Assembly (NCBI RefSeq): GCF_003600835.1
Contig: NZ_NQYC01000001.1
Location: 3,619,001-3,683,000 of the forward strand
Direction of reading: 5' to 3'
Length of the DNA stretch: 64,000 nucleotides
Source of the DNA: Bacillus sp. PK3_68
Lineage (GTDB): Bacteria; Bacillota; Bacilli; Bacillales; Domibacillaceae
The notes beneath the pieces were generated by a model. It did not search any database and had not been told where the DNA came from. It saw nothing but the letters and a program-made list of their open reading frames with translations. Below are positions 1-64,000 of the stretch, in pieces. Both the position numbers and the translations under genes were made by a program. Each line of letters starts with the position of its first letter. The stretch's first letter is position 1.

Positions 1-67
1 TCGTTTTGCCCGCTTCCGTCCTTTCCCATTTTGGAAAAGAGTGCACGATTCTTTCGTGAGTAGTTGA
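1..67 (+). CDS. nadK: NAD kinase, C-terminal end (partial)
   Basis: The first bases hold the last 21 codons of a gene that enters from the left, read from base 2 to a TGA at 65-67. The peptide is rich in Arg, Phe and Pro and ends RFRPFPFWKRVHDSFVSS, which resembles the C-terminus of Bacillus ATP-NAD kinases (YjbN/PpnK). In B. subtilis the NAD kinase gene lies directly before yjbO, as here, and the stop is only four bases before the next start, which suggests translational coupling. The assignment rests on a short tail plus gene order. Confidence 0.7.
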   Translation, partial: RFARFRPFPFWKRVHDSFVSS

Positions 68-71
68 AACA

Positions 72-971
72 ATGAGATTTCAGCTGAAATGGATGGCGGA
101 AGAACGAGATAACCAAAAGCTGTTAAGGGATTTTTTAGCTGAGCAGCAAATTTCTAAGCGGGCGCTGACAGATATTAAATTCGGCGGCGGCCGTATTGCA
201 GTGAATGGTCAAGAGGAGAATGTCCGCTTTTTATTAAAGGCAGGAGATGAAGTAGAGGTTCTTTTTCCGAGAGAAACACCGAGTGAGGGCATATTGAAAG
301 AGCGGTTCCCGCTTTCTATTATATATGAAGACGATTATTTACTCGTTGTAGAAAAGCCGGCAGGGATGACCACCATCCCCTCCCGGGAGCATCCGTCAGG
401 CAGTCTCGCCAATGGACTGCTTGGTTATTATGAGGAACAAAGAATCGATGCAACTATACATATCGTTACGAGACTTGACCGTGATACATCGGGTCTCGTG
501 CTAATTGCGAAGCATCGGCACGTTCATCACCTATGTTCCAAAATGCAGAAAAATAATCAAATTTCCCGAGCCTATGAGGCATTAGCTGAAGGAAGATTGC
601 TATCGCAAAGCGGCATCATCGAGAAGCCGATCGGGCGCAAGGAAACAAGTATTATTGAGCGAGAAGTAAGAGAAGACGGACAATACGCATGCACGTATTT
701 TAATGTGCTGGAGTCATTTTCAGATTTTACACGGGTGGCGCTTCAGCTGCAAACAGGCCGGACTCACCAAATTCGTGTTCATATGGCTTATATTGGCCAT
801 CCATTGCTCGGTGATGAATTGTATGGAGGCTCTCTAAAAGAAATGAACCGGCAGGCCCTTCACTGTGGCAAGTTGTCTTTTTCGCATCCGATTACAAAGC
901 AGCTATTGCACTTTGAACGCTCTCTACCGAAGGATATGCAAGCAGTAATCGATCAAGCGAGACCATCTTGA
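72..971 (+). CDS. yjbO: RluA/RluD-family pseudouridine synthase
   Basis: Converts uridine to pseudouridine in structured RNA, probably rRNA. The 299-residue protein has a degenerate S4-like RNA-binding region at about 15-65 and the RluA catalytic domain after residue 80. The signature RLDRDTSG at 134-141 carries the catalytic Asp (D136). The later motif GRTHQIRVH followed by GHPLLGDELYGG is typical of the family. It starts four bases after the NAD kinase stop with only a weak Shine-Dalgarno site, so it is probably coupled to it. Gene order matches B. subtilis yjbO. The exact RNA target cannot be told from sequence. Confidence 0.93.
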   Translation: MRFQLKWMAEERDNQKLLRDFLAEQQISKRALTDIKFGGGRIAVNGQEENVRFLLKAGDEVEVLFPRETPSEGILKERFPLSIIYEDDYLLVVEKPAGMTTIPSREHPSGSLANGLLGYYEEQRIDATIHIVTRLDRDTSGLVLIAKHRHVHHLCSKMQKNNQISRAYEALAEGRLLSQSGIIEKPIGRKETSIIEREVREDGQYACTYFNVLESFSDFTRVALQLQTGRTHQIRVHMAYIGHPLLGDELYGGSLKEMNRQALHCGKLSFSHPITKQLLHFERSLPKDMQAVIDQARPS

Positions 972-1015
972 ACCGCTTGACCAGAGTGATAAGTAAGATA
1001 ACTAATTAATAAAAT

Positions 1016-1084
1016 ACCTCTGTCCTAACAAGAGCAGAGGTGACGATAAGTGGTCCCCCTAGGAAGGTTGTTGGCGGACCACTT
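1016..1084. terminator. Two hairpins between convergent yjbO and prpE
   Basis: Two stem-loops lie back to back: a 7-bp stem ACCTCTG/CAGAGGT at 1016-1041 and a 9-bp stem AAGTGGTCC/GGACCACTT at 1048-1084. Only short T-rich stretches follow, so they are plausible but not classic terminators. Their place between two converging genes supports a termination role in both directions. Confidence 0.5.
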
Positions 1085-1089
1085 TGTGT

Positions 1090-1827
1090 TTATTCAATTG
1101 GGCGGAATTTCTCGGCAATAAATGGCATAGAGGACGGCACAGAGACCGTTTGTTTTTCAGGATAACGAAAGGCGGTCAATGATCCGCCAAAAACGGCACC
1201 TGTATCAATATTGGCCGTGCGGTTGACGATGCGTACGTCTCGTGTTGGAGTATGTCCATAGACGATCCACGGCTCGCCGTGATAATGCTTGGCCCAATCG
1301 CGCCGGATCGGAAAGCCATCAATGTCGGCAGCGCCAGTGATATCACCATATAGGACAAATGTTTTTACTTTAGAAGTGTATTTGCCAATGTCCTTTTCAC
1401 GAATGCCTGCATGGGCGATAATTAAGTTGCTGTCATCAAGAATTTGATAAAGAGGGGACTGCTCATACAGGGTGATGAATTGCTTTTTTACCCGCTTGTA
1501 ATGACGGTTATCCAACGCATTTAACTCGTCGACTGTTGTTTCCAATCCGTTATTAATCTTTACTTTATTGCCGATCAGCATTCGGTATAGCTTATTGCAA
1601 TGGTTGCCGGGGGAATAGTACGCAAGCTTTTTTTCCCATAAGCCGTAGACCGTTTCAATTACACGGACAGAGTCTGGACCGCGGTCAGTTAAATCGCCGA
1701 CAAAACCAAGCACACGGTTGTGGGGATGAACAGGGAGTCCGCTTTCCCATGAATAACCTAATTTATTCGTTAACTCTTTCAATTCTGTAAAGCAGCCGTG
1801 AATATCTCCAATAATATCAATCTTCAT
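1090..1827 (-). CDS. prpE: Bis(5'-nucleosyl)-tetraphosphatase PrpE
   Basis: PPP-type metallophosphoesterase that hydrolyses Ap4A-type dinucleotides and, in Bacillus, has been linked to spore germination. The 245-residue protein starts with [12 protein letters not shown]. It shows the metal-binding series GDIHG (7-11), GDLTDRG (44-50), GNH (74-76), a later AHAG and a GHT near the C-terminus. The start at 1827 is chosen because a good AGGAG site lies just upstream and the family begins there; a longer reading adds about 20 residues unlike the family. Length agrees with B. subtilis PrpE (about 244). Position between yjbO and yjbQ is conserved. Confidence 0.94.
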
Positions 1828-1949
1828 ATGAGAGGCACTCCTTTTATGGTTATCTTTATCATACTGCAAGTTATAATAAAAGAACATTTACACTCCTTTT
1901 GCTATAGTAGTGAAAGGCACAACAATTTTATGGAAAAGGAGGGGATTGC

Positions 1950-3806
1950 ATGGAAGAGCATGGTTCATTGATTTCATTAGTTATTGTTATTGTTGCCGCT
2001 TTTTTAACCCCTATTATTTTGCACCGGTTGAAGTTGAACTTTATCCCAGTTGTTATCGCGGAAATTATTGTTGGCTTGATCATTGGACAAAGCGGTTTTA
2101 ATATAGTTGATCAAGATGTCTGGCTGGAAACACTTTCCACGCTTGGATTCCTCTTTTTGATGTTTTTGAGCGGGCTCGAAATTGATTTTTCGGCATTTTC
2201 CAACAAGAAAAAAGAAACATCGAGAATGCTGCCAGGGAAAGAAGAGCCTAATGCCTTTGCTGCTGCTTTAATGATTTTTACCGGCATCTTAGTGCTATCC
2301 TTCGGCCTCTCTTACTTATTTGTCCTGCTTCATTTAATTGAGGACGCCTTCTTAATGACATTGATTATCTCGACAATCTCTCTTGGGGTGGTCGTGCCGA
2401 CATTAAAAGAAGCTCATTTGATGAAAACAGTCATTGGACAAATTATTTTGCTTGTCGCCGTCATTGCCGATCTCGTCACGATGATTTTGCTCGCTGTATT
2501 CGTGTCGGTAAATGGATCGGATGGGGGAAACATGTGGCTTCTGCTCGTGCTGTTTGCTGTTGGAGTCCTTCTTTATTTCATTGCCAAGCGTTTCAAAAAC
2601 AAACCTCTTTTTGAAGCGTTGTCTACGAGCACGGTGCAGATCGGCACGAGGGCAGTGTTTACATTAATGATTGTGCTCGTTGCTTTGTCAGAATATGTAG
2701 GGGCGGAAAATATCCTTGGGGCTTTTCTGGCCGGAGTTCTTGTTTCGCTTCTCGCTCCCAACCATGAACTCGTTCGTCAGCTGGATTCGTTCGGCTATGG
2801 TTTTCTAATCCCGATTTTCTTTGTGATGGTCGGGGTCGAACTCGATCTGTGGTCACTGCTAAGCGATAAGAAGATGCTGCTGCTTATTCCCCTGTTAATG
2901 ATTGCATTTTTTATTTCTAAGATTCTGCCGCTTCTTTACTTAAGAAAATGGTACGACATGAAAACGGTAATGGCTTCGGCCTTTTTGCTGACATCTACTT
3001 TATCACTGGTTATTGCTGCGGCCAAAATCGCTGAACGGGTCGGAGTCATCACTTCCCAAATGAGTGGTCTGCTCGTTCTTGTAGCGGTGCTTACTTGCTT
3101 AATTACGCCAGTGGTCTTTAAAAAGCTCTTTCCGCCTTATATGAAAGAAGAAAAGCGGATTAACATTGTATTTGTCGGTGCCAACCAGTATACAATGCCG
3201 ATCTCTAAAGAATTAAAGTCGGCTCTATATGATACCGTTGTTTACCGGAAAAAATCAGACGCAGAAGAGAATAACTTAAGCAATTCATTATTTGATGTCG
3301 AGGAACTTGATGATCTTACGGTTGATACGCTCGAGAATACCGGTGTGTTCGCTGCTGATATTGTGGTATTTGCGACCGGTGATTTAGAGCAAAATGCACA
3401 GCTGGCGATGGCAGCTAAGTCCAAGGGAACCGAACGTGTTATTGCCCACGTGGAAAAAGAAGAAACAGAGAAAAAGCTAATAGAAGAAGGCATCGAAACC
3501 TTTTCTTACTTCCTTTCTGCCAAAGCGCTTCTGCGTGCTCTGATTGAGTCGCCGAGCATCATTAGCATCCTGACGAATAAAGAAACTTCGCTATATGAAG
3601 TAGAATTGATGAATGACAATTACGAAGGTCTAACCCTTAGGAATTTTCCATTCACCGGCGATGTGATCTTCGTTCGGATATTCCGGGGTAACGAATCCAT
3701 TGTTCCTCATGGGGATACCGAACTCCGCCTGCATGATCGGTTGATTTTAACTGGCTCAAAGGAATATGTAGATGAGCTGAAAGTGGAATTAGAGTACGGC
3801 GGTTAA
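1950..3806 (+). CDS. yjbQ: CPA2-family monovalent cation/H+ antiporter with TrkA domains
   Basis: Membrane K+(Na+)/proton antiporter of the KefB/CPA2 family. About 400 N-terminal residues form some 12 membrane helices with the family's acidic sites in the membrane core (for example LMFLSGLEIDF near 70). From about residue 400 comes a cytosolic TrkA-N nucleotide-binding fold (start INIVFVGANQY), then a TrkA-C regulatory domain in the last 80 residues. Length 618 is normal for YjbQ. A strong AAAGGAGGGG site precedes the ATG. In B. subtilis thiamine genes lie between yjbQ and fabI; none are present here. Confidence 0.9.
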   Translation: MEEHGSLISLVIVIVAAFLTPIILHRLKLNFIPVVIAEIIVGLIIGQSGFNIVDQDVWLETLSTLGFLFLMFLSGLEIDFSAFSNKKKETSRMLPGKEEPNAFAAALMIFTGILVLSFGLSYLFVLLHLIEDAFLMTLIISTISLGVVVPTLKEAHLMKTVIGQIILLVAVIADLVTMILLAVFVSVNGSDGGNMWLLLVLFAVGVLLYFIAKRFKNKPLFEALSTSTVQIGTRAVFTLMIVLVALSEYVGAENILGAFLAGVLVSLLAPNHELVRQLDSFGYGFLIPIFFVMVGVELDLWSLLSDKKMLLLIPLLMIAFFISKILPLLYLRKWYDMKTVMASAFLLTSTLSLVIAAAKIAERVGVITSQMSGLLVLVAVLTCLITPVVFKKLFPPYMKEEKRINIVFVGANQYTMPISKELKSALYDTVVYRKKSDAEENNLSNSLFDVEELDDLTVDTLENTGVFAADIVVFATGDLEQNAQLAMAAKSKGTERVIAHVEKEETEKKLIEEGIETFSYFLSAKALLRALIESPSIISILTNKETSLYEVELMNDNYEGLTLRNFPFTGDVIFVRIFRGNESIVPHGDTELRLHDRLILTGSKEYVDELKVELEYGG

Positions 3807-3826
3807 ATGCAAAAAGAAATGTAACA

Positions 3827-3859
3827 GCGTCCTGAAAGGCTTTGGGCGCTTATTTTTTG
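3827..3859 (+). terminator. Intrinsic terminator after yjbQ
   Basis: Stem AGCGTCC/GGGCGCT (one G-T pair) with an 11-base loop, followed by TTATTTTTT, 21 bases past the yjbQ stop. Confidence 0.75.
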
Positions 3860-3875
3860 GCTATTGGCCGAATTT

Positions 3876-3967
3876 TAAACCGATGCTTTTCAATTAAAGG
3901 TTTTCCTGTTCTTTGAATTTTTCATATAAAAAGCATCGGTTGAGAAAACACAAACCGATGCTTTTTT
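3876..3967 (-). terminator. fabI terminator built from three alternating complementary copies
   Basis: The element AACCGATGCTTTT occurs at about 3878 and again at 3953-3966, with its reverse complement AAAAAGCATCGGTT at 3928-3941 between them. The middle copy can pair with either neighbour. The right-hand hairpin has a 14-bp stem with A/T runs on both sides, so it can end transcription of fabI (minus strand) and anything reading through from yjbQ. The mutually exclusive pairings are noted as a finding. Confidence 0.7.
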
Positions 3968-3997
3968 GGAGATTATAAATTTTTTGGATTCAAAAGG

Positions 3998-4777
3998 TTA
4001 ACCTACGATATTATAACCGGAGTCAACGTAAATGACTTGTCCAGTAACACTCCGTGATAAATGGCTTAACATCCCAACTGTCATGTCGCCAACTTCTTCT
4101 TGTGTAACATTGCGTTTTAAAGGTGCCTTTTCTTCAATAATTCTTAGTATGTCGTTAAATCCAGGGATGCCTTTTGCTGCTAGTGTTCTAATAGCTCCAG
4201 CAGAAACAGCATTTACTCTGATATCATCTTTTCCTAATTCGAGCGCTAAATATCTTACGCTTGATTCAAGAGCAGCTTTTGCGATCCCCATAAGGTTGTA
4301 TTTTTCAACTGCACGTTGTGCGCCTAAATAACTCATGGTCACAATAGAACCACCTTCTGTCATAAAAGGCTTCGCTTCTCTTGCAATGGCAATTAATGAA
4401 TATGCACTTGTATCATGTGCAAACGCAAAGCCATCTCTTGATGTATGAATAAACTCGCCATGTAAATCTTCAGCGTGAGCAAAAGCAATGGAATGCACGA
4501 TTCCATGAATGACTCCTACTTTTTCGCCAATTTCTGTAAATGCTTTGTGAATACTTTTATCATCATTTGCATCACATTGGAAAATCAAATCTGTTGGGTG
4601 CCCGTTTTTTTCTAATAGCTTAGTCAATTTTTGCAGGGATCTGTCTAAACGGTATGTATAAATTACATTTGCCCCAGCTTTATAAAGAGATTGTGCAATG
4701 CCCCAAGCAATACTTCGCTCATTGGCTACCCCAGTCACAACCACGTTTTTTCCTTCTAGTTTAAGTAAATCTTCCAT
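3998..4777 (-). CDS. fabI: Enoyl-[acyl-carrier-protein] reductase (NADH), FabI
   Basis: Catalyses the last reduction of each fatty-acid elongation cycle, trans-2-enoyl-ACP to acyl-ACP, and is the target of triclosan-type inhibitors. The 259-residue protein is a FabI-type divergent SDR. It has the cofactor loop GVANERSIAWGIA near residue 16 and the catalytic Tyr-x6-Lys in KYNLMGIAK. The ATG at 4777 is chosen because GGAGG lies five bases upstream. A TTG four codons earlier overlaps that site and is unlikely. A TATAAT-like box on the minus strand lies about 50 bases before the start; no clear FapR palindrome was seen. Confidence 0.96.
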   Translation of the reverse strand: MEDLLKLEGKNVVVTGVANERSIAWGIAQSLYKAGANVIYTYRLDRSLQKLTKLLEKNGHPTDLIFQCDANDDKSIHKAFTEIGEKVGVIHGIVHSIAFAHAEDLHGEFIHTSRDGFAFAHDTSAYSLIAIAREAKPFMTEGGSIVTMSYLGAQRAVEKYNLMGIAKAALESSVRYLALELGKDDIRVNAVSAGAIRTLAAKGIPGFNDILRIIEEKAPLKRNVTQEEVGDMTVGMLSHLSRSVTGQVIYVDSGYNIVG

Positions 4778-4975
4778 TTTATCCTCCAATTAATTATTGA
4801 TAGTTAATTTATATACGTTTTTTATTATACCTGGTTTTAGCATCTGAAACTATATTTGAATTTACTATTATTCATTAATCGTCCCCTGGAATGGAAATCA
4901 ACAGCCCCCATTCACAATCCAAATAAAAAACACTGCAGCAAACTCTGGAATTTCATTGAGTTTGTCTACAGTCTG

Positions 4976-5008
4976 AAAACCCGCCCAAGGCGGGTTTTTT
5001 GTTTTTTT
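4976..5008 (+). terminator. Strong intrinsic terminator upstream of cotO
   Basis: A 10-bp perfect stem AAAACCCGCC/GGCGGGTTTT with a 3-base loop and a long T tract. It lies in the 289-base gap between the divergent fabI and cotO genes, 60 bases before the cotO start, with no gene in front of it on this strand. It may insulate cotO or be a relic. The rest of the gap holds only AT-rich sequence. Confidence 0.75.
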
Positions 5009-5066
5009 CATGAAATGAGGAGAACAGGCATATAAATGAAAAGAAAGCCTTGCAGGAGGTGTAAGT

Positions 5067-5603
5067 ATGAAGAAAAATAAAGAAAAGCGCGAGCCGCTTA
5101 TGTATATTCATCAGCCCGAATTTGTTTTTCCGGAACCTGTAATGCAAAGCACTTATCACACGAGAAGTCAGCCAGAGCAAATAAAAGAAAAGCAGGTAGA
5201 AGATAAACAGGAGAGCAAAGAGCCAGAGAACCGAATTCATGAAGCTGTGAAAAGGGAAAAACCGATGATGGCAGAGAGCAAAAAGAGAAAAAAAGAGCCG
5301 GAGACAGCTCCTGTAGAAAGTGAACCATTGGTGGAAGAAAAGCAAGAAATTGGGGAACAGCCTGTCTGGAGAGGCATGAGGCCAGTCAAGAGATTTTATG
5401 ACATGGAGATGGATGAAAAGCTTCAACACTTAATGACCCAGTTTACTTCCCTTCCCTGTGTATTTGATTGTGGAGAGGCTTCTCATAAAGGCATACTCCG
5501 TGAAGTCTCTCCAGATCAGCTGAAAGTACAGACATTAAAGGGTGAAACGGTCATCATTGAACGAAAAGATTTGCAGCATATTCAATTACTTGGTCCGTTG
5601 TAA
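5067..5603 (+). CDS. cotO: Spore coat protein CotO
   Basis: Outer-coat assembly protein made in the mother cell late in sporulation. The 178-residue product starts with a basic tail and a PLMYIHQPEF segment, followed by a long low-complexity stretch rich in Lys, Glu and Gln (about 30-105). The conserved C-terminal half (about 108-178) begins VKRFYDMEMDEKL and is the CotO signature. It is shorter than B. subtilis CotO (227 residues), mainly through the variable middle. The start has a near-ideal GGAGGTG site. It faces cotZ, the same pairing as in B. subtilis. Confidence 0.85.
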   Translation: MKKNKEKREPLMYIHQPEFVFPEPVMQSTYHTRSQPEQIKEKQVEDKQESKEPENRIHEAVKREKPMMAESKKRKKEPETAPVESEPLVEEKQEIGEQPVWRGMRPVKRFYDMEMDEKLQHLMTQFTSLPCVFDCGEASHKGILREVSPDQLKVQTLKGETVIIERKDLQHIQLLGPL

Positions 5604-5704
5604 AAAATGAGCGCCCTGGATCAATAGGTTCTTCTCTTTAGAATCGTAAATAATTAAGAGAGGTTTATCAGAATATGAATGGATGGAGCTCCAGTTTACA
5701 AATG

Positions 5705-5740
5705 AAAAAGCAACGGCAACAACCGCTGCTTTTCTTTTTT
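5705..5740. terminator. Bidirectional terminator between cotO and cotZ
   Basis: Imperfect stem AAAAGCAACGG/CCGCTGCTTTT with T-rich sequence on the plus side and an A-rich left arm that reads as a T tract on the minus strand. It suits termination of both converging coat genes. Confidence 0.7.
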
Positions 5741-5742
5741 CA

Positions 5743-6234
5743 CTAGTCGCAAATATCTAAATCAATATCTTTGATGCATTGAACAGCGCAGAAGCAATTT
5801 AAATCAACAGTAATGCAGCTGAATGTTTTTTCGAAATCTTCCACTTCACACACCTTGCAGAGATCAATACCAGATCCTTCTGCAAGATTGACTGCTCTAT
5901 GATCTTTTATTGGTTTCAACACACGAAGACGCGCACAGCAGTTATCGAACACCTCTTCCACGCGGAAGAATATAGAAACGCAAGCATCACAGTGGCCGTG
6001 GTCAGAGTCTTTGGACTTAAAGAAAGCAAAGAATGGGGAACCGTCTTTTAATGTTAATGTGAAAACACGGGTATCGGCTATATCGCGGACACCAGCTAAA
6101 TCGCCAAGAGGTTCCGTCAAACAATCTTTACAGCCCCTGCAATCATCACGGTCTGCTGCATCTTGAAGATCTTGGATAGCTCGCAGAACTTCACAAACAC
6201 AACTAGAATGGTTATCGTTGCATTTACAGCTCAT
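5743..6234 (-). CDS. cotZ: Spore coat protein of the CotY/CotZ/ExsY family
   Basis: Cysteine-rich protein that self-assembles into the spore crust or exosporium basal layer. The 163 residues contain about 17 Cys. They include the N-terminal CXC-type run (MSCKCNDNHSSCVC), a CRGCKDC cluster near 34, and the family's C-terminal block CITVDLNCFCAVQC near 142-155. The family segment ADTRVFTLTLKDGSPFFAFF is also present. Start supported by AAGGAG. Only one CotY/CotZ-type gene lies here, whereas B. subtilis has cotZ, cotY and cotX in a row; a CotY rather than CotZ label cannot be excluded. Confidence 0.88.
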   Translation of the reverse strand: MSCKCNDNHSSCVCEVLRAIQDLQDAADRDDCRGCKDCLTEPLGDLAGVRDIADTRVFTLTLKDGSPFFAFFKSKDSDHGHCDACVSIFFRVEEVFDNCCARLRVLKPIKDHRAVNLAEGSGIDLCKVCEVEDFEKTFSCITVDLNCFCAVQCIKDIDLDICD

Positions 6235-6356
6235 GAGTAAGCTCCTTTCTTCGGGTTATTTTCTTACATTATTAACATATGGCGTTTATGCCAAATGGGT
6301 ACGGACAATTGCCGTGTTTAACAGGAAAATTTGTGTATGAAAAGAAAGGATAAACG

Positions 6357-6718
6357 ATGACTATTACAATGCTCGATCTTGTTGTTCTTTTCCTTTCGTC
6401 TTTCAGGCTGACAAGACTGCTCGTCTTCGATGATATTATGGAGAGGTTTCGAGCTCCCTTTTTATTGAAGTAGAAGAAACTACAGAAACAGGGGAAAAGG
6501 AACTATTTATTGTGCCAAGGCCCCATGGGTTGAGGGGATGGATTGGACGCATGCTGAGCTGCTATTGGTGCACTGGAGTATGGGCTTCTGCTTTTTGCTG
6601 CTTGCTCTATCTATTTTTTCCGCCAATTGGATGGTTCTTTTTAATTATTCTTGCTGTAGCCGGTGGTGCCGCATTAATTGAGTCGGTTGTACAGCGATTG
6701 ATTAGGGAATCAGATTAA
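6357..6718 (+). pseudogene. yjcA: YjcA-like membrane protein (DUF1360), frameshifted
   Basis: The first 38 codons (MTITMLDLVVLFLSSFRLTR...) run into a TAG. The rest of the protein continues in the -1 frame to 6718, with the family segment LSCYWCTGVWASAF and two membrane helices. The break lies at a run of five Ts (6459-6463). One more T would give RAPFFIEVEETTE and a continuous protein of about 120 residues, the size of B. subtilis YjcA, which sits in the same place. Function is unknown; it belongs to sporulation-associated DUF1360 membrane proteins. This is most likely a base missing from the assembly rather than true decay. Confidence 0.75.
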
Positions 6719-6777
6719 CTCATTTATATGTGACATCATACAATAATGTGATAGAGAGAAAAGGATGTGAACAATGA

Positions 6778-6879
6778 ATGAATGAGTATCTAAACCCGAA
6801 TTACGGAAATAAAAAACCGAAAAAGAAATCATGCGGCTGTACAGGAAAGAAGAAAAAGAAAAAAAAACCGTCTCAATGA
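6778..6879 (+). CDS. Very small lysine-rich protein (33 aa), probably spore-associated
   Basis: ATG at 6778 opens a 33-codon frame: a Tyr/Asn/Pro N-terminus, a CGC motif in the middle, then a nearly unbroken poly-lysine tail ending PSQ. An AAAGGATGTG site lies 8-10 bases upstream. The last codons form the left arm of the following terminator, so the gene and its terminator overlap. Lysine-rich tails and CXC motifs recur in small Bacillus coat proteins, and the neighbours are coat and germination genes, so a spore role is inferred. I do not recognise a named family. Confidence 0.45.
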   Translation: MNEYLNPNYGNKKPKKKSCGCTGKKKKKKKPSQ

Positions 6880-6896
6880 GGGCGGTTTTTTCTTTT
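6864..6896 (+). terminator. Terminator overlapping the lysine-rich gene
   Basis: AAACCGTCTC and GAGGGCGGTTT form a stem with a short loop, followed by TTTTTTCTTTT. The stop codon of the small gene lies in the loop. Confidence 0.7.
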
Positions 6897-6961
6897 GGAT
6901 AAATAAAAACAGAAAAACAGAAAAAACTAAGCGGTAAATGAAAGAAGAATGGAGGAAGAAC

Positions 6962-7414
6962 ATGAAGGCGGTCATTTATGTATTGGCAGCTGTATTACTG
7001 GCGGGATGTGGCTTTCAGAAAGAAAGGGACGACAGCCGGCTTGCTTTACTAAAAACAACGAATCCGGAGCCAATACAAATTGAAAAAAACGGGGTTTCTG
7101 TGGAAAATATCCGTAAAGAAGTAGAAGCGATAAAAGAAATTTACGATGCTGCTGTTATTAAAGGAGACCATAATATCCTTGTTGCTTACAAAGTCCGTCA
7201 TTTGGACCGTTTTCAAATGAAGAAAATTGAAAAAAACTTAAAAGAGCGTCTTGAAAAGGAATATGGTCAGGAAACCTTTATCGTATCAAGCGATTATAAA
7301 ATTTTTCTTGAAGCGGTCCGTCTTCGCGAAGATATCGATTCCGGCAAAACAAATGATAAAGAAGCGGACAAGCGGCTTCATGAAATTATTAAATTAAAAC
7401 AAGAGCGGACATAA
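6962..7414 (+). CDS. YhcN/YlaJ-family sporulation lipoprotein
   Basis: A 150-residue precursor with a short hydrophobic signal and lipobox LLAGC (Cys at 16), so it should be lipid-anchored. The remainder is a charged alpha/beta domain resembling the YhcN/YlaJ family. These proteins are made in the forespore, found in the spore inner membrane, and often linked to spoVA operons. Start at 6962 is preferred over one eight codons earlier because GGAGG sits six bases before it and the signal peptide then begins properly. It lies 12 bases before spoVAC and is probably in one operon with it. Confidence 0.8.
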   Translation: MKAVIYVLAAVLLAGCGFQKERDDSRLALLKTTNPEPIQIEKNGVSVENIRKEVEAIKEIYDAAVIKGDHNILVAYKVRHLDRFQMKKIEKNLKERLEKEYGQETFIVSSDYKIFLEAVRLREDIDSGKTNDKEADKRLHEIIKLKQERT

Positions 7415-7426
7415 AGGAGAGGACCT

Positions 7427-7901
7427 ATGGCTAACAACAATGAAAAAAGACACCTACCCAGCAACAGTACGATAAACTCAATCAGAAGCATGAGTTAAAG
7501 CGGCCGGTTCTTAAAAATTGCTTGCGTGCTTTTTTGTTGGTGGAGTGATTTGCACGATTGGTCAGGCGATTACTTATTTCTTTATTTACTTTTTTAACTT
7601 TACTGAACAAACAGCTGGCAATCCAACAGTAGCCACTGTGGTGTTTCTTGCTATGCTGTTGACGGGGTTTGGCATTTATGATCATTTGGGGCAGTATGCC
7701 GGAGCAGGAAGCTCTGTACCTGTGTCAGGGTTTGGAAATGCGGTGATCTCTGCAGCGATCGAACATCGAACAGAAGGCTTCGTGTTAGGGGTCGGAGGGA
7801 ATATGTTTAAGCTGGCTGGTTCGGTTATACTGTTCGGCGTATTTGCCGCATTTGTTATAGCGTTAATCAAGACTATTCTGATGCAGTGGGGCGGGCTGTA
7901 A
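7427..7901 (+). pseudogene. spoVAC: SpoVAC, interrupted by two frameshifts
   Basis: SpoVAC is the inner-membrane, mechanosensitive channel component that moves calcium-dipicolinate in and out of spores. The N-terminus (MANNNEK...) breaks at a six-A run (7443-7448). The next piece (KTPTQQQYDKLNQ...PVLKNCLRAF) breaks at a six-T run (7530-7535). The remaining frame (FFVGGVICTIGQAITYF... to QWGGL) is a typical SpoVAC membrane domain. Adding one A and one T restores a protein of about 157 residues. Two independent true mutations of the same kind in one gene are less likely than under-called homopolymers. Good GGAGAGG site upstream. Confidence 0.85.
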
Positions 7902-7927
7902 TTCATTATAAGGAAGGAGAAGAAAAA

Positions 7928-8284
7928 ATGCTGGCAATGTTTTTTTGGGCTTTTGTCATCGGCGGTCTGATTTGTGTGATCGGACAGCTAATGATGGATG
8001 TGGGCAAGCTAACACCAGGCCATACGCTTAGCACATTGGTAGTGGCAGGGGCTATTCTTGCCGGCTTTGACTTGTATGAGCCATTAATTGATTTTGCCGG
8101 AGCAGGGGCGACCATTCCAATTACAAGCTTTGGAAACTCGCTTGTTGCGGGGGCGATGCAGGAAGCAGAGAGGCATGGTCTGGTCGGTGTTCTGACCGGT
8201 ATGTTTGAAGTCACGAGCTCCGGGATTTCTGCAGCGATTGTTTTTGGATTTATCGGTGCCGCTGTATTTAAGCCAAAAGGTTAA
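7928..8284 (+). CDS. spoVAE: SpoVAE (SpoVAEB-type) membrane protein
   Basis: Small integral membrane component of the SpoVA dipicolinate channel. The 118 residues form about four helices and carry the repeated family pattern [37 protein letters not shown] and a Gly-rich last helix; the same pattern in SpoVAC reflects their common ancestry. Start at 7928 follows GGAAGGAGAAG. It comes directly after spoVAC; spoVAD, which separates the two in the classic operon, is missing. Together with the upstream YhcN-like lipoprotein this looks like a reduced second spoVA operon. Confidence 0.88.
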
Positions 8285-8363
8285 TCTTCATGTCATTTGC
8301 CCAAACGCATCCTCGTTTTCCTCATATAGTAACAGTGTAAAGATGAAAAGCGAGGTGATAAAA

Positions 8364-8492
8364 ATGAGCTATGGTTACGGATATGGTGGTTGCGGCTCTA
8401 ATTACGGCTACCGTGGAACATCAACATTCGTGTTGATTGTGGTGCTTTTCATTTTGTTAATTATTGTCGGAGCAAGCTTTTACGCCTGCTAA
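8364..8492 (+). CDS. YjcZ-family sporulation peptide
   Basis: A 42-residue protein with a Gly/Tyr/Cys-rich start ([16 protein letters not shown]) and one C-terminal membrane helix of Val, Leu and Ile ending in FYAC. This is the pattern of the YjcZ/YtzL small sporulation peptides of Bacillus. An AGGTGATAAAA site precedes the ATG; a longer frame to the left is not supported. A strong terminator follows, so it is probably its own transcription unit. Confidence 0.82.
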
Positions 8493-8502
8493 TGGCTGTC
8501 GA

Positions 8503-8549
8503 GCTGACGTAAACGGACCATGCAACATTCCATTTACGTTAGCTTTTTT
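8503..8549 (+). terminator. Terminator after the YjcZ-type gene
   Basis: Stem GCTGACGTAAA/TTTACGTTAGC (one G-T pair), 19-base loop, then six Ts. Confidence 0.8.
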
Positions 8550-8677
8550 GCTGTTTCAATAAATAGAAGATCCCTCTTTTCTAAGCAAAGGACAGGCTGT
8601 TTTTCTGTGTTCATCATGATGAACTTTTTTGAAAATGGAGCATAAGATGAAAAAGAACAGAAGGGGGATGAACCAAG

Positions 8678-8935
8678 TTGGAAAATGGGTTTTTTAAAAA
8701 TATTGAACAAAAAACAGGCGTGCGGATGAAAGACATCATGGAGCTGGCAAATTCTTTGCAAAATGCTAACTTTAAAGATGAACGGACAGTTCGGGGGATT
8801 ATTAAACGGGTATCAGCCCTTGCTAACAAGCCTGTACCGCAACAGCTCGAAGACCAGATTGTACAGTCAATTGTAAAAGATGGACAAAAGCTTGATATGC
8901 AAACAATTACAGATATGTTAAATAAAAAGAAATAA
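8678..8935 (+). CDS. spoVIF: Sporulation protein SpoVIF
   Basis: Needed in B. subtilis for proper coat assembly and GerE-dependent gene expression late in sporulation. The 85-residue protein (MENGFFKNIEQKTGVRMKDI...) matches SpoVIF (YjcC) in length and in its N- and C-terminal motifs, ending in a Lys-rich tail. The start codon is TTG with AAGGGGG ten bases upstream. An ATG nearer that site is in another frame and gives only ten codons. Position between coat genes and yjcF-yjcH fits the B. subtilis order. Confidence 0.88.
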   Translation: MENGFFKNIEQKTGVRMKDIMELANSLQNANFKDERTVRGIIKRVSALANKPVPQQLEDQIVQSIVKDGQKLDMQTITDMLNKKK

Positions 8936-9021
8936 AAGAAGGAAAATTCAAAAAAAAGTTTAATTTATTTAAAACTTGGGTAAAGAAGAAAAAAGTTTTG
9001 TGAAGAGAGGAGAAAAGAAAA

Positions 9022-9285
9022 ATGGGCTACATCCTGCCGATCCCGCAATATCAATACAATCAGTATCAAGAACGCGTAGTGAATCATGTTGGTGATAGCT
9101 ATTCATCCATTGATCCTGTAGAAAGAGTTTCTTTTAGCAAGATACTTGATAACAATTCTGATGCAACGATGGCTTCGGATGATCGTACAGAGGCCCGTCT
9201 ATCAAAGAAAAAAGAATATGAAGCTTTCCAGGTCCACCTTGCAAAAATAAGCGGCAAAGGTGTACAAATTGATAGGTTTGCCTAG
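9022..9285 (+). CDS. Conserved hypothetical protein (MGYILPI type)
   Basis: An 87-residue soluble protein beginning MGYILPIPQYQYNQYQERV, with a polar middle and a basic segment RLSKKKEYEAFQ near the end. The start has a clear AGAGGAGAAAAG site. I recall similar short proteins starting MGYI-PI with a Q/Y-rich N-terminus in other Bacillaceae but know no function. Its own terminator downstream has been split by the insertion sequence that follows. Confidence 0.7.
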   Translation: MGYILPIPQYQYNQYQERVVNHVGDSYSSIDPVERVSFSKILDNNSDATMASDDRTEARLSKKKEYEAFQVHLAKISGKGVQIDRFA

Positions 9286-9311
9286 CTTAAAGCCAGGTTT
9301 TCGGTCCATAG

Positions 9312-9332
9312 AAAAAAGCTGTTCCACTCGTC
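9312..9332 (+). other. Left half of a terminator hairpin split by the IS element
   Basis: AAAAAAGCTGTTCCACT at 9312-9328 is the exact partner of AGTGGAACAGCTTTTTT at 10622-10638. Without the insertion they would form an 11-bp GC-containing stem plus A/T extension with loop CGTCTA, a textbook bidirectional terminator between the gene at 9022 and yjcF. CGTC (9329-9332) is repeated at 10616-10619 as the target duplication. Confidence 0.8.
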
Positions 9333-9372
9333 GGGACTGACCCCTATTTTTGAGACAGGGATCAAAACACCT

Positions 9373-10221
9373 TTAAGCAGCCAGCTGCCGATACTTGACC
9401 GGTGGCTGGTTGTTTAGTTTCGCTTGAATACGGATATGGTTATAATAGTGAATATAGCTTTCGACAGTTTGCTCTACGATAGCCGTCGTAGTGCTTGTCA
9501 ACTCGTCGAGATAGAACGTTTCAGACTTTAGCGAGGAATGAAACGATTCGATGGAGGCATTATCAGAGGGTGTCCCTTTCCGGGACATACTCATGGTAAT
9601 GCCTTTTTCTTTGACTGCCTGCTGATAAGCATAAGATGTGTACACAGATCCCTGATCGCTGTGCAGAATGCATCCCTCTGGGAGGGGTGGCAGCTGGGCC
9701 AGCGTATGTAGCACAAAATCTGTATTCTGGCAGCTTCCTAAAGAATAGGCAATGATTTCGCCGTTAAATAAATCCTGAATACTTGAAAGATACAGCTGTT
9801 TCTGGCCAAAAGGCAAGTATGTAATATCTGTGACGAGCTTTTGAAGAGGCTGATTTGCCTGGAAATCTCCTTTTAACAGGTTATCGGAAATATGACAGGG
9901 CTGTCCTGTTCGTTTGCGTTTCTTCACTTTTACCCGGCACTGCCAGCCATACTTCTGCATTACACGCTGTACCGCTTTATGGTTAATCGACATCTCTCGT
10001 TTTAATAAGGCCGTGATTTTACGATAACCATATCGAAACTTAAGGTCCCGGCACAACGTGCCGATTTTTCGTTCAACGATCTGCCTGGCTGTTTCTTTCC
10101 GGCTCCTGCTCTTCCAGCGATAATAAGTGGATCTAGCAATGCCGAGATGCCGGCATATTTCCCTGACGGGCATGCTGGTTTGGAGTTCTTTTACTAATTC
10201 TACAGCTGTTTCTGGGACCAC
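9373..10221 (-). CDS. IS3-family transposase OrfB (DDE integrase domain)
   Basis: Catalytic part of the transposase, normally made as an OrfAB fusion through -1 frameshifting. The 282 residues have an N-terminal HTH-like HTH_21 region (GIARSTYYRWKSR near 28) and an rve-type core. The acidic triad is D132 (VTDITYLPFG), D189 (LHSDQGSVYTS) and E225 (PSDNASIESFHSSLK); 35 residues between D189 and E225 give the classic DD(35)E spacing. It overlaps orfA by 22 bases in the -1 frame. No sign of truncation. Confidence 0.95.
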   Translation of the reverse strand: MVPETAVELVKELQTSMPVREICRHLGIARSTYYRWKSRSRKETARQIVERKIGTLCRDLKFRYGYRKITALLKREMSINHKAVQRVMQKYGWQCRVKVKKRKRTGQPCHISDNLLKGDFQANQPLQKLVTDITYLPFGQKQLYLSSIQDLFNGEIIAYSLGSCQNTDFVLHTLAQLPPLPEGCILHSDQGSVYTSYAYQQAVKEKGITMSMSRKGTPSDNASIESFHSSLKSETFYLDELTSTTTAIVEQTVESYIHYYNHIRIQAKLNNQPPVKYRQLAA

Positions 10222-10523
10222 TTCCTCTCCAATTCTTTGTACTTTTTTAGTACTTCAATCTGCTGTTTCAAATACCGATTTTCTTCCTTCAGTTTCTCTG
10301 TTTCACTTTCATACTCAGCCCCTTTTCCGAAGGAATACTGCTTGCCCACTGGCTGTTCAAATCGATGAAACTCGCCTGCTTTGTACCATTTCATCCATGT
10401 TTTAAGCTGTGTCTTATTTCGAATGTTTAATTCCTTTAAGACTTCTTTGACCGGCACCCCAGCTAATCTCATTTTTACAGCCTTCATTTTTACTTCCGCT
10501 GGATAACTGACTCTTGTCCCCAT
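10200..10523 (-). CDS. IS3-family transposase OrfA (HTH protein)
   Basis: A 107-residue DNA-binding protein that recognises the IS ends. It has an HTH region beginning MGTRVSYPAEVKMKAVKMRLAG and a C-terminal leucine-zipper-like coiled coil (EKLKEENRYLKQQIEVLKKY). The start at 10523 is chosen for the GGAGGTG site upstream; the longer frame reads through the inverted repeat. The A AAA AAG heptamer on the minus strand (10248 to 10242) lies in the right register to shift ribosomes into orfB. Confidence 0.9.
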   Translation of the reverse strand: MGTRVSYPAEVKMKAVKMRLAGVPVKEVLKELNIRNKTQLKTWMKWYKAGEFHRFEQPVGKQYSFGKGAEYESETEKLKEENRYLKQQIEVLKKYKELERKWSQKQL

Positions 10524-10680
10524 AGAAAAACACCTCCAAGTTATTTTCGAGTATCCCATACTCGTTTTCAACTTAAAGGTGTTTTTTATTTGTCTCACTT
10601 TATGGGGTCAGTCCACGTCTAAGTGGAACAGCTTTTTTGTTTAGCATCTGGTTCTTATATAGATAAGAGAGGATTTGTAG

Positions 10681-11103
10681 TTAAAAATCTTTTTTCATGG
10701 ATTTGTGTGGAATGCCGGCATCCATGAATTCTTCTGAGATAATTTCATAACCGAGACGTTCATAAAATGGGATGGCATGCACCTGGGCATCGAGTTTCAA
10801 AGCTGGGACCTTTTGCTCTCTCGCTTGCGCCTCGACGGCTTCCATAATTAGACGTCCGGCTCCTTTACCGCGGTAATCAGGTAAAATACAAATACGCTCT
10901 GCTTTGCCAAGGCCGTCTTTTATGCGGAAACGTCCGGCTCCACATGGCTTGTTCTCATCATATAAAACGAAATGTACCGCGGAATCTTCATATTCATCAA
11001 TCTCTATATCGAGAGGAACACGCTGTTCTTCTACAAAGACCTTCTTGCGGACGTCATAAGCGTGTTCACGTTCCTGCTCGTTTTTTACAGTAATTACTTT
11101 CAC
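10681..11103 (-). CDS. yjcF: GNAT-family N-acetyltransferase YjcF
   Basis: Acetyl-CoA-dependent acyltransferase of unknown substrate. The 140-residue protein has the GNAT core: strand VHFVLYDENKPCGAGRFRI, then the CoA-binding loop ERICILPDYRGKGAGRLIME (R/Q-x-x-G-x-G/A), and the C-terminal ALKLDAQVHAIPFYERLGYE. Start is a GTG six bases after the yjcG stop, so the two genes are coupled. The order yjcF-yjcG-yjcH is as in B. subtilis. Confidence 0.9.
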   Translation of the reverse strand: MKVITVKNEQEREHAYDVRKKVFVEEQRVPLDIEIDEYEDSAVHFVLYDENKPCGAGRFRIKDGLGKAERICILPDYRGKGAGRLIMEAVEAQAREQKVPALKLDAQVHAIPFYERLGYEIISEEFMDAGIPHKSMKKDF

Positions 11104-11109
11104 TAGTGA

Positions 11110-11625
11110 TTATCCCTTTCCGAGTAAGAATGTTTCATATACTGTCCATGAACCGTTTTCCAGCTGGTAAAGCAAATGAAAACGATCCACTGTTTCTTCA
11201 TGGTCAATGTCTGTCATTTTCAAAGAATTGTACACATCATCGTGCTCCAAGTTTGACAGCTTTTGTCCAATAGTTAGGTGAGGCACAAAGGCATATTCAG
11301 GCTTGCCGCCAATCATATCCTCTTGATACAAATCTTCATTCAAGGCAGTCAATGAATCACTTGGATCAACTTTCCAGTAAATCACATTATTCAATGGATG
11401 GAAAGTCTTTACTTTGCTGAGGTGGAACGAGAATGGCTGATGTTTTTTAGCGACTTCTTCTAGCTGGCTTGTTAAGTGCTTTAGATCGCTTTCATCGGCT
11501 TCAAATGCACTTTTTAGTGTAATGTGAGGCGGAACGAGTGCATAGTGAGGGTCATATCGCTTTCGGTAGGAATTAGCGAGATCCTGAAGTTTTTTTGATG
11601 GGAAAATAACGATACCTAGTTTCAT
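11110..11625 (-). CDS. yjcG: 2H phosphoesterase YjcG (2'-5' RNA ligase-like)
   Basis: Member of the 2H phosphoesterase superfamily, which acts on 2',3'-cyclic phosphates or 2'-5' linkages in small nucleotides and RNA. The 171-residue protein shows the two defining motifs HITLKS (near 43) and HLTIGQ (near 128). The N-terminus [15 protein letters not shown] matches YjcG. The ATG at 11625 is preferred over a GTG four codons before it because the GGAG site would sit directly on that GTG. Substrate unknown. Confidence 0.92.
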
Positions 11626-11731
11626 GTTCTTTCTCACTCCTTATAAATAAAAAATAATTATGAATCATCTTTCTATTATAACAAATTTTCTCAATATTCC
11701 ATAGAAAAGACACTTTTCTGCGAAAATGTTT

Positions 11732-12457
11732 TTATTCAAACATTGTGAGCAATGCGCGTTTTAAGTCAGGCTGCCAAAATTTCCATGTATGTCCCCCTTG
11801 GAATTCATCATAAAAGCACTCAAAGCCTTTCTCGTAAAAAAGGTCGTGAAGCGAGCGGTTCGGTGTCAGGAAATCATCGGTTTCTCCATTCATTCTCGTA
11901 ACTTTTGTTTCTTCCAGACCAATGACATGGTAAAGGCTCAGGTGTTTATAATCCTCTGCTTCACTGACAGCATTCATGACCTTGTCATCCACATGTGGAG
12001 AGTGCATAATTACTTTCCCGAACGTATGCGGATAGCGCAGGGCAGCCATTAGGGAGACCGTAGCTGCCAGTGAGTCACCAGCAAGTGCCCGTCCGTAGCC
12101 AACATGATAGCCAGGATACTTTTCATCTAGAAATGGCACGAGCTCGTGCGCTAAAAAGCGAATGTACGCTTCCTGTTTTTGCCCGTCCGGATGATATTTT
12201 TGCCATCGGTCTTCCGCATTTCGATAAGGAACACCGACAATAATGAGATTCTCAATTTGTTCTTCCGCGAGCAGTTCATCGGCTATACGCGGAATACGCC
12301 CCATCTGAAAATAGTCTTTCCCATCTTGGGCAATTAACAGCGAATATTTATATAACGGGGAAAAATTCGCTGGAAGGTATACAAGCAGCTCGATTTCCTC
12401 ATCAAGCTCCTTCGAATAAATCGTTTCATCTGTGATTGTGCCGCGCTTTATCGCCAT
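11732..12457 (-). CDS. yjcH: Alpha/beta-hydrolase of the esterase-D/enterochelin-esterase type (YjcH)
   Basis: Putative esterase of 241 residues, matching B. subtilis YjcH (240). It has the fold's N-terminal strand LLVYLPANFS, the nucleophile elbow GRALAGDSLAATVSL (G-x-S replaced by AGDSLA; the serine is present) and a His in GGHTWKFWQPDL near the C-terminus. Good GGAGG site before the ATG. It shares direction with yjcG and yjcF but lies 106 bases upstream of yjcG. The substrate is not known. Confidence 0.88.
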   Translation of the reverse strand: MAIKRGTITDETIYSKELDEEIELLVYLPANFSPLYKYSLLIAQDGKDYFQMGRIPRIADELLAEEQIENLIIVGVPYRNAEDRWQKYHPDGQKQEAYIRFLAHELVPFLDEKYPGYHVGYGRALAGDSLAATVSLMAALRYPHTFGKVIMHSPHVDDKVMNAVSEAEDYKHLSLYHVIGLEETKVTRMNGETDDFLTPNRSLHDLFYEKGFECFYDEFQGGHTWKFWQPDLKRALLTMFE

Positions 12458-12778
12458 AGCGAACCTCCAAATAATTAATAGTTATCCATCTTTGATTTTA
12501 GCACAATTGAGCCGGGCAGTAAGGGATGAAGCCTTCCTAAACTAAGGGCTACCCGCTCGTAATTGGAATAGTTGCAGTATCTGTACCTTAACGGTTATCC
12601 AGCATTGTTCACAAATGGATTTTTTTACTATAATAAAATAAAAAAGCCGCCCTGAAAAATCAGGCCGGCTTAGACTATTAACAAAGGCGCGCTTTCCTTG
12701 TTGCTTATGAACGTTAGGGTTGAAAAATAAGCGTTCTCAATCAGCTTTTGCCTACGCATAGAGAAGCCGTGAGAAAAA
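12458..12778. other. Gene-free stretch with one minus-strand terminator
   Basis: This 321-base gap holds a terminator at 12635-12671: stem AAGCCGCCCTGA/TCAGGCCGGCTT with one mismatch. The A-run on its left reads as a T-run on the minus strand, so it serves the WYL-like gene to its right. I see no gene or repeat in the rest. Confidence 0.65.
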
Positions 12779-13006
12779 TTAGGCGGATTGGCTGTTTCTT
12801 CTTAAAATGGAAGCGGGATAAGCCGCAAGTATATTAGAAAGCAAAAAGCGCCGATTTTGTTTGCGATAAAAGCAGTAGACATAGACAGCAGATGACGAAA
12901 GGGACTTCACAACAATATTGCGTCTTGTGATCGTGCCGTCCTGAGCCTGATACATAATGACAAGAGGCAAATTTTCACGCTGGCTTCGCAGTAATAAAGC
13001 ATTCAT
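12779..13006 (-). CDS. Small WYL-like domain protein
   Basis: A 75-residue protein that looks like a free-standing WYL-type domain: basic start (LLRSQRENLPLVIMYQAQDG), a strand-turn-strand segment, then AVYVYCFYRKQNRRFLLSNILAAYP. The last part mimics the WYL region that binds ligands in larger transcription factors. No DNA-binding domain is attached. Start supported by CAAGGAGCTG. It is divergent from the ABC gene pair to its right with about 80 bases between, so a regulatory link is possible but unproven. Confidence 0.6.
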   Translation of the reverse strand: MNALLLRSQRENLPLVIMYQAQDGTITRRNIVVKSLSSSAVYVYCFYRKQNRRFLLSNILAAYPASILRRNSQSA

Positions 13007-13086
13007 GTAAGATCAGCTCCTTGTTCTTATTATATACGAACATGCGTTCTTTATGCAAATCAAATAACAACATTAAGGGGGAAGAC

Positions 13087-13875
13087 ATGGGGAAAATAAT
13101 TGAGGCAACAGAAGCTGGATTTTCGGTGAATGGGAAAGATATTTTAAAGAGGATAACGATGGAGGTAGAAACGGGAGTGTCTGTTGCTGTCATGGGAGCC
13201 AATGGTTCAGGAAAAAGCTCACTTATTAAGCTGCTGGCAGGAATCAGCGAACCGCAGACTGGAAGAATTCAACGGAATTTCACCTCGTATGCCTATGTGC
13301 CGGAGCACTTTCCTGAGCATCTTTCATTCACCGTGAAGAACTATTTGCAGCTGCTCGCCGGGATGGACCGCAGACAGGAAGGAGAGAAGGCGGCTCACTA
13401 TGCGAGGCTGTTCGGGCTTGAACCTTTTCTAGATACTCCATTAAAAAAATGTTCGAAGGGAACGAAGCAAAAAGCTGGCTTTATCCAGGCTTTAATGAAA
13501 AAGGCAGAGGTGCTTTTTCTCGATGAACCGTTCACCGGCATGGATGAAAGCAGTGTTCAGATAGCGGCTAGTTTGTTGATGGAGTGGAAAGGGACAATTG
13601 TATTCACCCTTCATGAAACCGAGCTGGCTTATCAGCTCGCTACACATATCGCTATTCTAGAGAATGGTCATCTTACCTCACTCTCACCTGTACAGCGAAC
13701 GAGCCATCTGATGGAGATTACCTATCGAATGAATGAAAACAGACTGAAGGCTGTTCAATTAGTGGGTGATACTTACCGGCTGACTGTTGAAGAAACAGAG
13801 TCAGATAAAACGATCGGCGAGATTCTGAAAAACAGCGGGCATATTATCGAAGTGAAGGAGAAGGAAGAACGATGA
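13087..13875 (+). CDS. ABC transporter ATP-binding protein
   Basis: ATPase subunit (262 residues) of a probable exporter. It has Walker A GANGSGKSSLIK near 37, a divergent signature CSKGTKQKAGF in place of LSGGQ, Walker B VLFLDEPFTGMD and the switch His in FTLHET. The true start is 13087, after GGGGGAAG; upstream in-frame Met codons lack such a site. The stop overlaps the start of the permease gene by four bases (ATGA). The cargo is unknown; small ABC-2-like pairs of this kind often export peptides or antibiotics. Confidence 0.88.
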   Translation: MGKIIEATEAGFSVNGKDILKRITMEVETGVSVAVMGANGSGKSSLIKLLAGISEPQTGRIQRNFTSYAYVPEHFPEHLSFTVKNYLQLLAGMDRRQEGEKAAHYARLFGLEPFLDTPLKKCSKGTKQKAGFIQALMKKAEVLFLDEPFTGMDESSVQIAASLLMEWKGTIVFTLHETELAYQLATHIAILENGHLTSLSPVQRTSHLMEITYRMNENRLKAVQLVGDTYRLTVEETESDKTIGEILKNSGHIIEVKEKEER

Positions 13876-14570
13876 AAACATTTGTTACTTATCAGATGCT
13901 CTCTCTATTTCACTCACTGAAATGGATGCCGCCAGCAATTTTGTATGTGGCCTGGCTCTTTAGTCAATACTCTTATCAAAACTTGCCGATCGCTGACAGC
14001 CACTCGATCTCGGCGTTCTTTCTCTATCCAGTAGTGGTATGGCTCACCATGATCGTTTTTAACTTGGAAAAAGACAGTGAAAAACTCATCTTGCTCTCGT
14101 ATATGCAAAAAAGAGAACACTTTCTTTACGGCAAAATGGTCGTCGTTTTTTTGGGCGGCCTCATACTCGCGGCTGTTTCATTTATGATGCCGATAGTGTT
14201 AGGAATCTTCGCAGAACCGCTTACAAGCGAACGCATAGGTCTCTTTTTATACGGTCACATTGTTTTTGTGATGTTAGGTCTCTTTACAGGCAGCCTCTTT
14301 AGCGCCACTAGCATGGGCGGGAAAAAATACTCGTGGAGCGGCAGCGCCTTTGTCGTCTGTGCGGCCATTGCTGGCTCTAAAATCATGGATGTGCTTCCAG
14401 AAGCATTAAAGTGGATCGTTTTTATCCTGCCACCTGTGACGGCAGTGTCCAATACGATAAAAGAAGGAATGTATGACCATCCGGTAGGGATTGTCTGGAG
14501 TGTAGCTTACGTGATTATTGGATTCATAGTATTAAGAAGTCTGTTTTTGATGAGAGAAAAAGTAAATTAA
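13872..14570 (+). CDS. ABC transporter membrane subunit (ABC-2-like)
   Basis: A 232-residue membrane protein with about six predicted helices and no recognised substrate motif. Translationally coupled to the ATPase gene upstream (ATGA overlap), so the two form one transporter. It is followed by a tRNA promoter and shows no terminator of its own that I can identify. Function beyond transport cannot be told. Confidence 0.75.
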   Translation: MKTFVTYQMLSLFHSLKWMPPAILYVAWLFSQYSYQNLPIADSHSISAFFLYPVVVWLTMIVFNLEKDSEKLILLSYMQKREHFLYGKMVVVFLGGLILAAVSFMMPIVLGIFAEPLTSERIGLFLYGHIVFVMLGLFTGSLFSATSMGGKKYSWSGSAFVVCAAIAGSKIMDVLPEALKWIVFILPPVTAVSNTIKEGMYDHPVGIVWSVAYVIIGFIVLRSLFLMREKVN

Positions 14571-14610
14571 TAACCAATAGAAAACTTCTCCAAGAAAAAC
14601 AAAATATCCG

Positions 14611-14639
14611 TTGACAACTGACCAGAATTTTCATAGAAT
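14611..14639 (+). promoter_or_regulatory. Sigma-A promoter of tRNA-Val
   Basis: Perfect TTGACA, 17-base spacer, TAGAAT; the -10 box ends 18 bases before the tRNA. Confidence 0.8.
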
Positions 14640-14657
14640 AGAACTTGTCAGTTGAAC

Positions 14658-14730
14658 GATTCCGTAGCTCAGCTGGGAGAGCGCTACCTTGACAGGGTAG
14701 AGGTCGCTGGTTCGAACCCAGTCGGAATCA
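14658..14730 (+). tRNA. tRNA-Val (anticodon GAC)
   Basis: A 73-base cloverleaf: acceptor GATTCCG/CGGAATC plus discriminator A, D-arm GCTC/GAGC, anticodon stem CTACC/GGTAG with loop TTGACAG (anticodon GAC), and T-arm GCTGG-TTCGAAC-CCAGT. CCA is not encoded. Its 3' part is the attachment site of the integrative element that follows, and integration leaves the gene intact. Confidence 0.96.
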
Positions 14731-14733
14731 TAC
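14688..14733 (+). repeat. attL: 46-bp repeat inside tRNA-Val
   Basis: Identical to 22044-22089. The copies diverge immediately outside (C versus T at the left edge, C versus G at the right). Confidence 0.92.
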
Positions 14734-14734
14734 C

Positions 14735-14765
14735 AAAAAGTCCTTGATTTCAAGGGCTTTTTTAT
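14735..14765 (+). terminator. Terminator brought by the element, next to the tRNA
   Basis: AAAAAGTCCTTG and CAAGGGCTTTTT pair around ATTT, followed by more Ts. It begins five bases after the tRNA and replaces the tRNA's native terminator, which now lies beyond attR at 22092-22136. Confidence 0.8.
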
Positions 14766-14801
14766 TTTGTCCTCATACCCTTAAAGCACAAAAAGGGGGA
14801 A

Positions 14802-14820
14802 TTGGTCACCAATTGGTCAC
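14802..14820. promoter_or_regulatory. Candidate integrase arm-type sites, left
   Basis: Tandem TTGGTCACC-AA-TTGGTCAC, 11 bases apart. The same pair recurs at 21907-21926 near the other end of the element. Paired copies near both att sites suit binding by the integrase arm-binding N-domain; this is inferred. Confidence 0.5.
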
Positions 14821-14865
14821 TCCTAATATGAAATAACCTATTTACTACCGCGCTTCGCTTGCTGG

Positions 14866-14920
14866 CCTCTATAAAATGAGTGAGAACTTCATTCTCACTC
14901 ATTTTATAGAGGTGAAGTTT
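14866..14920 (+). terminator. Long perfect hairpin with T tract at the element's left end
   Basis: A 21-bp perfect stem (14866-14886 with 14892-14912), five-base loop CTTCA, then TGAAG and a seven-T tract. It is the second terminator within 150 bases of the tRNA and lies upstream of the cargo operon, so it probably shields it from read-through. Confidence 0.7.
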
Positions 14921-15010
14921 TTTTCTAAAGGCTAAAAGGTTTATCTTCTTCTACGTAAATATGGTAAATTGTTATTATGAAGTGTTATATAGATCTAGGA
15001 GGGCAATCTC

Positions 15011-15724
15011 TTGTTAAACAGTAAACAGTTAAGATCATTCTATATTATTGAAGCTCCATTCCATTCTTCAACTCAACAAGTATTAGAAGATATACTAAAT
15101 CCAGAGTTGTACTTTGATGGCCGAAAAATTTTTATTAAAACAAATAAAATAGACTCCAACATATCGGAAATAGAGCTTAGATGGGAGACTGTAAAAGAGA
15201 TAAAAACCGAAGAACTAGATGAGTCTGGGGAAATACATAGTGTGGTAAAAAAAATTACAACTGTAGCAAATGTTTCAGTATGGATTCATTCAAATTATTC
15301 ATTTATCTATTTGTTTATAAAATCCGGCGCACTATTAAGAGAAGTATTACCTTACCTGGAAACGTTGTTAAATACAAATTTGAAAAAAATAACCTTTAAC
15401 AATGAATTTTTTTATCAGTTAATAGGATCAAACTTTACTTTGGATTTGTTTCAGTCCTCTTTCCGTTCTAATAATGATAAACAGTTATTTTCTATATCAG
15501 GTGATTTTAGAAAGGCTCTTGACATGAATTTCGACTTTTCAGATAACGTAGTAACTGGGATTACAGTTTTATTCAATTGTCTAAGAGAAACGAAAGCCAA
15601 AGTGTATAAGGCTGGGAAAATAGCGCTTTATAATTCGCCCGATGTAGATGATATTATTTGTATAATTGAAAACATTAGCGATCTATTAATGGAAATGGGA
15701 AAAGGAGGCTTTTCCCTTGAATAA
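15011..15724 (+). CDS. Uncharacterised cargo protein A (237 aa) of the tRNA-Val element
   Basis: I do not recognise this protein. It is soluble, with no signal peptide or membrane helix. It has an acidic alpha/beta N-terminal half that includes strand-rich stretches (ISEIELRWETVKEI, NVSVWIHSNYSFIYLFI) and a second half rich in Phe, Asn and Leu. The start is TTG, with AGGAGGG seven bases upstream. Its last eight bases overlap the start of the next gene, so both are made together. It lies alone with its partner between attL and the integrase module, a typical cargo position. An anti-phage or maintenance role is only a guess. Confidence 0.75.
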   Translation: MLNSKQLRSFYIIEAPFHSSTQQVLEDILNPELYFDGRKIFIKTNKIDSNISEIELRWETVKEIKTEELDESGEIHSVVKKITTVANVSVWIHSNYSFIYLFIKSGALLREVLPYLETLLNTNLKKITFNNEFFYQLIGSNFTLDLFQSSFRSNNDKQLFSISGDFRKALDMNFDFSDNVVTGITVLFNCLRETKAKVYKAGKIALYNSPDVDDIICIIENISDLLMEMGKGGFSLE

Positions 15725-16322
15725 TTTATTAAATAAACTTGCTGCTAATGCTGTATTTGTAATTATTGCAGGACTAGCATCAATAGTATCATTAGTGGTT
15801 GCCTTTATTAATGATAAACAAATTCTTTGGATAATATTGACAATAAATTCCTTTTTATTATTAGTTGTATGGAAGCTTGTAAGCCAAAATTCCGTTATAT
15901 TAGGACGATTAGATAATATAGATTTCTACGTTTTGCAAAGAGAAATAGAGCTTGAAGAAGATGAGGATGAAAAATATGTATCCAAAGGTGATGTAATATT
16001 AGCATTGCAGGCATCATTATCACAAGAGAGTTTGTCTGCTCAACCTCAAGCAACTATAGAAATATCTTATCCCTCACAGCTACAAATTGAATATATATTT
16101 AATAGTGAAAGGATTAGAAGAGACTCCGCGAATTCAGATAAATCTAAATTTAATATTTCATTATCACATGGAATTAGCTTTATTGCTTTGAGATCCATTA
16201 GTATAGGAAAAGAAAATGAAAATGATTTTCTAAGGTCAAGCAGACAAATCATCGTTAAAGTTCAGAGTGACTTATTAAGTGAATCAAAGGAAGAAATCAT
16301 TCCTGTATCTTTAGTTGGATAA
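15717..16322 (+). CDS. Uncharacterised cargo membrane protein B (201 aa)
   Basis: Starts (TTG at 15717, after AAAAGGAGG) inside the end of the preceding gene. Two close N-terminal membrane helices (about 10-30 and 36-55) are followed by a short acidic segment EIELEEDEDEKYVSK (about 80-94). The cytosolic C-terminal domain of about 105 residues looks beta-rich (SYPSQLQIEYIF, FIALRSISIG, QIIVKVQSDL). The layout of a membrane anchor plus soluble domain, coupled to a soluble partner, recalls two-gene defence or signalling systems, but no family is recognised. Confidence 0.75.
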   Translation: MNNLLNKLAANAVFVIIAGLASIVSLVVAFINDKQILWIILTINSFLLLVVWKLVSQNSVILGRLDNIDFYVLQREIELEEDEDEKYVSKGDVILALQASLSQESLSAQPQATIEISYPSQLQIEYIFNSERIRRDSANSDKSKFNISLSHGISFIALRSISIGKENENDFLRSSRQIIVKVQSDLLSESKEEIIPVSLVG

Positions 16323-16356
16323 TTAAAAAGGCTACTTTAAAAGTAGCTTTTTTAAT
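16322..16356. terminator. Bidirectional terminator after the cargo pair
   Basis: ATTAAAAAGGCTACTT pairs with AAGTAGCTTTTTTAAT (G bulge); T-rich on both strands. It separates the plus-strand cargo from the minus-strand integrase operon. Confidence 0.78.
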
Positions 16357-16432
16357 TCTAAAAGTTTTATACAGAATGTGTTAGCGATTTAGAACTATAA
16401 CTGTTGAAGATTCATAAGGAAATTTATATCTC

Positions 16433-16813
16433 TCATTTATAACGGTATAGGAAATTTTTAAATTCTATATTATTTAGAAGCCTTTCTTCACTAACTAATT
16501 TTGCAAAATGAGATGTTGCTTCAACATTACTTTTATTAGAGACCAGAGAGGCAATATCCCTATCTGTCAAAAGTCTGTCGACACAGTCTAATATGAATAA
16601 AGAAATTTTTTCGCTAATTAAAGAATCTTCCGTATCTTTTTCGATAAAATCTATAGGTAATGTATCAATTAGAAGTTTTATAGCTCTAATACTTGACTCC
16701 CATCCGTCATTTTTAAGATCATCGTCTTGAATAATAACTCTTAAGCTCTCATCCTGAATAATATTAACAGGTATGCCTGCTTTTAAGAAAGAATTAAAAA
16801 ATTGTTTCGTCAT
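16433..16813 (-). CDS. Uncharacterised protein downstream of the integrase (126 aa)
   Basis: A soluble, mostly helical, acidic protein starting MTKQFFNSFLKAGIPVN. No known domain recognised. Start at 16813 follows AAAGGATG at proper spacing; an earlier Met is unsupported. It comes 25 bases after the integrase stop on the same strand, so it is the last gene of the rep-xis-int operon and would be expressed when the element excises. A role in element maintenance, immunity or mobilisation is possible; nothing in the sequence decides. Confidence 0.7.
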   Translation of the reverse strand: MTKQFFNSFLKAGIPVNIIQDESLRVIIQDDDLKNDGWESSIRAIKLLIDTLPIDFIEKDTEDSLISEKISLFILDCVDRLLTDRDIASLVSNKSNVEATSHFAKLVSEERLLNNIEFKNFLYRYK

Positions 16814-16838
16814 TTTATACATCCTTTCTAACAATTAT

Positions 16839-17948
16839 TTAAAATAATAATTCATTTATTTTATTAGCAGTCTCAAGCTGCATTGTTGGCAACACATGAC
16901 TATATGTATCTAAAGTGATACGTATATTTGAATGCCCTAATCGTTCAGCAACTACTTTAGGATGAATGCCCTCTTTTAATAAGAGAGTTGCATGTGTATG
17001 TCTTAAATCATGGAAGCGAATACGAGTTACATTCGCTTTTTTTGTTAAACTGTAAAAAGATCTCAACAAATTTCTAGGTGAACATGGTGTGCCAACATTG
17101 GTGCATACAATAAGATCATGATCATTGTATATGAGATCTGCTATTCTTTTCTCATATTGTACAATCTTTTTCTGTTTAGACAAAGCACTCATAGTTTCAA
17201 GAGGAAGAGTAATGCTTCTTAAGCCGGATCTAGTTTTAGCTCCAGGAATTATTTTGTTACCTGTGTGACTCAAAGTTTGTCTTATTGACACTGTATTGCT
17301 AATAAAATCGAGATCTTTCCATCTGAGAGCCAGTATTTCGCCTTGACGCATTCCAGTAGTAAGTGCTAATAGAAAAGCTATATAATATCTGCTAGATTGG
17401 GCTGCTGTTAAAAAGCTTTTAACTTCTTCAATGTCCCATACTTTTAATTCATTTTTAAATGCTCTAGGCCTATCAACTAAAGAAGCAACATTACGTTTTA
17501 CTAGCTCCCATCTCTCCGCCTTATTTAAAGAGTCATTAATTAAGGAATGAATTTTTTGTACATTTTCTCTTGATAATATGTCTTTGTTAATAAGTTCGTT
17601 ATAAAATTTTTGAATGTCCATAGGTGTTATTTTTGAGATCTCCAAATGGCCGAGATATGGGATTATGTAGCGACCAATTAGCCAATTATAAGTTTTAAAG
17701 GTAGATTCTTTTATAATTAACTTTTTATCGTCAAGCCAATTATTCAAATAATCCTTGTAAAGCATCTTGGACGGCTCACTAAATATGCCATTTTTTAAAA
17801 GAGAATGTTCAGCTTCAATTAAAGCATTTTGAGCCTCTTTTTTTGTTTTGAAACCTCGCTTTTTCTTTTGCTTTCTCTTACCATTAACTTTTCCTAACTC
17901 TAATACATAGTACCAAGTGTTTCCATCCTTTTTGACAGAGCCAGCCAA
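16839..17948 (-). CDS. Tyrosine recombinase (element integrase)
   Basis: Carries out integration into and excision from tRNA-Val. The 369 residues have an N-terminal arm-binding domain (MAGSVKKDGNTWYYVLELG... then a KKKRGFKTKKEAQ turn), a SAM-like core-binding domain (about 63-160) and the catalytic domain. The active-site residues R201 (TTGMRQGEILALRW), H313 and R316 (HDLRH), H339 (LGHS) and nucleophile Y349 (TLDTYSHVLP) are all present, so it should be active. It starts immediately after the xis stop. Confidence 0.96.
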   Translation of the reverse strand: MAGSVKKDGNTWYYVLELGKVNGKRKQKKKRGFKTKKEAQNALIEAEHSLLKNGIFSEPSKMLYKDYLNNWLDDKKLIIKESTFKTYNWLIGRYIIPYLGHLEISKITPMDIQKFYNELINKDILSRENVQKIHSLINDSLNKAERWELVKRNVASLVDRPRAFKNELKVWDIEEVKSFLTAAQSSRYYIAFLLALTTGMRQGEILALRWKDLDFISNTVSIRQTLSHTGNKIIPGAKTRSGLRSITLPLETMSALSKQKKIVQYEKRIADLIYNDHDLIVCTNVGTPCSPRNLLRSFYSLTKKANVTRIRFHDLRHTHATLLLKEGIHPKVVAERLGHSNIRITLDTYSHVLPTMQLETANKINELLF

Positions 17949-18146
17949 TTAAAATTCCTCCTTCAAGTAGCTGCCTTCAAGCCAACTTATAAAAACAGTT
18001 TTTAATACCTTAATTCTTCTGCCGACACGAACGATGTGAAAATCTCCTGAATTTACTAATTCATAAGCTTGTCTTCTTCCGATACCTAGTATTTCTTGAA
18101 CGTGCGTAACATCTAGTACTGGTGGATATTGTTCTAATATATTCAT
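17949..18146 (-). CDS. Excisionase-like helix-turn-helix protein
   Basis: A 65-residue DNA-binding protein with a MerR-like winged HTH: VLDVTHVQEILGIGRRQAYELVNSG, then FHIVRVGRRIKVLKTVFISWLEG. This is the common excisionase/HTH_17 pattern that steers integrase toward excision. ATG at 18146 follows AAGGAG at seven bases. It sits between rep and int in one operon; its stop abuts the integrase start. Confidence 0.88.
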   Translation of the reverse strand: MNILEQYPPVLDVTHVQEILGIGRRQAYELVNSGDFHIVRVGRRIKVLKTVFISWLEGSYLKEEF

Positions 18147-18162
18147 AAAGGTCTCCTTAATC

Positions 18163-19239
18163 TTAGCTCGAATGGTTTGATAAGAATCTTTTACTTCTTT
18201 TTTTCTTTTCCTCGTTAAAGGTAGTGTTTCTGTTATATAACTTTGATTCAGTCCATAGTCTTGCAATTTCAGCAGTAATTTCTAAACTCTCATGATTATT
18301 CAAAGTTCCGACTGATATAAGCAAACCAGCAATTTGATCTAATAGTTGTTCTGTATTTCCTACTTTCACTTTTTTTCTTATGGCAGGCGAGAAACGTTGA
18401 TTTAAATCGGCATTTTGAACAACTAACCATCGAGAATCTAATGGCCATCTAGTTTTATTCTTATCAGGCCTTGGAGTTTTCAAAGTTAACCACTCGCCTG
18501 TTAAGTATGACCAAATGTTGTTTTCTCTTAAAATAAAGTCATCAATTGAATTGATGCCAAATTCTTTCAGGCATTTTCTTCTAATTTGAAATTCAACTCT
18601 CCATACAGGTTTACTTTCCTTCCAAAACTTTTCTTTCCATAAATCAAAAAACCAAAATTTTTGAGAGGATCTTACCTCAAGTGTTTTGTTATAAATACGA
18701 GCTAGCAATGGATCACCACGCCCCATTGTAAAACCACTAAATTCGCTGCCGTTATAATACTCATCGTTTACAAAATGCTTTGCTTTTCCTCTTGCTTTAG
18801 TTACTACATGTTCCATGTCTTCTTTGTTAAAAGGTGTTTCGTCACTATCCACACAAATATCTATTCTAGATAGCTTAGTGGTTGTTATACGTATTCCTAA
18901 GCCAGTTAGCCAATTTAAAAAGTCATTAACAGCTTTTGTAAAACCTACTGACCAAAGATATGTAGCAAGAAATCGGACTTTAATAGGTGATGTATTCTTG
19001 ACTTCTTTATCCATGAAATACATTAGAAAATCATTGCATGACAATTTATAAGCATAGAAAGGAATCCCATTCCTATGTACTTTTAAACTTAATCCGTTAA
19101 GTTGAGTTTCGCATTCTTTCGTTTCTTCTTGAGCTTTTGACTTAAGAGAAGCTAAGATGTCCAATGTACTTTTTAAAGAGTTAAAATAGTCTGGTACCTC
19201 AACTCCGAATTCTACTGTATCAATACCTTTAATAATCAA
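18163..19239 (-). CDS. Rep_trans-type replication initiator / relaxase
   Basis: A 358-residue protein related to rolling-circle initiators of the Rep_trans group, which includes the ICEBs1 relaxase NicK and plasmid Reps. The supporting blocks are KLSRIDICVDSDETPF (about 122-137), GFTMGRGDPLLARIYNKTLEV (about 168-188) and VWRVEFQIRRKCLKEFGI (about 210-227), as in that family. TTG start with AGGAGGAG upstream. It is the first gene of the minus-strand operon and lies beside two stem-loops that could be its origin. Whether it acts as relaxase or replication initiator, or both, cannot be decided. Confidence 0.78.
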   Translation of the reverse strand: MIIKGIDTVEFGVEVPDYFNSLKSTLDILASLKSKAQEETKECETQLNGLSLKVHRNGIPFYAYKLSCNDFLMYFMDKEVKNTSPIKVRFLATYLWSVGFTKAVNDFLNWLTGLGIRITTTKLSRIDICVDSDETPFNKEDMEHVVTKARGKAKHFVNDEYYNGSEFSGFTMGRGDPLLARIYNKTLEVRSSQKFWFFDLWKEKFWKESKPVWRVEFQIRRKCLKEFGINSIDDFILRENNIWSYLTGEWLTLKTPRPDKNKTRWPLDSRWLVVQNADLNQRFSPAIRKKVKVGNTEQLLDQIAGLLISVGTLNNHESLEITAEIARLWTESKLYNRNTTFNEEKKKRSKRFLSNHSS

Positions 19240-19274
19240 TAAATCTCCTCCTAGTCTTAAATTTGTAATTAGAA

Positions 19275-19299
19275 CCCCGCATGTTATATGGGTGCGGGG
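19275..19299. other. Candidate nick site / origin stem-loop upstream of rep
   Basis: A 7-bp perfect stem CCCCGCA/TGCGGGG with an 11-base loop, the only GC-rich spot in an AT-rich region, 36 bases before the rep start. Size and position recall the GC-armed oriT of ICEBs1 near nicK. The call is by analogy. Confidence 0.45.
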
Positions 19300-19343
19300 A
19301 ATAGAAAAGTAGATTCTTTATACATCCCGTTTATTAGATATTT

Positions 19344-19370
19344 CTGGACAGTTCTTACAGACCTGTCCAG
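19344..19370. other. Second origin-region stem-loop
   Basis: An 8-bp perfect stem CTGGACAG/CTGTCCAG, again with an 11-base loop, followed by AGCTAGCT. It lies 45 bases from the first stem-loop and may be part of the same origin or a terminator-like structure. Confidence 0.4.
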
Positions 19371-19414
19371 CTAGCTATAAAAGGTCGTTATCTATATCGG
19401 AATATAAAAAAAAG

Positions 19415-19556
19415 TAACGAGATTCGTTAGTTAATACTTAAAAAAATACAAATACATAAAATATGGGTGGGAAGTAACGAAACCCGTTAATAAGATAATA
19501 CTAAAAGCTCTCCCTAGGTTCAAGATATTTATGAAAAAAATTATCGAAACTCGTTA
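19415..19556. promoter_or_regulatory. Three repressor operator-like palindromes
   Basis: Three 15-base sites share TAACGA-N3-TCGTTA: 19415-19429 (perfect), 19475-19489 (one mismatch) and 19542-19556 (one mismatch). The first two are exactly 60 bases apart. The third overlaps the -35 box of the XRE gene promoter (TTATCG, 17 bases, TAAAAT at 19564-19569), and the first faces the rep operon. They are the likely binding sites of the divergent XRE repressor controlling both itself and rep-xis-int. Confidence 0.65.
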
Positions 19557-19605
19557 GTAGTGATAAAATAAGAGTAAATTTAGTTAGAATTATAAGAGGT
19601 GTATT

Positions 19606-20055
19606 ATGGATAAGAAAAAAATGATACAACGCTTTCCTATTGGATCTAATATCAAGTCTTTAAGAAAAGAAATGAAATGGACACAACAAGAGTTAGCCAA
19701 AAGGATCGGTGTTTCTTCTCAAATGATCTCGAATTGGGAAAGAGAGTATACTACACCAACTGTTGAAGATATTGCAAAACTTGCTCAGGAGTTTAACGTT
19801 AGTACTGACAAAGTTCTCACAGGGTTTGATAAAGAGGTTTTGACCAATTATTTTGTAGGTGCTACGCAAATTAGTGCCTATATTCAGGATTTTATTAAGG
19901 TACACGGGGAAGAAATGGTAATTCAGTTTCTAACTAATAACTTAGATATTGAAAGCTTATTGAATTCTAATATGAAAATTAACTTTAAAGATAAAGTGTT
20001 AACTCAAAAGGACAAGAAAAAAATCATTGATTTGATCAAATTAATTTATCAATGA
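19606..20055 (+). CDS. XRE-family repressor of the element
   Basis: A 149-residue Cro/C1-type regulator. The N-terminal HTH (about 15-68) reads NIKSLRKEMKWTQQELAKR, then IGVSSQMISNWEREYTTP. The helical C-terminal part (about 75-149) should mediate dimerisation. It is transcribed away from the rep-xis-int operon across a 366-base control region carrying three palindromes. By analogy with ImmR or Stl it would keep the element dormant. No ImmA-type protease gene lies nearby, so its inactivation must work otherwise. Confidence 0.9.
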   Translation: MDKKKMIQRFPIGSNIKSLRKEMKWTQQELAKRIGVSSQMISNWEREYTTPTVEDIAKLAQEFNVSTDKVLTGFDKEVLTNYFVGATQISAYIQDFIKVHGEEMVIQFLTNNLDIESLLNSNMKINFKDKVLTQKDKKKIIDLIKLIYQ

Positions 20056-20288
20056 TTTTGACAGTAGTAAGGTACTTTCCGTTGAAGAAAGTCTTTTTAA
20101 AATATTACATATTTACCATGAAAATTGTCATTTGGTGGTATATTTAGTAAGATGATCATATATTCTGAATCATCTTATTTTTTTGCCTAATTTTCAAGAA
20201 AATTTTGATTGGTTGTGATACGTCCTATCTATTTAATCTATGTAATATAAGATTTTAATTATTTTAAATATTGAGGTAGGTGGCCTTA

Positions 20289-21893
20289 TTGAAACTCTCA
20301 TACTATCTTTTTAATGAAAATTCAAAGGACTTTCAAGATCTAATATTACCTAACAAAGTTAACGAAGAAAATAACTTTGTTGAGCTGCAATCTAATAATG
20401 ACAATTTAGAATTTGAATGTAAGGTTTACATTCAAAAAAACAAAACAAAGGAGCCTAAGTGGCTTTCATTTCTAGAAGAGGATTTAATAATTCCTGATAG
20501 AGACGAAATAAGAAATACAGTTAATTCATTTGTTATTTTGATAAGAATTATAAAGGAAGAGACCCCTTATTTCTTTGCTATTACAGGTGGATTTGGTTTT
20601 ACTGCTATTAACAGAAATAACCTAGAGAATCAGTTTGGGTTAAAGGTGGCGTTAAACGCAATTGACTCAAAAGAGCTTAAAGCGTTTGATGTAAGGAATA
20701 TTGACCTGAAAACAAAGCAAAAAAGAGTACTTATAAATAAAGGGAGTGAAATTGGAGAATTTGATTTAGACTTTGAGCAAGACCTTATAAACCTAGTATC
20801 TGGGAAATCAAGTAGTGAGGAAGTTGGAACATCAATAAAGGGTACTACATCTTCTTTAAGTTTAAATAGTGATATTACTTTCTCACAACTAGGTGAGAAG
20901 TGTACACAGTTACTAGATTTATATCTTAGTGATCGATATAAAGAAAACTTTGGCTTCATTGATAATATTAAAGTTGTAAGAGATGCAGAAACGGTTTCGG
21001 TTCTACAGAAAAAAATGTTCGAAACACTTAGAGATCGTGATACACATCATATCTCACTAGCATATCCAGATATGATTGAGTATGAGAGATGTTCAAGTTA
21101 TAAAATTTATATCGGGCATAAAAAAGTTGAGACCGAAGAAGTTATTTTAGAAGATGTCTATTCTTTATTAGATGAAATAGAATTTGCTAAACCCGACCAG
21201 ATAAGTAAAATAAAAATTGTAGGATTAGATGATTCAGAGGCAGCAGTCACTCAATCTGTTACCTTAAATCACTTTATTATTTATCAAACTCAAATTGAGG
21301 AAGATACTTATATCTTTTCACTAAATAACTGGTATAAAATTGATAACGATTATTTTACAAAAGTTCAAAATGATATTATGGAGTTACCTCTTTTGGAGAT
21401 TGAAGATTTTCTAACCGATATAAAAGAAGGTGAATCAGAAGGAAGCTACAATGAAAGACAAGCGACTGAAAACTTCCTGTGTTTGGATAAAAAGAATTTT
21501 CAAGTGGCTGGATCACGAAGTAAAATTGAGGTTAGTGATTTATATTCTAAAGAAAAACACTTTGTGTGTGTAAAGAAGAATACTTCCTCAGCAACTTTAA
21601 GTCATCTTTTTGCACAAGGATCGGTTTCAATGCAGCTGTTAAGGGAATCTGTTGAATATAGACAATTCCTAATAACTAAAATTAGAGAGAAATTTCCGGA
21701 AGAGCAATACGATGAACACAATTTTCCTTTTAGTGATTGTACACTAGTTTATGCAATATCTACACATAGAAGTGAGGACATTAGAGAAGTATTGCCTTTT
21801 TTCAGCAAAGTTAATTTGCTGCATCACGTGAACTTGATTAGACGGTTAGGAATAAAAGTTGGTTTATATAAAATAAATGTAATAGAAAATTAA
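20289..21893 (+). CDS. TIGR04141/DUF6119 family cargo protein
   Basis: A protein of 534 residues matching the sporadically distributed TIGR04141 (DUF6119) family. Seen are the N-terminal KLSYYLF strand, a block around 95-125 with FFAITGGFGF, NQFGLKVALNAID (family pattern FGLR-ALNA), and a C-terminal region with HFVCVKKNTSSATLSHLFAQGSVS. The family is patchily distributed and often lies on mobile elements and near restriction or other defence genes; its activity is unknown to me. TTG at 20289 is preferred (AGGTGG five bases upstream); a GTG three codons earlier is possible. It is the last gene before attR. Confidence 0.8.
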   Translation: MKLSYYLFNENSKDFQDLILPNKVNEENNFVELQSNNDNLEFECKVYIQKNKTKEPKWLSFLEEDLIIPDRDEIRNTVNSFVILIRIIKEETPYFFAITGGFGFTAINRNNLENQFGLKVALNAIDSKELKAFDVRNIDLKTKQKRVLINKGSEIGEFDLDFEQDLINLVSGKSSSEEVGTSIKGTTSSLSLNSDITFSQLGEKCTQLLDLYLSDRYKENFGFIDNIKVVRDAETVSVLQKKMFETLRDRDTHHISLAYPDMIEYERCSSYKIYIGHKKVETEEVILEDVYSLLDEIEFAKPDQISKIKIVGLDDSEAAVTQSVTLNHFIIYQTQIEEDTYIFSLNNWYKIDNDYFTKVQNDIMELPLLEIEDFLTDIKEGESEGSYNERQATENFLCLDKKNFQVAGSRSKIEVSDLYSKEKHFVCVKKNTSSATLSHLFAQGSVSMQLLRESVEYRQFLITKIREKFPEEQYDEHNFPFSDCTLVYAISTHRSEDIREVLPFFSKVNLLHHVNLIRRLGIKVGLYKINVIEN

Positions 21894-21906
21894 ATGGACA
21901 AAACAC

Positions 21907-21926
21907 TTGGTCACCAAATTGGTCAC
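21907..21926. promoter_or_regulatory. Candidate integrase arm-type sites, right
   Basis: TTGGTCACC-AAA-TTGGTCAC, the counterpart of the pair at 14802-14820 with one more base between the repeats. Lies 118 bases before attR. Confidence 0.5.
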
Positions 21927-22043
21927 GTGTTTTAAATAATTTAAGATTACTACAGGTAATTAGAAGGTAATGTTATTGTTGTGTTTTTACTGTCAGTAGC
22001 ATTAGCGCTATTGTGGGCTATTATAAGCTATTTAGCACCATAT

Positions 22044-22089
22044 CTTGACAGGGTAGAGGTCGCTGGTTCGAACCCAGTCGGAATCATAC
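22044..22089 (+). repeat. attR: 46-bp copy of the tRNA-Val 3' end
   Basis: Perfect copy of 14688-14733 holding the anticodon loop, T-arm and acceptor 3' strand. It lacks the 5' half, so it is not a functional tRNA. Confidence 0.92.
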
Positions 22090-22091
22090 GC

Positions 22092-22136
22092 AAGCGTCAG
22101 AACGTTATGAAAGTAGCGTTTCTGGCGCTTTTTTAT
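22092..22136 (+). terminator. Displaced native terminator of tRNA-Val
   Basis: AAGCGTCAGAACG pairs with CGTTTCTGGCGCTT, followed by TTTTTATTT, directly after attR. In the uninterrupted chromosome this would follow the tRNA gene. Confidence 0.72.
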
Positions 22137-22264
22137 TTGTGTGGGCTTGTTTGTTGAGCAAGGTAGTTTCTTATTTAGCACATGATGATTCTTTTGATTC
22201 GCTTATAAGATACTTGAAGACTAGACACGCCTTAGTAGTTGAAGAACCTGCTTGACTTTTCTTT

Positions 22265-22308
22265 AAAAACGAACAAGCCCGTCTGGCAGCTAACCAGAGG
22301 GCTTGTTC
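22265..22308 (-). terminator. Terminator of the SLH protein gene
   Basis: Stem GAACAAGCCC/GGGCTTGTTC with additional inner pairing; the AAAAAC on its left reads as a T tract on the minus strand. It ends one base before the stop codon. Confidence 0.8.
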
Positions 22309-22309
22309 A

Positions 22310-23284
22310 TTAATTGATTTTCATATGTGTGATTGCATACTCAAGTCGATCATGGATACCCATGTATGTTTTAGCTTCTCTAGAGCCTTGTTTGCCTACT
22401 TCGTAATAAGGATCCTCGCTTTGACCTTGGTAACAATAATAATAGTTATTTATCTTTTTAATTAGATAGTAAGGTGCATCTTCAAAGAAGTTTTTCCATA
22501 AGGAAGCAGGAATGATATGAATCGATCCAGCGAATGGTGTATAGCCAAGATGAGTATCATTATTATAATAAAAGTTAACCGAAAACACTTTATCCTCATT
22601 TATACCTAATCCATCATCAAATACGACTTGAGATTTCATGTAGTTAGGCAATTCTAATTTAAAGTGGTATTTCTCATTAGAAAAAGTAAAGGTTTTAAAA
22701 TTGTCATTTAAAGCTTTTGCTAGAAAAACAGAAAATTGAGCACGTGTAAGTGTTGTACTTGGTTTAAATGTTCCGTCCGGATACCCTAGAGTAATATTAT
22801 TCTCAGCTAGAGCAGAGATGTATGGATAAGCCCAATAACTTGGAGGAACATCTTTAAAGCTAGTCTTTTTCGTTGATTTTAATTTAAATCCAGAAGTAAG
22901 CATTCTAGCCATTAATTCACGAGTCATTGGTTCATTTGGTTTTAAATACGCACTTTTTGGAAAGATTCCCTCATCCACAATAGCTGCCGCATATTTATAG
23001 CCGCTATTCATGGTGGATAAGTCTTTAAAGCCTGGATTTGGTCGGTTAGATAAATCTAGATTTAGAGCCCTCGCCATTAATATCATAGCTTGTAATCGAG
23101 TAACCGGTGCTTGCGGACGAAATGAATTATCGTAAAAACCGTTAATGACTTTTTTGTCTGTTAAGTATGTAATTTCATCTTTTGCCCAATAATCACGGCT
23201 CACATCTTTAAACGCAGCCGAAGCAAAGGTAGTGCCTGTAAAAGTTAAACAACAAACTAACAGTAGACTAAATAATCTCTTCAT
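22310..23284 (-). CDS. S-layer homology (SLH) domain surface protein
   Basis: Exported cell-surface protein of 324 residues. A signal peptide (MKRLFSLLLVCCLTFTG...ASA) is followed by three SLH repeats. These begin FKDVSRDYWAKDEI (about 25), FKDLSTMNSGYKYAAAI (about 86) and FKDVPPSYWAYPYI (about 145), each with the GF/GYPDGTFKP-type and TRAQ/TREL motifs. SLH triplets bind pyruvylated secondary wall polymer. The last 125 residues (FSNEKYHFKLELPNYMKSQ...) form a domain of unknown function. AAAGGGG site before the ATG. Confidence 0.88.
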   Translation of the reverse strand: MKRLFSLLLVCCLTFTGTTFASAAFKDVSRDYWAKDEITYLTDKKVINGFYDNSFRPQAPVTRLQAMILMARALNLDLSNRPNPGFKDLSTMNSGYKYAAAIVDEGIFPKSAYLKPNEPMTRELMARMLTSGFKLKSTKKTSFKDVPPSYWAYPYISALAENNITLGYPDGTFKPSTTLTRAQFSVFLAKALNDNFKTFTFSNEKYHFKLELPNYMKSQVVFDDGLGINEDKVFSVNFYYNNDTHLGYTPFAGSIHIIPASLWKNFFEDAPYYLIKKINNYYYCYQGQSEDPYYEVGKQGSREAKTYMGIHDRLEYAITHMKIN

Positions 23285-23998
23285 TCAATTGGCCCCTTTT
23301 CATTTTCATAATTAAAGAGAATAAGATAAATATTGCTTTACATTTAAGACTCTTAATTCCTTAATTTGAATTGTAATCCATTTAGTGGATGACTATAGAT
23401 TTATAATACCATGAAAATAGAAGGGCGGAATAAGTGGGGTATAGGAAAACTTATAAAGAGAAAGTGCTTAGCTAATTGCAAAGAGAGTGTTTTTGTAGGA
23501 TAGTCTTTGTTTTTATCTAGTTCTTTTTTATCAAAACTAATAAGCTACTAATTAAGACCTCTATGGTAAAAAACTTAAGAATAATATGATTTTTTACAAA
23601 CACTACTTAGAAAAGGAACGGTTTTATGCAAAAGCAAGCGTAAGGCAAAAAGGAGAGCCAATTATCCACAAGAGCTAACGGACACCCATTATGTAAAAAG
23701 CATTCGCTTATTGCACCTATAAAGAAAGAGCAGATGGCAGGGAGTAGCGTAGGGGCTAGAATCGCAAGAATAAAAATGGATCCGTATAATATTTTTAAAT
23801 CCTACTTGACACATTGGAATTTACGTATTAATATACTGGTATTAAATAAATGAATAGTCATTATTTTAATGTTGAATGAATATTAAGCGCTGATTGGACA
23901 TCCAAAGGCACCTTATACATTTTCAACATTCATCTCGTATGAATGTTGAAATGTATCGGGTGCTTTTTTTGTACCTATGAAGCACGGAGAGGAGGAGC
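23285..23998 (+). promoter_or_regulatory. 714-base gap: promoter, palindrome and attenuator-like leader of the marR operon
   Basis: The left 500 bases show no gene I can support. At 23806-23834 lies a perfect sigma-A promoter (TTGACA, 17 bases, TAATAT). The palindrome TTAATATACTGGTATTAA (23827-23844) overlaps its -10 box and is a candidate MarR operator. The leader then carries a terminator at 23907-23970: an 18-bp stem (ATACATTTTCAACATTCAT with one bulged T) plus GCACC/GGGTGC, then seven Ts, ending about 28 bases before marR. An upstream AATGTTGA (about 23870) could pair with the left arm as an antiterminator. Confidence 0.65.
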
Positions 23999-24517
23999 AT
24001 GGACAAAAATAAGATGGATCTGCTGGAAGAGGCAGATTGGTTATTTCGAAAGATGGTTCGCAAGTTCATTAAAGAGCGTGACAAAATCATGATTGAAGGA
24101 GTGATGTTGCCGGGATTCTTGATTTTAAAGAAGATTATTCAAGCCGGGGAACAGCGGTTAACTGATTTAGCTGAAGAGCTTGACCTTACCTCCGGGGCGA
24201 TTACAGCTATTTGCGACAAACTGGAGGGCAGAAGATTTGCGATTCGCAAACGCCATAACGAAGACCGGCGAATAGTACTGCTGGGCATTACCGATGAGGG
24301 ACGCGAATTTATCGCACGGAACAACGAGGTGGGAGTAAACCTTATTTCTATTTTATTCGAGGGATTTTCACACGAGGAAATTAAAGTGCAAATTGAGATG
24401 TACCGGCGCTTAATCAATAATCTAGAAGGGTTATCAGATGATGTCTTGTCATTAGCCAAAGAGAGGAAAAACAAAAAGGATTCATCAATCCAAAAAAAAC
24501 GTTTTTTAACTTATTAA
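23999..24517 (+). CDS. MarR-family transcriptional regulator
   Basis: A 172-residue winged-helix regulator. The DNA-binding part (about 45-110) contains QRLTDLAEELDLTSGAITAICDKLEGRRFAIRKRHNEDRRIVLLGITDEG, seen here in pieces, with the DRR-wing typical of MarR. Dimerisation helices flank it. A strong GGAGAGGAGG site precedes the ATG. It is the first gene of a likely five-gene operon with an arylsulfotransferase-like protein and an ABC importer, and probably senses an aromatic or sulfur compound handled by them. Confidence 0.9.
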   Translation: MDKNKMDLLEEADWLFRKMVRKFIKERDKIMIEGVMLPGFLILKKIIQAGEQRLTDLAEELDLTSGAITAICDKLEGRRFAIRKRHNEDRRIVLLGITDEGREFIARNNEVGVNLISILFEGFSHEEIKVQIEMYRRLINNLEGLSDDVLSLAKERKNKKDSSIQKKRFLTY

Positions 24518-24532
24518 AAGGAGTGGGGAAAT

Positions 24533-25978
24533 ATGGGACTGCCAACAATTCATCCAACAGGGGCAACGATTTATTCACCAGAAAAGGCGTGGAGTGGTTA
24601 CACGATTTTCCAAGCACCGGACCTTGGCGCATTATTAATTGATATGAACGGAAAAGAAGTTCACTTATGGAAAGGGCTTCGTGGTTTTCCAAATAAAGTT
24701 TTCCCGGATGGATATGTACTGGGGCATACATTTAACCGTGATCCGGAGCATGGTTTCCAGGACGAAGGGGATCTTGTGCAGGTCGATTTTGAAGGGAATA
24801 TCGTCTGGAAGTTTGATAAGCACGAATTTATTACAGATCCAGGACATGAAGGAAGATGGCTCGCCCGTGCACACCATGATTACCAGCGTGAAGGAAATTC
24901 AGTTGGCTATTATGCACCGGGCCAGGACCCAAAAACAGATGCAGGAAACACGCTGATTCTAGCTCACCGTGATGTTCATAAGCCTGAAATTTCAAAGCAT
25001 GACCTATTGGACGATGTAATTTTAGAAGTCGATTGGGAAGGAAATATCGTCTGGGAATGGTTATTCAGCGACCACTTTGATGAACTTCAATTCGATGAGG
25101 AAGCGAAAAAAATTATTTATGAAGAGCCAAACCGGCGTTTCTTCGGAAATAAATCAGGAGACTGGCTGCACATTAATTCGATTTCGACAGTAGGGACAAA
25201 TCGTCATTATGATGCAGGAGATGAAAGATTCCATCCTGACAATATTATTTGGGATGCGCGCGAAGCAAATATTATCGGCATTACAGATAAGCGTACAGGC
25301 AAGATCGTATGGCAGATCGGCCCTGACTATTCAAAGCCTGAGTTAGAGCACCTGGGCTGGATTATCGGCCAGCATCATGCTCATATTATCCCGCAAGGCC
25401 TTCCGGGCGAAGGCAATTTATTAGTATTTGATAATGGCGGATGGGGAGGATACGGTGCGCCGAATCCTTCATCGCCGGACGGCAATAAAAATGCAGTTCG
25501 CGATCATTCGCGTGTACTGGAAATCGATCCGGTTACGCTTGAAATCGTCTGGCAGTACACAGGGCTTGAAGCAAAATTCCAAGTGCCGACAGATTCTTTC
25601 CGCTTTTACAGCCCGTATATCAGCTCTGCACAGCGTTTAGAAAATGGCAATACGCTCATTACAGAAGGCGCAAATGGCCGTATTTTTGAAGTAACTGCCG
25701 AGCATGCAATTGTTTGGGAATACATTTCCCCTTATAAAAACGCCCGTAATTCGAACATGGTGTACCGAGCGTACCGAGTTCCTTATAACTGGGTGCCGCA
25801 GCTTGAAAAGCCAAGCGAAGTAGCGATTGAGCCTTTAAAGATTGAAACATTCCGTGTCCCAAATGCAGCGTCAGGCGGAACAGATTCCATCGTTGAAATA
25901 AAAGGAGCGCAATCCGTTGGCGAGGGAGCCTTATGCGTAGCGCGCTACGATGAGACGTTAGAAAAGCAAAAAAATTGA
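24533..25978 (+). CDS. Arylsulfotransferase-like beta-propeller protein
   Basis: A 481-residue protein of the ASST type (aryl-sulfate sulfotransferase, PQQ-like propeller). Repeated blade motifs include GNIVWKFDKHEF, GNIVWEWLFSDHF, TGKIVWQIGPDYS, TLEIVWQYTGLE and HAIVWEYISPYK. Conserved histidines are present in RAHHDYQ and GQHHAHIIPQG, and the hallmark LLVFDNGGWGGYG follows. Classic ASSTs transfer sulfate between phenols in the periplasm; this one has no signal peptide, so it should be cytosolic. AAAGGAG site; 15 bases after marR. The donor and acceptor are unknown. Confidence 0.82.
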   Translation: MGLPTIHPTGATIYSPEKAWSGYTIFQAPDLGALLIDMNGKEVHLWKGLRGFPNKVFPDGYVLGHTFNRDPEHGFQDEGDLVQVDFEGNIVWKFDKHEFITDPGHEGRWLARAHHDYQREGNSVGYYAPGQDPKTDAGNTLILAHRDVHKPEISKHDLLDDVILEVDWEGNIVWEWLFSDHFDELQFDEEAKKIIYEEPNRRFFGNKSGDWLHINSISTVGTNRHYDAGDERFHPDNIIWDAREANIIGITDKRTGKIVWQIGPDYSKPELEHLGWIIGQHHAHIIPQGLPGEGNLLVFDNGGWGGYGAPNPSSPDGNKNAVRDHSRVLEIDPVTLEIVWQYTGLEAKFQVPTDSFRFYSPYISSAQRLENGNTLITEGANGRIFEVTAEHAIVWEYISPYKNARNSNMVYRAYRVPYNWVPQLEKPSEVAIEPLKIETFRVPNAASGGTDSIVEIKGAQSVGEGALCVARYDETLEKQKN

Positions 25979-25991
25979 TAATGGAGGAGTT

Positions 25992-27002
25992 ATGATGAAG
26001 CGTTTATACGGGCTACTCACTTTTAGTTTAGTGTTGTCCCTCTTTTTGGCAGGCTGCTCGAACAACAGTAAAGCGAGCACGGCAGAAGGAGAAGCTGCAA
26101 AAATACGAATTGGTATCGATACGGCAGCAGGGGGTTCCCTGCAAATACGTGCCGCAAATACAAAAGGCTACTTTAAAAATCATCATATCGATCCACAGCT
26201 ATCAAACTTTGCGTACGGAATTGATACGATTAATGCCTTGCTAACAGAACAAACGGATACAGGGCTTGCCGCAGATTACGCATTGCTCAATTCTTTAAAC
26301 CGAGGTGACTTGGTCGTTATCTCTTCGTTAACACATAGCACACCGGAAACAATCAAACAATCGGAAATTTTAGCGGTAAAAGGCATTAATGAGCCATCAC
26401 AGCTAAAAGGAAAAAAAATCGGGGTCGCAAAAGGCACAGTTAGTGAATATCACTGGGCAAAATATTTTGAGCATTTAGGAATTAAAGAAGATGAAATCCG
26501 TTATGTACCGTTCACTACCCCGGATGAAGCACTTGTCGGCGTGAAAAAAGGCGATATTGACGCTGTGCTGGCAAGTGGTGCTTTGCTTGAAAAGTTTAAG
26601 TCGATTGACGGCGTCCGTAAAATTGATGATCTTTCTTCCATCAATATTTCAGTAAGCAGCTACTTAGTTGCTAACCGAAAATTTGTGGAAGACAATCATC
26701 AAGCGATCGTTAATCTGTTAAAAGCGATCAAAGAAGGAATCGCCTATGTGAAAGAAAATCCGGACGGCACGGCAGAAATAGCCTATAAAGAGCTAAAAGT
26801 GAAGAAAGAAGATACTTTACGTGATTTAGAGCGTTCCAATTATACGCTTGAATTCAAACAAGAAGATGTTGACCATCTATCAAATATGAAGCAATGGCTC
26901 CTGGATAAAGACTTATTAAAGAAAGACTATAATCTGCAAGATAAATTAGTGCTGGAGCCTTTGCGCGAAGCATTTCCAGAGTCTGTAACATACGGAAATT
27001 AA
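25992..27002 (+). CDS. ABC importer substrate-binding lipoprotein, sulfonate/nitrate type
   Basis: Captures the substrate outside the membrane. The 336-residue precursor has a lipoprotein signal with LFLAGC (Cys22). The mature part follows the SsuA/TauA/NMT1 fold: IRIGIDTAAGGSLQIRAANTKGYFKNHHI, then a hinge-lobe structure with LKGKKIGVAKGTVSEYHW. GGAGG precedes two adjacent ATGs; either could be used. Association with an arylsulfotransferase-like gene suggests an aromatic sulfonate or sulfate ester, which is inference. Confidence 0.88.
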   Translation: MMKRLYGLLTFSLVLSLFLAGCSNNSKASTAEGEAAKIRIGIDTAAGGSLQIRAANTKGYFKNHHIDPQLSNFAYGIDTINALLTEQTDTGLAADYALLNSLNRGDLVVISSLTHSTPETIKQSEILAVKGINEPSQLKGKKIGVAKGTVSEYHWAKYFEHLGIKEDEIRYVPFTTPDEALVGVKKGDIDAVLASGALLEKFKSIDGVRKIDDLSSINISVSSYLVANRKFVEDNHQAIVNLLKAIKEGIAYVKENPDGTAEIAYKELKVKKEDTLRDLERSNYTLEFKQEDVDHLSNMKQWLLDKDLLKKDYNLQDKLVLEPLREAFPESVTYGN

Positions 27003-27021
27003 AAATTGGAGGAATCTTCCT

Positions 27022-27792
27022 ATGACAGTGATACAAGAAAAAAGCCCCTCTATCGTGATTAAGGGTCTTTCCAAAACATTTTCAGAGGACTTGTCAGAGA
27101 AGGTGTATGTCTTAAAGGATGTTGATTTAACGATCCAACGCGGTGAGTTTTATATTTTATTAGGTCCAAGCGGCTGCGGAAAATCAACTCTGCTCAATAT
27201 GATTGCCGGATTTTTAGAGAAGACCAATGGACAGCTTGATATATACGGAGCGAATTCCAATCATGATTCAAACCGGGGGTTTATCTTTCAATCCGCTGAT
27301 TCAGCCTTGTTTCCGTGGCTGACAGTAGAGGAAAATGTAGAGTTTGGATTGAAAATGAAAAAAGTGCCTGCAGAAGAAAGAAAGCAGATTGTTCATTCAT
27401 ATGTCGAGCTTGCCGGGCTTTCCGGCCATCACCATAAGTTTCCGAGCGAGATTTCAGGGGGAATGAAACAGCGTGTGCAACTGGCGCGTGTCCTGGCAAA
27501 CAATCCGGATATTTTGCTGATGGATGAACCATTTGGGGCATTGGATGCGATGACAAGGCGGACGATGCAAAAAGAGCTTATTAGAATTTGGCAGGAAACG
27601 AATAAGACGGTCATTTTCGTCACCCATGATATTCAGGAGGCATTGATGCTTGGCCAGCGCATTGGCATTATGTCGGTCGGCCCTTCTTCGAAAATTACAA
27701 GCACTTACGAAATCGATTTACCGTATCCGCGTGAAATTACAAGTCCAGATTTCAATCATTACTATAAAATCGTCCAGTCACATTTTGACTGA
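27022..27792 (+). CDS. ABC importer ATPase, SsuB/TauB type
   Basis: A 256-residue ATP-binding subunit with Walker [12 protein letters not shown] (about 49-59), Q-loop FIFQSADSALFPWLTVEENV, signature ISGGMKQRVQLARVLA, Walker B ILLMDEPFGALDAMTR and switch His in FVTHDIQEAL. The FPWLTV element after the Q-loop is common in nitrate/sulfonate importers. GGAGGAATC site; operon with the flanking binding protein and permease. Confidence 0.92.
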   Translation: MTVIQEKSPSIVIKGLSKTFSEDLSEKVYVLKDVDLTIQRGEFYILLGPSGCGKSTLLNMIAGFLEKTNGQLDIYGANSNHDSNRGFIFQSADSALFPWLTVEENVEFGLKMKKVPAEERKQIVHSYVELAGLSGHHHKFPSEISGGMKQRVQLARVLANNPDILLMDEPFGALDAMTRRTMQKELIRIWQETNKTVIFVTHDIQEALMLGQRIGIMSVGPSSKITSTYEIDLPYPREITSPDFNHYYKIVQSHFD

Positions 27793-27805
27793 GGAGGTCA
27801 TGTAA

Positions 27806-28600
27806 ATGGAAACTATTGCGCAGCATAAAATTCCACATAAAGCAGTGAAAAAAAGGAAGTCTTTTAAAAGCCAGTGGAAAAGATTGTTAAAAACAGGGAT
27901 TTTAACATGGTTTGGTTTATTGGTTATTTGGAGCATTGCAGCTTATTTTTCAGATCCCCAATTTTTGCCCAGCCCTCTTGCCACTTTGCAAGGAGCGATA
28001 GAACTGAGTAAAGACGGCGCACTGTTTATCTATATGGGATACAGTTTTGCCCGTGTGCTGGCAGGCTGGTTTTTAGGAAGTTTAATCGCGATTCCACTAG
28101 GTTTATTAATCGGCAGCAACCGGACGATCCGCTCACTTGTAGAGCCGTTAATTAATTTTATACGTTTTATTCCTCCACTAGCATTTATTACGTTGTTCAT
28201 GCTTTGGTTCGGCATCGGTGAACAATCAAAAGTATTTCTAATCATGTATGCCACATTTTTTGTAGTAACCATTAACACACTAACAGGTGTCCTGTCCATT
28301 TCAGAAGATAAAATCCGTTCAGCCAAAAGCATGGGAGCATCCAACTTTCAAGTGCTGCGCTATGTGGTTATCCCGGCTTCTGTTCCATACATTTTCACAG
28401 GCGCAAAGCTTGCGATGGGTTCTTCTTTTATGGCGATCGTTGGTGCAGAAATGGTGGCCGCCAATGAAGGAGTCGGCTTTATGATTTGGAATGCAAGACT
28501 GCATTTCCAAACAGACTGGATTTTCGTAGGTTTAGTTGTTTTAGGATTGATGGGCTTCTTCATGGATAGACTATTTGGCTGGGCAGGAAAAAATTCTTAA
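27806..28600 (+). CDS. ABC importer permease, SsuC type
   Basis: A 264-residue membrane subunit with a basic N-terminus and about six helices. The coupling EAA loop reads DKIRSAKSMGASNFQVLRYVVIPASVPYI, matching BPD-type permeases of sulfonate, taurine and nitrate systems. GAGGAGGTC site 13 bases after the ATPase stop. Last gene of the operon; a terminator follows. Confidence 0.9.
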   Translation: METIAQHKIPHKAVKKRKSFKSQWKRLLKTGILTWFGLLVIWSIAAYFSDPQFLPSPLATLQGAIELSKDGALFIYMGYSFARVLAGWFLGSLIAIPLGLLIGSNRTIRSLVEPLINFIRFIPPLAFITLFMLWFGIGEQSKVFLIMYATFFVVTINTLTGVLSISEDKIRSAKSMGASNFQVLRYVVIPASVPYIFTGAKLAMGSSFMAIVGAEMVAANEGVGFMIWNARLHFQTDWIFVGLVVLGLMGFFMDRLFGWAGKNS

Positions 28601-28650
28601 AGCGTTACAATGTTGTATGATGGTTTCCAGTTTCATTTTTTCCCATCTAT

Positions 28651-28682
28651 AAAAACCTAATCCAATCAGGACTAGGTTTTTT
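28651..28682 (+). terminator. Terminator of the marR-ABC operon
   Basis: AAAACCTAATCC pairs with GGACTAGGTTTT (one mismatch), then Ts. Confidence 0.78.
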
Positions 28683-29076
28683 GTATTTTATGGAAGTCTT
28701 TAAGGAAGCCTATCTAACCCTATGTTTGTCAAATACCTAAATGGTGAACCTGCTTCACCGCGTTGTTCCAGCTACAGATGCGCTTTAGTTTCTGAATCCA
28801 TAACCCTTGCAAAAGAGTCTACCAATTAAGTTACCAGGGGAAGAAAATCCAGCCGATGGGCTGCTCGTTATCTGCTATAAATCGGGCTTCTTTATTAAAG
28901 ATGCTGAATCAAAAGGTTGTTGAAAAGCGGTCGGCGAAAAAACAGAAGGTTGGATAGGTTTGATTAGATAGTAAAAAAATATTGAATTAATTTTACTATT
29001 TATCTGGATATTTTTTGAAATCCATGTATGATGAATTCATATAATTCCAATAAACAGGGTAATCGAGGTGGGGGAC
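28683..29076. other. Gap before the DUF262 pair, no clear gene
   Basis: About 390 bases. A 39-codon open stretch (about 28804-28923, containing LPGEENPADGLLVICYKSG) has a protein-like composition but no start codon or ribosome site, so it may be a gene remnant. The last 80 bases are AT-rich and should hold the promoter of the DUF262 pair. Confidence 0.35.
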
Positions 29077-30792
29077 TTGGAGACAGTTCTGCAAGCTAAA
29101 GCAATTCAAGATTTGATGGAGTCAGAAGAAAAGTTTTATATTCCTTCATATCAGAGAGGATATCGTTGGTCTAAGTTACAGGTTAGAGAGCTGTTGGATG
29201 ATTTATGGGAGTTTCATGAGCAGGATCCGGCAAAAGATGAGGTGTACTGGCTTCAGCCAATTATTGTGAAAAAGAATGAAGAAACTTGGGAAGTCATTGA
29301 TGGACAGCAACGTTTAACGACAATTTTAATTTTGTTGCAATACATAAAGAAGCAAATTCCTTTTTTAGTAGATCACTATTTTTCGATTGATTATGAGACA
29401 CGCCCAAAGAGTTCAGATTTCTTGAGGGATATAGCTGCCGGTGAGAATATGAAGGATGATAACATTGATTTTTACCACATGTATGAAGCCTATGAGATGA
29501 TTCAGGAATGGTTTGCAGAGCATAAGCCCCAGGCTGTTATGTTTATAGCACAGCGGTTGCGTGAGCAGGTCAAAGTCATGTGGTATGAAGTGGATGATTC
29601 ATATGATGCAATTGATATTTTCTCACGTATCAATAATGGAAGGATTCCATTAACCAATGCGGAGTTGATCAAGGCATTGTTCTTAAGTAAAAACCATTTA
29701 AGTCAGAATGAAGGCGATGAAGATATTGTACGCTTAAAGCAAATTGAAATTTCTAATGAATGGGATCGTATGGAATATGCTTTGCAAAATGATGAGCTAT
29801 GGTATTTCTTACAAAACGATACGGATTCGGATTATCAGAACCGGATTGAGTGGCTATTTGATCTTATAGCCAGTGATTATAAGATGGGAGTCGAAAAGAA
29901 TATCCCTTATTATACCTTCCATGTGTTCAATGAATGGATGAAGAATCAATCAGAAGCGGATAAATCAAAGCATGCTATTATTGAGTCGATTTGGTTAGAG
30001 GTTCAACAGCTTTACATGAAAGTGACGGAGTGGTATCAAAATAGAGAGCTCTATCATTACATTGGTTATTTGCTTGCGACAAGTGTATCAATGGAGAGCA
30101 TCATTCAGAAGTCTAATAACATGAAGAAAGATGCCTTTGTGGAGATTTTAAAAGAAATGATTCGCAGCTCCTTCGAGGATGTTGATATTGTTGGATTAAT
30201 GTATGAGGATAGCAAGCAGGTACGCCATGTGCTGCTGTTATTTAATATTTTGACATTGCAGAATGACGTGTTATCGAATCAGCGCTTTGATTTTGAACGT
30301 TACAAAAAAGAAAAATGGGATATTGAGCACATTCATGCAGTAAAATCGAAGAAGCCACATAGTACGGAAGCGCAGTCTCAATTTCTGAACGAAGCACTTC
30401 CATATGTGAAGGATGAAGAGCTTCGCCTGGCTATCAACTCTTTTTTAGCTGCCTATGACCAAGAGCAATTCGAAGGGTTATTTGAGCGCATAGTAGATGA
30501 ATTTGGGGATGATGAGACGAATAACATTTCAAATTTAACACTACTTGATGCCACAACGAACCGCTCTTATAAAAACGCCATTTTCCCTAAAAAACGCCAA
30601 ATCTTAATTGAACGTGATAAAACAGGTGTTTATATTCCGGCATGCACGAGAAATGTCTTCTTAAAATACTACAACCCTGACGTGACACAAATGAATTACT
30701 GGGGGAAGAAAGACCGGGAGCATTATATCAATGCAATGGTTACGGCGCTTAGTACCGTGATACCAAGCGTGAAGGAGAGTGCGTATATATGA
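29077..30792 (+). CDS. DUF262/DUF1524 protein (GmrSD-type nuclease), first of a pair
   Basis: A 571-residue protein with an N-terminal DUF262 (GmrS/ParB-like) domain: FYIPSYQRGYRWSKLQVRELLDDL and the nucleotidase-like motif VIDGQQRLTT near 75. The C-terminal DUF1524 HNH-type nuclease region has WDIEHIHAVKSK (about 411) and NISNLTLLDATTNRSYKNAIFPKKR (about 479-503). This matches GmrSD-type enzymes that cut modified (for example glucosylated hydroxymethylcytosine) phage DNA. TTG at 29077 is preferred because GAGGTG lies six bases before it; a GTG inside that site is the alternative. Its stop overlaps the next start (ATGA). Confidence 0.85.
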   Translation: METVLQAKAIQDLMESEEKFYIPSYQRGYRWSKLQVRELLDDLWEFHEQDPAKDEVYWLQPIIVKKNEETWEVIDGQQRLTTILILLQYIKKQIPFLVDHYFSIDYETRPKSSDFLRDIAAGENMKDDNIDFYHMYEAYEMIQEWFAEHKPQAVMFIAQRLREQVKVMWYEVDDSYDAIDIFSRINNGRIPLTNAELIKALFLSKNHLSQNEGDEDIVRLKQIEISNEWDRMEYALQNDELWYFLQNDTDSDYQNRIEWLFDLIASDYKMGVEKNIPYYTFHVFNEWMKNQSEADKSKHAIIESIWLEVQQLYMKVTEWYQNRELYHYIGYLLATSVSMESIIQKSNNMKKDAFVEILKEMIRSSFEDVDIVGLMYEDSKQVRHVLLLFNILTLQNDVLSNQRFDFERYKKEKWDIEHIHAVKSKKPHSTEAQSQFLNEALPYVKDEELRLAINSFLAAYDQEQFEGLFERIVDEFGDDETNNISNLTLLDATTNRSYKNAIFPKKRQILIERDKTGVYIPACTRNVFLKYYNPDVTQMNYWGKKDREHYINAMVTALSTVIPSVKESAYI

Positions 30793-32938
30793 GTAAAGCA
30801 AAGACATATGCATTTTGGAAGCTCATTCAAGAAGGGCACATTAATCGCATTGAGATTCCAATCATCCAGCGAGACTATGCGCAGGGGCGACAAACAAAAG
30901 ATGTCGAGCAGGTACGTGACAGCTTTTTGAAGGTATTATTCAAGAGCCTTGAGACGAAGGAAACGATTGAGCTGGATTTCATTTACGGTACGGTAAATGC
31001 ACAAGGGGTGTTTGCCCCTTTAGACGGTCAGCAGCGTTTAACAACACTGTACCTTCTGCATTGGTATAGTGCGATGCGTGAAGGAAGAATGGATGAAGCT
31101 CGTGGCATTTTAGCAAAGTTTTCGTATGAAACTCGCAGTAGCAGCAAAGCTTTTTGTCGTATGCTTGTGCAACTAGAAGGTATTGATTTTGATAAAGCGA
31201 CCATTAGCAGGGAAATTCAAAATGTACCAGATTTCTTCTTAATATGGAATCAGGATCCGACTGTGAAGGCGATGCTTGTCGTGCTTGATGCTATTCATAA
31301 GTTGTATGAGAACACGCTGTATGACACATTGACGAATGATTGCCCTATTCAGTTTAAATTTATCGACTTGGATACATTCCATTTAGAAGATACGCTTTAT
31401 ATTAAAATGAATGCAAGAGGAAAGCCGCTAACACCTTTTGAAAACTTCAAGGCGAAGCTGCAGGCATACATGGAGCAACTAGTGAGCCAAGACAAAATTA
31501 CCACTCATTTTTCGAAACAACTTCTGTTGAAAATGGATAATCAATGGGCTGATTTCTTCTGGGAAAACCAAAAGAAACTTTATAATCAGGCATATTTACA
31601 GTTTATTCAAGTTGTTATTACAAATCAATTGGCCTTACACAAAGAAAATAATGAGCGGGTATCAATGCTTGTCAGCCAAGAACATGCAGTGAGCTTTGAA
31701 GAGGTTGTGAAGGCACAGTTGGATGACACAGATTGGTTATATAGATTAGAAGCAACAGTGGATGCATTCATTCGCAGGGAACAAGATCATATTCCAATGG
31801 CTGTTATAGATGGCGAACAATTAGTGCGTCGTTCAATGTCTAGTGAAATTACCTATGCGGATCGTCTGCGGTTATTTGCGTTTACGGTATATGCGTCGCA
31901 AGTGTCAGATGTTGATAAGGAAACTCTCAGCACCTGGATGAGATTTATACGTAATGTGACGGAAAGTACACTTTATAATTCTGTTACGGATTACATAAAC
32001 TCGGCGCGTGCCATCCAGCAGCTTGCGTCACATATCGATGACTTCTATACGTATTTAGCAAGGCCTGCAACGAAGCTTCAAGGATTTTATGGAGCGCAAC
32101 TTGAACAGGAGAGAAAAAAGGCCCAATTGCTATTATCGCATGCCGATTGGGGACCGTTACTCAAAAAAGCAGAGGATTATCCTTATTTTAAGGGAGACAT
32201 CGGCTTTTTACTCGGATTTGCAGGGGTAACATCCGCAGCAGAAATTGCTGAATGGAGTGAGGGAACGCATGCAACGGCTCAAAAACAATTTATATTTTAC
32301 TATGAGCGTGCGGTTGCTATTTTTGGATCAGAAAAACTAAATGTTGATAAGAATTTATTCACACGTGCGCTATTAACATTCGGTGATTACACATTGAAGA
32401 AGGGACGCAACTATAGTTTCTTAACAGAAGGGTTTGATCGTGATATTAGTTGGAAACGACTGTTGCGAGAGGAGAATGTATGTTATTTGAAAGACTTGTT
32501 CGATGTAGTAGATATACATGATATCGAGGCAAGTTTACAGAGTATCATAGAAAATTCCGATGTAGAAGATTGGCGTCGTTATTTCATAAACTATCCAATG
32601 ATTTTGAATGAAACATGCGGTTCGAAAAGATTTATTCGTTATAACGATGAAAATGAGATTCTTCTATTAGAAAGCAGTGCAACGAATGGATATTGCCAAG
32701 AATATTACAGCTATGCACTGCATGCGGCGTTAGAAGAAAAAATATTAAATCTGATTATTATCATTCTTTAGGACGCGATGGTGAAAAGTATGTAAATATC
32801 CCAAAATTGGGCTGGAACATCTCCTTTGAAAACGGCAAGTTTATTTGGAGAAATGATACGGATCAAGAGTGGGAAAGTGAATCTCTAGAGGATGTTGTGT
32901 CGGAGCTTGAAAAGGAACTAAATACATTGAAGGTATAG
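30789..32938 (+). pseudogene. Second DUF262 protein of the pair, frameshifted near its end
   Basis: A large DUF262 protein (about 716 residues when repaired). Its N-terminus has IEIPIIQRDYAQGRQ and FAPLDGQQRLTTLYLLHWYS, then LYIKMNARGKPLTPFENFKA, all typical. No HNH motif is seen, so it may be a regulatory or targeting partner of the upstream nuclease. The frame breaks at a six-A run (32737-32742). One extra A continues it as LEEKNIKSDYYHSLGRDGEKYVNIPKLGW to a stop at 32938. Translationally coupled to the first gene by a four-base overlap. The break is probably an assembly error. Confidence 0.78.
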
Positions 32939-33173
32939 ATAAGGGCGCCTCATGTAGTTGCATGAGGCATTTTACTTTTTTCGGCATTAAAGTGGAGAAG
33001 GCTCCCCTTTACATCTTTTCAAGGGCAACCGTTCCGCACGAAATAGCTTTCATTGTGTTCTGAGTGATTGTCATTAAAAATTTACAAAAATCGGTCAAAT
33101 GCTAAATGTTTTGGCCGATAAAAGAACAGTACATTTATATGCATACATTTACAGTAACAAAGGAGAATGGGAA

Positions 33174-34001
33174 ATGAATAGCTTAGAACAAGCTTTGTCT
33201 GTGGCACCAATACTCACACAGCTGCTTAAGGACGAAGATTTTATCGTGGCGGTTACGGATACAGAGAAATACCTTTACGCGACGCCGGGCAAGTTTTTAG
33301 ATCCGGGAATCGTAAGTGGACAGCCTTTCTTCGATCACGATTTATTTGGCCAAGTAAGAGAGAAGTTGAGAAGAGTAGAAATCTTAACTCCTCCTGAATA
33401 TGGGGCGCCTTTTAAAGGGATTGGCTATCCTTTATTTGATGAAAATAGAAATTTTATTGGATCATTAGGCTTTGGCATTAGTTTGAAGAAAGAGTATGCC
33501 CTCAGAGACATTATTGCCAATCTAAATGGAATATCAAATGCCATTGGAGAAAGAACCCAAAACATTACCGCCCATGCAGAGGAGCTCTCAGCTACAATTG
33601 AAGAAATTTCTGCCTCTTCAGAGAATACGATGCAGCACGCGGAAGAAATGAATGATGTGATTTCTTTTATAGACAATGTGGCCCAGCAGTCCAACTTGCT
33701 CGGTCTAAATGCCTCCATTGAAGCGGCAAGGGCAGGAGAATATGGCAAGACGTTTTCTGTGGTGGCAACGGAAATAAGAAAACTGTCCAGTAACACAGGA
33801 GAAGCCTCCAAGAAAATTGGTACCTTCTTAGAAAATATGAGGGAACAGATCACAGCCGTAACGCAAAGTATTAGGGATATTGAGAAGTCATCGACTGAAT
33901 TAAGCTCCAATACGGAAACGTTTACTCAGGTTACAGAAGAACTGAACGAATTAGGCCAAACTCTTGATAGTTTTATAAGCGGCTTGTTGAAGCAAAATTA
34001 A
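33174..34001 (+). CDS. Soluble methyl-accepting chemotaxis protein, YfmS-like
   Basis: A 275-residue cytosolic chemoreceptor. About 120 N-terminal residues form a PAS/sensor-like domain ([29 protein letters not shown]), followed by a short signalling hairpin. The tip reads [36 protein letters not shown], the conserved CheA/CheW contact. No membrane helix is present. Size and layout resemble B. subtilis YfmS. ATG at 33174 follows AAAGGAG; the longer frame is unsupported. It stands alone between the DUF262 pair and the pst operon. Confidence 0.85.
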
Positions 34002-34096
34002 AAGCATCACAGCGAATGCTTAGATTCCTATGATTACCTTCTAATCCATATTGAGGCAGTCGAATGATTGGAAAGTAAAGAATATACAACAAAAAT

Positions 34097-34147
34097 ATTC
34101 AAAAAAAGGAACGGCTTAACTTAGTTAAGCCGTTCCTTTTTTTGAAT
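34097..34147. terminator. 24-bp perfect bidirectional terminator hairpin
   Basis: The arms 34097-34120 and 34124-34147 are perfectly complementary around a TTA loop, with A7 and T7 tracts inside the stem. It lies about 95 bases after the chemoreceptor gene. Confidence 0.85.
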
Positions 34148-34219
34148 AGCCGTAAGAAAACAGGCAAAAATCAACGGTTTGGAAATTGTTTGTATAAAGC
34201 CCTTAATTTTCTGAACATA

Positions 34220-34305
34220 TTTACAAAACCTTTACAAAGAGTCCAATGGAAATTAACAAAAAGACGTTATTCTTAACAAAGAATCAACATTCAACAAAAT
34301 TAACT
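34220..34305 (+). promoter_or_regulatory. PhoP box array upstream of pstS
   Basis: TT(A/T/C)ACA-type hexamers repeat with an 11-base period: TTTACA at 34220 and 34231, a degenerate copy at 34242, TTAACA at 34253, then TTAACA at 34273 and TCAACA at 34284, with further half-sites TCAACA (34291) and TTAACT (34300). This is the direct-repeat layout bound by PhoP-P in Bacillus, so the pst operon should be induced by phosphate starvation. Confidence 0.8.
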
Positions 34306-34334
34306 TGCCAATAAATCATCTTGGGGGTAAAAAC

Positions 34335-35177
34335 ATGAGGCTTATAAAAAAAGCAACGAATAGATTAGTAATGCTAGCCTTAGTTGCCGTTTTATCAGCG
34401 TGTGGAATACAGAAAGACGATGAAATAGCGTCGGCAAATGAAGGGAAAGCTACAATCTCTATCTCGGGGTCTACGTCTGTAGGACCATTAGCCGAAAAGT
34501 TAGCGTTTAAATATGAAGAGAAGAACGATGTCAATATAGAGATTAATCAAATAGGATCTTCTGCGGGTATCACAAATGCAATCAACGGTGTGTCAGAGAT
34601 CGGCATGTCTTCACGTGATTTGAAACCGGAAGAAAAAGCTAGCGGGCTGAAAGAGGTAGTCATTGCTTATGATGGAATCGTCGTCGTCGCCCATCCTAGC
34701 AACAAAGTTAATAATCTTACGACGGAGCAAGTAAAGCAAATTTTTACTGGAGAGATTACGAACTGGAAGGAAGTTGGAGGAGAGGACAAGGAAATAGTAG
34801 TCGTTTCTCGTGAAGACGGTTCGGGCTCACGTGATGCCTTCCAAGAAATTGTCGGCTACACTTCAGGCGAATTAGTGAGAAGTGCCATTATTGCAAGCGG
34901 CAACGGCAATATTAAAACGACTGTTGCGACAAATGAGCATGCAATAGGATTTATTTCTTTTGAATATATGGATGACTCTGTTTCCTCTCTAAAGATTAAT
35001 GGAGTGGAAGCGACGGCGGAAAATGTCCTTCAACAGAAATATAGTCTGTCACGCCCCTTCTTATTTGTCCATAGGGAAGATCAGCTGACGGATGCAGGAC
35101 AACAATTCGTTGATTATATTTTAAGTTCAGAGGGACAAGCTATTGTTTCCGAAACAGGGGCTATACCAGTAAATTAA
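34335..35177 (+). CDS. pstS: Phosphate ABC transporter binding lipoprotein PstS
   Basis: High-affinity phosphate-binding protein, 280 residues, lipobox VLSAC (Cys23). Phosphate-contact motifs are present: ISISGSTSVGPLAEKLA (SGST loop), GSSAGITNAINGVSEIGMSSRDL and SREDGSGSRDAFQE. Start at 34335 follows GGGGGTAAAAAC; an ATG ten codons earlier lacks a site. First gene of pstSCAB and preceded by a PhoP box array. Confidence 0.95.
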   Translation: MRLIKKATNRLVMLALVAVLSACGIQKDDEIASANEGKATISISGSTSVGPLAEKLAFKYEEKNDVNIEINQIGSSAGITNAINGVSEIGMSSRDLKPEEKASGLKEVVIAYDGIVVVAHPSNKVNNLTTEQVKQIFTGEITNWKEVGGEDKEIVVVSREDGSGSRDAFQEIVGYTSGELVRSAIIASGNGNIKTTVATNEHAIGFISFEYMDDSVSSLKINGVEATAENVLQQKYSLSRPFLFVHREDQLTDAGQQFVDYILSSEGQAIVSETGAIPVN

Positions 35178-35238
35178 CGTTTATAGATTTTATATCTAAC
35201 ATCGTGGAAATCTAAAAGTGATCTGGGAGGAATGTAGC

Positions 35239-36153
35239 ATGACAAGCCCGCTTATGGAAAAACCAATCATAGATAACGGTAAATCAAATAAAAATAAATA
35301 TGTGATGGAGAAGGTTTCATCTAGAATTTTCTTGTTTTGTGCCCTTCTATCAGTCGTCAGTTTATTGCTAATCATTGGATTCGTATTTTATAAAGGCTCC
35401 TATCCATTTATAAAAGAAGGTTATAGCTTTATAGATTTCATTTTTGGAGTAGATTGGGTACCAAGTGAAGATAAATTCGGCATATTTCCAATGATTGTGG
35501 CATCAATCTATGCGACCATTGGCGCTTTAATGATTGGTGTGCCGGTCGGTCTGTTTACAGCGATTTTTCTATCGGAGATTGCCCCTAAAAACGTAGCAAA
35601 AATTATTTCGCCGGCTGTACAGTTGCTAGCAGGGATCCCGTCTGTTTTATATGGTGTATTCGGATTGGCTATTATCGTTCCTTTGCTGCAGAACAACCTG
35701 GGGTTAGTCAAAGGGCAAAGCTTATTGGCTGTCATTCTTGTGTTAGCTATCATGATGCTGCCAACGATTGTAACGGTAGCTGAAACAGCCATTCGCGCCG
35801 TTCCAAAAACATACCGTGAGGGGTCCTTGGCTCTTGGCGCTTCAAAAATTGGAACGATTTTTAAAGTAGTTGTACCAGCAGCCAAATCAGGAATTATGGC
35901 AGCCATTGTATTGGGATTAGGGAGAGCCATTGGAGAAACAATGGCTGTTATATTGGTCGCGGGGAACAGTCTAATCGTCCCTGCAAGCTTAACAGATAGT
36001 GTCCGCCCGTTGACGACAAACATTGCGTTAGAAATGGGCTATGCATCCGGCGTTCATCAAGAGATGCTGTTTGCGACTGGTATTATTTTATTCTCCTTTA
36101 TCTTGTTGTTAAACTTCGTATTAGCAAAAATCAGTGCAAAGGGTGGTAAGTAA
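35239..36153 (+). CDS. pstC: Phosphate ABC transporter permease PstC
   Basis: A 304-residue permease with about six helices and the BPD loop TYREGSLALGASKIGTIFKVVVPAAKSGIMAAIVLGLGRAIGETMAV, seen in sections, the hallmark of PstC. GGGAGGAATG site upstream. Its stop is one base before the pstA start. Confidence 0.95.
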   Translation: MTSPLMEKPIIDNGKSNKNKYVMEKVSSRIFLFCALLSVVSLLLIIGFVFYKGSYPFIKEGYSFIDFIFGVDWVPSEDKFGIFPMIVASIYATIGALMIGVPVGLFTAIFLSEIAPKNVAKIISPAVQLLAGIPSVLYGVFGLAIIVPLLQNNLGLVKGQSLLAVILVLAIMMLPTIVTVAETAIRAVPKTYREGSLALGASKIGTIFKVVVPAAKSGIMAAIVLGLGRAIGETMAVILVAGNSLIVPASLTDSVRPLTTNIALEMGYASGVHQEMLFATGIILFSFILLLNFVLAKISAKGGK

Positions 36154-36154
36154 A

Positions 36155-36979
36155 ATGAAAAGGTGGAAAGATAACTTGCTGCATGGGCTTCTCTGGTTCT
36201 CAGCCATCTTGACTGTTGCCGTCCTTGTGGTCATTGTAGGGTTCATCTTTTACAAAGGGGTTAGGCTAATTAACTTTGAGTTCATCTTTGGTGATTATTC
36301 ACCAACGGGCGGTGGCGGTATTTGGCCGATGATTGTGACAACTATGTATACCATTATTATTTCATTAGTAATTGCAACACCAATCGGGATTTTGGCGGCC
36401 GTGTATCTGCAAGAATACGCTAAACAAGGCCGATTAGTAAATGTCATTCGTTTTGCTACAGAAAGCTTAACAGGGATTCCTTCTATCATCTATGGATTAT
36501 TCGGAGCCGTATTCTTTGTCACTACGTTGAAATTAGGCATGTCGATCATAGCGGCCTCGCTGACTCTGACTATTATTGTATTGCCAGTCATCATCCGAAC
36601 GACAGAAGAAGCCTTAAAGACGGTACCGCAGTCATACAGAGAAGGCTCTCTCGCATTAGGGACAACGAAGCTGCAAACTTTATATAAAGTGATTTTGCCA
36701 AGTGCCATGCCAGGGATCTTATCGGGAATTATTCTCTCAATGGGGAGGATTGTCGGTGAATCGGCTGCCATATTTTTAACAGCCGGAACGGTAGCAGCCA
36801 TGCCTGAAAGTATCTTCTCATCTGCCAGAACGTTAACGGTCCATTCCTATTTGGTGACACAGGAGGCCGGAGACATTGAACTGGCAGCGGCCATTGGGAT
36901 TGTACTAATTGTGATGATCGTGGTTCTCAACTTTGTGGCGACATTTATATCAAAGAAATTAAATAAAGCTGACTATTAA
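36155..36979 (+). CDS. pstA: Phosphate ABC transporter permease PstA
   Basis: A 274-residue permease with six predicted helices. The coupling loop is SYREGSLALGTTKLQTLYKVILPSAMPGILSG followed by GRIVGESAAIFLTAG, matching PstA. The chosen ATG comes one base after the pstC stop with a GGGTGG site inside pstC. Confidence 0.95.
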   Translation: MKRWKDNLLHGLLWFSAILTVAVLVVIVGFIFYKGVRLINFEFIFGDYSPTGGGGIWPMIVTTMYTIIISLVIATPIGILAAVYLQEYAKQGRLVNVIRFATESLTGIPSIIYGLFGAVFFVTTLKLGMSIIAASLTLTIIVLPVIIRTTEEALKTVPQSYREGSLALGTTKLQTLYKVILPSAMPGILSGIILSMGRIVGESAAIFLTAGTVAAMPESIFSSARTLTVHSYLVTQEAGDIELAAAIGIVLIVMIVVLNFVATFISKKLNKADY

Positions 36980-36993
36980 ATGAGGTGTGATAT

Positions 36994-37820
36994 ATGAGTG
37001 TAGCAATGATGGAGCGGAACGCAGAAGTAAAGGCGGAAAGGTTCCCGCCAATGAAACAGCATTCAGAGGGAACAACGAAAATTAGTGTAAAAGATTTGAA
37101 CTTATTTTATGGAGAAAAACAGGCACTCTATAATGTGTCAATGAATATTGAAGAAAAGAAGGTGACAGCCTTAATCGGTCCTTCCGGCTGCGGGAAGTCC
37201 ACTTTCCTGCGAACGTTAAACCGAATGAATGATTTGATCGCTGGAGTAAAAATTAGCGGTGATATTATCATTGATCATGAAAATATATATCAATCTAACG
37301 ATGTGATTAAGCTCCGGACAAAGGTCGGAATGGTCTTCCAAAAGCCCAACCTATTTCCGATGAGCATTTATGATAATGTCGCATACGGACCCCGGGCGCA
37401 GGGAGTAACAAATAAAAAGAATTGAATCGGATTGTGGAGGAAAGCTTACGCGGTGCGGCCATTTGGGATGAAGTGAAAGACCGCCTGAAATCCTCAGCTC
37501 TCGGACTATCAGGCGGTCAGCAGCAGCGTGTTTGCATTGCGCGTGCCATTGCAATGAAGCCGGAAGTGATATTAATGGATGAACCTACTTCGGCATTAGA
37601 TCCGATTTCTACGCTGAAAGTAGAAGAATTGATTGCACAATTGAAGAAGAACTATACAATTGTTATCGTTACTCACAATATGCAGCAGGCAGCGCGTGTA
37701 TCCGACAAAACCGCTTTCTTCTTAAATGGCGAAATTGTTGAATATGATGTAACCAATCATATTTTTTCACATCCAAAGGATCAGAGAACGGAAGATTATG
37801 TCACCGGCCGTTTTGGGTAA
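36994..37820 (+). pseudogene. pstB: Phosphate ABC transporter ATPase PstB, frameshifted
   Basis: The ATPase of the phosphate importer, split in two frames. The first frame has Walker [21 protein letters not shown] and the Q-loop [21 protein letters not shown], and stops after NKKN. The second has [20 protein letters not shown], signature [14 protein letters not shown], Walker [14 protein letters not shown] and the switch His in [14 protein letters not shown]. The break is at a five-A run (37414-37418); a sixth A joins them as [12 protein letters not shown], a PstB-like continuation, giving about 275 residues. With the other three pst genes intact and a Pho box present, an assembly error is most likely. 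Confidence 0.9.
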
Positions 37821-37853
37821 TTAGAGAGGGAAGAATAAATAGTGAAATTCTTA

Positions 37854-37898
37854 GACTGCCAAGTGCCTGGATAACGCGGACTTGGCAGTCATTTTTTT
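37854..37898 (+). terminator. Terminator of the pst operon
   Basis: Perfect 11-bp stem GACTGCCAAGT/ACTTGGCAGTC with 15-base loop and seven Ts. No phoU gene follows pstB. Confidence 0.85.
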
Positions 37899-37924
37899 GA
37901 ATAGTAAAAGGAAGAGTCAATTAA

Positions 37925-38725
37925 TCAGAAAACGACCTTTTCATCAGTCTTTATCCAATTTAATTCTTTCGTGCTCGCATCTTTTGACCATTGAGTCGGC
38001 ATTTCTTGATCTGAAATGACAACATCGATAGATGACAAGGAATCAATATGAAACAAAGCCCTTTGGTTAAATTTAGAAGAATCGGCCACAACATATATTT
38101 GCTTTGATCTCTTAATGATAATGGAAGAGGCAGTGGCTTCATCCACATCGAAATCACAAATTCCCTCCTGGCTTATTCCTCCACATGAGATAAACGCTTT
38201 ATCAAAATAAAAATATTCTAGCAGCTGATTGGTAATGGAACCGCTGATCGAACGTTGCTGTGGATTAGATGTTCCTCCAAGTATGATGACTTTCCCGTTA
38301 AAAATGTTAGATTCTAATCGATTATTTAAGATGACGGCTGCGGCTAAAGAATTGGTTACAATCGTGACATTTCTTACGTGTTTAATCGAGTTTGCAACAT
38401 GTAAGGTGGTTGAGCCGGCATCAAGAGCAATGGTTTCGCCATCCTTAATAAAGGAAGCGGCGACTTCTCCTATGAGTTGCTTCTGATGATGGGCGATGCC
38501 AACTTTATGGTTGAAATCAGGCTCATTGCTTATCCCAGCATATTTAACCGCTCCACCATGGATTCTGCGTAATTTCTTTTTCTCCTCAAGGGCACTTAAA
38601 TCTTTCCGAATGGTTTCAGGTGTGACGTTTAATTTTAAAGCTAGATCCATGACGTTGACTTTTATTTTCACATCAAGTTCTCGCAGAATGATTTTATGTC
38701 TTTCTGATAGTAAAGACTTATTCAT
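37925..38725 (-). CDS. DeoR/GlpR-family transcriptional regulator
   Basis: A 266-residue repressor with an N-terminal HTH_DeoR domain (SERHKIILRELDVKIKVNVMDLALKLNVTPETIRKDLSALEEK in pieces; IHGGAVKY follows). The C-terminal DeoRC sensor domain has ETIALDAGSTTLHVANSI, VTNSLAAAVIL and DKAFISCGGISQEGICDF. Such regulators answer to phosphorylated sugars or polyols. It stands between pst and a Tat-exported phosphoesterase, and may regulate the latter. Confidence 0.88.
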   Translation of the reverse strand: MNKSLLSERHKIILRELDVKIKVNVMDLALKLNVTPETIRKDLSALEEKKKLRRIHGGAVKYAGISNEPDFNHKVGIAHHQKQLIGEVAASFIKDGETIALDAGSTTLHVANSIKHVRNVTIVTNSLAAAVILNNRLESNIFNGKVIILGGTSNPQQRSISGSITNQLLEYFYFDKAFISCGGISQEGICDFDVDEATASSIIIKRSKQIYVVADSSKFNQRALFHIDSLSSIDVVISDQEMPTQWSKDASTKELNWIKTDEKVVF

Positions 38726-39079
38726 ACTATTTCTCCCACACTTCTACAATTTTCTTAGTCTTTCTTAATTGTAAAAACAAATTATAAAGAAAGATTTTCA
38801 GTTTCGTTAATTTTCCAAAAATATTTAGTAAAACAAAAGAGACATCAGCTGATTTATCTGTCTTTTCGACTATGAACATGATGGTTCCTAATTCTTAGAA
38901 AGGGTGCCATGATTGGATCCATGAATAGTTTGCTTTCTTTGATGCTTTTGTTTTCTTTACTTATTTTTTGGCTTAACTTCATAATCCACCAATATTAGTA
39001 GATTAAGCTTAAAGGGAGAAAAGAGGATAGAACACTCTATCAATGACAAGCAGGATGAAAGAATGGGGAGGTATGCTAA
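38726..39079. other. Gap between deoR-type gene and phosphoesterase
   Basis: 354 AT-rich bases forming the divergent promoter region. I see no clear PhoP box. The only coding possibility is a 29-codon hydrophobic peptide listed separately at 38909. Confidence 0.5.
38909..38998 (+). CDS. Possible 29-residue hydrophobic peptide
   Basis: ATG at 38909, preceded by AAAGGG four bases upstream, opens a 29-codon frame rich in Leu, Phe, Ile and Met (MIGSMNSLLSLMLL...) that could span the membrane once. It may be a leader, small regulatory peptide or chance frame in AT-rich DNA. Confidence 0.22.
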   Translation: MIGSMNSLLSLMLLFSLLIFWLNFIIHQY

Positions 39080-40294
39080 ATGAGTAATGAAGAGATGAGT
39101 AAAGGGTTAGACAGAAGAAGTTTTATTAAAATTGGTGGGATGAGTACCCTTGCCTTAACCCTTGCCTCTGCTGGAATGCCGGGAGATTTATTCGGCAATG
39201 CAACAGCATTAGCCAAAGACAATCAAGCAGCCAAATTGAAATTTAATTCTGATGGAAGGTTTAAAATTGTGCAATTTAATGATCCACAAGACGATGAACG
39301 AATTGATCGCAGAACCATTCAGTTAATGGAAAAAGTTTTAGACGCTGAAAAGCCTGATTTTGTAGTGATTAATGGAGACATGTTAGCAAGTGGGCCTGAT
39401 ACTCCATTGGAAGTAAAGCAAGCGATTAATAATCTTGCTCAGCCAATGGAGAAGAGAAAGATTCAGTGGGCGGTGACATTCGGAAATCATGATGAAGATG
39501 CCACGCCAAAAAATGGCCTTGATGAGGAGGATATGCTCAAAATCTATATGTCGTATCCGTACAATAGGAACCAGCCGAGTGAAAAAGGTGTAACAGGAAC
39601 AGGAAATTCCTATCTGCTTATCAATAATTCTAAAGGAACGACACCTGCCTTTAATTTATGGTTAATGGATAGTGGAAGATACGCGCCAAAGGAAATCGCC
39701 GGGCAGGATTTTGAAGGCTATCCTCATTGGGACTGGTTGCGCTTTGATCAGGTGAACTGGTATTATGAAACGTCTAAGAAATTAGAAAAAAGATTGAATC
39801 GCAAAGTTCCATCCCTTATGTTCATGCATATTCCTTTATGGGAACATCGCTATATGTGGTTTGCCAGCAAAGAGGAAATGTCAGAATCAAAGCATGCGTT
39901 AGCTGTGAAAAAACATAGTATCACAGGGGAAAGAAATGAAAATGAATGCCCAGGACCATTCAATAGTGGCATGTTTTCAGCCATTTTGCATCGCGGGGAT
40001 GTAAAGGGCGTCTTCTGTGGGCATGATCATATCAACACCTATGCAGGGAATTATTATGGAGTAATGCTTGGCTACGCGGGCAATTGCGGGTTCGGGGCTT
40101 ACGGGCTTTCCGGGGCAGAAAGAAATAGACTGCGCGGGGCCAGAGTATTCAATCTAGATGAAAAGAAAGAAAATGTTCTCGTCGATACATATATGGTTTT
40201 TGCAAAAGATTATGGCATTGATTTAACGGCCAACGATCAAAGTATCGATCCATTGCCATTGAAGGATAAGCCAAAAACTGTAACAAGCAAATAA
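39080..40294 (+). CDS. Tat-exported metallophosphoesterase
   Basis: A 404-residue calcineurin-like phosphoesterase. The N-terminus has a twin-arginine signal (LDRRSFIKIGGMSTLALTLASAG), so it is exported folded. Metal motifs are QFNDPQDDERID, VINGDMLASG (GDM for GD), TFGNHDEDATP (GNHD), MHIPLWEH and FCGHDHINTYAG. It resembles purple-acid/Dcr2-like phosphatases. GGGGAGG site before the ATG. Proximity to pst suggests a role in releasing phosphate from organic esters outside the cell, although no Pho box was found here. Confidence 0.85.
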   Translation: MSNEEMSKGLDRRSFIKIGGMSTLALTLASAGMPGDLFGNATALAKDNQAAKLKFNSDGRFKIVQFNDPQDDERIDRRTIQLMEKVLDAEKPDFVVINGDMLASGPDTPLEVKQAINNLAQPMEKRKIQWAVTFGNHDEDATPKNGLDEEDMLKIYMSYPYNRNQPSEKGVTGTGNSYLLINNSKGTTPAFNLWLMDSGRYAPKEIAGQDFEGYPHWDWLRFDQVNWYYETSKKLEKRLNRKVPSLMFMHIPLWEHRYMWFASKEEMSESKHALAVKKHSITGERNENECPGPFNSGMFSAILHRGDVKGVFCGHDHINTYAGNYYGVMLGYAGNCGFGAYGLSGAERNRLRGARVFNLDEKKENVLVDTYMVFAKDYGIDLTANDQSIDPLPLKDKPKTVTSK

Positions 40295-40488
40295 ATAGAG
40301 AAATAGCTCAAAAGGGGAAGTGAGGATTCACCTTCCCTTGTTAGATAGGCCGCTTCGGGATACATCCAAGCGGTCTGTATCATGGTCAGTTAGAAGATTT
40401 ATTTTTTAATCCCATAGGAGGGGTCTCGTACAATAAAAGCACCTGGATATATTCTGTTGTACTAACTTCCACATTTAGTTTAAAGATC

Positions 40489-40518
40489 AGAAGGCCGATC
40501 CACTTGGATTGGCCTTCT
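40489..40518 (-). terminator. Hairpin after the guanine deaminase gene
   Basis: A 14-bp stem (AGAAGGCCGATCCA with TGGATTGGCCTTCT, one G-T pair) and a two-base loop between the converging phosphoesterase and deaminase genes. No long T tract, so termination is probable but not certain. Confidence 0.6.
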
Positions 40519-40543
40519 AAACTATGTCAAGGAGTAAGCAGGA

Positions 40544-41908
40544 TTACTTTGAATGAACCTTTTTCCCCTGAACCCAGACTTCACGGATGTTTTCCGGACG
40601 GGCGAGATACATGATTTTTTGGAAGACATTATGCAAGTCTTCATTCACGTCGAAGATAGGCAGTTTGGCAGCTGCCGCTTTCGTATCGATGACTTGTACG
40701 TCCCACACATAGTTTTCCTGCAGGCGGCCGATGGGCAAGCTTAAACTTTCGCCGCCGCCAGCTGTTGCTAAATAGAAGGCTTCATTAATCGTAATACGTG
40801 ATTGCGGCACACCGCGATCTTCAGCAGGCAGAGCGGGGTTCACACCATCTTCTAACATTCGCGATGAGATGATTGCTTGCCTTACATTATCAAACAGGCT
40901 AGGTGAAAAACCGCCAGAAATATCAGATCCTAAGCCAATCTCAACGTCCTTCGAGTGAAAGTGAGCGATGGGAATGACGCTGTTGGCAAAGTAAGCATTG
41001 GATATTGGACAGTGAGCGATGGCCGTTCCTGTTTCAGCAAACAATTCTGCATCATGATCATCCAGGAAGTTACAGTGAGCCATTACCGACTTATCATGCA
41101 ACAGACCAAACTCATGCAAAGCAAAGGCATCATGTTTATCAAATCGGTCTTTCACGTACCCATGCGCCCAGTCACTTTCGCTGCAGTGTGATTGGACATG
41201 TGTATCATATTTGGCCGTCAATTCCCCTAAACCTTTCAGTGTGTCATTTGTACAGCTTGGGATAAAGCGTGGGGTCACCACCGGATAAACTCCTTGCTTA
41301 GTGGTCTTTGCTAACTCCTTAACAGCTAAAATAAACTCCTCCGTATCAGCTAGTGCCGTTTGCGTATCAGCATCACGATAATAGGTCGGCGTTTGTTCAG
41401 GATTGTCCATGACAACTTTCCCGACGAGCCCTCGTTGTCCGTTCTTCGCACAGATCTCAGCCAGCAGCACACTAGCCTCTTTGTGCACAGTCGCGAAATA
41501 AAGGGCGGTCGTGGTTCCATGCGCAAGCAAAGTGCTGACTAAGTCGTTATAGACATTTTCGGCGAAAGTCAGATCTGAAAATTTGGCCTCAAGCGGAAAG
41601 GTGTATGTATGTAACCAGTCATAGAGCGGGAGATCCAGCGCCGTTCCTGCTTGAGCCCATTGAGGGGCGTGCACATGTAAATCGATAAAACCCGGCAAGA
41701 AAAACTGCCCTTCAGCTAAACGATGAAAGTGATCTTCTCCTTCATAAGCATCCACCAGCTGTTGATAGTCCGCCTCTTCCGGTGCAACAATTTTTTCAAT
41801 CATGCCGTCACTGTTAATACAGAAAAGATAATCTTTTAAAACTTGAATGTCTTTAGGAGACGCACTGGAAAAAGCTGTTCCTTGAAAAATACCCATATAT
41901 TTTTTCAT
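40544..41908 (-). CDS. guaD: Guanine deaminase (amidohydrolase type)
   Basis: Hydrolyses guanine to xanthine and ammonia. The 454-residue protein is a metal-dependent amidohydrolase with LPGFIDLHVHAPQWAQ (metal-binding HxH, the family's HAPQ), VQSHCSESDWAH, VMAHCNFLDDHD and GLGSDISGGFSPSLFDNVRQA. ATG at 41908 follows AAGGTG. This is the enzyme type of E. coli GuaD, unlike the small cytidine-deaminase-like GuaD of B. subtilis. A minus-strand promoter lies upstream; AAAAACGAACATT (41921-41933) differs from a PurR box by one base but stands alone, so PurR control is only a possibility. Confidence 0.93.
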   Translation of the reverse strand: MKKYMGIFQGTAFSSASPKDIQVLKDYLFCINSDGMIEKIVAPEEADYQQLVDAYEGEDHFHRLAEGQFFLPGFIDLHVHAPQWAQAGTALDLPLYDWLHTYTFPLEAKFSDLTFAENVYNDLVSTLLAHGTTTALYFATVHKEASVLLAEICAKNGQRGLVGKVVMDNPEQTPTYYRDADTQTALADTEEFILAVKELAKTTKQGVYPVVTPRFIPSCTNDTLKGLGELTAKYDTHVQSHCSESDWAHGYVKDRFDKHDAFALHEFGLLHDKSVMAHCNFLDDHDAELFAETGTAIAHCPISNAYFANSVIPIAHFHSKDVEIGLGSDISGGFSPSLFDNVRQAIISSRMLEDGVNPALPAEDRGVPQSRITINEAFYLATAGGGESLSLPIGRLQENYVWDVQVIDTKAAAAKLPIFDVNEDLHNVFQKIMYLARPENIREVWVQGKKVHSK

Positions 41909-41950
41909 GATTATCACCTTAATGTTCGTTTTTATAGATTCATACTAGTG

Positions 41951-41979
41951 ATTATAAGGGAAAAAAAATAGCAGGTCTA
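41951..41979 (-). promoter_or_regulatory. Sigma-A promoter of guaD
   Basis: On the minus strand TAGACC, 17 bases, TATAAT, about 45 bases before the start codon. The rest of the gap to inhA (to 42357) is AT-rich and holds no gene; a short palindrome TTCATTTTAATGAA lies near 42023. Confidence 0.55.
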
Positions 41980-42357
41980 GAAGAAAACGAAGGAACCCCT
42001 TGTTTTCTCTCAATGACTGTTCATTTTAATGAATGCTCATTATCCAACGAATTTTTTATCGGGGAGAGAAAAAAGGAGGAGCAACAAGGCTCATTAGAGT
42101 CATAAATACTTGATAAGTAGAGGAACGGATTTTCATTTTTTAGAGGGCTTCTATTCCTTGTAATAACCGCCATCCAGCCTATTTACTTTTATTTTAGCTA
42201 GTATAAATACCTGAAAAAGTTCAACTCTTCTCAACTATGCTAAGTATATTTTATCATTTTTTACCAAAATATCATTTGGATATTTACACCATTTATTAAC
42301 GAGTTATATAATCAAATTGTTTCGACTATCAAAATAATAGCTTACTAGGGGGTAAAC

Positions 42358-44754
42358 ATGGGGAAAAAGAAGCGGAATTCAACGTTGCTTTCAAGTTGGG
42401 CTGCCAGCGCTATTGCAGCGTCGGCCATATTTACGGGAGGTTTTGTAAGCGCTAACATTTATCCTTCAGCTGCCTCTGCAGCGGCAATCGAGTCTCCAGA
42501 CATAGATGTAAATATTATTAACGAAGACCGCATTGCCAAGAGTTTAAAAGATCGGGGACTGCTGGCGAAAAATGCTTCTCCGGCAGAAACTCAGAAGGCA
42601 GTAAAGCAATATATCAAGAAAAAGCAAGGGGAAAAACAGCCTGGCAATCATAAGAAATATACGGATGAAAAATACGAAAAATTTGACAAAAAAACGAAGG
42701 ATTTTTTAACAAAGCAAAAAGATAAACTCGCGAAGCAGCTTAATAAAGGCCATGAAAACTTTAAAAAAGGAAAACCAAACGGCGCCGTGAAGGTAAATCC
42801 TGCCAAACAAGCAAACTATAATGGGAGCGTCCGCCAGGATAAAGTGTTGGTTCTATTAACTGAGTTTAGCGATTTTAAACATAATAATGTCGTTCAAGAA
42901 GATGGTTATATGTTTGCGGATGATTTTAATAAAGAGCATTATGAAAAATTAATGTTTGGCGATCAGGAATTTACTTTGTTTAACGGAGATAAAGTAAAGA
43001 CGTTTAAACAATTTTACGAGGAGCAGTCCGGGGGCAGCTACACAGTAGACGGCACGGTATCTGACTGGTTAACACTTCCGGGAACGGCCAGGGAATATGG
43101 AGATGATAATCCAAACGGCGGTCATGATAACATGGATCCAAAAGGACCGCGTGACCTCGTGAAAGATGCTTTAAATGCAGCGGTCGCTTCGGGTATTGAT
43201 TTATCTGAATATGATCAATTTGACCAATATGATCTCGACGGAGATGGAAACTTAAATGAACCGGATGGACTCGTTGATCATTTAATGATTATTCATGCAG
43301 GTACCGGTCAGGAAGCTGGCGGCGGCAAACTTGGTGACGACGCGATTTGGTCACACCGCTGGACTCTTGATGGAGTTTATCCTGTTCAAGGTTCGCAAGC
43401 GAAGGTGGATTATTGGGGCGGAAACATGGCTGCATTTGACTATACGATCCAGCCTGAAGACGGAGCTGTTGGTGTATTCGCGCATGAATTCGGTCATGAT
43501 TTAGGGTTGCCGGACGAATATGATACCCAGTATACAGGGCATGGCGAACCGATCGCCTCCTGGTCGATTATGAGCGGCGGTAGCTGGAACGGAAAAATCG
43601 CCGGTACCGAGCCAACAAGCTTTTCCCCGCAAAATAAAGAATTTTTCCAAAAAGTAATGGGTGGCAATTGGGCCAATATAACTGAAGTGGATTATAAGGA
43701 TATAGACAAAAGCGGCCTGGCTTTTATTCTTGACCAGAGCGTGACCAAGTCCAAAAATCCAGGCATTGTAAAAGTGAATTTGCCACAGAAAACCGTCCAA
43801 GGCATTGCCCCGCAATTTGGTGAAAAGTATTATTACAGCACAAAGGGAGATGACCTTCACACAACGTTAACTTCACCAGAGTTTGATTTAACGGCAGCCA
43901 AAACAGCCGTGTTTGATTATAAAGCCTATTATGATATTGAATTTGACTATGACTTCTTGAATGTGAAGGCCGTTACGAATGATGGACAAGAAGTTATCAT
44001 TGATACCATTGGCGATGAAGATACAGCCGGCGATACCCGAGCTGAATCTTCTAAGGGACAGTGGGTGGACAAGTCTTATGATTTGAGCGCATTCGCCGGT
44101 AAAAAGGTAAAGCTTGTTTTTGAATATGTGACAGATGGCGGTTTGTCTCTTGATGGCTTCGCTCTTGATAACGCCACGCTTACAATTGATGGCAAAGTAG
44201 TTTTTGCGGATGATGCGGAAGGAACGCCTAAGTTCACAACTGATGGCTTTGAAGTATCCAACGGAACATTCCAGAAAGCCAATTACTATTATTTAGAGTG
44301 GAGAAATTATGACGGTTCAGACAAGGCCCTGATGCACTCTCGGGGAGTAGCTTATAATACCGGGCTCGTCGTATGGTATGGGGATGACAGCTACATGGAT
44401 AACTGGACAGGTGTTCATCCTGGAGACGGATTTCTCGGCGTAGTGGATTCCCACCCGGAGGCCATTGTCGGCACGTTAAACGGACAACCGAGCATTAATC
44501 AGAGCACGCGCTATCAAATCGCTGACGCGGCTTTCAGCCTAGACAAAGCACCGGGCTGGACAATCGATTCTCCAACACGCGGATTCTATCATTATAAAGG
44601 ATTAAACGGTGTTCCTACATTTGACGATGCCAGAAAGTATATCAATCAAATGATTCCAGATGCTGGCCGTAACGTGCCAAACTACGGCTTGAAATTCCAG
44701 GTTATCGGCGAAGCAAAAGACAACTCGGCAGGGGCCGTATGGATTCACAAATAA
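42358..44754 (+). CDS. inhA: Immune inhibitor A-type M6 metalloprotease
   Basis: Secreted zinc protease of 798 residues related to B. thuringiensis InhA, which degrades host antibacterial peptides and, in spore formers, exosporium proteins. It has a signal peptide (to about residue 42), a Lys-rich propeptide, and the catalytic domain with [17 protein letters not shown] (zinc site H376-E-x-x-H380). Later come a VEG/MAM-like region and a C-terminal domain. Acidic repeat-like [16 protein letters not shown] near 287 probably binds calcium. GGGGGT site before the ATG. Flanked by unrelated genes, so it is a single unit. Confidence 0.94.
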
Positions 44755-44830
44755 CTAAGAGCGGGCTGCCGTTATAGCAGCCCGTTTTTGCTGTTTAAGT
44801 GGTCTTGGGAGAGCAACCGATGTTTAAAAA

Positions 44831-45004
44831 TTACTTTTCCTCAAGGCCCTCAATAGATACAACACGGCTGACGTCATGCGTCCCCCTTGCTTGAATGGTT
44901 GCCAGATTTGAATGTTTATCAACGCTTTCAATCCAAACAGGGATGCCACTGTAGTGAACAGGGATATCCTTCTCCGATTCTAGAACTTCAAGTACGCGTT
45001 TCAT
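44831..45004 (-). CDS. sspH: H-type small acid-soluble spore protein
   Basis: A 57-codon frame: MKRVLEVLESEKDIPVHYSG, then IPVWIESVDKHSNLATIQAR and VVSIEGLEEK at the end. This matches SspH-family SASPs in length, in the central YSGIPVWIESVD segment (family FQGMPVMIQHVD) and in the terminal SLEE-like end. GAGGTGG lies three to four bases before the ATG. It follows an alpha/beta-type SASP gene by 21 bases on the same strand, so both are likely expressed together in the forespore. Confidence 0.82.
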   Translation of the reverse strand: MKRVLEVLESEKDIPVHYSGIPVWIESVDKHSNLATIQARGTHDVSRVVSIEGLEEK

Positions 45005-45025
45005 TTCCACCTCTTCACCTCATTC

Positions 45026-45274
45026 CTATGAACGCAGGTTCTTTTTTGCCATGTTGATCAGTTCTCGGACCATGGAACCGCCTAGGCGCCCGCCAATTTG
45101 ACCGGCTTCTTCAGAAGTAAGCTTGCCATTGTATCCTTCTGTTAGCGGAACCCCTACTTCTTTTGCAGCTTCAAACTTGGCAGCTGCCGGGTCACTGGCA
45201 TTTACGACTTCTGCCTTCAAGTTGTCTAGCGCTTGTTTTGCTTCAGGAACAAGAATTTTGTTTTTTCTCGACAT
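45026..45274 (-). CDS. Alpha/beta-type small acid-soluble spore protein
   Basis: DNA-binding SASP of 82 residues that protects spore DNA and is degraded on germination. The GPR protease site is AKFEAAKEVGV. The two conserved DNA-contact stretches are LVPEAKQALDNLKAEVV and LTSEEAGQIGGRLGGSMVRELINMAKKNL, the latter carrying the hallmark GGxLGGxMVR. Two ATGs lie close together; the second (45274) has GGAGG at seven bases and is preferred. First gene of a pair with the H-type SASP. Confidence 0.94.
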   Translation of the reverse strand: MSRKNKILVPEAKQALDNLKAEVVNASDPAAAKFEAAKEVGVPLTEGYNGKLTSEEAGQIGGRLGGSMVRELINMAKKNLRS

Positions 45275-45387
45275 GTGCATTCCTCCTTTTAGCTGTTCAA
45301 TGTTACTATGCCCGATAAGTTGTTATCGTATAGGCTAGTGTCCAGTTTGCTGGCTATACTAATGGAAAAGGAAAGGAGAGCTAACAA

Positions 45388-45579
45388 ATGGGCGCGATTG
45401 AACGCAATGGCTATCGGTTTGTACCGGAATACAGCGTAATTAAGCAAAATGGGGCTATTCACGTCTACCGGGAGGGAGAATTCGTAGAAGAGATTCTCTT
45501 TGATTTCTCTGGAGACTTTGCTGAACATAATCAAATAGAGGAATTAGTTAACCATTATTGCAAAGAGCATAATATTTAA
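45388..45579 (+). CDS. DUF5370-type small protein, YbxH-like
   Basis: A 63-residue acidic protein: MGAIERNGYRFVPEYSVIKQNGAIHVYREGEFVEEI, then FSGDFAEHNQIEELVNHYC (in parts). Length and the motifs GYRF-PE-S and HNQIEELVN resemble B. subtilis YbxH as I recall it. Function unknown. AAAGGAGAG site. Divergent from the SASP genes. Confidence 0.65.
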   Translation: MGAIERNGYRFVPEYSVIKQNGAIHVYREGEFVEEILFDFSGDFAEHNQIEELVNHYCKEHNI

Positions 45580-46016
45580 AGAACCATGAGTTCATGATCT
45601 GGAGAAAATCCTTAAAAAGAAGCGGTATGAATTGGTTAGTTTGATAAACTGTTTGTTTTTCATTTCTTAAATAAAAAGAGCGGGCAAATCTTCTGGGAGA
45701 TTGTCTGCTCTTTTTAGATGAAGCTATGTGGAGATATCATTGGGAAGGCGAGGAAGAAATTCGCACGGTCGATTTATTGAACTTCCTATCTTCTGCAGGT
45801 GTCTAATCAGTTAAAATCGAGAATGACTATCATGGTATAAATGAAAGAAACCCATTACCGACTCACTCAGCATCCTCATATGATGATCAATAACCGGGCG
45901 GATGTTTCCTGATTAGATAAGCTTTTTCCGCATCTATCCTATTGTGTTTGTCCACTCCAATAACTGAAGAGTGACATATACTGCCGTATAGCGTATGAGG
46001 GTATGGGGGTGAGAAC
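45580..46016 (+). other. Gap with terminator, no further gene seen
   Basis: A terminator at 45673-45716 (AAAAAGAGC...GCTCTTTTT with inner pairing GCAAATCT/AGATTGT) ends the YbxH-like gene. The remaining 300 bases show no supported frame on either strand. Confidence 0.6.
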
Positions 46017-46274
46017 ATGTCAGTTGAACGTTACTATGGACTTTGCCAACGATATAGAGGAAGAGCTGTTGAGATTAGAACACATGATGGAAGAATGCAC
46101 AGAGGGATTATTCAACATGCGAATAATCATAAAGTCTTTATCCGCCCTATTAGCGGTGCACGTAACTTAGGCGGTTTTGGTTATGGAGCGTACGGCTATG
46201 GTTCAGGATTTGGCTATGGAATTGCATTAGGCGCCATTGCTACTCTTGCTTTACTTCCATTTTTCTTTTGGTAA
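46017..46274 (+). CDS. Small protein with Sm-like N-terminus and Gly/Tyr-rich tail
   Basis: An 85-residue protein. The first half (YYGLCQRYRGRAVEIRTHDGRMHRGIIQHANNHKVFIRP) looks like a short beta-barrel of SH3/Sm type. The second is GFGYGAYGYGSGFGYG followed by a hydrophobic C-terminus ending FFFW, probably one membrane segment. GGGGGTGAG site. Gly/Tyr-rich tails of this sort recur in Bacillus spore proteins, so a spore role is suspected, not shown. Confidence 0.65.
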   Translation: MSVERYYGLCQRYRGRAVEIRTHDGRMHRGIIQHANNHKVFIRPISGARNLGGFGYGAYGYGSGFGYGIALGAIATLALLPFFFW

Positions 46275-46478
46275 TTCGATAAACCAATGCAAAAAGGTAA
46301 TAAATATGTATACCGTTTTTGTTCACGGATTAGGCGGACTGCTTTGCATCAAGAAAGCACAAATAGAATGTTGTGCACATAGAGGGATTCGCTTAGCTAT
46401 ATGTAGTTTATGAAAAATAAGCAGGAAGGTGTCTGTCAGGCGGCATTTTAAAGACATCTTTCTGCTTATTTGGCATGT

Positions 46479-47282
46479 TCATTTTCTCCATAAGTCCGCA
46501 GAGATTTTAGCGATGACTTCAGAAGGAAGTTCCATTAACTCGTCAGTTGTTTGCCCGGTGTCATTAAGGTAGTTTTGGACCAAGTAATAGCCAATGCAAT
46601 AACCGGCCATTTTTGGATAGAAACGAAAGCCATACAGCAGGCTGTTATGTTTGCGGTGAGACTTGGGTACATGTATGTTGGGAAGAATAATGTGCTGCCA
46701 GATTTTTTCTAACTCCTTATTTGAATAGTATGATGTCCAGGCTGAAACCAGTCCGTCTCCCAATCTCTCCCGAACAGCATGCTCTGCTAATCCTTCCATG
46801 ATCATGGTATCCAATAAGCTAAAATCTTCTTCATCTTTTTTATATTTTTCTAATCGGCAAACATGGTGGTATTCATGAGTCAGCAATGCCTTTATCTCTT
46901 CCTCTGTATTGCTTTCAGAAATAAATAAAAACAATTTATCTTTAAAAGCTAAGCCGGCCTTTTCATTCGGTTTATTTGGGTTTCTCCGTTCCTTCGTGTT
47001 TAACGGCAAAATAAAGATAGGGACTTCGGGGCCTTGCCATTTTGCTTGAAGCTGCTGTTCTTCCTGTTCAACTATCTTCCATACATTATTTTTTTGCAGG
47101 CTTGTTAAAAACGCCCGATCGTTTTTCACTGGTTGGCGGTACATCCCATGAAGTGTCAGATAATCATAAATTTCAGCAGCTGAAACTCCGTTAAAGTAAT
47201 CCGTTATCTTCTCGCATATTTCCAGAGGTTTCTTATATGAATTTAGCAGCCACTCATCGGTTCGAATAACGCTCACATCCAT
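46479..47282 (-). CDS. DUF2268-type predicted zinc protease, YjaZ-like
   Basis: A 267-residue soluble protein with a zinc-metalloprotease signature LLTHEYHHVCRL (about residues 134-145) and a downstream MIMEGLAEHAVRE supplying the third ligand. The C-terminal segment GYCIGYYLVQNYL is conserved in DUF2268, to which B. subtilis YjaZ belongs. No signal peptide. Substrate unknown. Shine-Dalgarno GGAGGAGAATGG partly overlaps the start. Confidence 0.85.
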   Translation of the reverse strand: MDVSVIRTDEWLLNSYKKPLEICEKITDYFNGVSAAEIYDYLTLHGMYRQPVKNDRAFLTSLQKNNVWKIVEQEEQQLQAKWQGPEVPIFILPLNTKERRNPNKPNEKAGLAFKDKLFLFISESNTEEEIKALLTHEYHHVCRLEKYKKDEEDFSLLDTMIMEGLAEHAVRERLGDGLVSAWTSYYSNKELEKIWQHIILPNIHVPKSHRKHNSLLYGFRFYPKMAGYCIGYYLVQNYLNDTGQTTDELMELPSEVIAKISADLWRK

Positions 47283-47435
47283 TCTCCTCCAACAGTCAAT
47301 TTATCTAACAAGATATGCTTGTTTTTGATAAGTGTTCCCGTTTGCCAAACTGTAATTTTTGGAACGTCGGGGTACATACCCTTTCAGAAACGAATCACTT
47401 GAATACTATGGAATAAGGCATAAAAAGGAGGTGCG

Positions 47436-47666
47436 ATGCTAATGTTTTTTGGACCAAGACGCCCAATGGATCCTTATTCGCCTGTTTCAAGGCGCCCGCT
47501 CGGAAGGGCTCAACAACCGCCACAACGACCACGGGGAGGATTACTGTCTTTGCTGCAGGATCAAGAGGGGAACTATGATTTTGAAAAAATTACAGCAACT
47601 GCCCGGCAATTGAATGGGATATACAGCCAAGTAAGCCCGATGATCTCTAAATTTATGAAGAAATAA
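47436..47666 (+). CDS. YppG-like small protein
   Basis: A 76-residue protein with a Pro/Arg/Gln-rich N-terminal half (FFGPRRPMDPYSPVSRRP) and a helical C-terminus (LLSLLQDQEGNYDFEKITATARQ...SPMISKFMKK). The second half resembles the YppG/YqfQ family of coat-associated proteins. Two close ATGs follow AAGGAGGTGCG; the first is taken. Function not established. Confidence 0.62.
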   Translation: MLMFFGPRRPMDPYSPVSRRPLGRAQQPPQRPRGGLLSLLQDQEGNYDFEKITATARQLNGIYSQVSPMISKFMKK

Positions 47667-47747
47667 GGTAGGAATATACGCTTCAAGCTAAAAAACTGAC
47701 AAGGATAACAGAAGCTAATAAGCTAGCTAAAGGATGGGGGAAACGGG

Positions 47748-48461
47748 TTGGCTAACGCGTATCTTGATTGTCTGGCAATGTTGGGCGTAGGAGGAGCGCA
47801 TCCGGGAGGACTTCAATTAACCAAAAAGATGTTGGCAAAGGTAGAGATAGATAGAACAAAGACTGTTCTTGATATTGGCTGTGGTACCGGCCAAACTTCC
47901 GCATACATGGCCGAAAAGTACAAATGCCGGGTGACGGCTGTTGATTCAAGCAAAGTAATGGTAGAGAAGGCAAATAACAGATTTTTAACTTTGGATTTAC
48001 CAGTTACAGCTGAAGTAGGCGATGCACAAAATTTGCTGTTTCCTGATGCCGCATTCGATGTGATTCTTTCTGAATCAGTCATTACTTTCACTAATCTGGG
48101 CTCAACCATTTCAGAGTTCAAAAGAGTTTTAAAGCCGCGCGGCCAATTGCTTGCGGTTGAAATGGTATGCGAGCAGCCACTTCTCAAAGAAGAGCAGCGA
48201 GAAATAACAGACTTTTATGGATTTACCGGTTTGTTTACGGAAGAAGACTGGTCGATTGCCTTTCAACAAGCTGGATTCACTCGTGTAACCATTGAAAACT
48301 ACCAACCGCATGATGATGAACAGGATCTAGAACAGGCAGCTGATTTTTCACTGTCAGAACATATTGACGAGGAGTTTTTCGAGATTTTCCAAGAGCATGA
48401 GTATTTAACAATAAAGTATAGAGAAAAGCTGGGATTCCGTATGTTTATATGCGGCCTTTAA
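47748..48461 (+). CDS. SAM-dependent methyltransferase (class I)
   Basis: A 237-residue enzyme with a Rossmann methyltransferase core: motif I TVLDIGCGTGQTSAY (about 40-54), motif II VTAVDSSKVMVEKA, motif post-II VGDAQNLLFPDAAFDVILSES and FKRVLKPRGQLLAVEMVC. TTG start with GGGGG upstream. The C-terminal part (about 140-237) is acidic and variable. The substrate is unknown; the fold is that of UbiE-like enzymes. Stands alone. Confidence 0.85.
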   Translation: MANAYLDCLAMLGVGGAHPGGLQLTKKMLAKVEIDRTKTVLDIGCGTGQTSAYMAEKYKCRVTAVDSSKVMVEKANNRFLTLDLPVTAEVGDAQNLLFPDAAFDVILSESVITFTNLGSTISEFKRVLKPRGQLLAVEMVCEQPLLKEEQREITDFYGFTGLFTEEDWSIAFQQAGFTRVTIENYQPHDDEQDLEQAADFSLSEHIDEEFFEIFQEHEYLTIKYREKLGFRMFICGL

Positions 48462-48747
48462 GCTGATAAAGAACCGTCTAGGTGCTATCTCTGGCTAGTA
48501 AGAGTTGACAGATATCATTTGAGGAGCAGTTGGGTAACACCAGCACATTAATATGCGTAATAAGCAAGAAATTTTGTGCTCGACATTTTTCAAACGATAG
48601 CAGAAAGCTTGCTGTTTTATGTGAAAGGCAGCTCCAACACATAAGTTAGTTAAAATAATCATTTTAACGAAATTTCGTCTCTCCTAAGGACTCATTAATT
48701 ATTCAAATTTTTTCTTGGAACATATCTTATATCAGGAGGGATGAGAA

Positions 48748-49014
48748 GTGATTAACTGGAAACTAAGATTTAAGAATCCAACGTGGGTCATGAGCTTTGT
48801 TGCTCAATTATTGATCGTTGCACAGCTAATTGTTGGAGGATTAAATCAAATGGGTGCTATTGATTTCACATGGACTGATCAAATAGACACCTGGCTCCTG
48901 GGAGTTGTTAATGCTGTATTGGTTGTCCTTGCCATGTTAGGGATCGTACAGGATCCTACAACCCAAGGCTACTCAGATAGCGAACAAGCCAAAAACTATA
49001 AGGAGCCTAGGTAA
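48748..49014 (+). CDS. Phage holin, phi-LC3/Phage_holin_1 type
   Basis: An 88-residue membrane protein: MINWKLRFKNPTWVMSFVAQ, two helices, then GIVQDPTTQGYSDSEQAKNY. This matches the phi-LC3 holin family closely, including the D-P-T-T-x-G-x-SDS-x-QA end. GTG start after GGAGGGATGAG. No endolysin or other phage gene is nearby; its own terminator follows at 49033. Such orphan holins occur in Bacillus as prophage remnants or recruited lysis genes. Confidence 0.88.
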   Translation: MINWKLRFKNPTWVMSFVAQLLIVAQLIVGGLNQMGAIDFTWTDQIDTWLLGVVNAVLVVLAMLGIVQDPTTQGYSDSEQAKNYKEPR

Positions 49015-49032
49015 AGGATTCAGGCAGTTTTT

Positions 49033-49062
49033 GAGCCCATTATTTTAATGGGCTCTTTTTTT
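49033..49062 (+). terminator. Terminator of the holin gene
   Basis: Perfect stem GAGCCCAT/ATGGGCTC with a 7-base loop and seven or more Ts. Confidence 0.85.
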
Positions 49063-49174
49063 ATAGCAGAAAATGGTACATAGATGAAAGGGGAAGAAAC
49101 TTTTAAAAAGCAGTTTTCTTCCATAATTAATTGAAAACCATTCCATAAATTTTTAAAAGTAGACTTGTTCATTT

Positions 49175-49816
49175 CTACACTTCTAAGTCTAACAGCTCTT
49201 TCAAACTATTAATCACTTGATCAGCTTGCTTTAATTCAGACGGATGAGCAAAGTCAAAATTCACACCAATGGCTAGGAGGCCATTGTCTTTTGCTGCCTG
49301 GATATCCGATAACCGATCTCCAACAACTACTCCGTTTTTAATTCCGTTTTCTAAAATGATTCTTTTAACCAAGTCAGATTTATGTCCGGATGGGATAGAT
49401 TGGATGCTATATGTATGTTTAATGAATCGGTTTAATTTATAGGTATCCGTAATGGCTTGTAGATATTCTTTTTGGCCGTTGCTCGCTATGTATAAAGTAT
49501 ATTTTGTACTCAATGCTTCCAAAATGTCTTCAGCATCAGGGTAGAGGGCTCCCTTCTGGCCTTTTATCAGTTCGATAAGCTGAAGATGGAAAAATTCATT
49601 GCTTTGCCGATGGGTTTCTATAGAGTGATGGGGACAAAGAGTTTCCCATACAACGGGCAGGGGGACACCCATAATCTCACGATATTGCTCAATCGGTATC
49701 TGACCAGTCCACAAGCCATTTTTACGAAGTTCTTCAAAAACTTTTTCCAATGCTCCTTCTAAAATTAAATTAGTTTGAAACAAAGTGCCGTCCATATCAA
49801 ATATCATTGCCTTCAT
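49175..49816 (-). CDS. HAD-superfamily hydrolase (phosphoglycolate phosphatase-like)
   Basis: A 213-residue phosphatase. HAD motif I is IFDMDGTLFQT (nucleophile Asp), motif II lies in LYIASNGQKEYL, motif III is the Lys in HKSDLVKR, and motif IV is VVVGDRLSDIQAAKDNG. The cap between about 20 and 90 is helical, as in the PGP/beta-phosphoglucomutase group. ATG at 49816 is chosen because AAGGAG lies eight bases upstream and the family starts there. Substrate not predictable. Confidence 0.88.
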   Translation of the reverse strand: MKAMIFDMDGTLFQTNLILEGALEKVFEELRKNGLWTGQIPIEQYREIMGVPLPVVWETLCPHHSIETHRQSNEFFHLQLIELIKGQKGALYPDAEDILEALSTKYTLYIASNGQKEYLQAITDTYKLNRFIKHTYSIQSIPSGHKSDLVKRIILENGIKNGVVVGDRLSDIQAAKDNGLLAIGVNFDFAHPSELKQADQVINSLKELLDLEV

Positions 49817-49992
49817 TGGGAGTCTCCTTTTCACCATAATCATAAGTTTTGCTGCCGTTATTTAAAAGGGTTTCTCCCTTATCCTACATCATTAACAGTT
49901 AAAAAGCTTTGAGGAGCTTTATAGTCAGGAGGGGAAGTTTTTAATTGCAATAGCAAAGAGTGTAGGGGACACATTGGATAGACATCAGCACA

Positions 49993-50307
49993 ATGGTAGT
50001 AGACTTTTTAGCCAACCCGCGATTGGCGGATTATGATATTTCTTCTCTAGAAGTGAGTGCCAGTGGTTATTGGCGAGCGGCTTTATGAACGAACAGGGCA
50101 GCGTTATGCGGAGGAATATGGCTTATCAGAAATCATGGTACTTTAATCCGCCAGACAGGACAAGGAGGAGAGCTCGTTGTTTGCGGTTCGCGAGTATTTT
50201 TCGATTACGATAATCGCCCCGATGAGAATAAACAGGTGCACATGAAACTCGATGGGGAATGCTTCTTCCGCACCGGTGACATCGAATTATATAATATAGC
50301 CCCATAG
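49993..50307 (+). pseudogene. Remnant of a long-chain acyl-CoA synthetase
   Basis: Degenerate pieces in several frames follow the AMP-binding enzyme order: MVVDFLANPRLADYDISSLE..., then GERLYERTGQRYAEEYGLSEIM (the YGLTE adenylate motif), then GGELVVCGSRVFFDYDNRP and LDGECFFRTGDIELYN (the FRTGDI motif). Stops and frame changes are numerous, N- and C-terminal parts are missing, and the changes are not limited to homopolymers, so this is true decay. It lies in the 585-base gap between the HAD gene and the ECF sigma gene; the rest of that gap shows nothing else. Confidence 0.7.
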
Positions 50308-50401
50308 CCTCCATTGATAAATCAAAAATTTTTCTTTACTTCATTTAAGTGTATACATTTATTATTACTTATTCGTTGTATAAGTATAGGGAGGACAAAA
50401 G

Positions 50402-50893
50402 ATGAAAAAAGAAAATATGTTAGCCTCCTATCTTATCAATTTAGGAGAGGAAGTGTTCGATTTATTACTAGCGAAAGGAGCTAAAAAAGAAGATGCAGAA
50501 GATATCATTCAAAACACCTTTTATAAAGTTTACACATTGCTGGATGACCTAACAGAGGACAATATCCGTCCCTGGTTCTTTAGAGTAGCACTCAATGAAT
50601 ACATTGACTTGAAAAGGAAAAAGGAGCAACAAAACATCTATTTAACCGAGAAGATTTATTTAAAGTTACAACATACAGACCATGAATTTGATGCCATTTT
50701 AAATAAGGATGAGATTTTCTATTTACTAAAAGACATAAAAAAGGAATATAAAGAAATTTTCTTTTTAAAGTATTACTATGGTTTTTCCTATGAAGAAATT
50801 GCTCCTATTTTAGACATTAAAGTAGATAGTGTAAAGCAAAAATTATATCGCGCACGTAAATTTATTCACTCAAAAATAGGAGGAAAATATTAA
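50402..50893 (+). CDS. ECF-type RNA polymerase sigma factor
   Basis: A 163-residue sigma-70 family protein with region 2 (GAKKEDAEDIIQNTFYKVYTLLDDL...IRPWFFRVALNEYIDLKRK) and region 4 (ILNKDEIFYLLKDIKKEYKEIFFLKYYYGFSYEEIAPILDIKVDSVKQKLYRARKFIH, in parts). No region 3. AGGGAGGAC site. The stop overlaps the ATG of the next gene (TAATG), a typical sigma/anti-sigma coupling. Confidence 0.92.
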   Translation: MKKENMLASYLINLGEEVFDLLLAKGAKKEDAEDIIQNTFYKVYTLLDDLTEDNIRPWFFRVALNEYIDLKRKKEQQNIYLTEKIYLKLQHTDHEFDAILNKDEIFYLLKDIKKEYKEIFFLKYYYGFSYEEIAPILDIKVDSVKQKLYRARKFIHSKIGGKY

Positions 50894-51804
50894 TGGATAG
50901 TTCGTTAAATGGAGCTTTAAAAAGAGCTAAACGAAAACAACTCTTAAAAATTATCATTACCTCAATTATTGTCGTACTCATTTCATTGCCCATTCTTTAT
51001 AAAACGGGGAATTACTTTGCAGCAAAAAGTTCTGAAAGACTTCATGACGAGCTTTTCTTACATAATGTCATCGCTGAACCCAATATTCAAGTCGATTCTC
51101 AGGTAACGAGCAATTCATCCATGTTTGGTGGTAACATTGTGACAAATCGTTCTAAAAATATTAATGGCTATTTAGTTCAATGGAGCACACTTACAAGTTC
51201 GTATGATTGGCTTCGTACCAAAGTTGATTACAATGAGTTAATACCAGGATTTTATTGGTCTGACAGAGAGTTCTATGAGTATGATAAACAAACAAAGAAC
51301 AAAGTTGCGACATTTTATCATCCATCTATTCAAAAGTATTATGATGGAGTACAAAATGAACTAGGGGACATTTCACGGATGAAGAACTATGTTGCGGAAG
51401 TTGCCATTTCCTTTAATCAACCTTATACCTTGGAAGAAATTCAAGCAAAAATTCCTGATAATTTAAACATTGTATGGTTGTATATGGCATCACCAATGGT
51501 AGATGAAAGTAAAGGGCCTGCTGGCATGCCAGTTTATGGGTTTGACCCATCTAATTCACCGGAAGAGGCATACAACAGCTTTATTGATTCACTCAAAAAA
51601 TACGATGCAGCTGGAGATAACAAAACAATCCAGAAGTTTTTAAATCTAAATAAAAATAAACAGTTTGATGAAGTGAAAATTTTAGGAGCAATGCTGACGG
51701 GGCAAACCCAAAATTTCAAGGCTTTGGAAAATCAAGATTTTGTTCGAGGTGCTTCTGTAGGGGCTACTGCGCAAATCGTCCCGTATATTAAACCGAAGAA
51801 ATAA
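50893..51804 (+). CDS. Membrane-bound sigma-factor regulator (anti-sigma)
   Basis: A 303-residue protein with a short cytosolic N-terminus (MDSSLNGALKRAKRKQLLK), one membrane helix (about 18-38) and a large outer domain (about 45-303). It resembles the Sigma_reg_N/Sigma_reg_C proteins encoded beside ECF sigma genes in Bacillus. The short cytosolic part probably binds the sigma factor. The extracellular part has segments such as VDESKGPAGMPVYGFD that may sense the inducing signal. Translationally coupled to the sigma gene. Confidence 0.82.
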   Translation: MDSSLNGALKRAKRKQLLKIIITSIIVVLISLPILYKTGNYFAAKSSERLHDELFLHNVIAEPNIQVDSQVTSNSSMFGGNIVTNRSKNINGYLVQWSTLTSSYDWLRTKVDYNELIPGFYWSDREFYEYDKQTKNKVATFYHPSIQKYYDGVQNELGDISRMKNYVAEVAISFNQPYTLEEIQAKIPDNLNIVWLYMASPMVDESKGPAGMPVYGFDPSNSPEEAYNSFIDSLKKYDAAGDNKTIQKFLNLNKNKQFDEVKILGAMLTGQTQNFKALENQDFVRGASVGATAQIVPYIKPKK

Positions 51805-51809
51805 TAGGC

Positions 51810-51842
51810 AAGAGACCAGAAGGATATCTGGTCTCTTTTTTT
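51810..51842 (+). terminator. Terminator of the sigma/anti-sigma operon
   Basis: AGAGACCAGA/TCTGGTCTCT perfect stem, six-base loop and seven Ts. Confidence 0.85.
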
Positions 51843-51944
51843 GTTAATCTGTCCTTTCGTAGCTGGACGAAGACCTTATAGGCAGCTTCGACCAGCTATT
51901 TTTCTTATCAGACAGCACAAGTATTCAATTATTAACTGCTTGCT

Positions 51945-53345
51945 TTATCGCGCGAAAAATTGATCGATCCACTCGCTTGTCCTCCCTAATGGATACTTTT
52001 TTCTGTACGCGACCCGCAAAGCATTGTTATTGTCAATGACTCCATTGCCATAGTAGATCTTCGGACGGGTTTGTTCTGCCTGCTGTGTTGTTTTTGTCAT
52101 AATGTTCATTACTTCTGTATTTCTCAAATTGGGATCAATGGAGCGAATCAGCCCTGCTAAGGCACTTACATGTGGAGCAGCCATGGACGTACCTGACAGG
52201 CTGGCGTATTGTCCCTGAGAAAATGTACTGGCAATGTGGACACCAGGTGCTGCTATGTCAATATAATCTCCATAATTTGAAAAGGGAGCACGGTTGCCTT
52301 CCCAGTCTACAGCAGCTACACCAATCACACCGGGATAAGCAGCCGGGAAACTCGGCTGGCTGGAGTTATCATTTCCAGCTGCAGAGACAACAACGATATT
52401 TTTTTTCAAAGCATAGCGAATGGCTTCTTGCATAACAGTGGAAGGCTGGTAATTCCCAAGGCTTAAATTAATTACGTCGGCCCCATGGTCTGCTGCCCAT
52501 CGGATTCCTTGGGCAACATCAAAGGAGCCGCCCAACCCATCGGAGTTAAGCACTTTTACGGGGATAATCGGGTTATACCATGTAATCCCTGCGACCCCTT
52601 CAGCATTATTCGGGATAGAAGCGATAATTCCGGCCACATGGGTACCATGCCCATTATCATCATTTGGTGGATCATCATGAGAGAGCGCATTGTAGCCCTT
52701 CGTCAACCGGTGAGAAAGATCAGGGTGATTCAGGTCTACGCCGGTATCCACAACGGCAATTTTTATTTTTCTGGAGCCCCGAGTAACATTCCACCCAACT
52801 TCTGTCCGAATAGCGGGCAGATTCCACTGGTAGTTTTGGTAATAGGTATCGTTCACTTCATTTTGCAAGAAAATATAATGGGGCTCTGTATACGTAACAT
52901 TCGGGCTTTGCTGGAAATACTCCATCAATTCAGCCGGTGTTTTACTGCTGGATTTGAAAATATAGACGGAATCCAGCTGCTCTTTCAGCTCGCCGTCAAT
53001 ATCGCGAGTGATTTTCGCTATATCGGCTTCACTCGGAGAAGCATTAAAGTCTACAACTACCTCATTGTCATAATAGTGGCTTTTATCCTGCTTGTTATGA
53101 TGGATCAGCTTAACAGAAGGATCGTTATCCAGCCTTTTTTTAGTAATATCATTGGCGCGAATGGCATTTATTTTTAAAATGCGTGGGTTGTCCTGCTGCA
53201 AGTTCTGCACTTGCATTTGCCGGACATTTTTTTCGCTGTTAAAGCGGGCCGCCTCGTCTTCCGGCTGTCTGTTAAAGCTTAATACTGCTATCGTTGCAAG
53301 GCCCAAAACCAAGACAGATAATCCGATTATTCCTTTTCTTTGCAT
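51945..53345 (-). CDS. Exported S8 subtilisin-like serine protease
   Basis: A 466-residue subtilase with an N-terminal membrane/signal segment (about 5-24) and a propeptide of the fervidolysin type (about 88-160, VVVDFNASPSEADIAKI). The catalytic domain has D200 (AVVDTGVDLNHPDL), H233 (NGHGTHVAGII), oxyanion N325 (SAAGNDNSSQPSFPA) and S387 (LSGTSMAAPHVSALAG). No C-terminal extra domain. It lies between two sigma/regulator operons, possibly as a target or as a protease acting on their regulators; both ideas are inference. GAGGTG site. Confidence 0.93.
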   Translation of the reverse strand: MQRKGIIGLSVLVLGLATIAVLSFNRQPEDEAARFNSEKNVRQMQVQNLQQDNPRILKINAIRANDITKKRLDNDPSVKLIHHNKQDKSHYYDNEVVVDFNASPSEADIAKITRDIDGELKEQLDSVYIFKSSSKTPAELMEYFQQSPNVTYTEPHYIFLQNEVNDTYYQNYQWNLPAIRTEVGWNVTRGSRKIKIAVVDTGVDLNHPDLSHRLTKGYNALSHDDPPNDDNGHGTHVAGIIASIPNNAEGVAGITWYNPIIPVKVLNSDGLGGSFDVAQGIRWAADHGADVINLSLGNYQPSTVMQEAIRYALKKNIVVVSAAGNDNSSQPSFPAAYPGVIGVAAVDWEGNRAPFSNYGDYIDIAAPGVHIASTFSQGQYASLSGTSMAAPHVSALAGLIRSIDPNLRNTEVMNIMTKTTQQAEQTRPKIYYGNGVIDNNNALRVAYRKKYPLGRTSEWIDQFFAR

Positions 53346-53612
53346 GCTGGCACCTCAAGTTGTATTTTTCATTTTCTTTAATGGAGCATTTCTATCATTT
53401 ACTGCCTTAGAAATTCACTGCACCGTAGCGAGTGCAGAATCATTTCCTTTTTAAAGAAATTTAAACTATCGGTTATTATCCCCGGTTACGCTTAATTTAT
53501 TTGTGTATAGAATGATTCAATCCATTACAAGCAGCGAGCAGTGTTAGACACGCTCGCTGTGTGAAAAATATAGGATAAGGAAGAAATGCCAAACAATGAA
53601 CAGTTCATTTCC

Positions 53613-54740
53613 TTACTGCTTTGTTACATCTACTTCAAACGATTGATCCTTCAAAGGCTGTTGAGATTCTGTCTTATAATTAAAGATACTTGGGGTGATG
53701 CTAATTTTACGAATATTATGGTCTAATTCAATCTCTTCACTCATTTCGGATAGGGTGAGTGAGCTTTCTCCCGTTCCGCTTCCTAGAAGAAGCTTGCCTT
53801 TTTCATCTTTAAGAATAAGGTGGATAGCGTGGCTTTCACTTGTACCTTTCTTATATTCAAACGTATGATGTATTTTTACAGAGACAGGGGATACGCGGAT
53901 TTCTTTTATTTTCAACGTTCCTTCAATGCCTTTTTCATTAATATTTATTTCTTTATCTACACGATAAACGGTTGTGTCAGACTGAATATTGGCGCCGTTG
54001 ACCGTCGTTTGGAAGGCCCAGTGCCCTTTAATTTCCCCGAACGAATCAGAATATTTCCCAGACTTAGTGCCATGTTCCTTTTCATATTCCATCGTCTGAA
54101 AAGTAATCGTTACAGGATAATCTTTTTGTGAATCCATATAATCGAGAATTTGGAAGGCTTTGTCATTCACGCCGTCTCCATTTGTGTCGATATGATCTAA
54201 ATCAAAGGAGTATAAGTAGTTCCAGCTGCCGTCTTCTGTCTCTTTATTCTCCCTATGCAGAGTATAAGCGGCATTGGCGAATGCCAGCTCTCCGATTTTT
54301 ACTTGAAGTTCTCCTGGCTGAATAGGGGTCTTCCTATTCGGGTCTGTTGACTTTATATTCAGACTGAGCAGGATTTGGCCGTCATCAAGCATTAATTCAT
54401 TTAGTGTAACGTGGACATCTTGGTCTGCAGCTGTTTTCTCTATCATTTGTTTATAGCCGGTAAACTCATTTTCTGGTTTGTTAAAAAATAATTCAATCTG
54501 CTTTCCAGCTTTTGATAGAGAGGCCCATACTTGATCATTGCTCAGCATAAGAGGGCCTGCTGTTACCAATATAAAAGCAGCTGCAAGTAAAAGTTTTCGA
54601 TTTTTCTTTTTTCGAGGCTTGATTTTTGCTTGTAATGATTGCTTTAGTCTCGTTTTCTCAGCCGCATTTAATTGTACTTCTTCGTATTGCTCTGATCTGC
54701 TATCAACTTGGTTTAACAATTCATATGGATTTTTCATCAT
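53613..54740 (-). CDS. DUF4179-type anti-sigma/regulator protein
   Basis: A 375-residue protein with a cytosolic N-terminus (about 1-47, Lys-rich KIKPRKKKNRK before the membrane), one membrane helix (about 48-66) and a large extracellular part. The first outer region (SKAGKQIELFFNKPENEFTGYKQMIEKTAADQDVHVTLNELMLDDGQILLSL in parts) matches DUF4179, found in regulators paired with sigma factors. It begins nine bases after the repaired end of the sigma gene. AAGGTGG site; two adjacent ATGs. Confidence 0.8.
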   Translation of the reverse strand: MMKNPYELLNQVDSRSEQYEEVQLNAAEKTRLKQSLQAKIKPRKKKNRKLLLAAAFILVTAGPLMLSNDQVWASLSKAGKQIELFFNKPENEFTGYKQMIEKTAADQDVHVTLNELMLDDGQILLSLNIKSTDPNRKTPIQPGELQVKIGELAFANAAYTLHRENKETEDGSWNYLYSFDLDHIDTNGDGVNDKAFQILDYMDSQKDYPVTITFQTMEYEKEHGTKSGKYSDSFGEIKGHWAFQTTVNGANIQSDTTVYRVDKEININEKGIEGTLKIKEIRVSPVSVKIHHTFEYKKGTSESHAIHLILKDEKGKLLLGSGTGESSLTLSEMSEEIELDHNIRKISITPSIFNYKTESQQPLKDQSFEVDVTKQ

Positions 54741-54766
54741 GGCACCACCTTATCTCATAATTTCTT

Positions 54767-55273
54767 TCAATTTTTTCGTCCTCTTGATAGCCGGTTATAC
54801 AAATTATCTTTCGTCGTCTGAGTGTGGCTGGCGATCTTCTCCAAACGGACATCTTCTAAGTAATATTGTTTAAACAAATGCCGGTCTTTTTCATTCAAAT
54901 GGCTGAGTAACTCCTCGATTTCTTCTTGCAATTCATGCTGCAGGAGAAGGGAGTCTGCAGAGGCCGGGGGATCGACTTGTGATAAGCTAATATTTTTCCT
55001 TTCTTTCATATACTTGCGCTTATAATCAATCGCCTTATATTTAGCGATAGCCCCAATCCAGTTTTTAAACGAATTTTGTTTTTGGTCAAAGCTTTCAATG
55101 TTGTTCCAGACAGATAACAACACATCATTGATGCACTCTTCCTCATACATATTCAAACCGCTTAAGTGTTTTCGAACGATAGCGGTGATGAGACCGGCAT
55201 AATGATCGATTAACATTTCCAAACCTATGTCTTTTTTACGAGTAATTTGCTTAACGATGATCCTATCATCCAT
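54767..55273 (-). CDS. Sigma-70 family factor, C-terminus cut by a frameshift
   Basis: A 168-residue sigma factor with region 2 (LEMLIDHYAGLITAIVRKHL...ECINDVLLSVWNNIESFD) and region 4 (LLSHLNEKDRHLFKQYYLEDVRLEKIASHTQTTKDNLYNRLSRGRK). It stops at GRKN, just short of the usual end. At the six-base homopolymer at 54771-54776 one more base would give GRKKLKEIMR and a stop at 54750, nine bases before the partner gene. The truncation is thus probably an assembly error. Pairs with the DUF4179 protein downstream. Confidence 0.85.
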   Translation of the reverse strand: MDDRIIVKQITRKKDIGLEMLIDHYAGLITAIVRKHLSGLNMYEEECINDVLLSVWNNIESFDQKQNSFKNWIGAIAKYKAIDYKRKYMKERKNISLSQVDPPASADSLLLQHELQEEIEELLSHLNEKDRHLFKQYYLEDVRLEKIASHTQTTKDNLYNRLSRGRKN

Positions 55274-55377
55274 TGGTTTACCACCTTTCTAAAAACATTT
55301 TCACTGATTAATACGGAAGAAAGGGTCATTTCCTATCATTTATGAAAGAATCTTTTTAGTAACAGGCTCTGTTACAC

Positions 55378-55505
55378 TTGGTTGTTGCTTTTCTCTGCCG
55401 GTAGACGCTTTTCGTGGGCGGTCCGCGAGCCTCCTCGCCTCATATGCTCCTGCAGGTCTTATCAAGACTCGCTTTTCCAGCCGGAATACTGTCTTCCGTT
55501 CAAAT
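55378..55505. repeat. Fragment of a Bacillaceae dispersed repeat
   Basis: A GC-rich island in AT-rich intergenic DNA with the sequence CGCTTTTCGTGGGCGGTCCG, then CGAGCCTCCTCG and CTCCTGCAGG. It resembles the non-coding dispersed repeats of many Bacillaceae that read roughly cgctTTCCGcGGGCG...GAGCCTCCTCG...CTCCTGCGGG. I rely on memory for the family. The surrounding gap (55274-55768) shows no gene. Confidence 0.45.
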
Positions 55506-55768
55506 CAACTATTAAAAAAACAACATGGCTCTTTAACAAACCCTGGCAATAAAAAATGCATCATTCGTGCAGGAAGCATAAAAATTGGGCTTAATAAAAT
55601 ATAGAAACGTCAGTTCAAAGTATACAGTAAGAGGAGGGGACTTTTATCAATGATGTATAGGAAGAAGACAAGCGCTATCAATGTAAATCAGTCGCTGACA
55701 CAGGTATAATGAAAACAGCTAGCATACATAATCGTTACTTAATATAAAAGCAAAGAGGAGTGAGATGG

Positions 55769-56530
55769 GTGGATTTGCACTTACAAGGAAAGAACGTACT
55801 GATCACCGGGGGCTCGAAGGGAATTGGAAAAGCCATTGCCCAAGCTTTCATACGTGAAGGAGCGAATGTTTCGATCGCCGCCCGTGGCATAGAATCATTG
55901 AAAAAAGCACAAGAAGAGCTGGATCATCATGTCTCTATTTTTCAAGCGGATATTTTAAATCCCGAAGAACGGGAGAAGCTCATGGAATCTTTTATGGAGC
56001 AAAAGGGGAAAATTGATGTTCTGGTCAACAATGCAGGCGGCAGCAACGGGGGAAGGGCAATGGATACGGAGATGGAGCTGTTCCATGAAGCGCTGGAGCT
56101 GAATTATTTTTCAGCTGTTCATTTAAGCAAGCTAGCAGCCGATCATATGAAGAAGGAAAAGAGCGGGGCGATCATCAATATCACATCTGTATATGGAAGA
56201 GAGAGCGGCGGCAAGGTGACATATAACAATGCCAAATCAGCTTTGATCAGTTTTACAAAAGCTTTTGCAGACGAAGCCATTGCTGATGGGATTCGTGTAA
56301 ACAGCGTGGCACCGGGAAGCATACTCCATGAAACCGGCAACTGGAAGAGACGGCTTGAAGAAAATCCGGAACAAATTAAAGCGTTTGTGAAAAATGATAT
56401 TCCGGCGGGGCGTTTCGGCACTCCAGAAGAAGTGGCTAACGTCGTTGCTTTTCTGGCATCTGACAAAGCTTCATGGATCGTGGGAGCAAGCCTTAATGTA
56501 GACGGCGGCCAATCTAAAATGAATTTCTAG
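55769..56530 (+). CDS. Short-chain dehydrogenase/reductase
   Basis: A 253-residue NAD(P)-dependent oxidoreductase. It has cofactor motif LITGGSKGIGKAIAQAF (TGxxxGxG), VLVNNAGG (NNAG), catalytic Ser in IINITSVYGRESGG, Tyr-x3-Lys in TYNNAKSAL (N in place of the usual Ser before AK; the Tyr is present) and C-terminal ASWIVGASLNVDGGQ. GTG at 55769 is favoured over one three codons upstream by the GAGGAG spacing. Substrate unknown; relatives include 3-oxoacyl-ACP reductases and glucose dehydrogenases. Confidence 0.88.
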   Translation: MDLHLQGKNVLITGGSKGIGKAIAQAFIREGANVSIAARGIESLKKAQEELDHHVSIFQADILNPEEREKLMESFMEQKGKIDVLVNNAGGSNGGRAMDTEMELFHEALELNYFSAVHLSKLAADHMKKEKSGAIINITSVYGRESGGKVTYNNAKSALISFTKAFADEAIADGIRVNSVAPGSILHETGNWKRRLEENPEQIKAFVKNDIPAGRFGTPEEVANVVAFLASDKASWIVGASLNVDGGQSKMNF

Positions 56531-57003
56531 AAAGGCCGAACAGGAGAATATGAAGATGGAAGCATAGATATTACAATCATCTTGATGGTGTACAAGCTAG
56601 AGTTTTTCTATAATCGGCGCCGTCCTTATCAAAGGACGGCTTATTTCCTGTTCAACGAGTAAACAGTGAAGCCGATCAGCTTTTTGGTAAAATGGACGAT
56701 GGAAAGAAGTATTCTGTTCCTTAGACACGAAAAGAAAAAGTTAATGATAAGTATGAACGAATCGGCGACTATAACTGTAATGAGCCGTCTTTATTCAAAC
56801 ACCAGAAGCTTATGGGCTAGATGAAAACAAATGCCGTGGAGACAGAGGGCGATAAGTTAATCTCACGGAGTCAATACACTAAGCTTATTTAAAGAGGAAG
56901 GATTAGTATCAATAAATTCCACTTGCAGTCAGCATATTTAAGGAGTATATTGCTTAGTGTATTTATATCCTGCAAATATAAATAGATAGGTGGCAGAAAT
57001 AAG
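56531..57003 (+). other. Gap with terminator
   Basis: The SDR gene is followed by a terminator at 56619-56646 (GCCGTCCTT/AAGGACGGC, then TTATTT). I see no other feature in the remaining 350 bases. Confidence 0.6.
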
Positions 57004-57956
57004 ATGAATGATGTTAAACCATATAGAATATTGCTGTATTATATGTACGTTCCCATTGAGAATCCTGAAGAGTTTGCCAAGCAGCATTTGAAGTTTTGTG
57101 AGGAGCTTGGTTTAAAAGGCCGCATTCTCGTAGCGGCGGAAGGAATTAACGGAACGGTTTCCGGAACAGTTGAGCAAACAGAACAATACATGCAAACGAT
57201 GAAAAAAGACTCTCGGTTTGCAGAGATGGTATTTAAAATAGATGAAGCAGATGAACATGCTTTCAAAAAAATGCACGTTCGTCCGAGAAAAGAAGTAGTG
57301 ACACTGCAGCTTGATGATGATGTGAACCCGCAGGAGCTGACGGGAAACTATTTAAGTCCAAAAGAATTTTTTGAAGCGATGCAAGAAGAGAATACAGTCA
57401 TCATCGATGCAAGAAATGATTATGAATACGATTTAGGGCACTTCCGAGGAGCTCTTCGTCCCGATATTCAGGCATTCCGCCAGCTTCCCGATTGGGTACG
57501 CGAGCATAAAGACGAGTTGGAAGGGAAAAAGATTCTAACTTATTGTACAGGCGGCATTCGTTGTGAAAAGTTTTCCGGCTGGCTGAAGAAGGAAGGATTT
57601 GAAGATGTAAACCAACTTCACGGGGGATTGTGACATATGGAAAAGACCCCGAAGTGCAGGGAAGGCTATGGGATGGACAGTGTTATGTTTTTGATGACCG
57701 GATTGGTGTCCCTATTAACCGCGTCGAACATGTGATAGTAGGACGGGATCACTTTACCGGTGAACCGTGCGAACGTTACGTCAATTGTGCCAACCCTGAA
57801 TGTGATAAGCGGATTTTTTGTACGGAAGAAAACGAGCATAAATATTTGCGCGGATGTACGCATGAATGCAGAACACATCCGAATAACTTGTATGTAAAAG
57901 AACAAGGGTTAACTGAGGAAGAAGTAAAAAGCAGATTAGAACAAATTAACGAATAA
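57004..57956 (+). pseudogene. trhO: tRNA uridine(34) hydroxylase TrhO, frameshifted
   Basis: Rhodanese-domain enzyme (UPF0176) that makes 5-hydroxyuridine at the tRNA wobble base. The first frame has the N-terminal [39 protein letters not shown] and the rhodanese part [16 protein letters not shown] with active-site [14 protein letters not shown]. It stops at LHGGL. The second frame continues [22 protein letters not shown] with a Cys-rich end ([12 protein letters not shown]...CTHEC). One more G in the G5 run at 57622-57626 joins them as [13 protein letters not shown], giving about 318 residues. This is very probably an assembly error. Confidence 0.9.
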
Positions 57957-57961
57957 ATAGA

Positions 57962-58007
57962 GAACAACGAATGAGAGGATCTGACAGGATCCTCTCATTC
58001 GTTGTTC
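57962..58007. terminator. 20-bp perfect hairpin after trhO
   Basis: Arms 57962-57981 and 57988-58007 are fully complementary around TGACAG. There is no T tract, so it may be a terminator of unusual form or an RNA stability element. Confidence 0.6.
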
Positions 58008-58075
58008 AAGCGGATGAATAATAGAAACTTCTTATGGACATGATAATTGACATAATTATGCATAGGAGGGTTCTT

Positions 58076-58327
58076 ATGAGTACGCGTTATTGCTGTCCAA
58101 ACTGCAGGACGAACCGTTCCAGATTCAACATTGTCGAACAGGTCGCTCATGGAGTCAAACTAGATCCTCAGACAGGAGAGGTGATTGAGCGGTTCGAAGG
58201 CTCAAGTGATCCTGGTCCTTTCCATGCAACCTATAACGGTCCCGAACGCAGAATTCATTGTGCGGTCTGCAATTTAGTTGAAGATGAAATGATGTTTATT
58301 AAGTTTGGGGAAAAGCAACAGAGTTAA
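58076..58327 (+). CDS. Small zinc-ribbon-like protein
   Basis: An 83-residue protein with a CCPNC pair near the start and CAVC near residue 65, a likely four-Cys zinc site, separated by a segment with SSDPGPFHATYNGPERRIHC. Function unknown. ATG at 58076 follows AGGAGG; earlier Met codons lack a site. Single-gene unit between terminators. Confidence 0.72.
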   Translation: MSTRYCCPNCRTNRSRFNIVEQVAHGVKLDPQTGEVIERFEGSSDPGPFHATYNGPERRIHCAVCNLVEDEMMFIKFGEKQQS

Positions 58328-58340
58328 GAGGAGGACTATT

Positions 58341-58380
58341 AAAAACAGCCAGTTCATGTTTCATGAACTGGCTGTTTTTG
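58341..58380. terminator. 18-bp bidirectional terminator
   Basis: AAAAACAGCCAGTTCATG pairs perfectly with CATGAACTGGCTGTTTTT around TTT. It serves the zinc-ribbon gene and the converging siderophore operon. Confidence 0.88.
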
Positions 58381-58382
58381 CG

Positions 58383-59150
58383 TTATTTAGATGTACAATC
58401 AATCGGGCATACGCTGCAACGCTTGCCTTTCGATCCCGCTAAATAAGAAAGACAGCAGGTTTTGCGCTTCTGAATGACTGTTCCATTTTTTTCAACGCGC
58501 TGTTGTGAACTCTCGCATCTTAACAATGGATTTTGATGGTAAGAGCCGAACAGTGATCCAGCTCCTTCTTTAACAAGATAATGAAAATCATTGGCAAGAG
58601 TCTCATGTTGGCCATGATACTCTGGGGTGTTTAGCAGGCTTTCGTACATCCAGCGAATATAAGTATAGAGATTTTCCCACATAATTAACTTGGACAGACG
58701 GCTTTGCCTTTTTACATGAGTGAACAATAGATCAATATGGCCTCCGAATATTTGCTGAATGGCCTCTTCTCTCCATTTCACACGGTCGACATTGCCCGGT
58801 TCATCGGCGGCTAAATGAGAAAACCTGAAAGAAGGCAGCCATAATGGCTCTTCTTCATCCAACGTTTCAATCCATATATTACGAAAGGAAAAGTCCAGTC
58901 GCTTATTGAGAACGCTCATCGAATAGAGGGCAATTAATATAGCAAAACTGTACCTCTTGATAAAAAGAGAAGCAGCCACAGTCGTGTTAGCTGCTTTGAT
59001 TTTATCTTTGACTTGCAGTAAATAAGAGCATAGTTGTTGATCATCGAGTAGACCGTTTGCTTGAATTGTTAAGGAGGAAGAAGCAGTCCGTGTGGTTAAG
59101 CGATACTTCTCTTCTAGAACAGCCAATTCTTCATTAGTAAATGAGTTCAT
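58383..59150 (-). CDS. FhuF-like ferric-siderophore reductase
   Basis: Probably reduces Fe(III) in the imported siderophore so that iron is released in the cytosol. The 255-residue protein ends with the Cys pattern C-C-x11-C-x2-C (232, 233, 245, 248: TCCLSYLAGSKGKRCSVC), which in FhuF holds a [2Fe-2S] cluster; the middle includes the helical VAASLFIKRYSFAIL region. ATG at 59150 follows GAGGAG and overlaps the end of the ATPase gene. Last gene of the siderophore operon. Confidence 0.82.
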   Translation of the reverse strand: MNSFTNEELAVLEEKYRLTTRTASSSLTIQANGLLDDQQLCSYLLQVKDKIKAANTTVAASLFIKRYSFAILIALYSMSVLNKRLDFSFRNIWIETLDEEEPLWLPSFRFSHLAADEPGNVDRVKWREEAIQQIFGGHIDLLFTHVKRQSRLSKLIMWENLYTYIRWMYESLLNTPEYHGQHETLANDFHYLVKEGAGSLFGSYHQNPLLRCESSQQRVEKNGTVIQKRKTCCLSYLAGSKGKRCSVCPIDCTSK

Positions 59151-59961
59151 GGTCTTTCTTCTCCTCAGCCGCCACATATCTCCCTTTTCCATGAGGGATG
59201 CACATAGGAGTCCCGAAAAGGGGATCGACGGTTATCTCGCAATTCATATTAAAGACGGTTTTCACTAATTCAGGGCTCATGACATGTTCTGGCTTTCCAT
59301 GAGCATAGACTTTCTTGTCTTTTACAGCAACGAGGTGGTGGGCATAACGGCAAGCAAGATTTAAATCGTGAAGCACCATGACAATGGTACGTCCTTCTTG
59401 TTCGTTGAGCTCGAATAAGAGATCAAGAATTTCAATTTGATGAGTCATGTCCAAATACGTTGTCGGCTCATCAAGCAAGATGATGTCGGTGTCCTGCGCT
59501 AACGTCATTGCAATCCAGGCACGTTGTCTCTGGCCTCCCGACAACGAATCGACTAAACGGTCAGATAAAGCTTCCATTCCCGTTGCTTGCAGGGCATTAT
59601 GGATGACCCTCTCATCTTCTTCAGACCATTGGCGGTACCACTTTTGATAAGGATAGCGTCCTTGCTTGACGAGTTGTAAAACAGTCAGCCCTTCAGGAGC
59701 CACAGGCCCTTGAGGCAAAATGGCTAACCGCTTGGCAATTTCTTTTGTAGGAAGACTTGATACCATTTCTCCTTCGATCAAAATAGAACCGGACTGCGGT
59801 TTCAGCAAGCGAGCTAACGAGCGAAGAAGCGTAGATTTCCCACACCCATTGCTGCCGATAAAGACCGTAATTTCACCTTTAGGAATGTGTAAATCCAATT
59901 CATCAATAATGATTGTATCTCCATAAGACAATGTAAGCGACTTCGTTTCTAGTGCTGGCAT
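59134..59961 (-). CDS. Siderophore ABC transporter ATPase, FecE/FhuC type
   Basis: A 275-residue ATPase with Walker A GSNGCGKSTLLRSLARLL (about 33-50), QGPVAPEGLTVLQLVKQGRYPYQ (the iron-importer GRxPx loop), signature LSGGQRQRAWIAMTLAQD, Walker B IILLDEPTTYLDM and switch His in MVLHDLN. It follows the second permease gene by 18 bases and overlaps the FhuF-like gene by 17. Confidence 0.95.
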   Translation of the reverse strand: MPALETKSLTLSYGDTIIIDELDLHIPKGEITVFIGSNGCGKSTLLRSLARLLKPQSGSILIEGEMVSSLPTKEIAKRLAILPQGPVAPEGLTVLQLVKQGRYPYQKWYRQWSEEDERVIHNALQATGMEALSDRLVDSLSGGQRQRAWIAMTLAQDTDIILLDEPTTYLDMTHQIEILDLLFELNEQEGRTIVMVLHDLNLACRYAHHLVAVKDKKVYAHGKPEHVMSPELVKTVFNMNCEITVDPLFGTPMCIPHGKGRYVAAEEKKDHELIY

Positions 59962-59979
59962 ATACTTTCCGCTCCTTTG

Positions 59980-61034
59980 TTAAGCATTTCGCTGCCTATA
60001 TAAAAGATAAATGAAATAAGGGGCTCCAAGAGCTGCAGTAAACACGCCTGCCGGAACTTCAACAGGGAGGAAAAATGTCCGCCCGATTGAATCCGCCATT
60101 AAGACTAATATGGCTCCAATAATAGAGGATAAAGGCAGCAACGCTCCAAAAGAGGAGCCGACAAGTCTTCTGGCGATGTGGGGAGCCATCAAGCCAACAA
60201 AGCCGATACCGCCTCCAAACGCAACTGCGCTTCCGGTTAAAGCAGAACTGATCAGCAGCAAAAGAAAACGCTGCTTTTGTACATTCGTTCCTACTCCTGT
60301 GGCGATCTCTTCCCCAAGGTCTTGAATGTTAATGTTTCTAATCATTACAAGCACAATGATCAGAAGGGAAATGGTGATAGGTGCCAATATCCAAACATTT
60401 TTCCAGTTTGATCCGTAAACAGAGCCTGTAATCCAAACATTTGCCTGGCTTGCCTGGTGAATAGGCCCCAAGATCATAAATAAAGTAGTCAAAGATTTCA
60501 TCAATGCCCACATTCCCACTCCGACTAATACAAGGCGGACTGGAGATAGACCGTCCTTCCATGCTAGTAGATAAAGGAGAAAGGTCACGACGGCTGCACC
60601 GATAAAGGCGCCTAGCGGCAGCCAATGGATGCTGACTGTCAGAGCATTGCTTCTATCAGTAAAGAGGACTAAAAAAGAACAACAGCTACAGACGCTCCGC
60701 CGGTTACCCCGATAATATCAGGAGAGGCTAAAGGGTTTCTTACAACAGCTTGTAAAATAGCCCCTGCCGCCGCCAGACTCATGCCGACGAGAACAGAGAT
60801 CAGAATCCTGGGCATACGGAAGGAATTAACGATCAGCTGCTCAAAAGCATCTCCTTGTCCGAGCAGTACATTGAGAACACGCCATGGCTGGAGAAATTGC
60901 TCTCCCATTCCGGTGCTGACAAGAAATACAGCCAGCAGTAAGAAAATAAAACCAATATTGATCCAGAGTGCTTTCCAGTCAAGAAGCAATGAAATGTTTC
61001 CTTTGCCTAAGCGAAGCGGAGAATATTTCTTCAT
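59980..61034 (-). pseudogene. Siderophore ABC permease (FecCD type), second subunit, frameshifted
   Basis: The N-terminal frame (MKKYSPLRLGKG... to GVTGGASVAVVLF) and the C-terminal frame (VTFLLYLLAWKDGLSPVRLVLVGVG... to LLYRQRNA) together make a complete FecCD permease of about 351 residues. They contain the family motifs VRNPLASPDIIGVTGGA and GFVGLMAPHIARRLVG. The break is at a six-A run on the plus strand (60671-60676); one more base gives VVLFLVLFTDRSNALT and a single frame. Start overlaps the stop of the first permease (ATGA). Confidence 0.88.
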
Positions 61035-62035
61035 GAGGCACGGCCTCCTTTACGTGCAATGTAGATAAAAAAGGGTGTGCCAATAAAAGCGGTCATTACT
61101 CCGACCGGAACTTCCTCTGGCATGATAACATAGCGGGCACCGATATCAGCCACCAAAAGTAAAATTCCGCCTATTACACTGCAATAAGGCAATACCCAGC
61201 GATAATCATTGCCCACTAATGAGCGAACAATATGAGGAACGATAATACCAATAAACCCAATCGGGCCAGCTACAGCCACAGAGCCGCCCGCGAGCAGGAT
61301 GAAGGAAATGGCAACAATGAGTTTCACTGCGCCTGTCTGCTGGCCAAGTCCTTTCGCTACATCTTCACCCATCGTTAAGATGTTAATCTTCTGAGCCATG
61401 AAAAAAGCAACGATCGTAGCTGCTGCAAGATAGGGAAGAACAGAAAGAAGAATTTCTAGTTTTCTACCTTGTACAGATCCGGCAAGCCAAAATAAGGCTT
61501 GATCAAGAGCCGACTCATCCATTACCAGCAGCCCCTGGGTTAGAGAGGAAAACAGCGCTGCGATGGCCGCGCCTGCAAGCGTCAATCTCATGGGGGTAAG
61601 TCCGCCGCCTCCTGTCCCGCTGAAGAAGTAGACGATAAAAGCAGCAGATGCCGCTCCGGCAAATGCTATCCATGTAAATGCATGAAGAGAGTTAACGGAA
61701 AACACCATCAATGCAACTACAATAAAAAAGCCGGCCCCTGCATTGATTCCAAGAATATCAGGAGAAGCAAGCGGATTTTTCATTAATGCCTGCATCAACG
61801 CCCCCGCTATAGCCAGGCTGCTTCCTACGGCAGCAGCGATTAATGCCCGGGGAAGACGTACATTTTGAATAATAATATGTTCATTTGAGCCATTGAAATG
61901 CTGAAATGCTTGAACAGCTGTTTTTATGCTTGTATTTGTATAGCCCATGACGATGCTAAGACCGATACAAATAAGTAATATTCCTCCACTAATTATCAGT
62001 CCAAAGGCTTTTCCCTCCGTGTGTCTCAACAGCAT
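61031..62035 (-). CDS. Siderophore ABC permease (FecCD type), first subunit
   Basis: A 334-residue permease with about nine to ten helices. Family motifs are NVRLPRALIAAAVGSSLAIAGALMQALMKNPLASPDILGINAGAGFF (in parts), GEDVAKGLGQQTG and GPIGFIGIIVPHIVRSLVGNDYRW. First gene of the minus-strand operon, 164 bases from the divergent binding-protein gene, with a Fur box in its promoter region. Confidence 0.94.
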   Translation of the reverse strand: MLLRHTEGKAFGLIISGGILLICIGLSIVMGYTNTSIKTAVQAFQHFNGSNEHIIIQNVRLPRALIAAAVGSSLAIAGALMQALMKNPLASPDILGINAGAGFFIVVALMVFSVNSLHAFTWIAFAGAASAAFIVYFFSGTGGGGLTPMRLTLAGAAIAALFSSLTQGLLVMDESALDQALFWLAGSVQGRKLEILLSVLPYLAAATIVAFFMAQKINILTMGEDVAKGLGQQTGAVKLIVAISFILLAGGSVAVAGPIGFIGIIVPHIVRSLVGNDYRWVLPYCSVIGGILLLVADIGARYVIMPEEVPVGVMTAFIGTPFFIYIARKGGRAS

Positions 62036-62104
62036 CTATTTTTCTCTCCCAATATACCTATTTTTCTTTAAGTGTAAGAGATGAGAAAAGCACTGTCAAT
62101 GATC

Positions 62105-62123
62105 TTGATAATCATTTTCAATT
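62105..62123 (-). promoter_or_regulatory. Fur box serving the permease operon
   Basis: TTGATAATCATTTTCAATT matches the Fur inverted repeat (GATAATGATAATCATTATC) over most positions. It lies about 70 bases before the permease start and just upstream of the -35 box of the divergent promoter, so it can act on both. Confidence 0.7.
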
Positions 62124-62128
62124 ATTCA

Positions 62129-62184
62129 TTGACAAAACATTTCCCATCCCATAATATCTACATGTAAATGAAAATCATTTTCAT
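62129..62184 (+). promoter_or_regulatory. Promoter and Fur box of the siderophore-binding protein gene
   Basis: TTGACA (62129-62134), 17 bases, TAATAT (62152-62157), then ATGAAAATCATTTTCAT (62168-62184), a near-perfect Fur palindrome covering the probable transcription start. Iron repression is therefore expected. Confidence 0.8.
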
Positions 62185-62199
62185 ATAGGGGGAAAATAT

Positions 62200-63204
62200 A
62201 TGCATACATATTTTACACGCAATCGCTTTTCATCGCTGTTGGCAGCATTCATGCTAGTCATTGTTTTTGCACTGGCGGGCTGCGGCAATGAAGAAAAGCA
62301 ACCTTCGAAAGATAATAAAGCGTCGAATGAAGCAAACACAACTGAGAGCAAACCTTACACCGTAGAACATGCCATGGGAAAAACAGAAATCAAAGGTAAT
62401 CCTAAACGTGTTGTCATTCTGACAAACGAAGGCACGGAAGCCCTTTTGGCATTGGGAGTAAAACCTGTAGGTGCTGTACAATCATGGACAGGCAACCCTT
62501 GGTATAAACATATTGAGGATGACATGAAAGGTGTTAAAAGTGTTGGGAATGAAGGTGAACCAAGTGTAGAAACTATTGCTTCATTGAAACCGGATTTAAT
62601 TATCGGCAATAAAATGCGACACGAAAAAATTTACGAGCAGTTAAGCGCGATTGCTCCGACGGTCTACTCAGAAACGCTGCGCGGTGATTGGAAAGAAAAC
62701 TTTAAACTTTATGCGAAAGCAGTAAATAAAGAAGAAGAAGGAAACCAAGTAATTACTGACTTTGACAAGCGCGTCCAAGAATTAAAAGGCAAGCTTGGTG
62801 ACAAAGTGAACCAAAAAGTTTCTATTGTCCGTTTCATGCCTGGTGATGTTCGGATTTATCACAAGGATACTTTCTCCGGCGTTATTTTAGATCAATTAGG
62901 CTTTGCCCGTCCGAAGGGCCAGGAGCAGCCGGATTTCGCTGAGAAAAATGTAACGAAAGAGCGTATTCCTGCAATGGATGGAGACATTCTTTTCTACTTC
63001 ACATATGACCCGGCAGAAAGCAAAGGGGAGGCACCGAAGTTAGAAGAAGAATGGGTTAACGATCCGCTATTCAAAAACTTAAATGTCGTAAAAAATAACA
63101 ACATCCATAAAGTGGACGATGCTGTCTGGAATACAGCGGGCGGCGTAGTAGCAGCTAATTTATTCCTGGATGATATTGAGAAATATTTTTTAACTGAGAA
63201 GTAA
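62200..63204 (+). CDS. Siderophore-binding lipoprotein, FecB/FhuD type
   Basis: A 334-residue lipoprotein (lipobox ALAGC, Cys28) of the cluster-8 binding-protein fold. It starts its mature domain with PYTVEHAMGKTEIKGNPKRVVILTNEGTEALLALGVKPVG and has the usual SLKPDLIIGNKMRHEKIYEQLSAIAPTV. Family relatives bind Fe-siderophores such as ferrioxamine, ferrichrome or citrate; the ligand cannot be told. GGGGG site upstream. Divergent from the permease-ATPase-reductase operon, sharing a Fur-controlled region. Confidence 0.92.
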   Translation: MHTYFTRNRFSSLLAAFMLVIVFALAGCGNEEKQPSKDNKASNEANTTESKPYTVEHAMGKTEIKGNPKRVVILTNEGTEALLALGVKPVGAVQSWTGNPWYKHIEDDMKGVKSVGNEGEPSVETIASLKPDLIIGNKMRHEKIYEQLSAIAPTVYSETLRGDWKENFKLYAKAVNKEEEGNQVITDFDKRVQELKGKLGDKVNQKVSIVRFMPGDVRIYHKDTFSGVILDQLGFARPKGQEQPDFAEKNVTKERIPAMDGDILFYFTYDPAESKGEAPKLEEEWVNDPLFKNLNVVKNNNIHKVDDAVWNTAGGVVAANLFLDDIEKYFLTEK

Positions 63205-63240
63205 GCTTTTTTCAAGCGATATAGCCAGGATTTGTCTATA

Positions 63241-63272
63241 AAAACCTCCTTATTAAAATAAGGAGGTTTTTT
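63241..63272 (+). terminator. Terminator of the binding-protein gene
   Basis: AAAACCTCCTTA/TAAGGAGGTTTT perfect stem plus Ts. Confidence 0.85.
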
Positions 63273-63389
63273 GTGCAGACAAAAATTTTATTTTTTAACT
63301 GTAAGGAAGGAGATGTTCTATGTTAAGATAGTCATTAAGTTCCATTATAAGGGAATAGATTAGGTTAAAAGACATGAAGGAGGGAAGGG

Positions 63390-64000
63390 ATGGAACCAAA
63401 TTTATCACCTATCAGACCTAGTTTTAAACCAAAAGCTAATCATTTCTACATATCTATTAAGATGAAATTCTGGATAAGCCATGCTGTTTCTGTTGGATGG
63501 ATGCTTTTTTCTATTTATCTTTCATTGCCTTGGCTGGAGAACTTGTCTTCCATTGTCTCTTTTCCTTTAGCTCTTTTCATTATTGGAGGAATCGCTTACG
63601 TTCCAGGTTACATGAATGCCTTTCTAATAATGAGCTTATTACTAGACCGGCAGCCAACATTAAAAGATGAACATCCAACTGATGCGGTAACCTTGCTTAT
63701 TGCCGCTTACAATGAAGAAGCGACGATTTTTGACACCCTTCAATATGTAGCTAATCAAGATTATGATGGAGAAATCTATACGGTTGTCATCAATAATAAC
63801 TCAACAGATCATACCTGCCAGGAAGTTATGAGGGCGAAGAAAGAGCTGAATTTAAATCTTACCCTCTTGCATGAGGCTAAGCCTGGTAAGTTCCATGCGT
63901 TGAATAAAGGATTGCAGTATGTAACCACGCCTTATGTTATTACTCTTGATGCAGATACGCTGCTCCATCCATCAGCTATTCGTTATCTAGTGTCAAGGAT
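63390..64000 (+). CDS. Membrane GT2 glycosyltransferase, N-terminal part
   Basis: The frame starts at 63390 after AAGGAGGG and is open to the window edge (203 codons seen). Two membrane helices (about 28-48 and 58-80) are followed by a family-2 glycosyltransferase domain: VTLLIAAYNEEATIFDTLQ (about 97), VVINNNSTDHT, KPGKFHALNKGLQYV and the metal-binding TLDADTLLHP (DxD-like). This is the layout of PgaC/IcaA and BcsA-type processive synthases that build surface polysaccharides. The end and the product are outside the window. Confidence 0.85.
   Translation, partial: MEPNLSPIRPSFKPKANHFYISIKMKFWISHAVSVGWMLFSIYLSLPWLENLSSIVSFPLALFIIGGIAYVPGYMNAFLIMSLLLDRQPTLKDEHPTDAVTLLIAAYNEEATIFDTLQYVANQDYDGEIYTVVINNNSTDHTCQEVMRAKKELNLNLTLLHEAKPGKFHALNKGLQYVTTPYVITLDADTLLHPSAIRYLVSR

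Follow-up and report, generated by a model that had tools for sequence, protein, structure and literature searches.

Two overlapping genes in a small integrative element of Bacillus sp. PK3_68, referred to here as P1 and P2, encode one soluble and one membrane-anchored product, neither of which belongs to a recognised family. The pair, found within the 64,000-nucleotide stretch of DNA that was analysed (hereafter, the window), consists of real genes with a firm anatomy. The reading favoured here, to which a probability of about 45% is attached, is that P1-P2 is an accessory pair of the abortive-infection type, carried as cargo in the attachment-side slot of the element, in which P1 would hold P2 in check.

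Anatomy and Coding Status of the P1-P2 Pair

P1 (15011-15724, plus strand) encodes a soluble protein of 237 amino acids, and P2 (15717-16322, plus strand) encodes a protein of 201 amino acids comprising two N-terminal membrane helices followed by a β domain (approximately residues 65-201). The two genes overlap by 8 nt, and both start with TTG preceded by a Shine-Dalgarno-like sequence, as read directly from the sequence. A terminator-like site made up of a perfect inverted repeat of 21 bp and a T-run (14866-14912, plus strand) lies between the tRNA-Val gene and P1, and an 18-bp inverted repeat (94%) with T-runs on both strands (16321-16357) lies between P2 and the following gene, P3; for the latter site, the scanner gives the minus-strand reading only, the plus-strand T-run being seen in the sequence itself. 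Overall, eight terminator-like sites were counted in 14601-22400 as compared with 3.1 (sd 1.8) in shuffled sequences. The earlier description of two overlapping genes with terminators on both sides, made by a sequence-only reading of this DNA, was therefore borne out.

When 14915-16330 was resampled 2,000 times with a first-order Markov model, the longest open reading frame (ORF) reached 132 amino acids, and thus neither the 237 residues of P1 nor the 201 residues of P2 can be put down to chance. When codon usage was scored in all six frames, the annotated frame came top for both genes under both models used. The absolute scores under the host model (built from 29 other ORFs of the window) were near zero and hence weak (0.004 for P1 and −0.016 for P2), and training the model on the genes of the element itself gave a clearer coding signal (0.124 and 0.145, respectively). 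The G+C content of the pair (0.30) likewise resembles that of the other element genes (0.29-0.33) and not that of the window (0.40).

No hydrophobic stretch over the cut-off was detected in P1, and two were detected near the N-terminus of P2. A single-sequence structural model of P2 displayed two long N-terminal helices and about 12 strands (mean pLDDT 69.0, pTM 0.52), from which the protein is predicted with moderate confidence to consist of two membrane helices and a β sandwich. The hydrophobicity scan and the P2 model thus agree with the original assignment of a soluble first product and a second product with two N-terminal helices and a β-rich domain. Such an arrangement is not rare in itself, given that a simple scan of the gathered loci returned 12 pairs with a membrane ORF behind a soluble one, most of them unrelated.

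The Host Element and Its Integration Site

The pair resides in a small integrative element of tRNA-Val(GAC) with direct repeats and with tyrosine integrase, excisionase-like, initiator-like, and repressor-like genes all present. The integration target, detected by both ARAGORN and Rfam, is the tRNA-Val(GAC) gene at 14658-14730 (plus strand), the 3' part of which belongs to the attL repeat (14685-14742). The attR copy of this 3' part (22041-22098, plus strand), located by the direct repeat and by comparison with a congener, is 91% identical to attL over 58 nt, giving an integrated element of about 7.36 kb. P3 (16433-16834, minus strand), an unnamed small gene for a protein of 133 amino acids, separates P1-P2 from the tyrosine integrase gene (16839-17948, minus strand; Pfam PF00589, 5e-29). 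Next in order are an HTH_17 protein (17949-18266, minus strand; PF12728, 5.5e-10), probably the excisionase judging by its gene position, and a replication-initiator-like protein (18163-19239, minus strand). The latter has no Pfam match of its own and was recognised by tblastn through its similarity to plasmid genes annotated as "replication initiation protein" (best E 4e-17, 29%) and to a Thermus phage replication endonuclease (E 6e-15); its counterpart in a sister element described below matches Rep_trans at an E-value of only 0.046, and the protein is presumably of the rolling-circle type. An HTH_3 repressor-like protein (19606-20055, plus strand; PF01381, 9.5e-19) and a second cargo gene encoding a DUF6119/TIGR04141 protein (20280-21893, plus strand; PF19614, 1.6e-134; TIGR04141, 3.5e-127) complete the element. 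Elsewhere in the window, two overlapping minus-strand ORFs at 9373-10598 resemble, on visual inspection, the transposase gene pair of an insertion sequence of the IS3 type.

The borders of the element are backed by comparison with the congener (G022), in which a different insertion occupies the same tRNA-Val site: its left flank runs up to this tRNA (81% over 1,967 nt), its right flank restarts at an att copy about 49 kb away (86% over 1,546 nt), and the roughly 36.5 kb compared of this stretch of about 49 kb showed no similarity to the element at the DNA level. The tRNA-Val site is an integration hotspot, as shown by the other insertion of about 49 kb in G022 (L085 and L086). The label of "satellite" initially given to the element is not retained here because no packaging or capsid match was recognised among its proteins (all eight searched in Pfam and six of the eight in PHROGs); P1, P2, and P3, being without a family, leave room for a satellite of an unknown type.

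P1-P2 as Cargo

Relatives of the integrase were collected from 19 of the 24 genomes of the family (its own genome counted) and from a wider genome collection, with 80 of 538 loci being kept. A tRNA scan of 31 integrase loci, two of which (L041 and L094) appear to be one place, placed a tRNA-Val gene beside the integrase gene in 11; the other 20 had no intact tRNA-Val there, one of them having a tRNA-Ala instead. The gap between tRNA-Val and integrase, counted from where the integrase match ends, spans approximately 67-171 bp in ten loci and 411 bp in another (L089), as opposed to 2,108 bp in the window. The existence of an accessory cargo slot between attL and the integrase, as originally put forward, is upheld by this comparison of the window with the 11 relatives. 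The pair does lie between attL and the integrase gene, with P3 as an additional small gene between it and the latter.

The locus with the 411-bp gap, L089:4358-11572 of Paenibacillus foliorum, is a sister element. Like the window element, it targets tRNA-Val, is about 7.2 kb in size, and is bounded by an att repeat (47 bp, exact); the identities between the two elements amount to 60% for the integrase (Int), 46% for the initiator-like protein (Rep), 35% for the repressor (cI), and 25% for P3, the excisionase-like protein (Xis) being matched at an E-value of 3.7e-24. The two differ in their cargo. An AIPR protein matching the AbiU model of PADLOC with 660.6 bits sits in the sister element at the end occupied here by DUF6119, and thus the other slot of this element family holds a known abortive-infection gene in the sister. 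In place of P1-P2, the sister carries an ORF of 119 amino acids without a Pfam match, and no P1 or P2 was detected in it by a search at E 0.5. The long gap in the window and the absence of the pair from this search together lead to P1-P2 being regarded as an inserted accessory unit. The P3 homologue (L089:9341-9796), on the other hand, lies within the sister's backbone, between Rep and Xis, whereas P3 of the window follows Int; P3 is accordingly read as a relocated backbone gene and not as cargo.

DUF6119 is rare, exceeding the cut-off in nine of 397 genomes of the order (its own genome counted), and the copy in the window is 73% identical to that in another locus (L061). On one annotated plasmid, a type I restriction locus contains DUF6119 between its S and R genes, and on another DUF6119 lies just upstream of AbiH; in two further plasmids, no defence neighbours were evident. 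A PADLOC scan of six chosen DUF6119 neighbours gave three strong matches (REase_I, PDC-S25, and Old/GajA-like), one weak match, and two without any. No published description of DUF6119/TIGR04141 was found in a literature search.

Searches for Families and Homologues

Profile searches of Pfam, NCBIfam, PHROGs, and PADLOC yielded no family above chance for either protein, including no toxin-antitoxin family in Pfam or NCBIfam and, even at E-values of up to 10, none of the system protein models of PADLOC-DB 2.0.0 (2023). The initial statement that no family is known for either product is hence supported by the profile libraries searched. No relatives of P1 or P2 were retrieved from 72,556 plasmid records, 50,697 phage records, or IMG/VR, and the 24 family genomes and 397 order genomes returned, for each protein, itself plus one chance row. 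The genome collection was queried for P1 only, using exact 8-residue patterns that find close relatives only, and no relative was obtained.

A Three-Gene Module with a Similar Ending

A module of three genes, designated a-b-c, was encountered in seven loci from Bacillales genomes and one viral contig (L043:2839-5644, L100:2762-5520, L177:4607-7346, L179:4134-7270, L180:2885-5947, L182:4514-7349, and L183:205-3249). Two of its products are soluble and the third is a membrane protein, and in all seven loci the module ends with the soluble gene b overlapping the membrane gene c, the same order as that of P1-P2. Its carriers include a tRNA-Val element, a viral contig, and sites beside defence genes, with three of the seven loci located near such genes (one beside Gabija and two near GmrSD). 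No convincing family was found for the members tested in Pfam, NCBIfam, PHROGs, and PADLOC, nor was a published account of the module found in a literature search. The a proteins measure 356-467 amino acids and the c proteins 338-369 amino acids, and between three and five hydrophobic stretches were counted in each of the five c proteins scanned; c is therefore larger than the 201-residue P2 with its two stretches. Separately, in L184:5869-7582, on a plasmid with phage tail genes, the membrane protein encoded after a is not c but another one with four helices, which suggests that the membrane partner of a can vary.

The likeness of P1 to b is weak and inconsistent. In a pool of 1,139 proteins, the sole non-self match of P1 at E 0.5 was a b protein (E 0.3). 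With a six-sequence b profile, P1 ranked first of 363 and above all 200 shuffles in local mode and 154th in semiglobal mode; with a four-sequence b profile, it ranked 23rd and 255th in the respective modes and 532nd of 1,140 by hmmsearch. Given that several profiles and modes were tried, the good ranks are selected ones. In pairwise comparison with P1, 13 unrelated proteins scored higher than any b protein, and hhalign returned E-values of 0.048-0.85 for P1 against b. The b proteins themselves match poorly across branches (Z of −1.2 for the b proteins of L043 and L100; profile E 0.1), unlike their a and c partners, which do match. P2 did not match the c profile, no a was found in the window's own genome at E 0.01 with a two-sequence profile (A2), and no plus-strand ORF of at least 60 amino acids exists between attL and P1. 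It is unlikely, though conceivable, that P1-P2 represents a reduced and rapidly evolving version, two genes in size, of this undescribed Bacillales module. In such a system, translational coupling would tie a soluble sensor to a membrane effector; tRNA islands, viral DNA, and defence islands would house the complete set of genes, and small integrative elements would carry the minimal form lacking a.

Proposed Function of P1-P2 and Alternative Explanations

In the proposed mechanism, the two helices would fix P2 in the membrane, leaving the protein to act through its β domain, and translational coupling would allow P1 to be made at a level matched to that of P2. P1 would bind P2 and keep it off until P1 senses infection; P2 would then damage the membrane such that the cell stops the invader, be it a phage or a rival element. 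The location of the β domain relative to the membrane, the contact between P1 and P2, the sensing step, the membrane damage, and defence itself are all inferred, and an anti-phage function is the leading guess from the genomic context. Counted in favour of defence are AbiU in the sister element, the occurrence of DUF6119 near defence genes, and the parallel with the architecture of a-b-c. Counted against it are the failure to find homologues of P1 or P2 in the collections searched, the 12 chance soluble/membrane pairs of the scan, the dependence of the P2 model on one sequence, and the absence from P1 of the simple catalytic motifs looked for; it also speaks against this reading that the element may have no defence gene other than DUF6119, and that DUF6119 itself was met without evident defence neighbours. 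The odds, in descending order, are given to defence, addiction, service to the element, passenger genes, and a second-messenger pair.

The likeliest alternative, though an improbable one, is that P1-P2 maintains the element, with P2 as a membrane toxin and P1 as its antitoxin, punishing loss of the element and not being selected against phages. Two overlapping genes, a membrane partner, and a small element with a replication-initiator-like gene would all suit such a pair, to be set against the failure of both proteins to match any toxin-antitoxin family in Pfam and NCBIfam and the lack of such a pair in the sister element.

Somewhat less probable again is a role in serving the element, whether by exclusion of a second copy, docking to the conjugation apparatus of a helper, or partition at the membrane. 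A membrane-anchored protein near the integration module would fit this role, and the title of PMC7563843 names a Rep-Trans-family protein as the relaxase of some mobilizable elements, a precedent by which the window element could be mobilizable. The pair nevertheless stands outside the backbone and was not found in the sister element, which keeps Int, Xis, Rep, cI, and P3. Slightly lower still is the chance that P1 and P2 are passengers without a present function, drifting in one strain; the failure to find relatives in the collections searched points this way, against which both frames are intact, with codon use that is coding-like under the element model and with good ribosome-binding sites.

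Significance

Small integrative elements are a shelter for many unnamed accessory genes, and P1-P2, the cargo nature of whose slot is shown by a sister element carrying a known abortive-infection gene, offers a compact test object of 1.3 kb with two genes and its own terminator-like sites. The a-b-c module, likewise without a family in four curated libraries, is more widespread and more testable than P1-P2, and it may be the more valuable lead of the two.

Comparison with CBASS and Panoptes

A structure-based search had been suggested for both proteins. It could be carried through for P2, the β part of which resembles many Ig-like sandwiches without any stand-out match; for P1, the single-sequence model (pLDDT 42.8) was unusable. 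Neither Cap15 nor OptE was present among the 50 matches listed in each P2 structure search. The first viral structure match of P2, BFVD A0A8S5TNC2, is an uncharacterised siphovirus protein of 200 amino acids that aligns with P2 end to end at a low TM-score and low identity.

A CBASS- or Panoptes-type second-messenger pair, in which P1 would make or handle a nucleotide signal and P2 would be a 2TM-β effector like Cap15 or OptE, shares with P1-P2 the order of a soluble gene followed by a two-helix, β-rich membrane protein, but is very improbable since P1 contains neither GGD nor a nucleotidyltransferase-like pattern (nor any other of the simple catalytic patterns tried as regular expressions), a nucleotide second-messenger synthase being sought in P1 by family match and motif at the sequence level only and not found, and since P2 has no PADLOC match at E-values of up to 10 and its structural matches listed are mostly Ig-like sandwiches.

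Among well-studied systems, these are the ones closest in architecture to P1-P2. Panoptes (optSE) and CBASS with Cap15, the effectors of which are of the S-2TMβ type, have, as P1-P2 does, a soluble gene followed by one for a two-helix, β-rich membrane protein; OptE itself is described in the available part of PMC12657218 as a two-pass element fused to a β-barrel domain. They differ in having a nucleotide synthase as the soluble partner, the signature of which was not found in P1, and in their effectors, which show no sequence match to P2, the fold of the latter being predicted at moderate confidence to be sandwich-like. By analogy of architecture, and as far as the available part of PMC12657218 describes it, the two-helix β effector of Panoptes and CBASS is the nearest well-studied counterpart to the arrangement seen in P1-P2.
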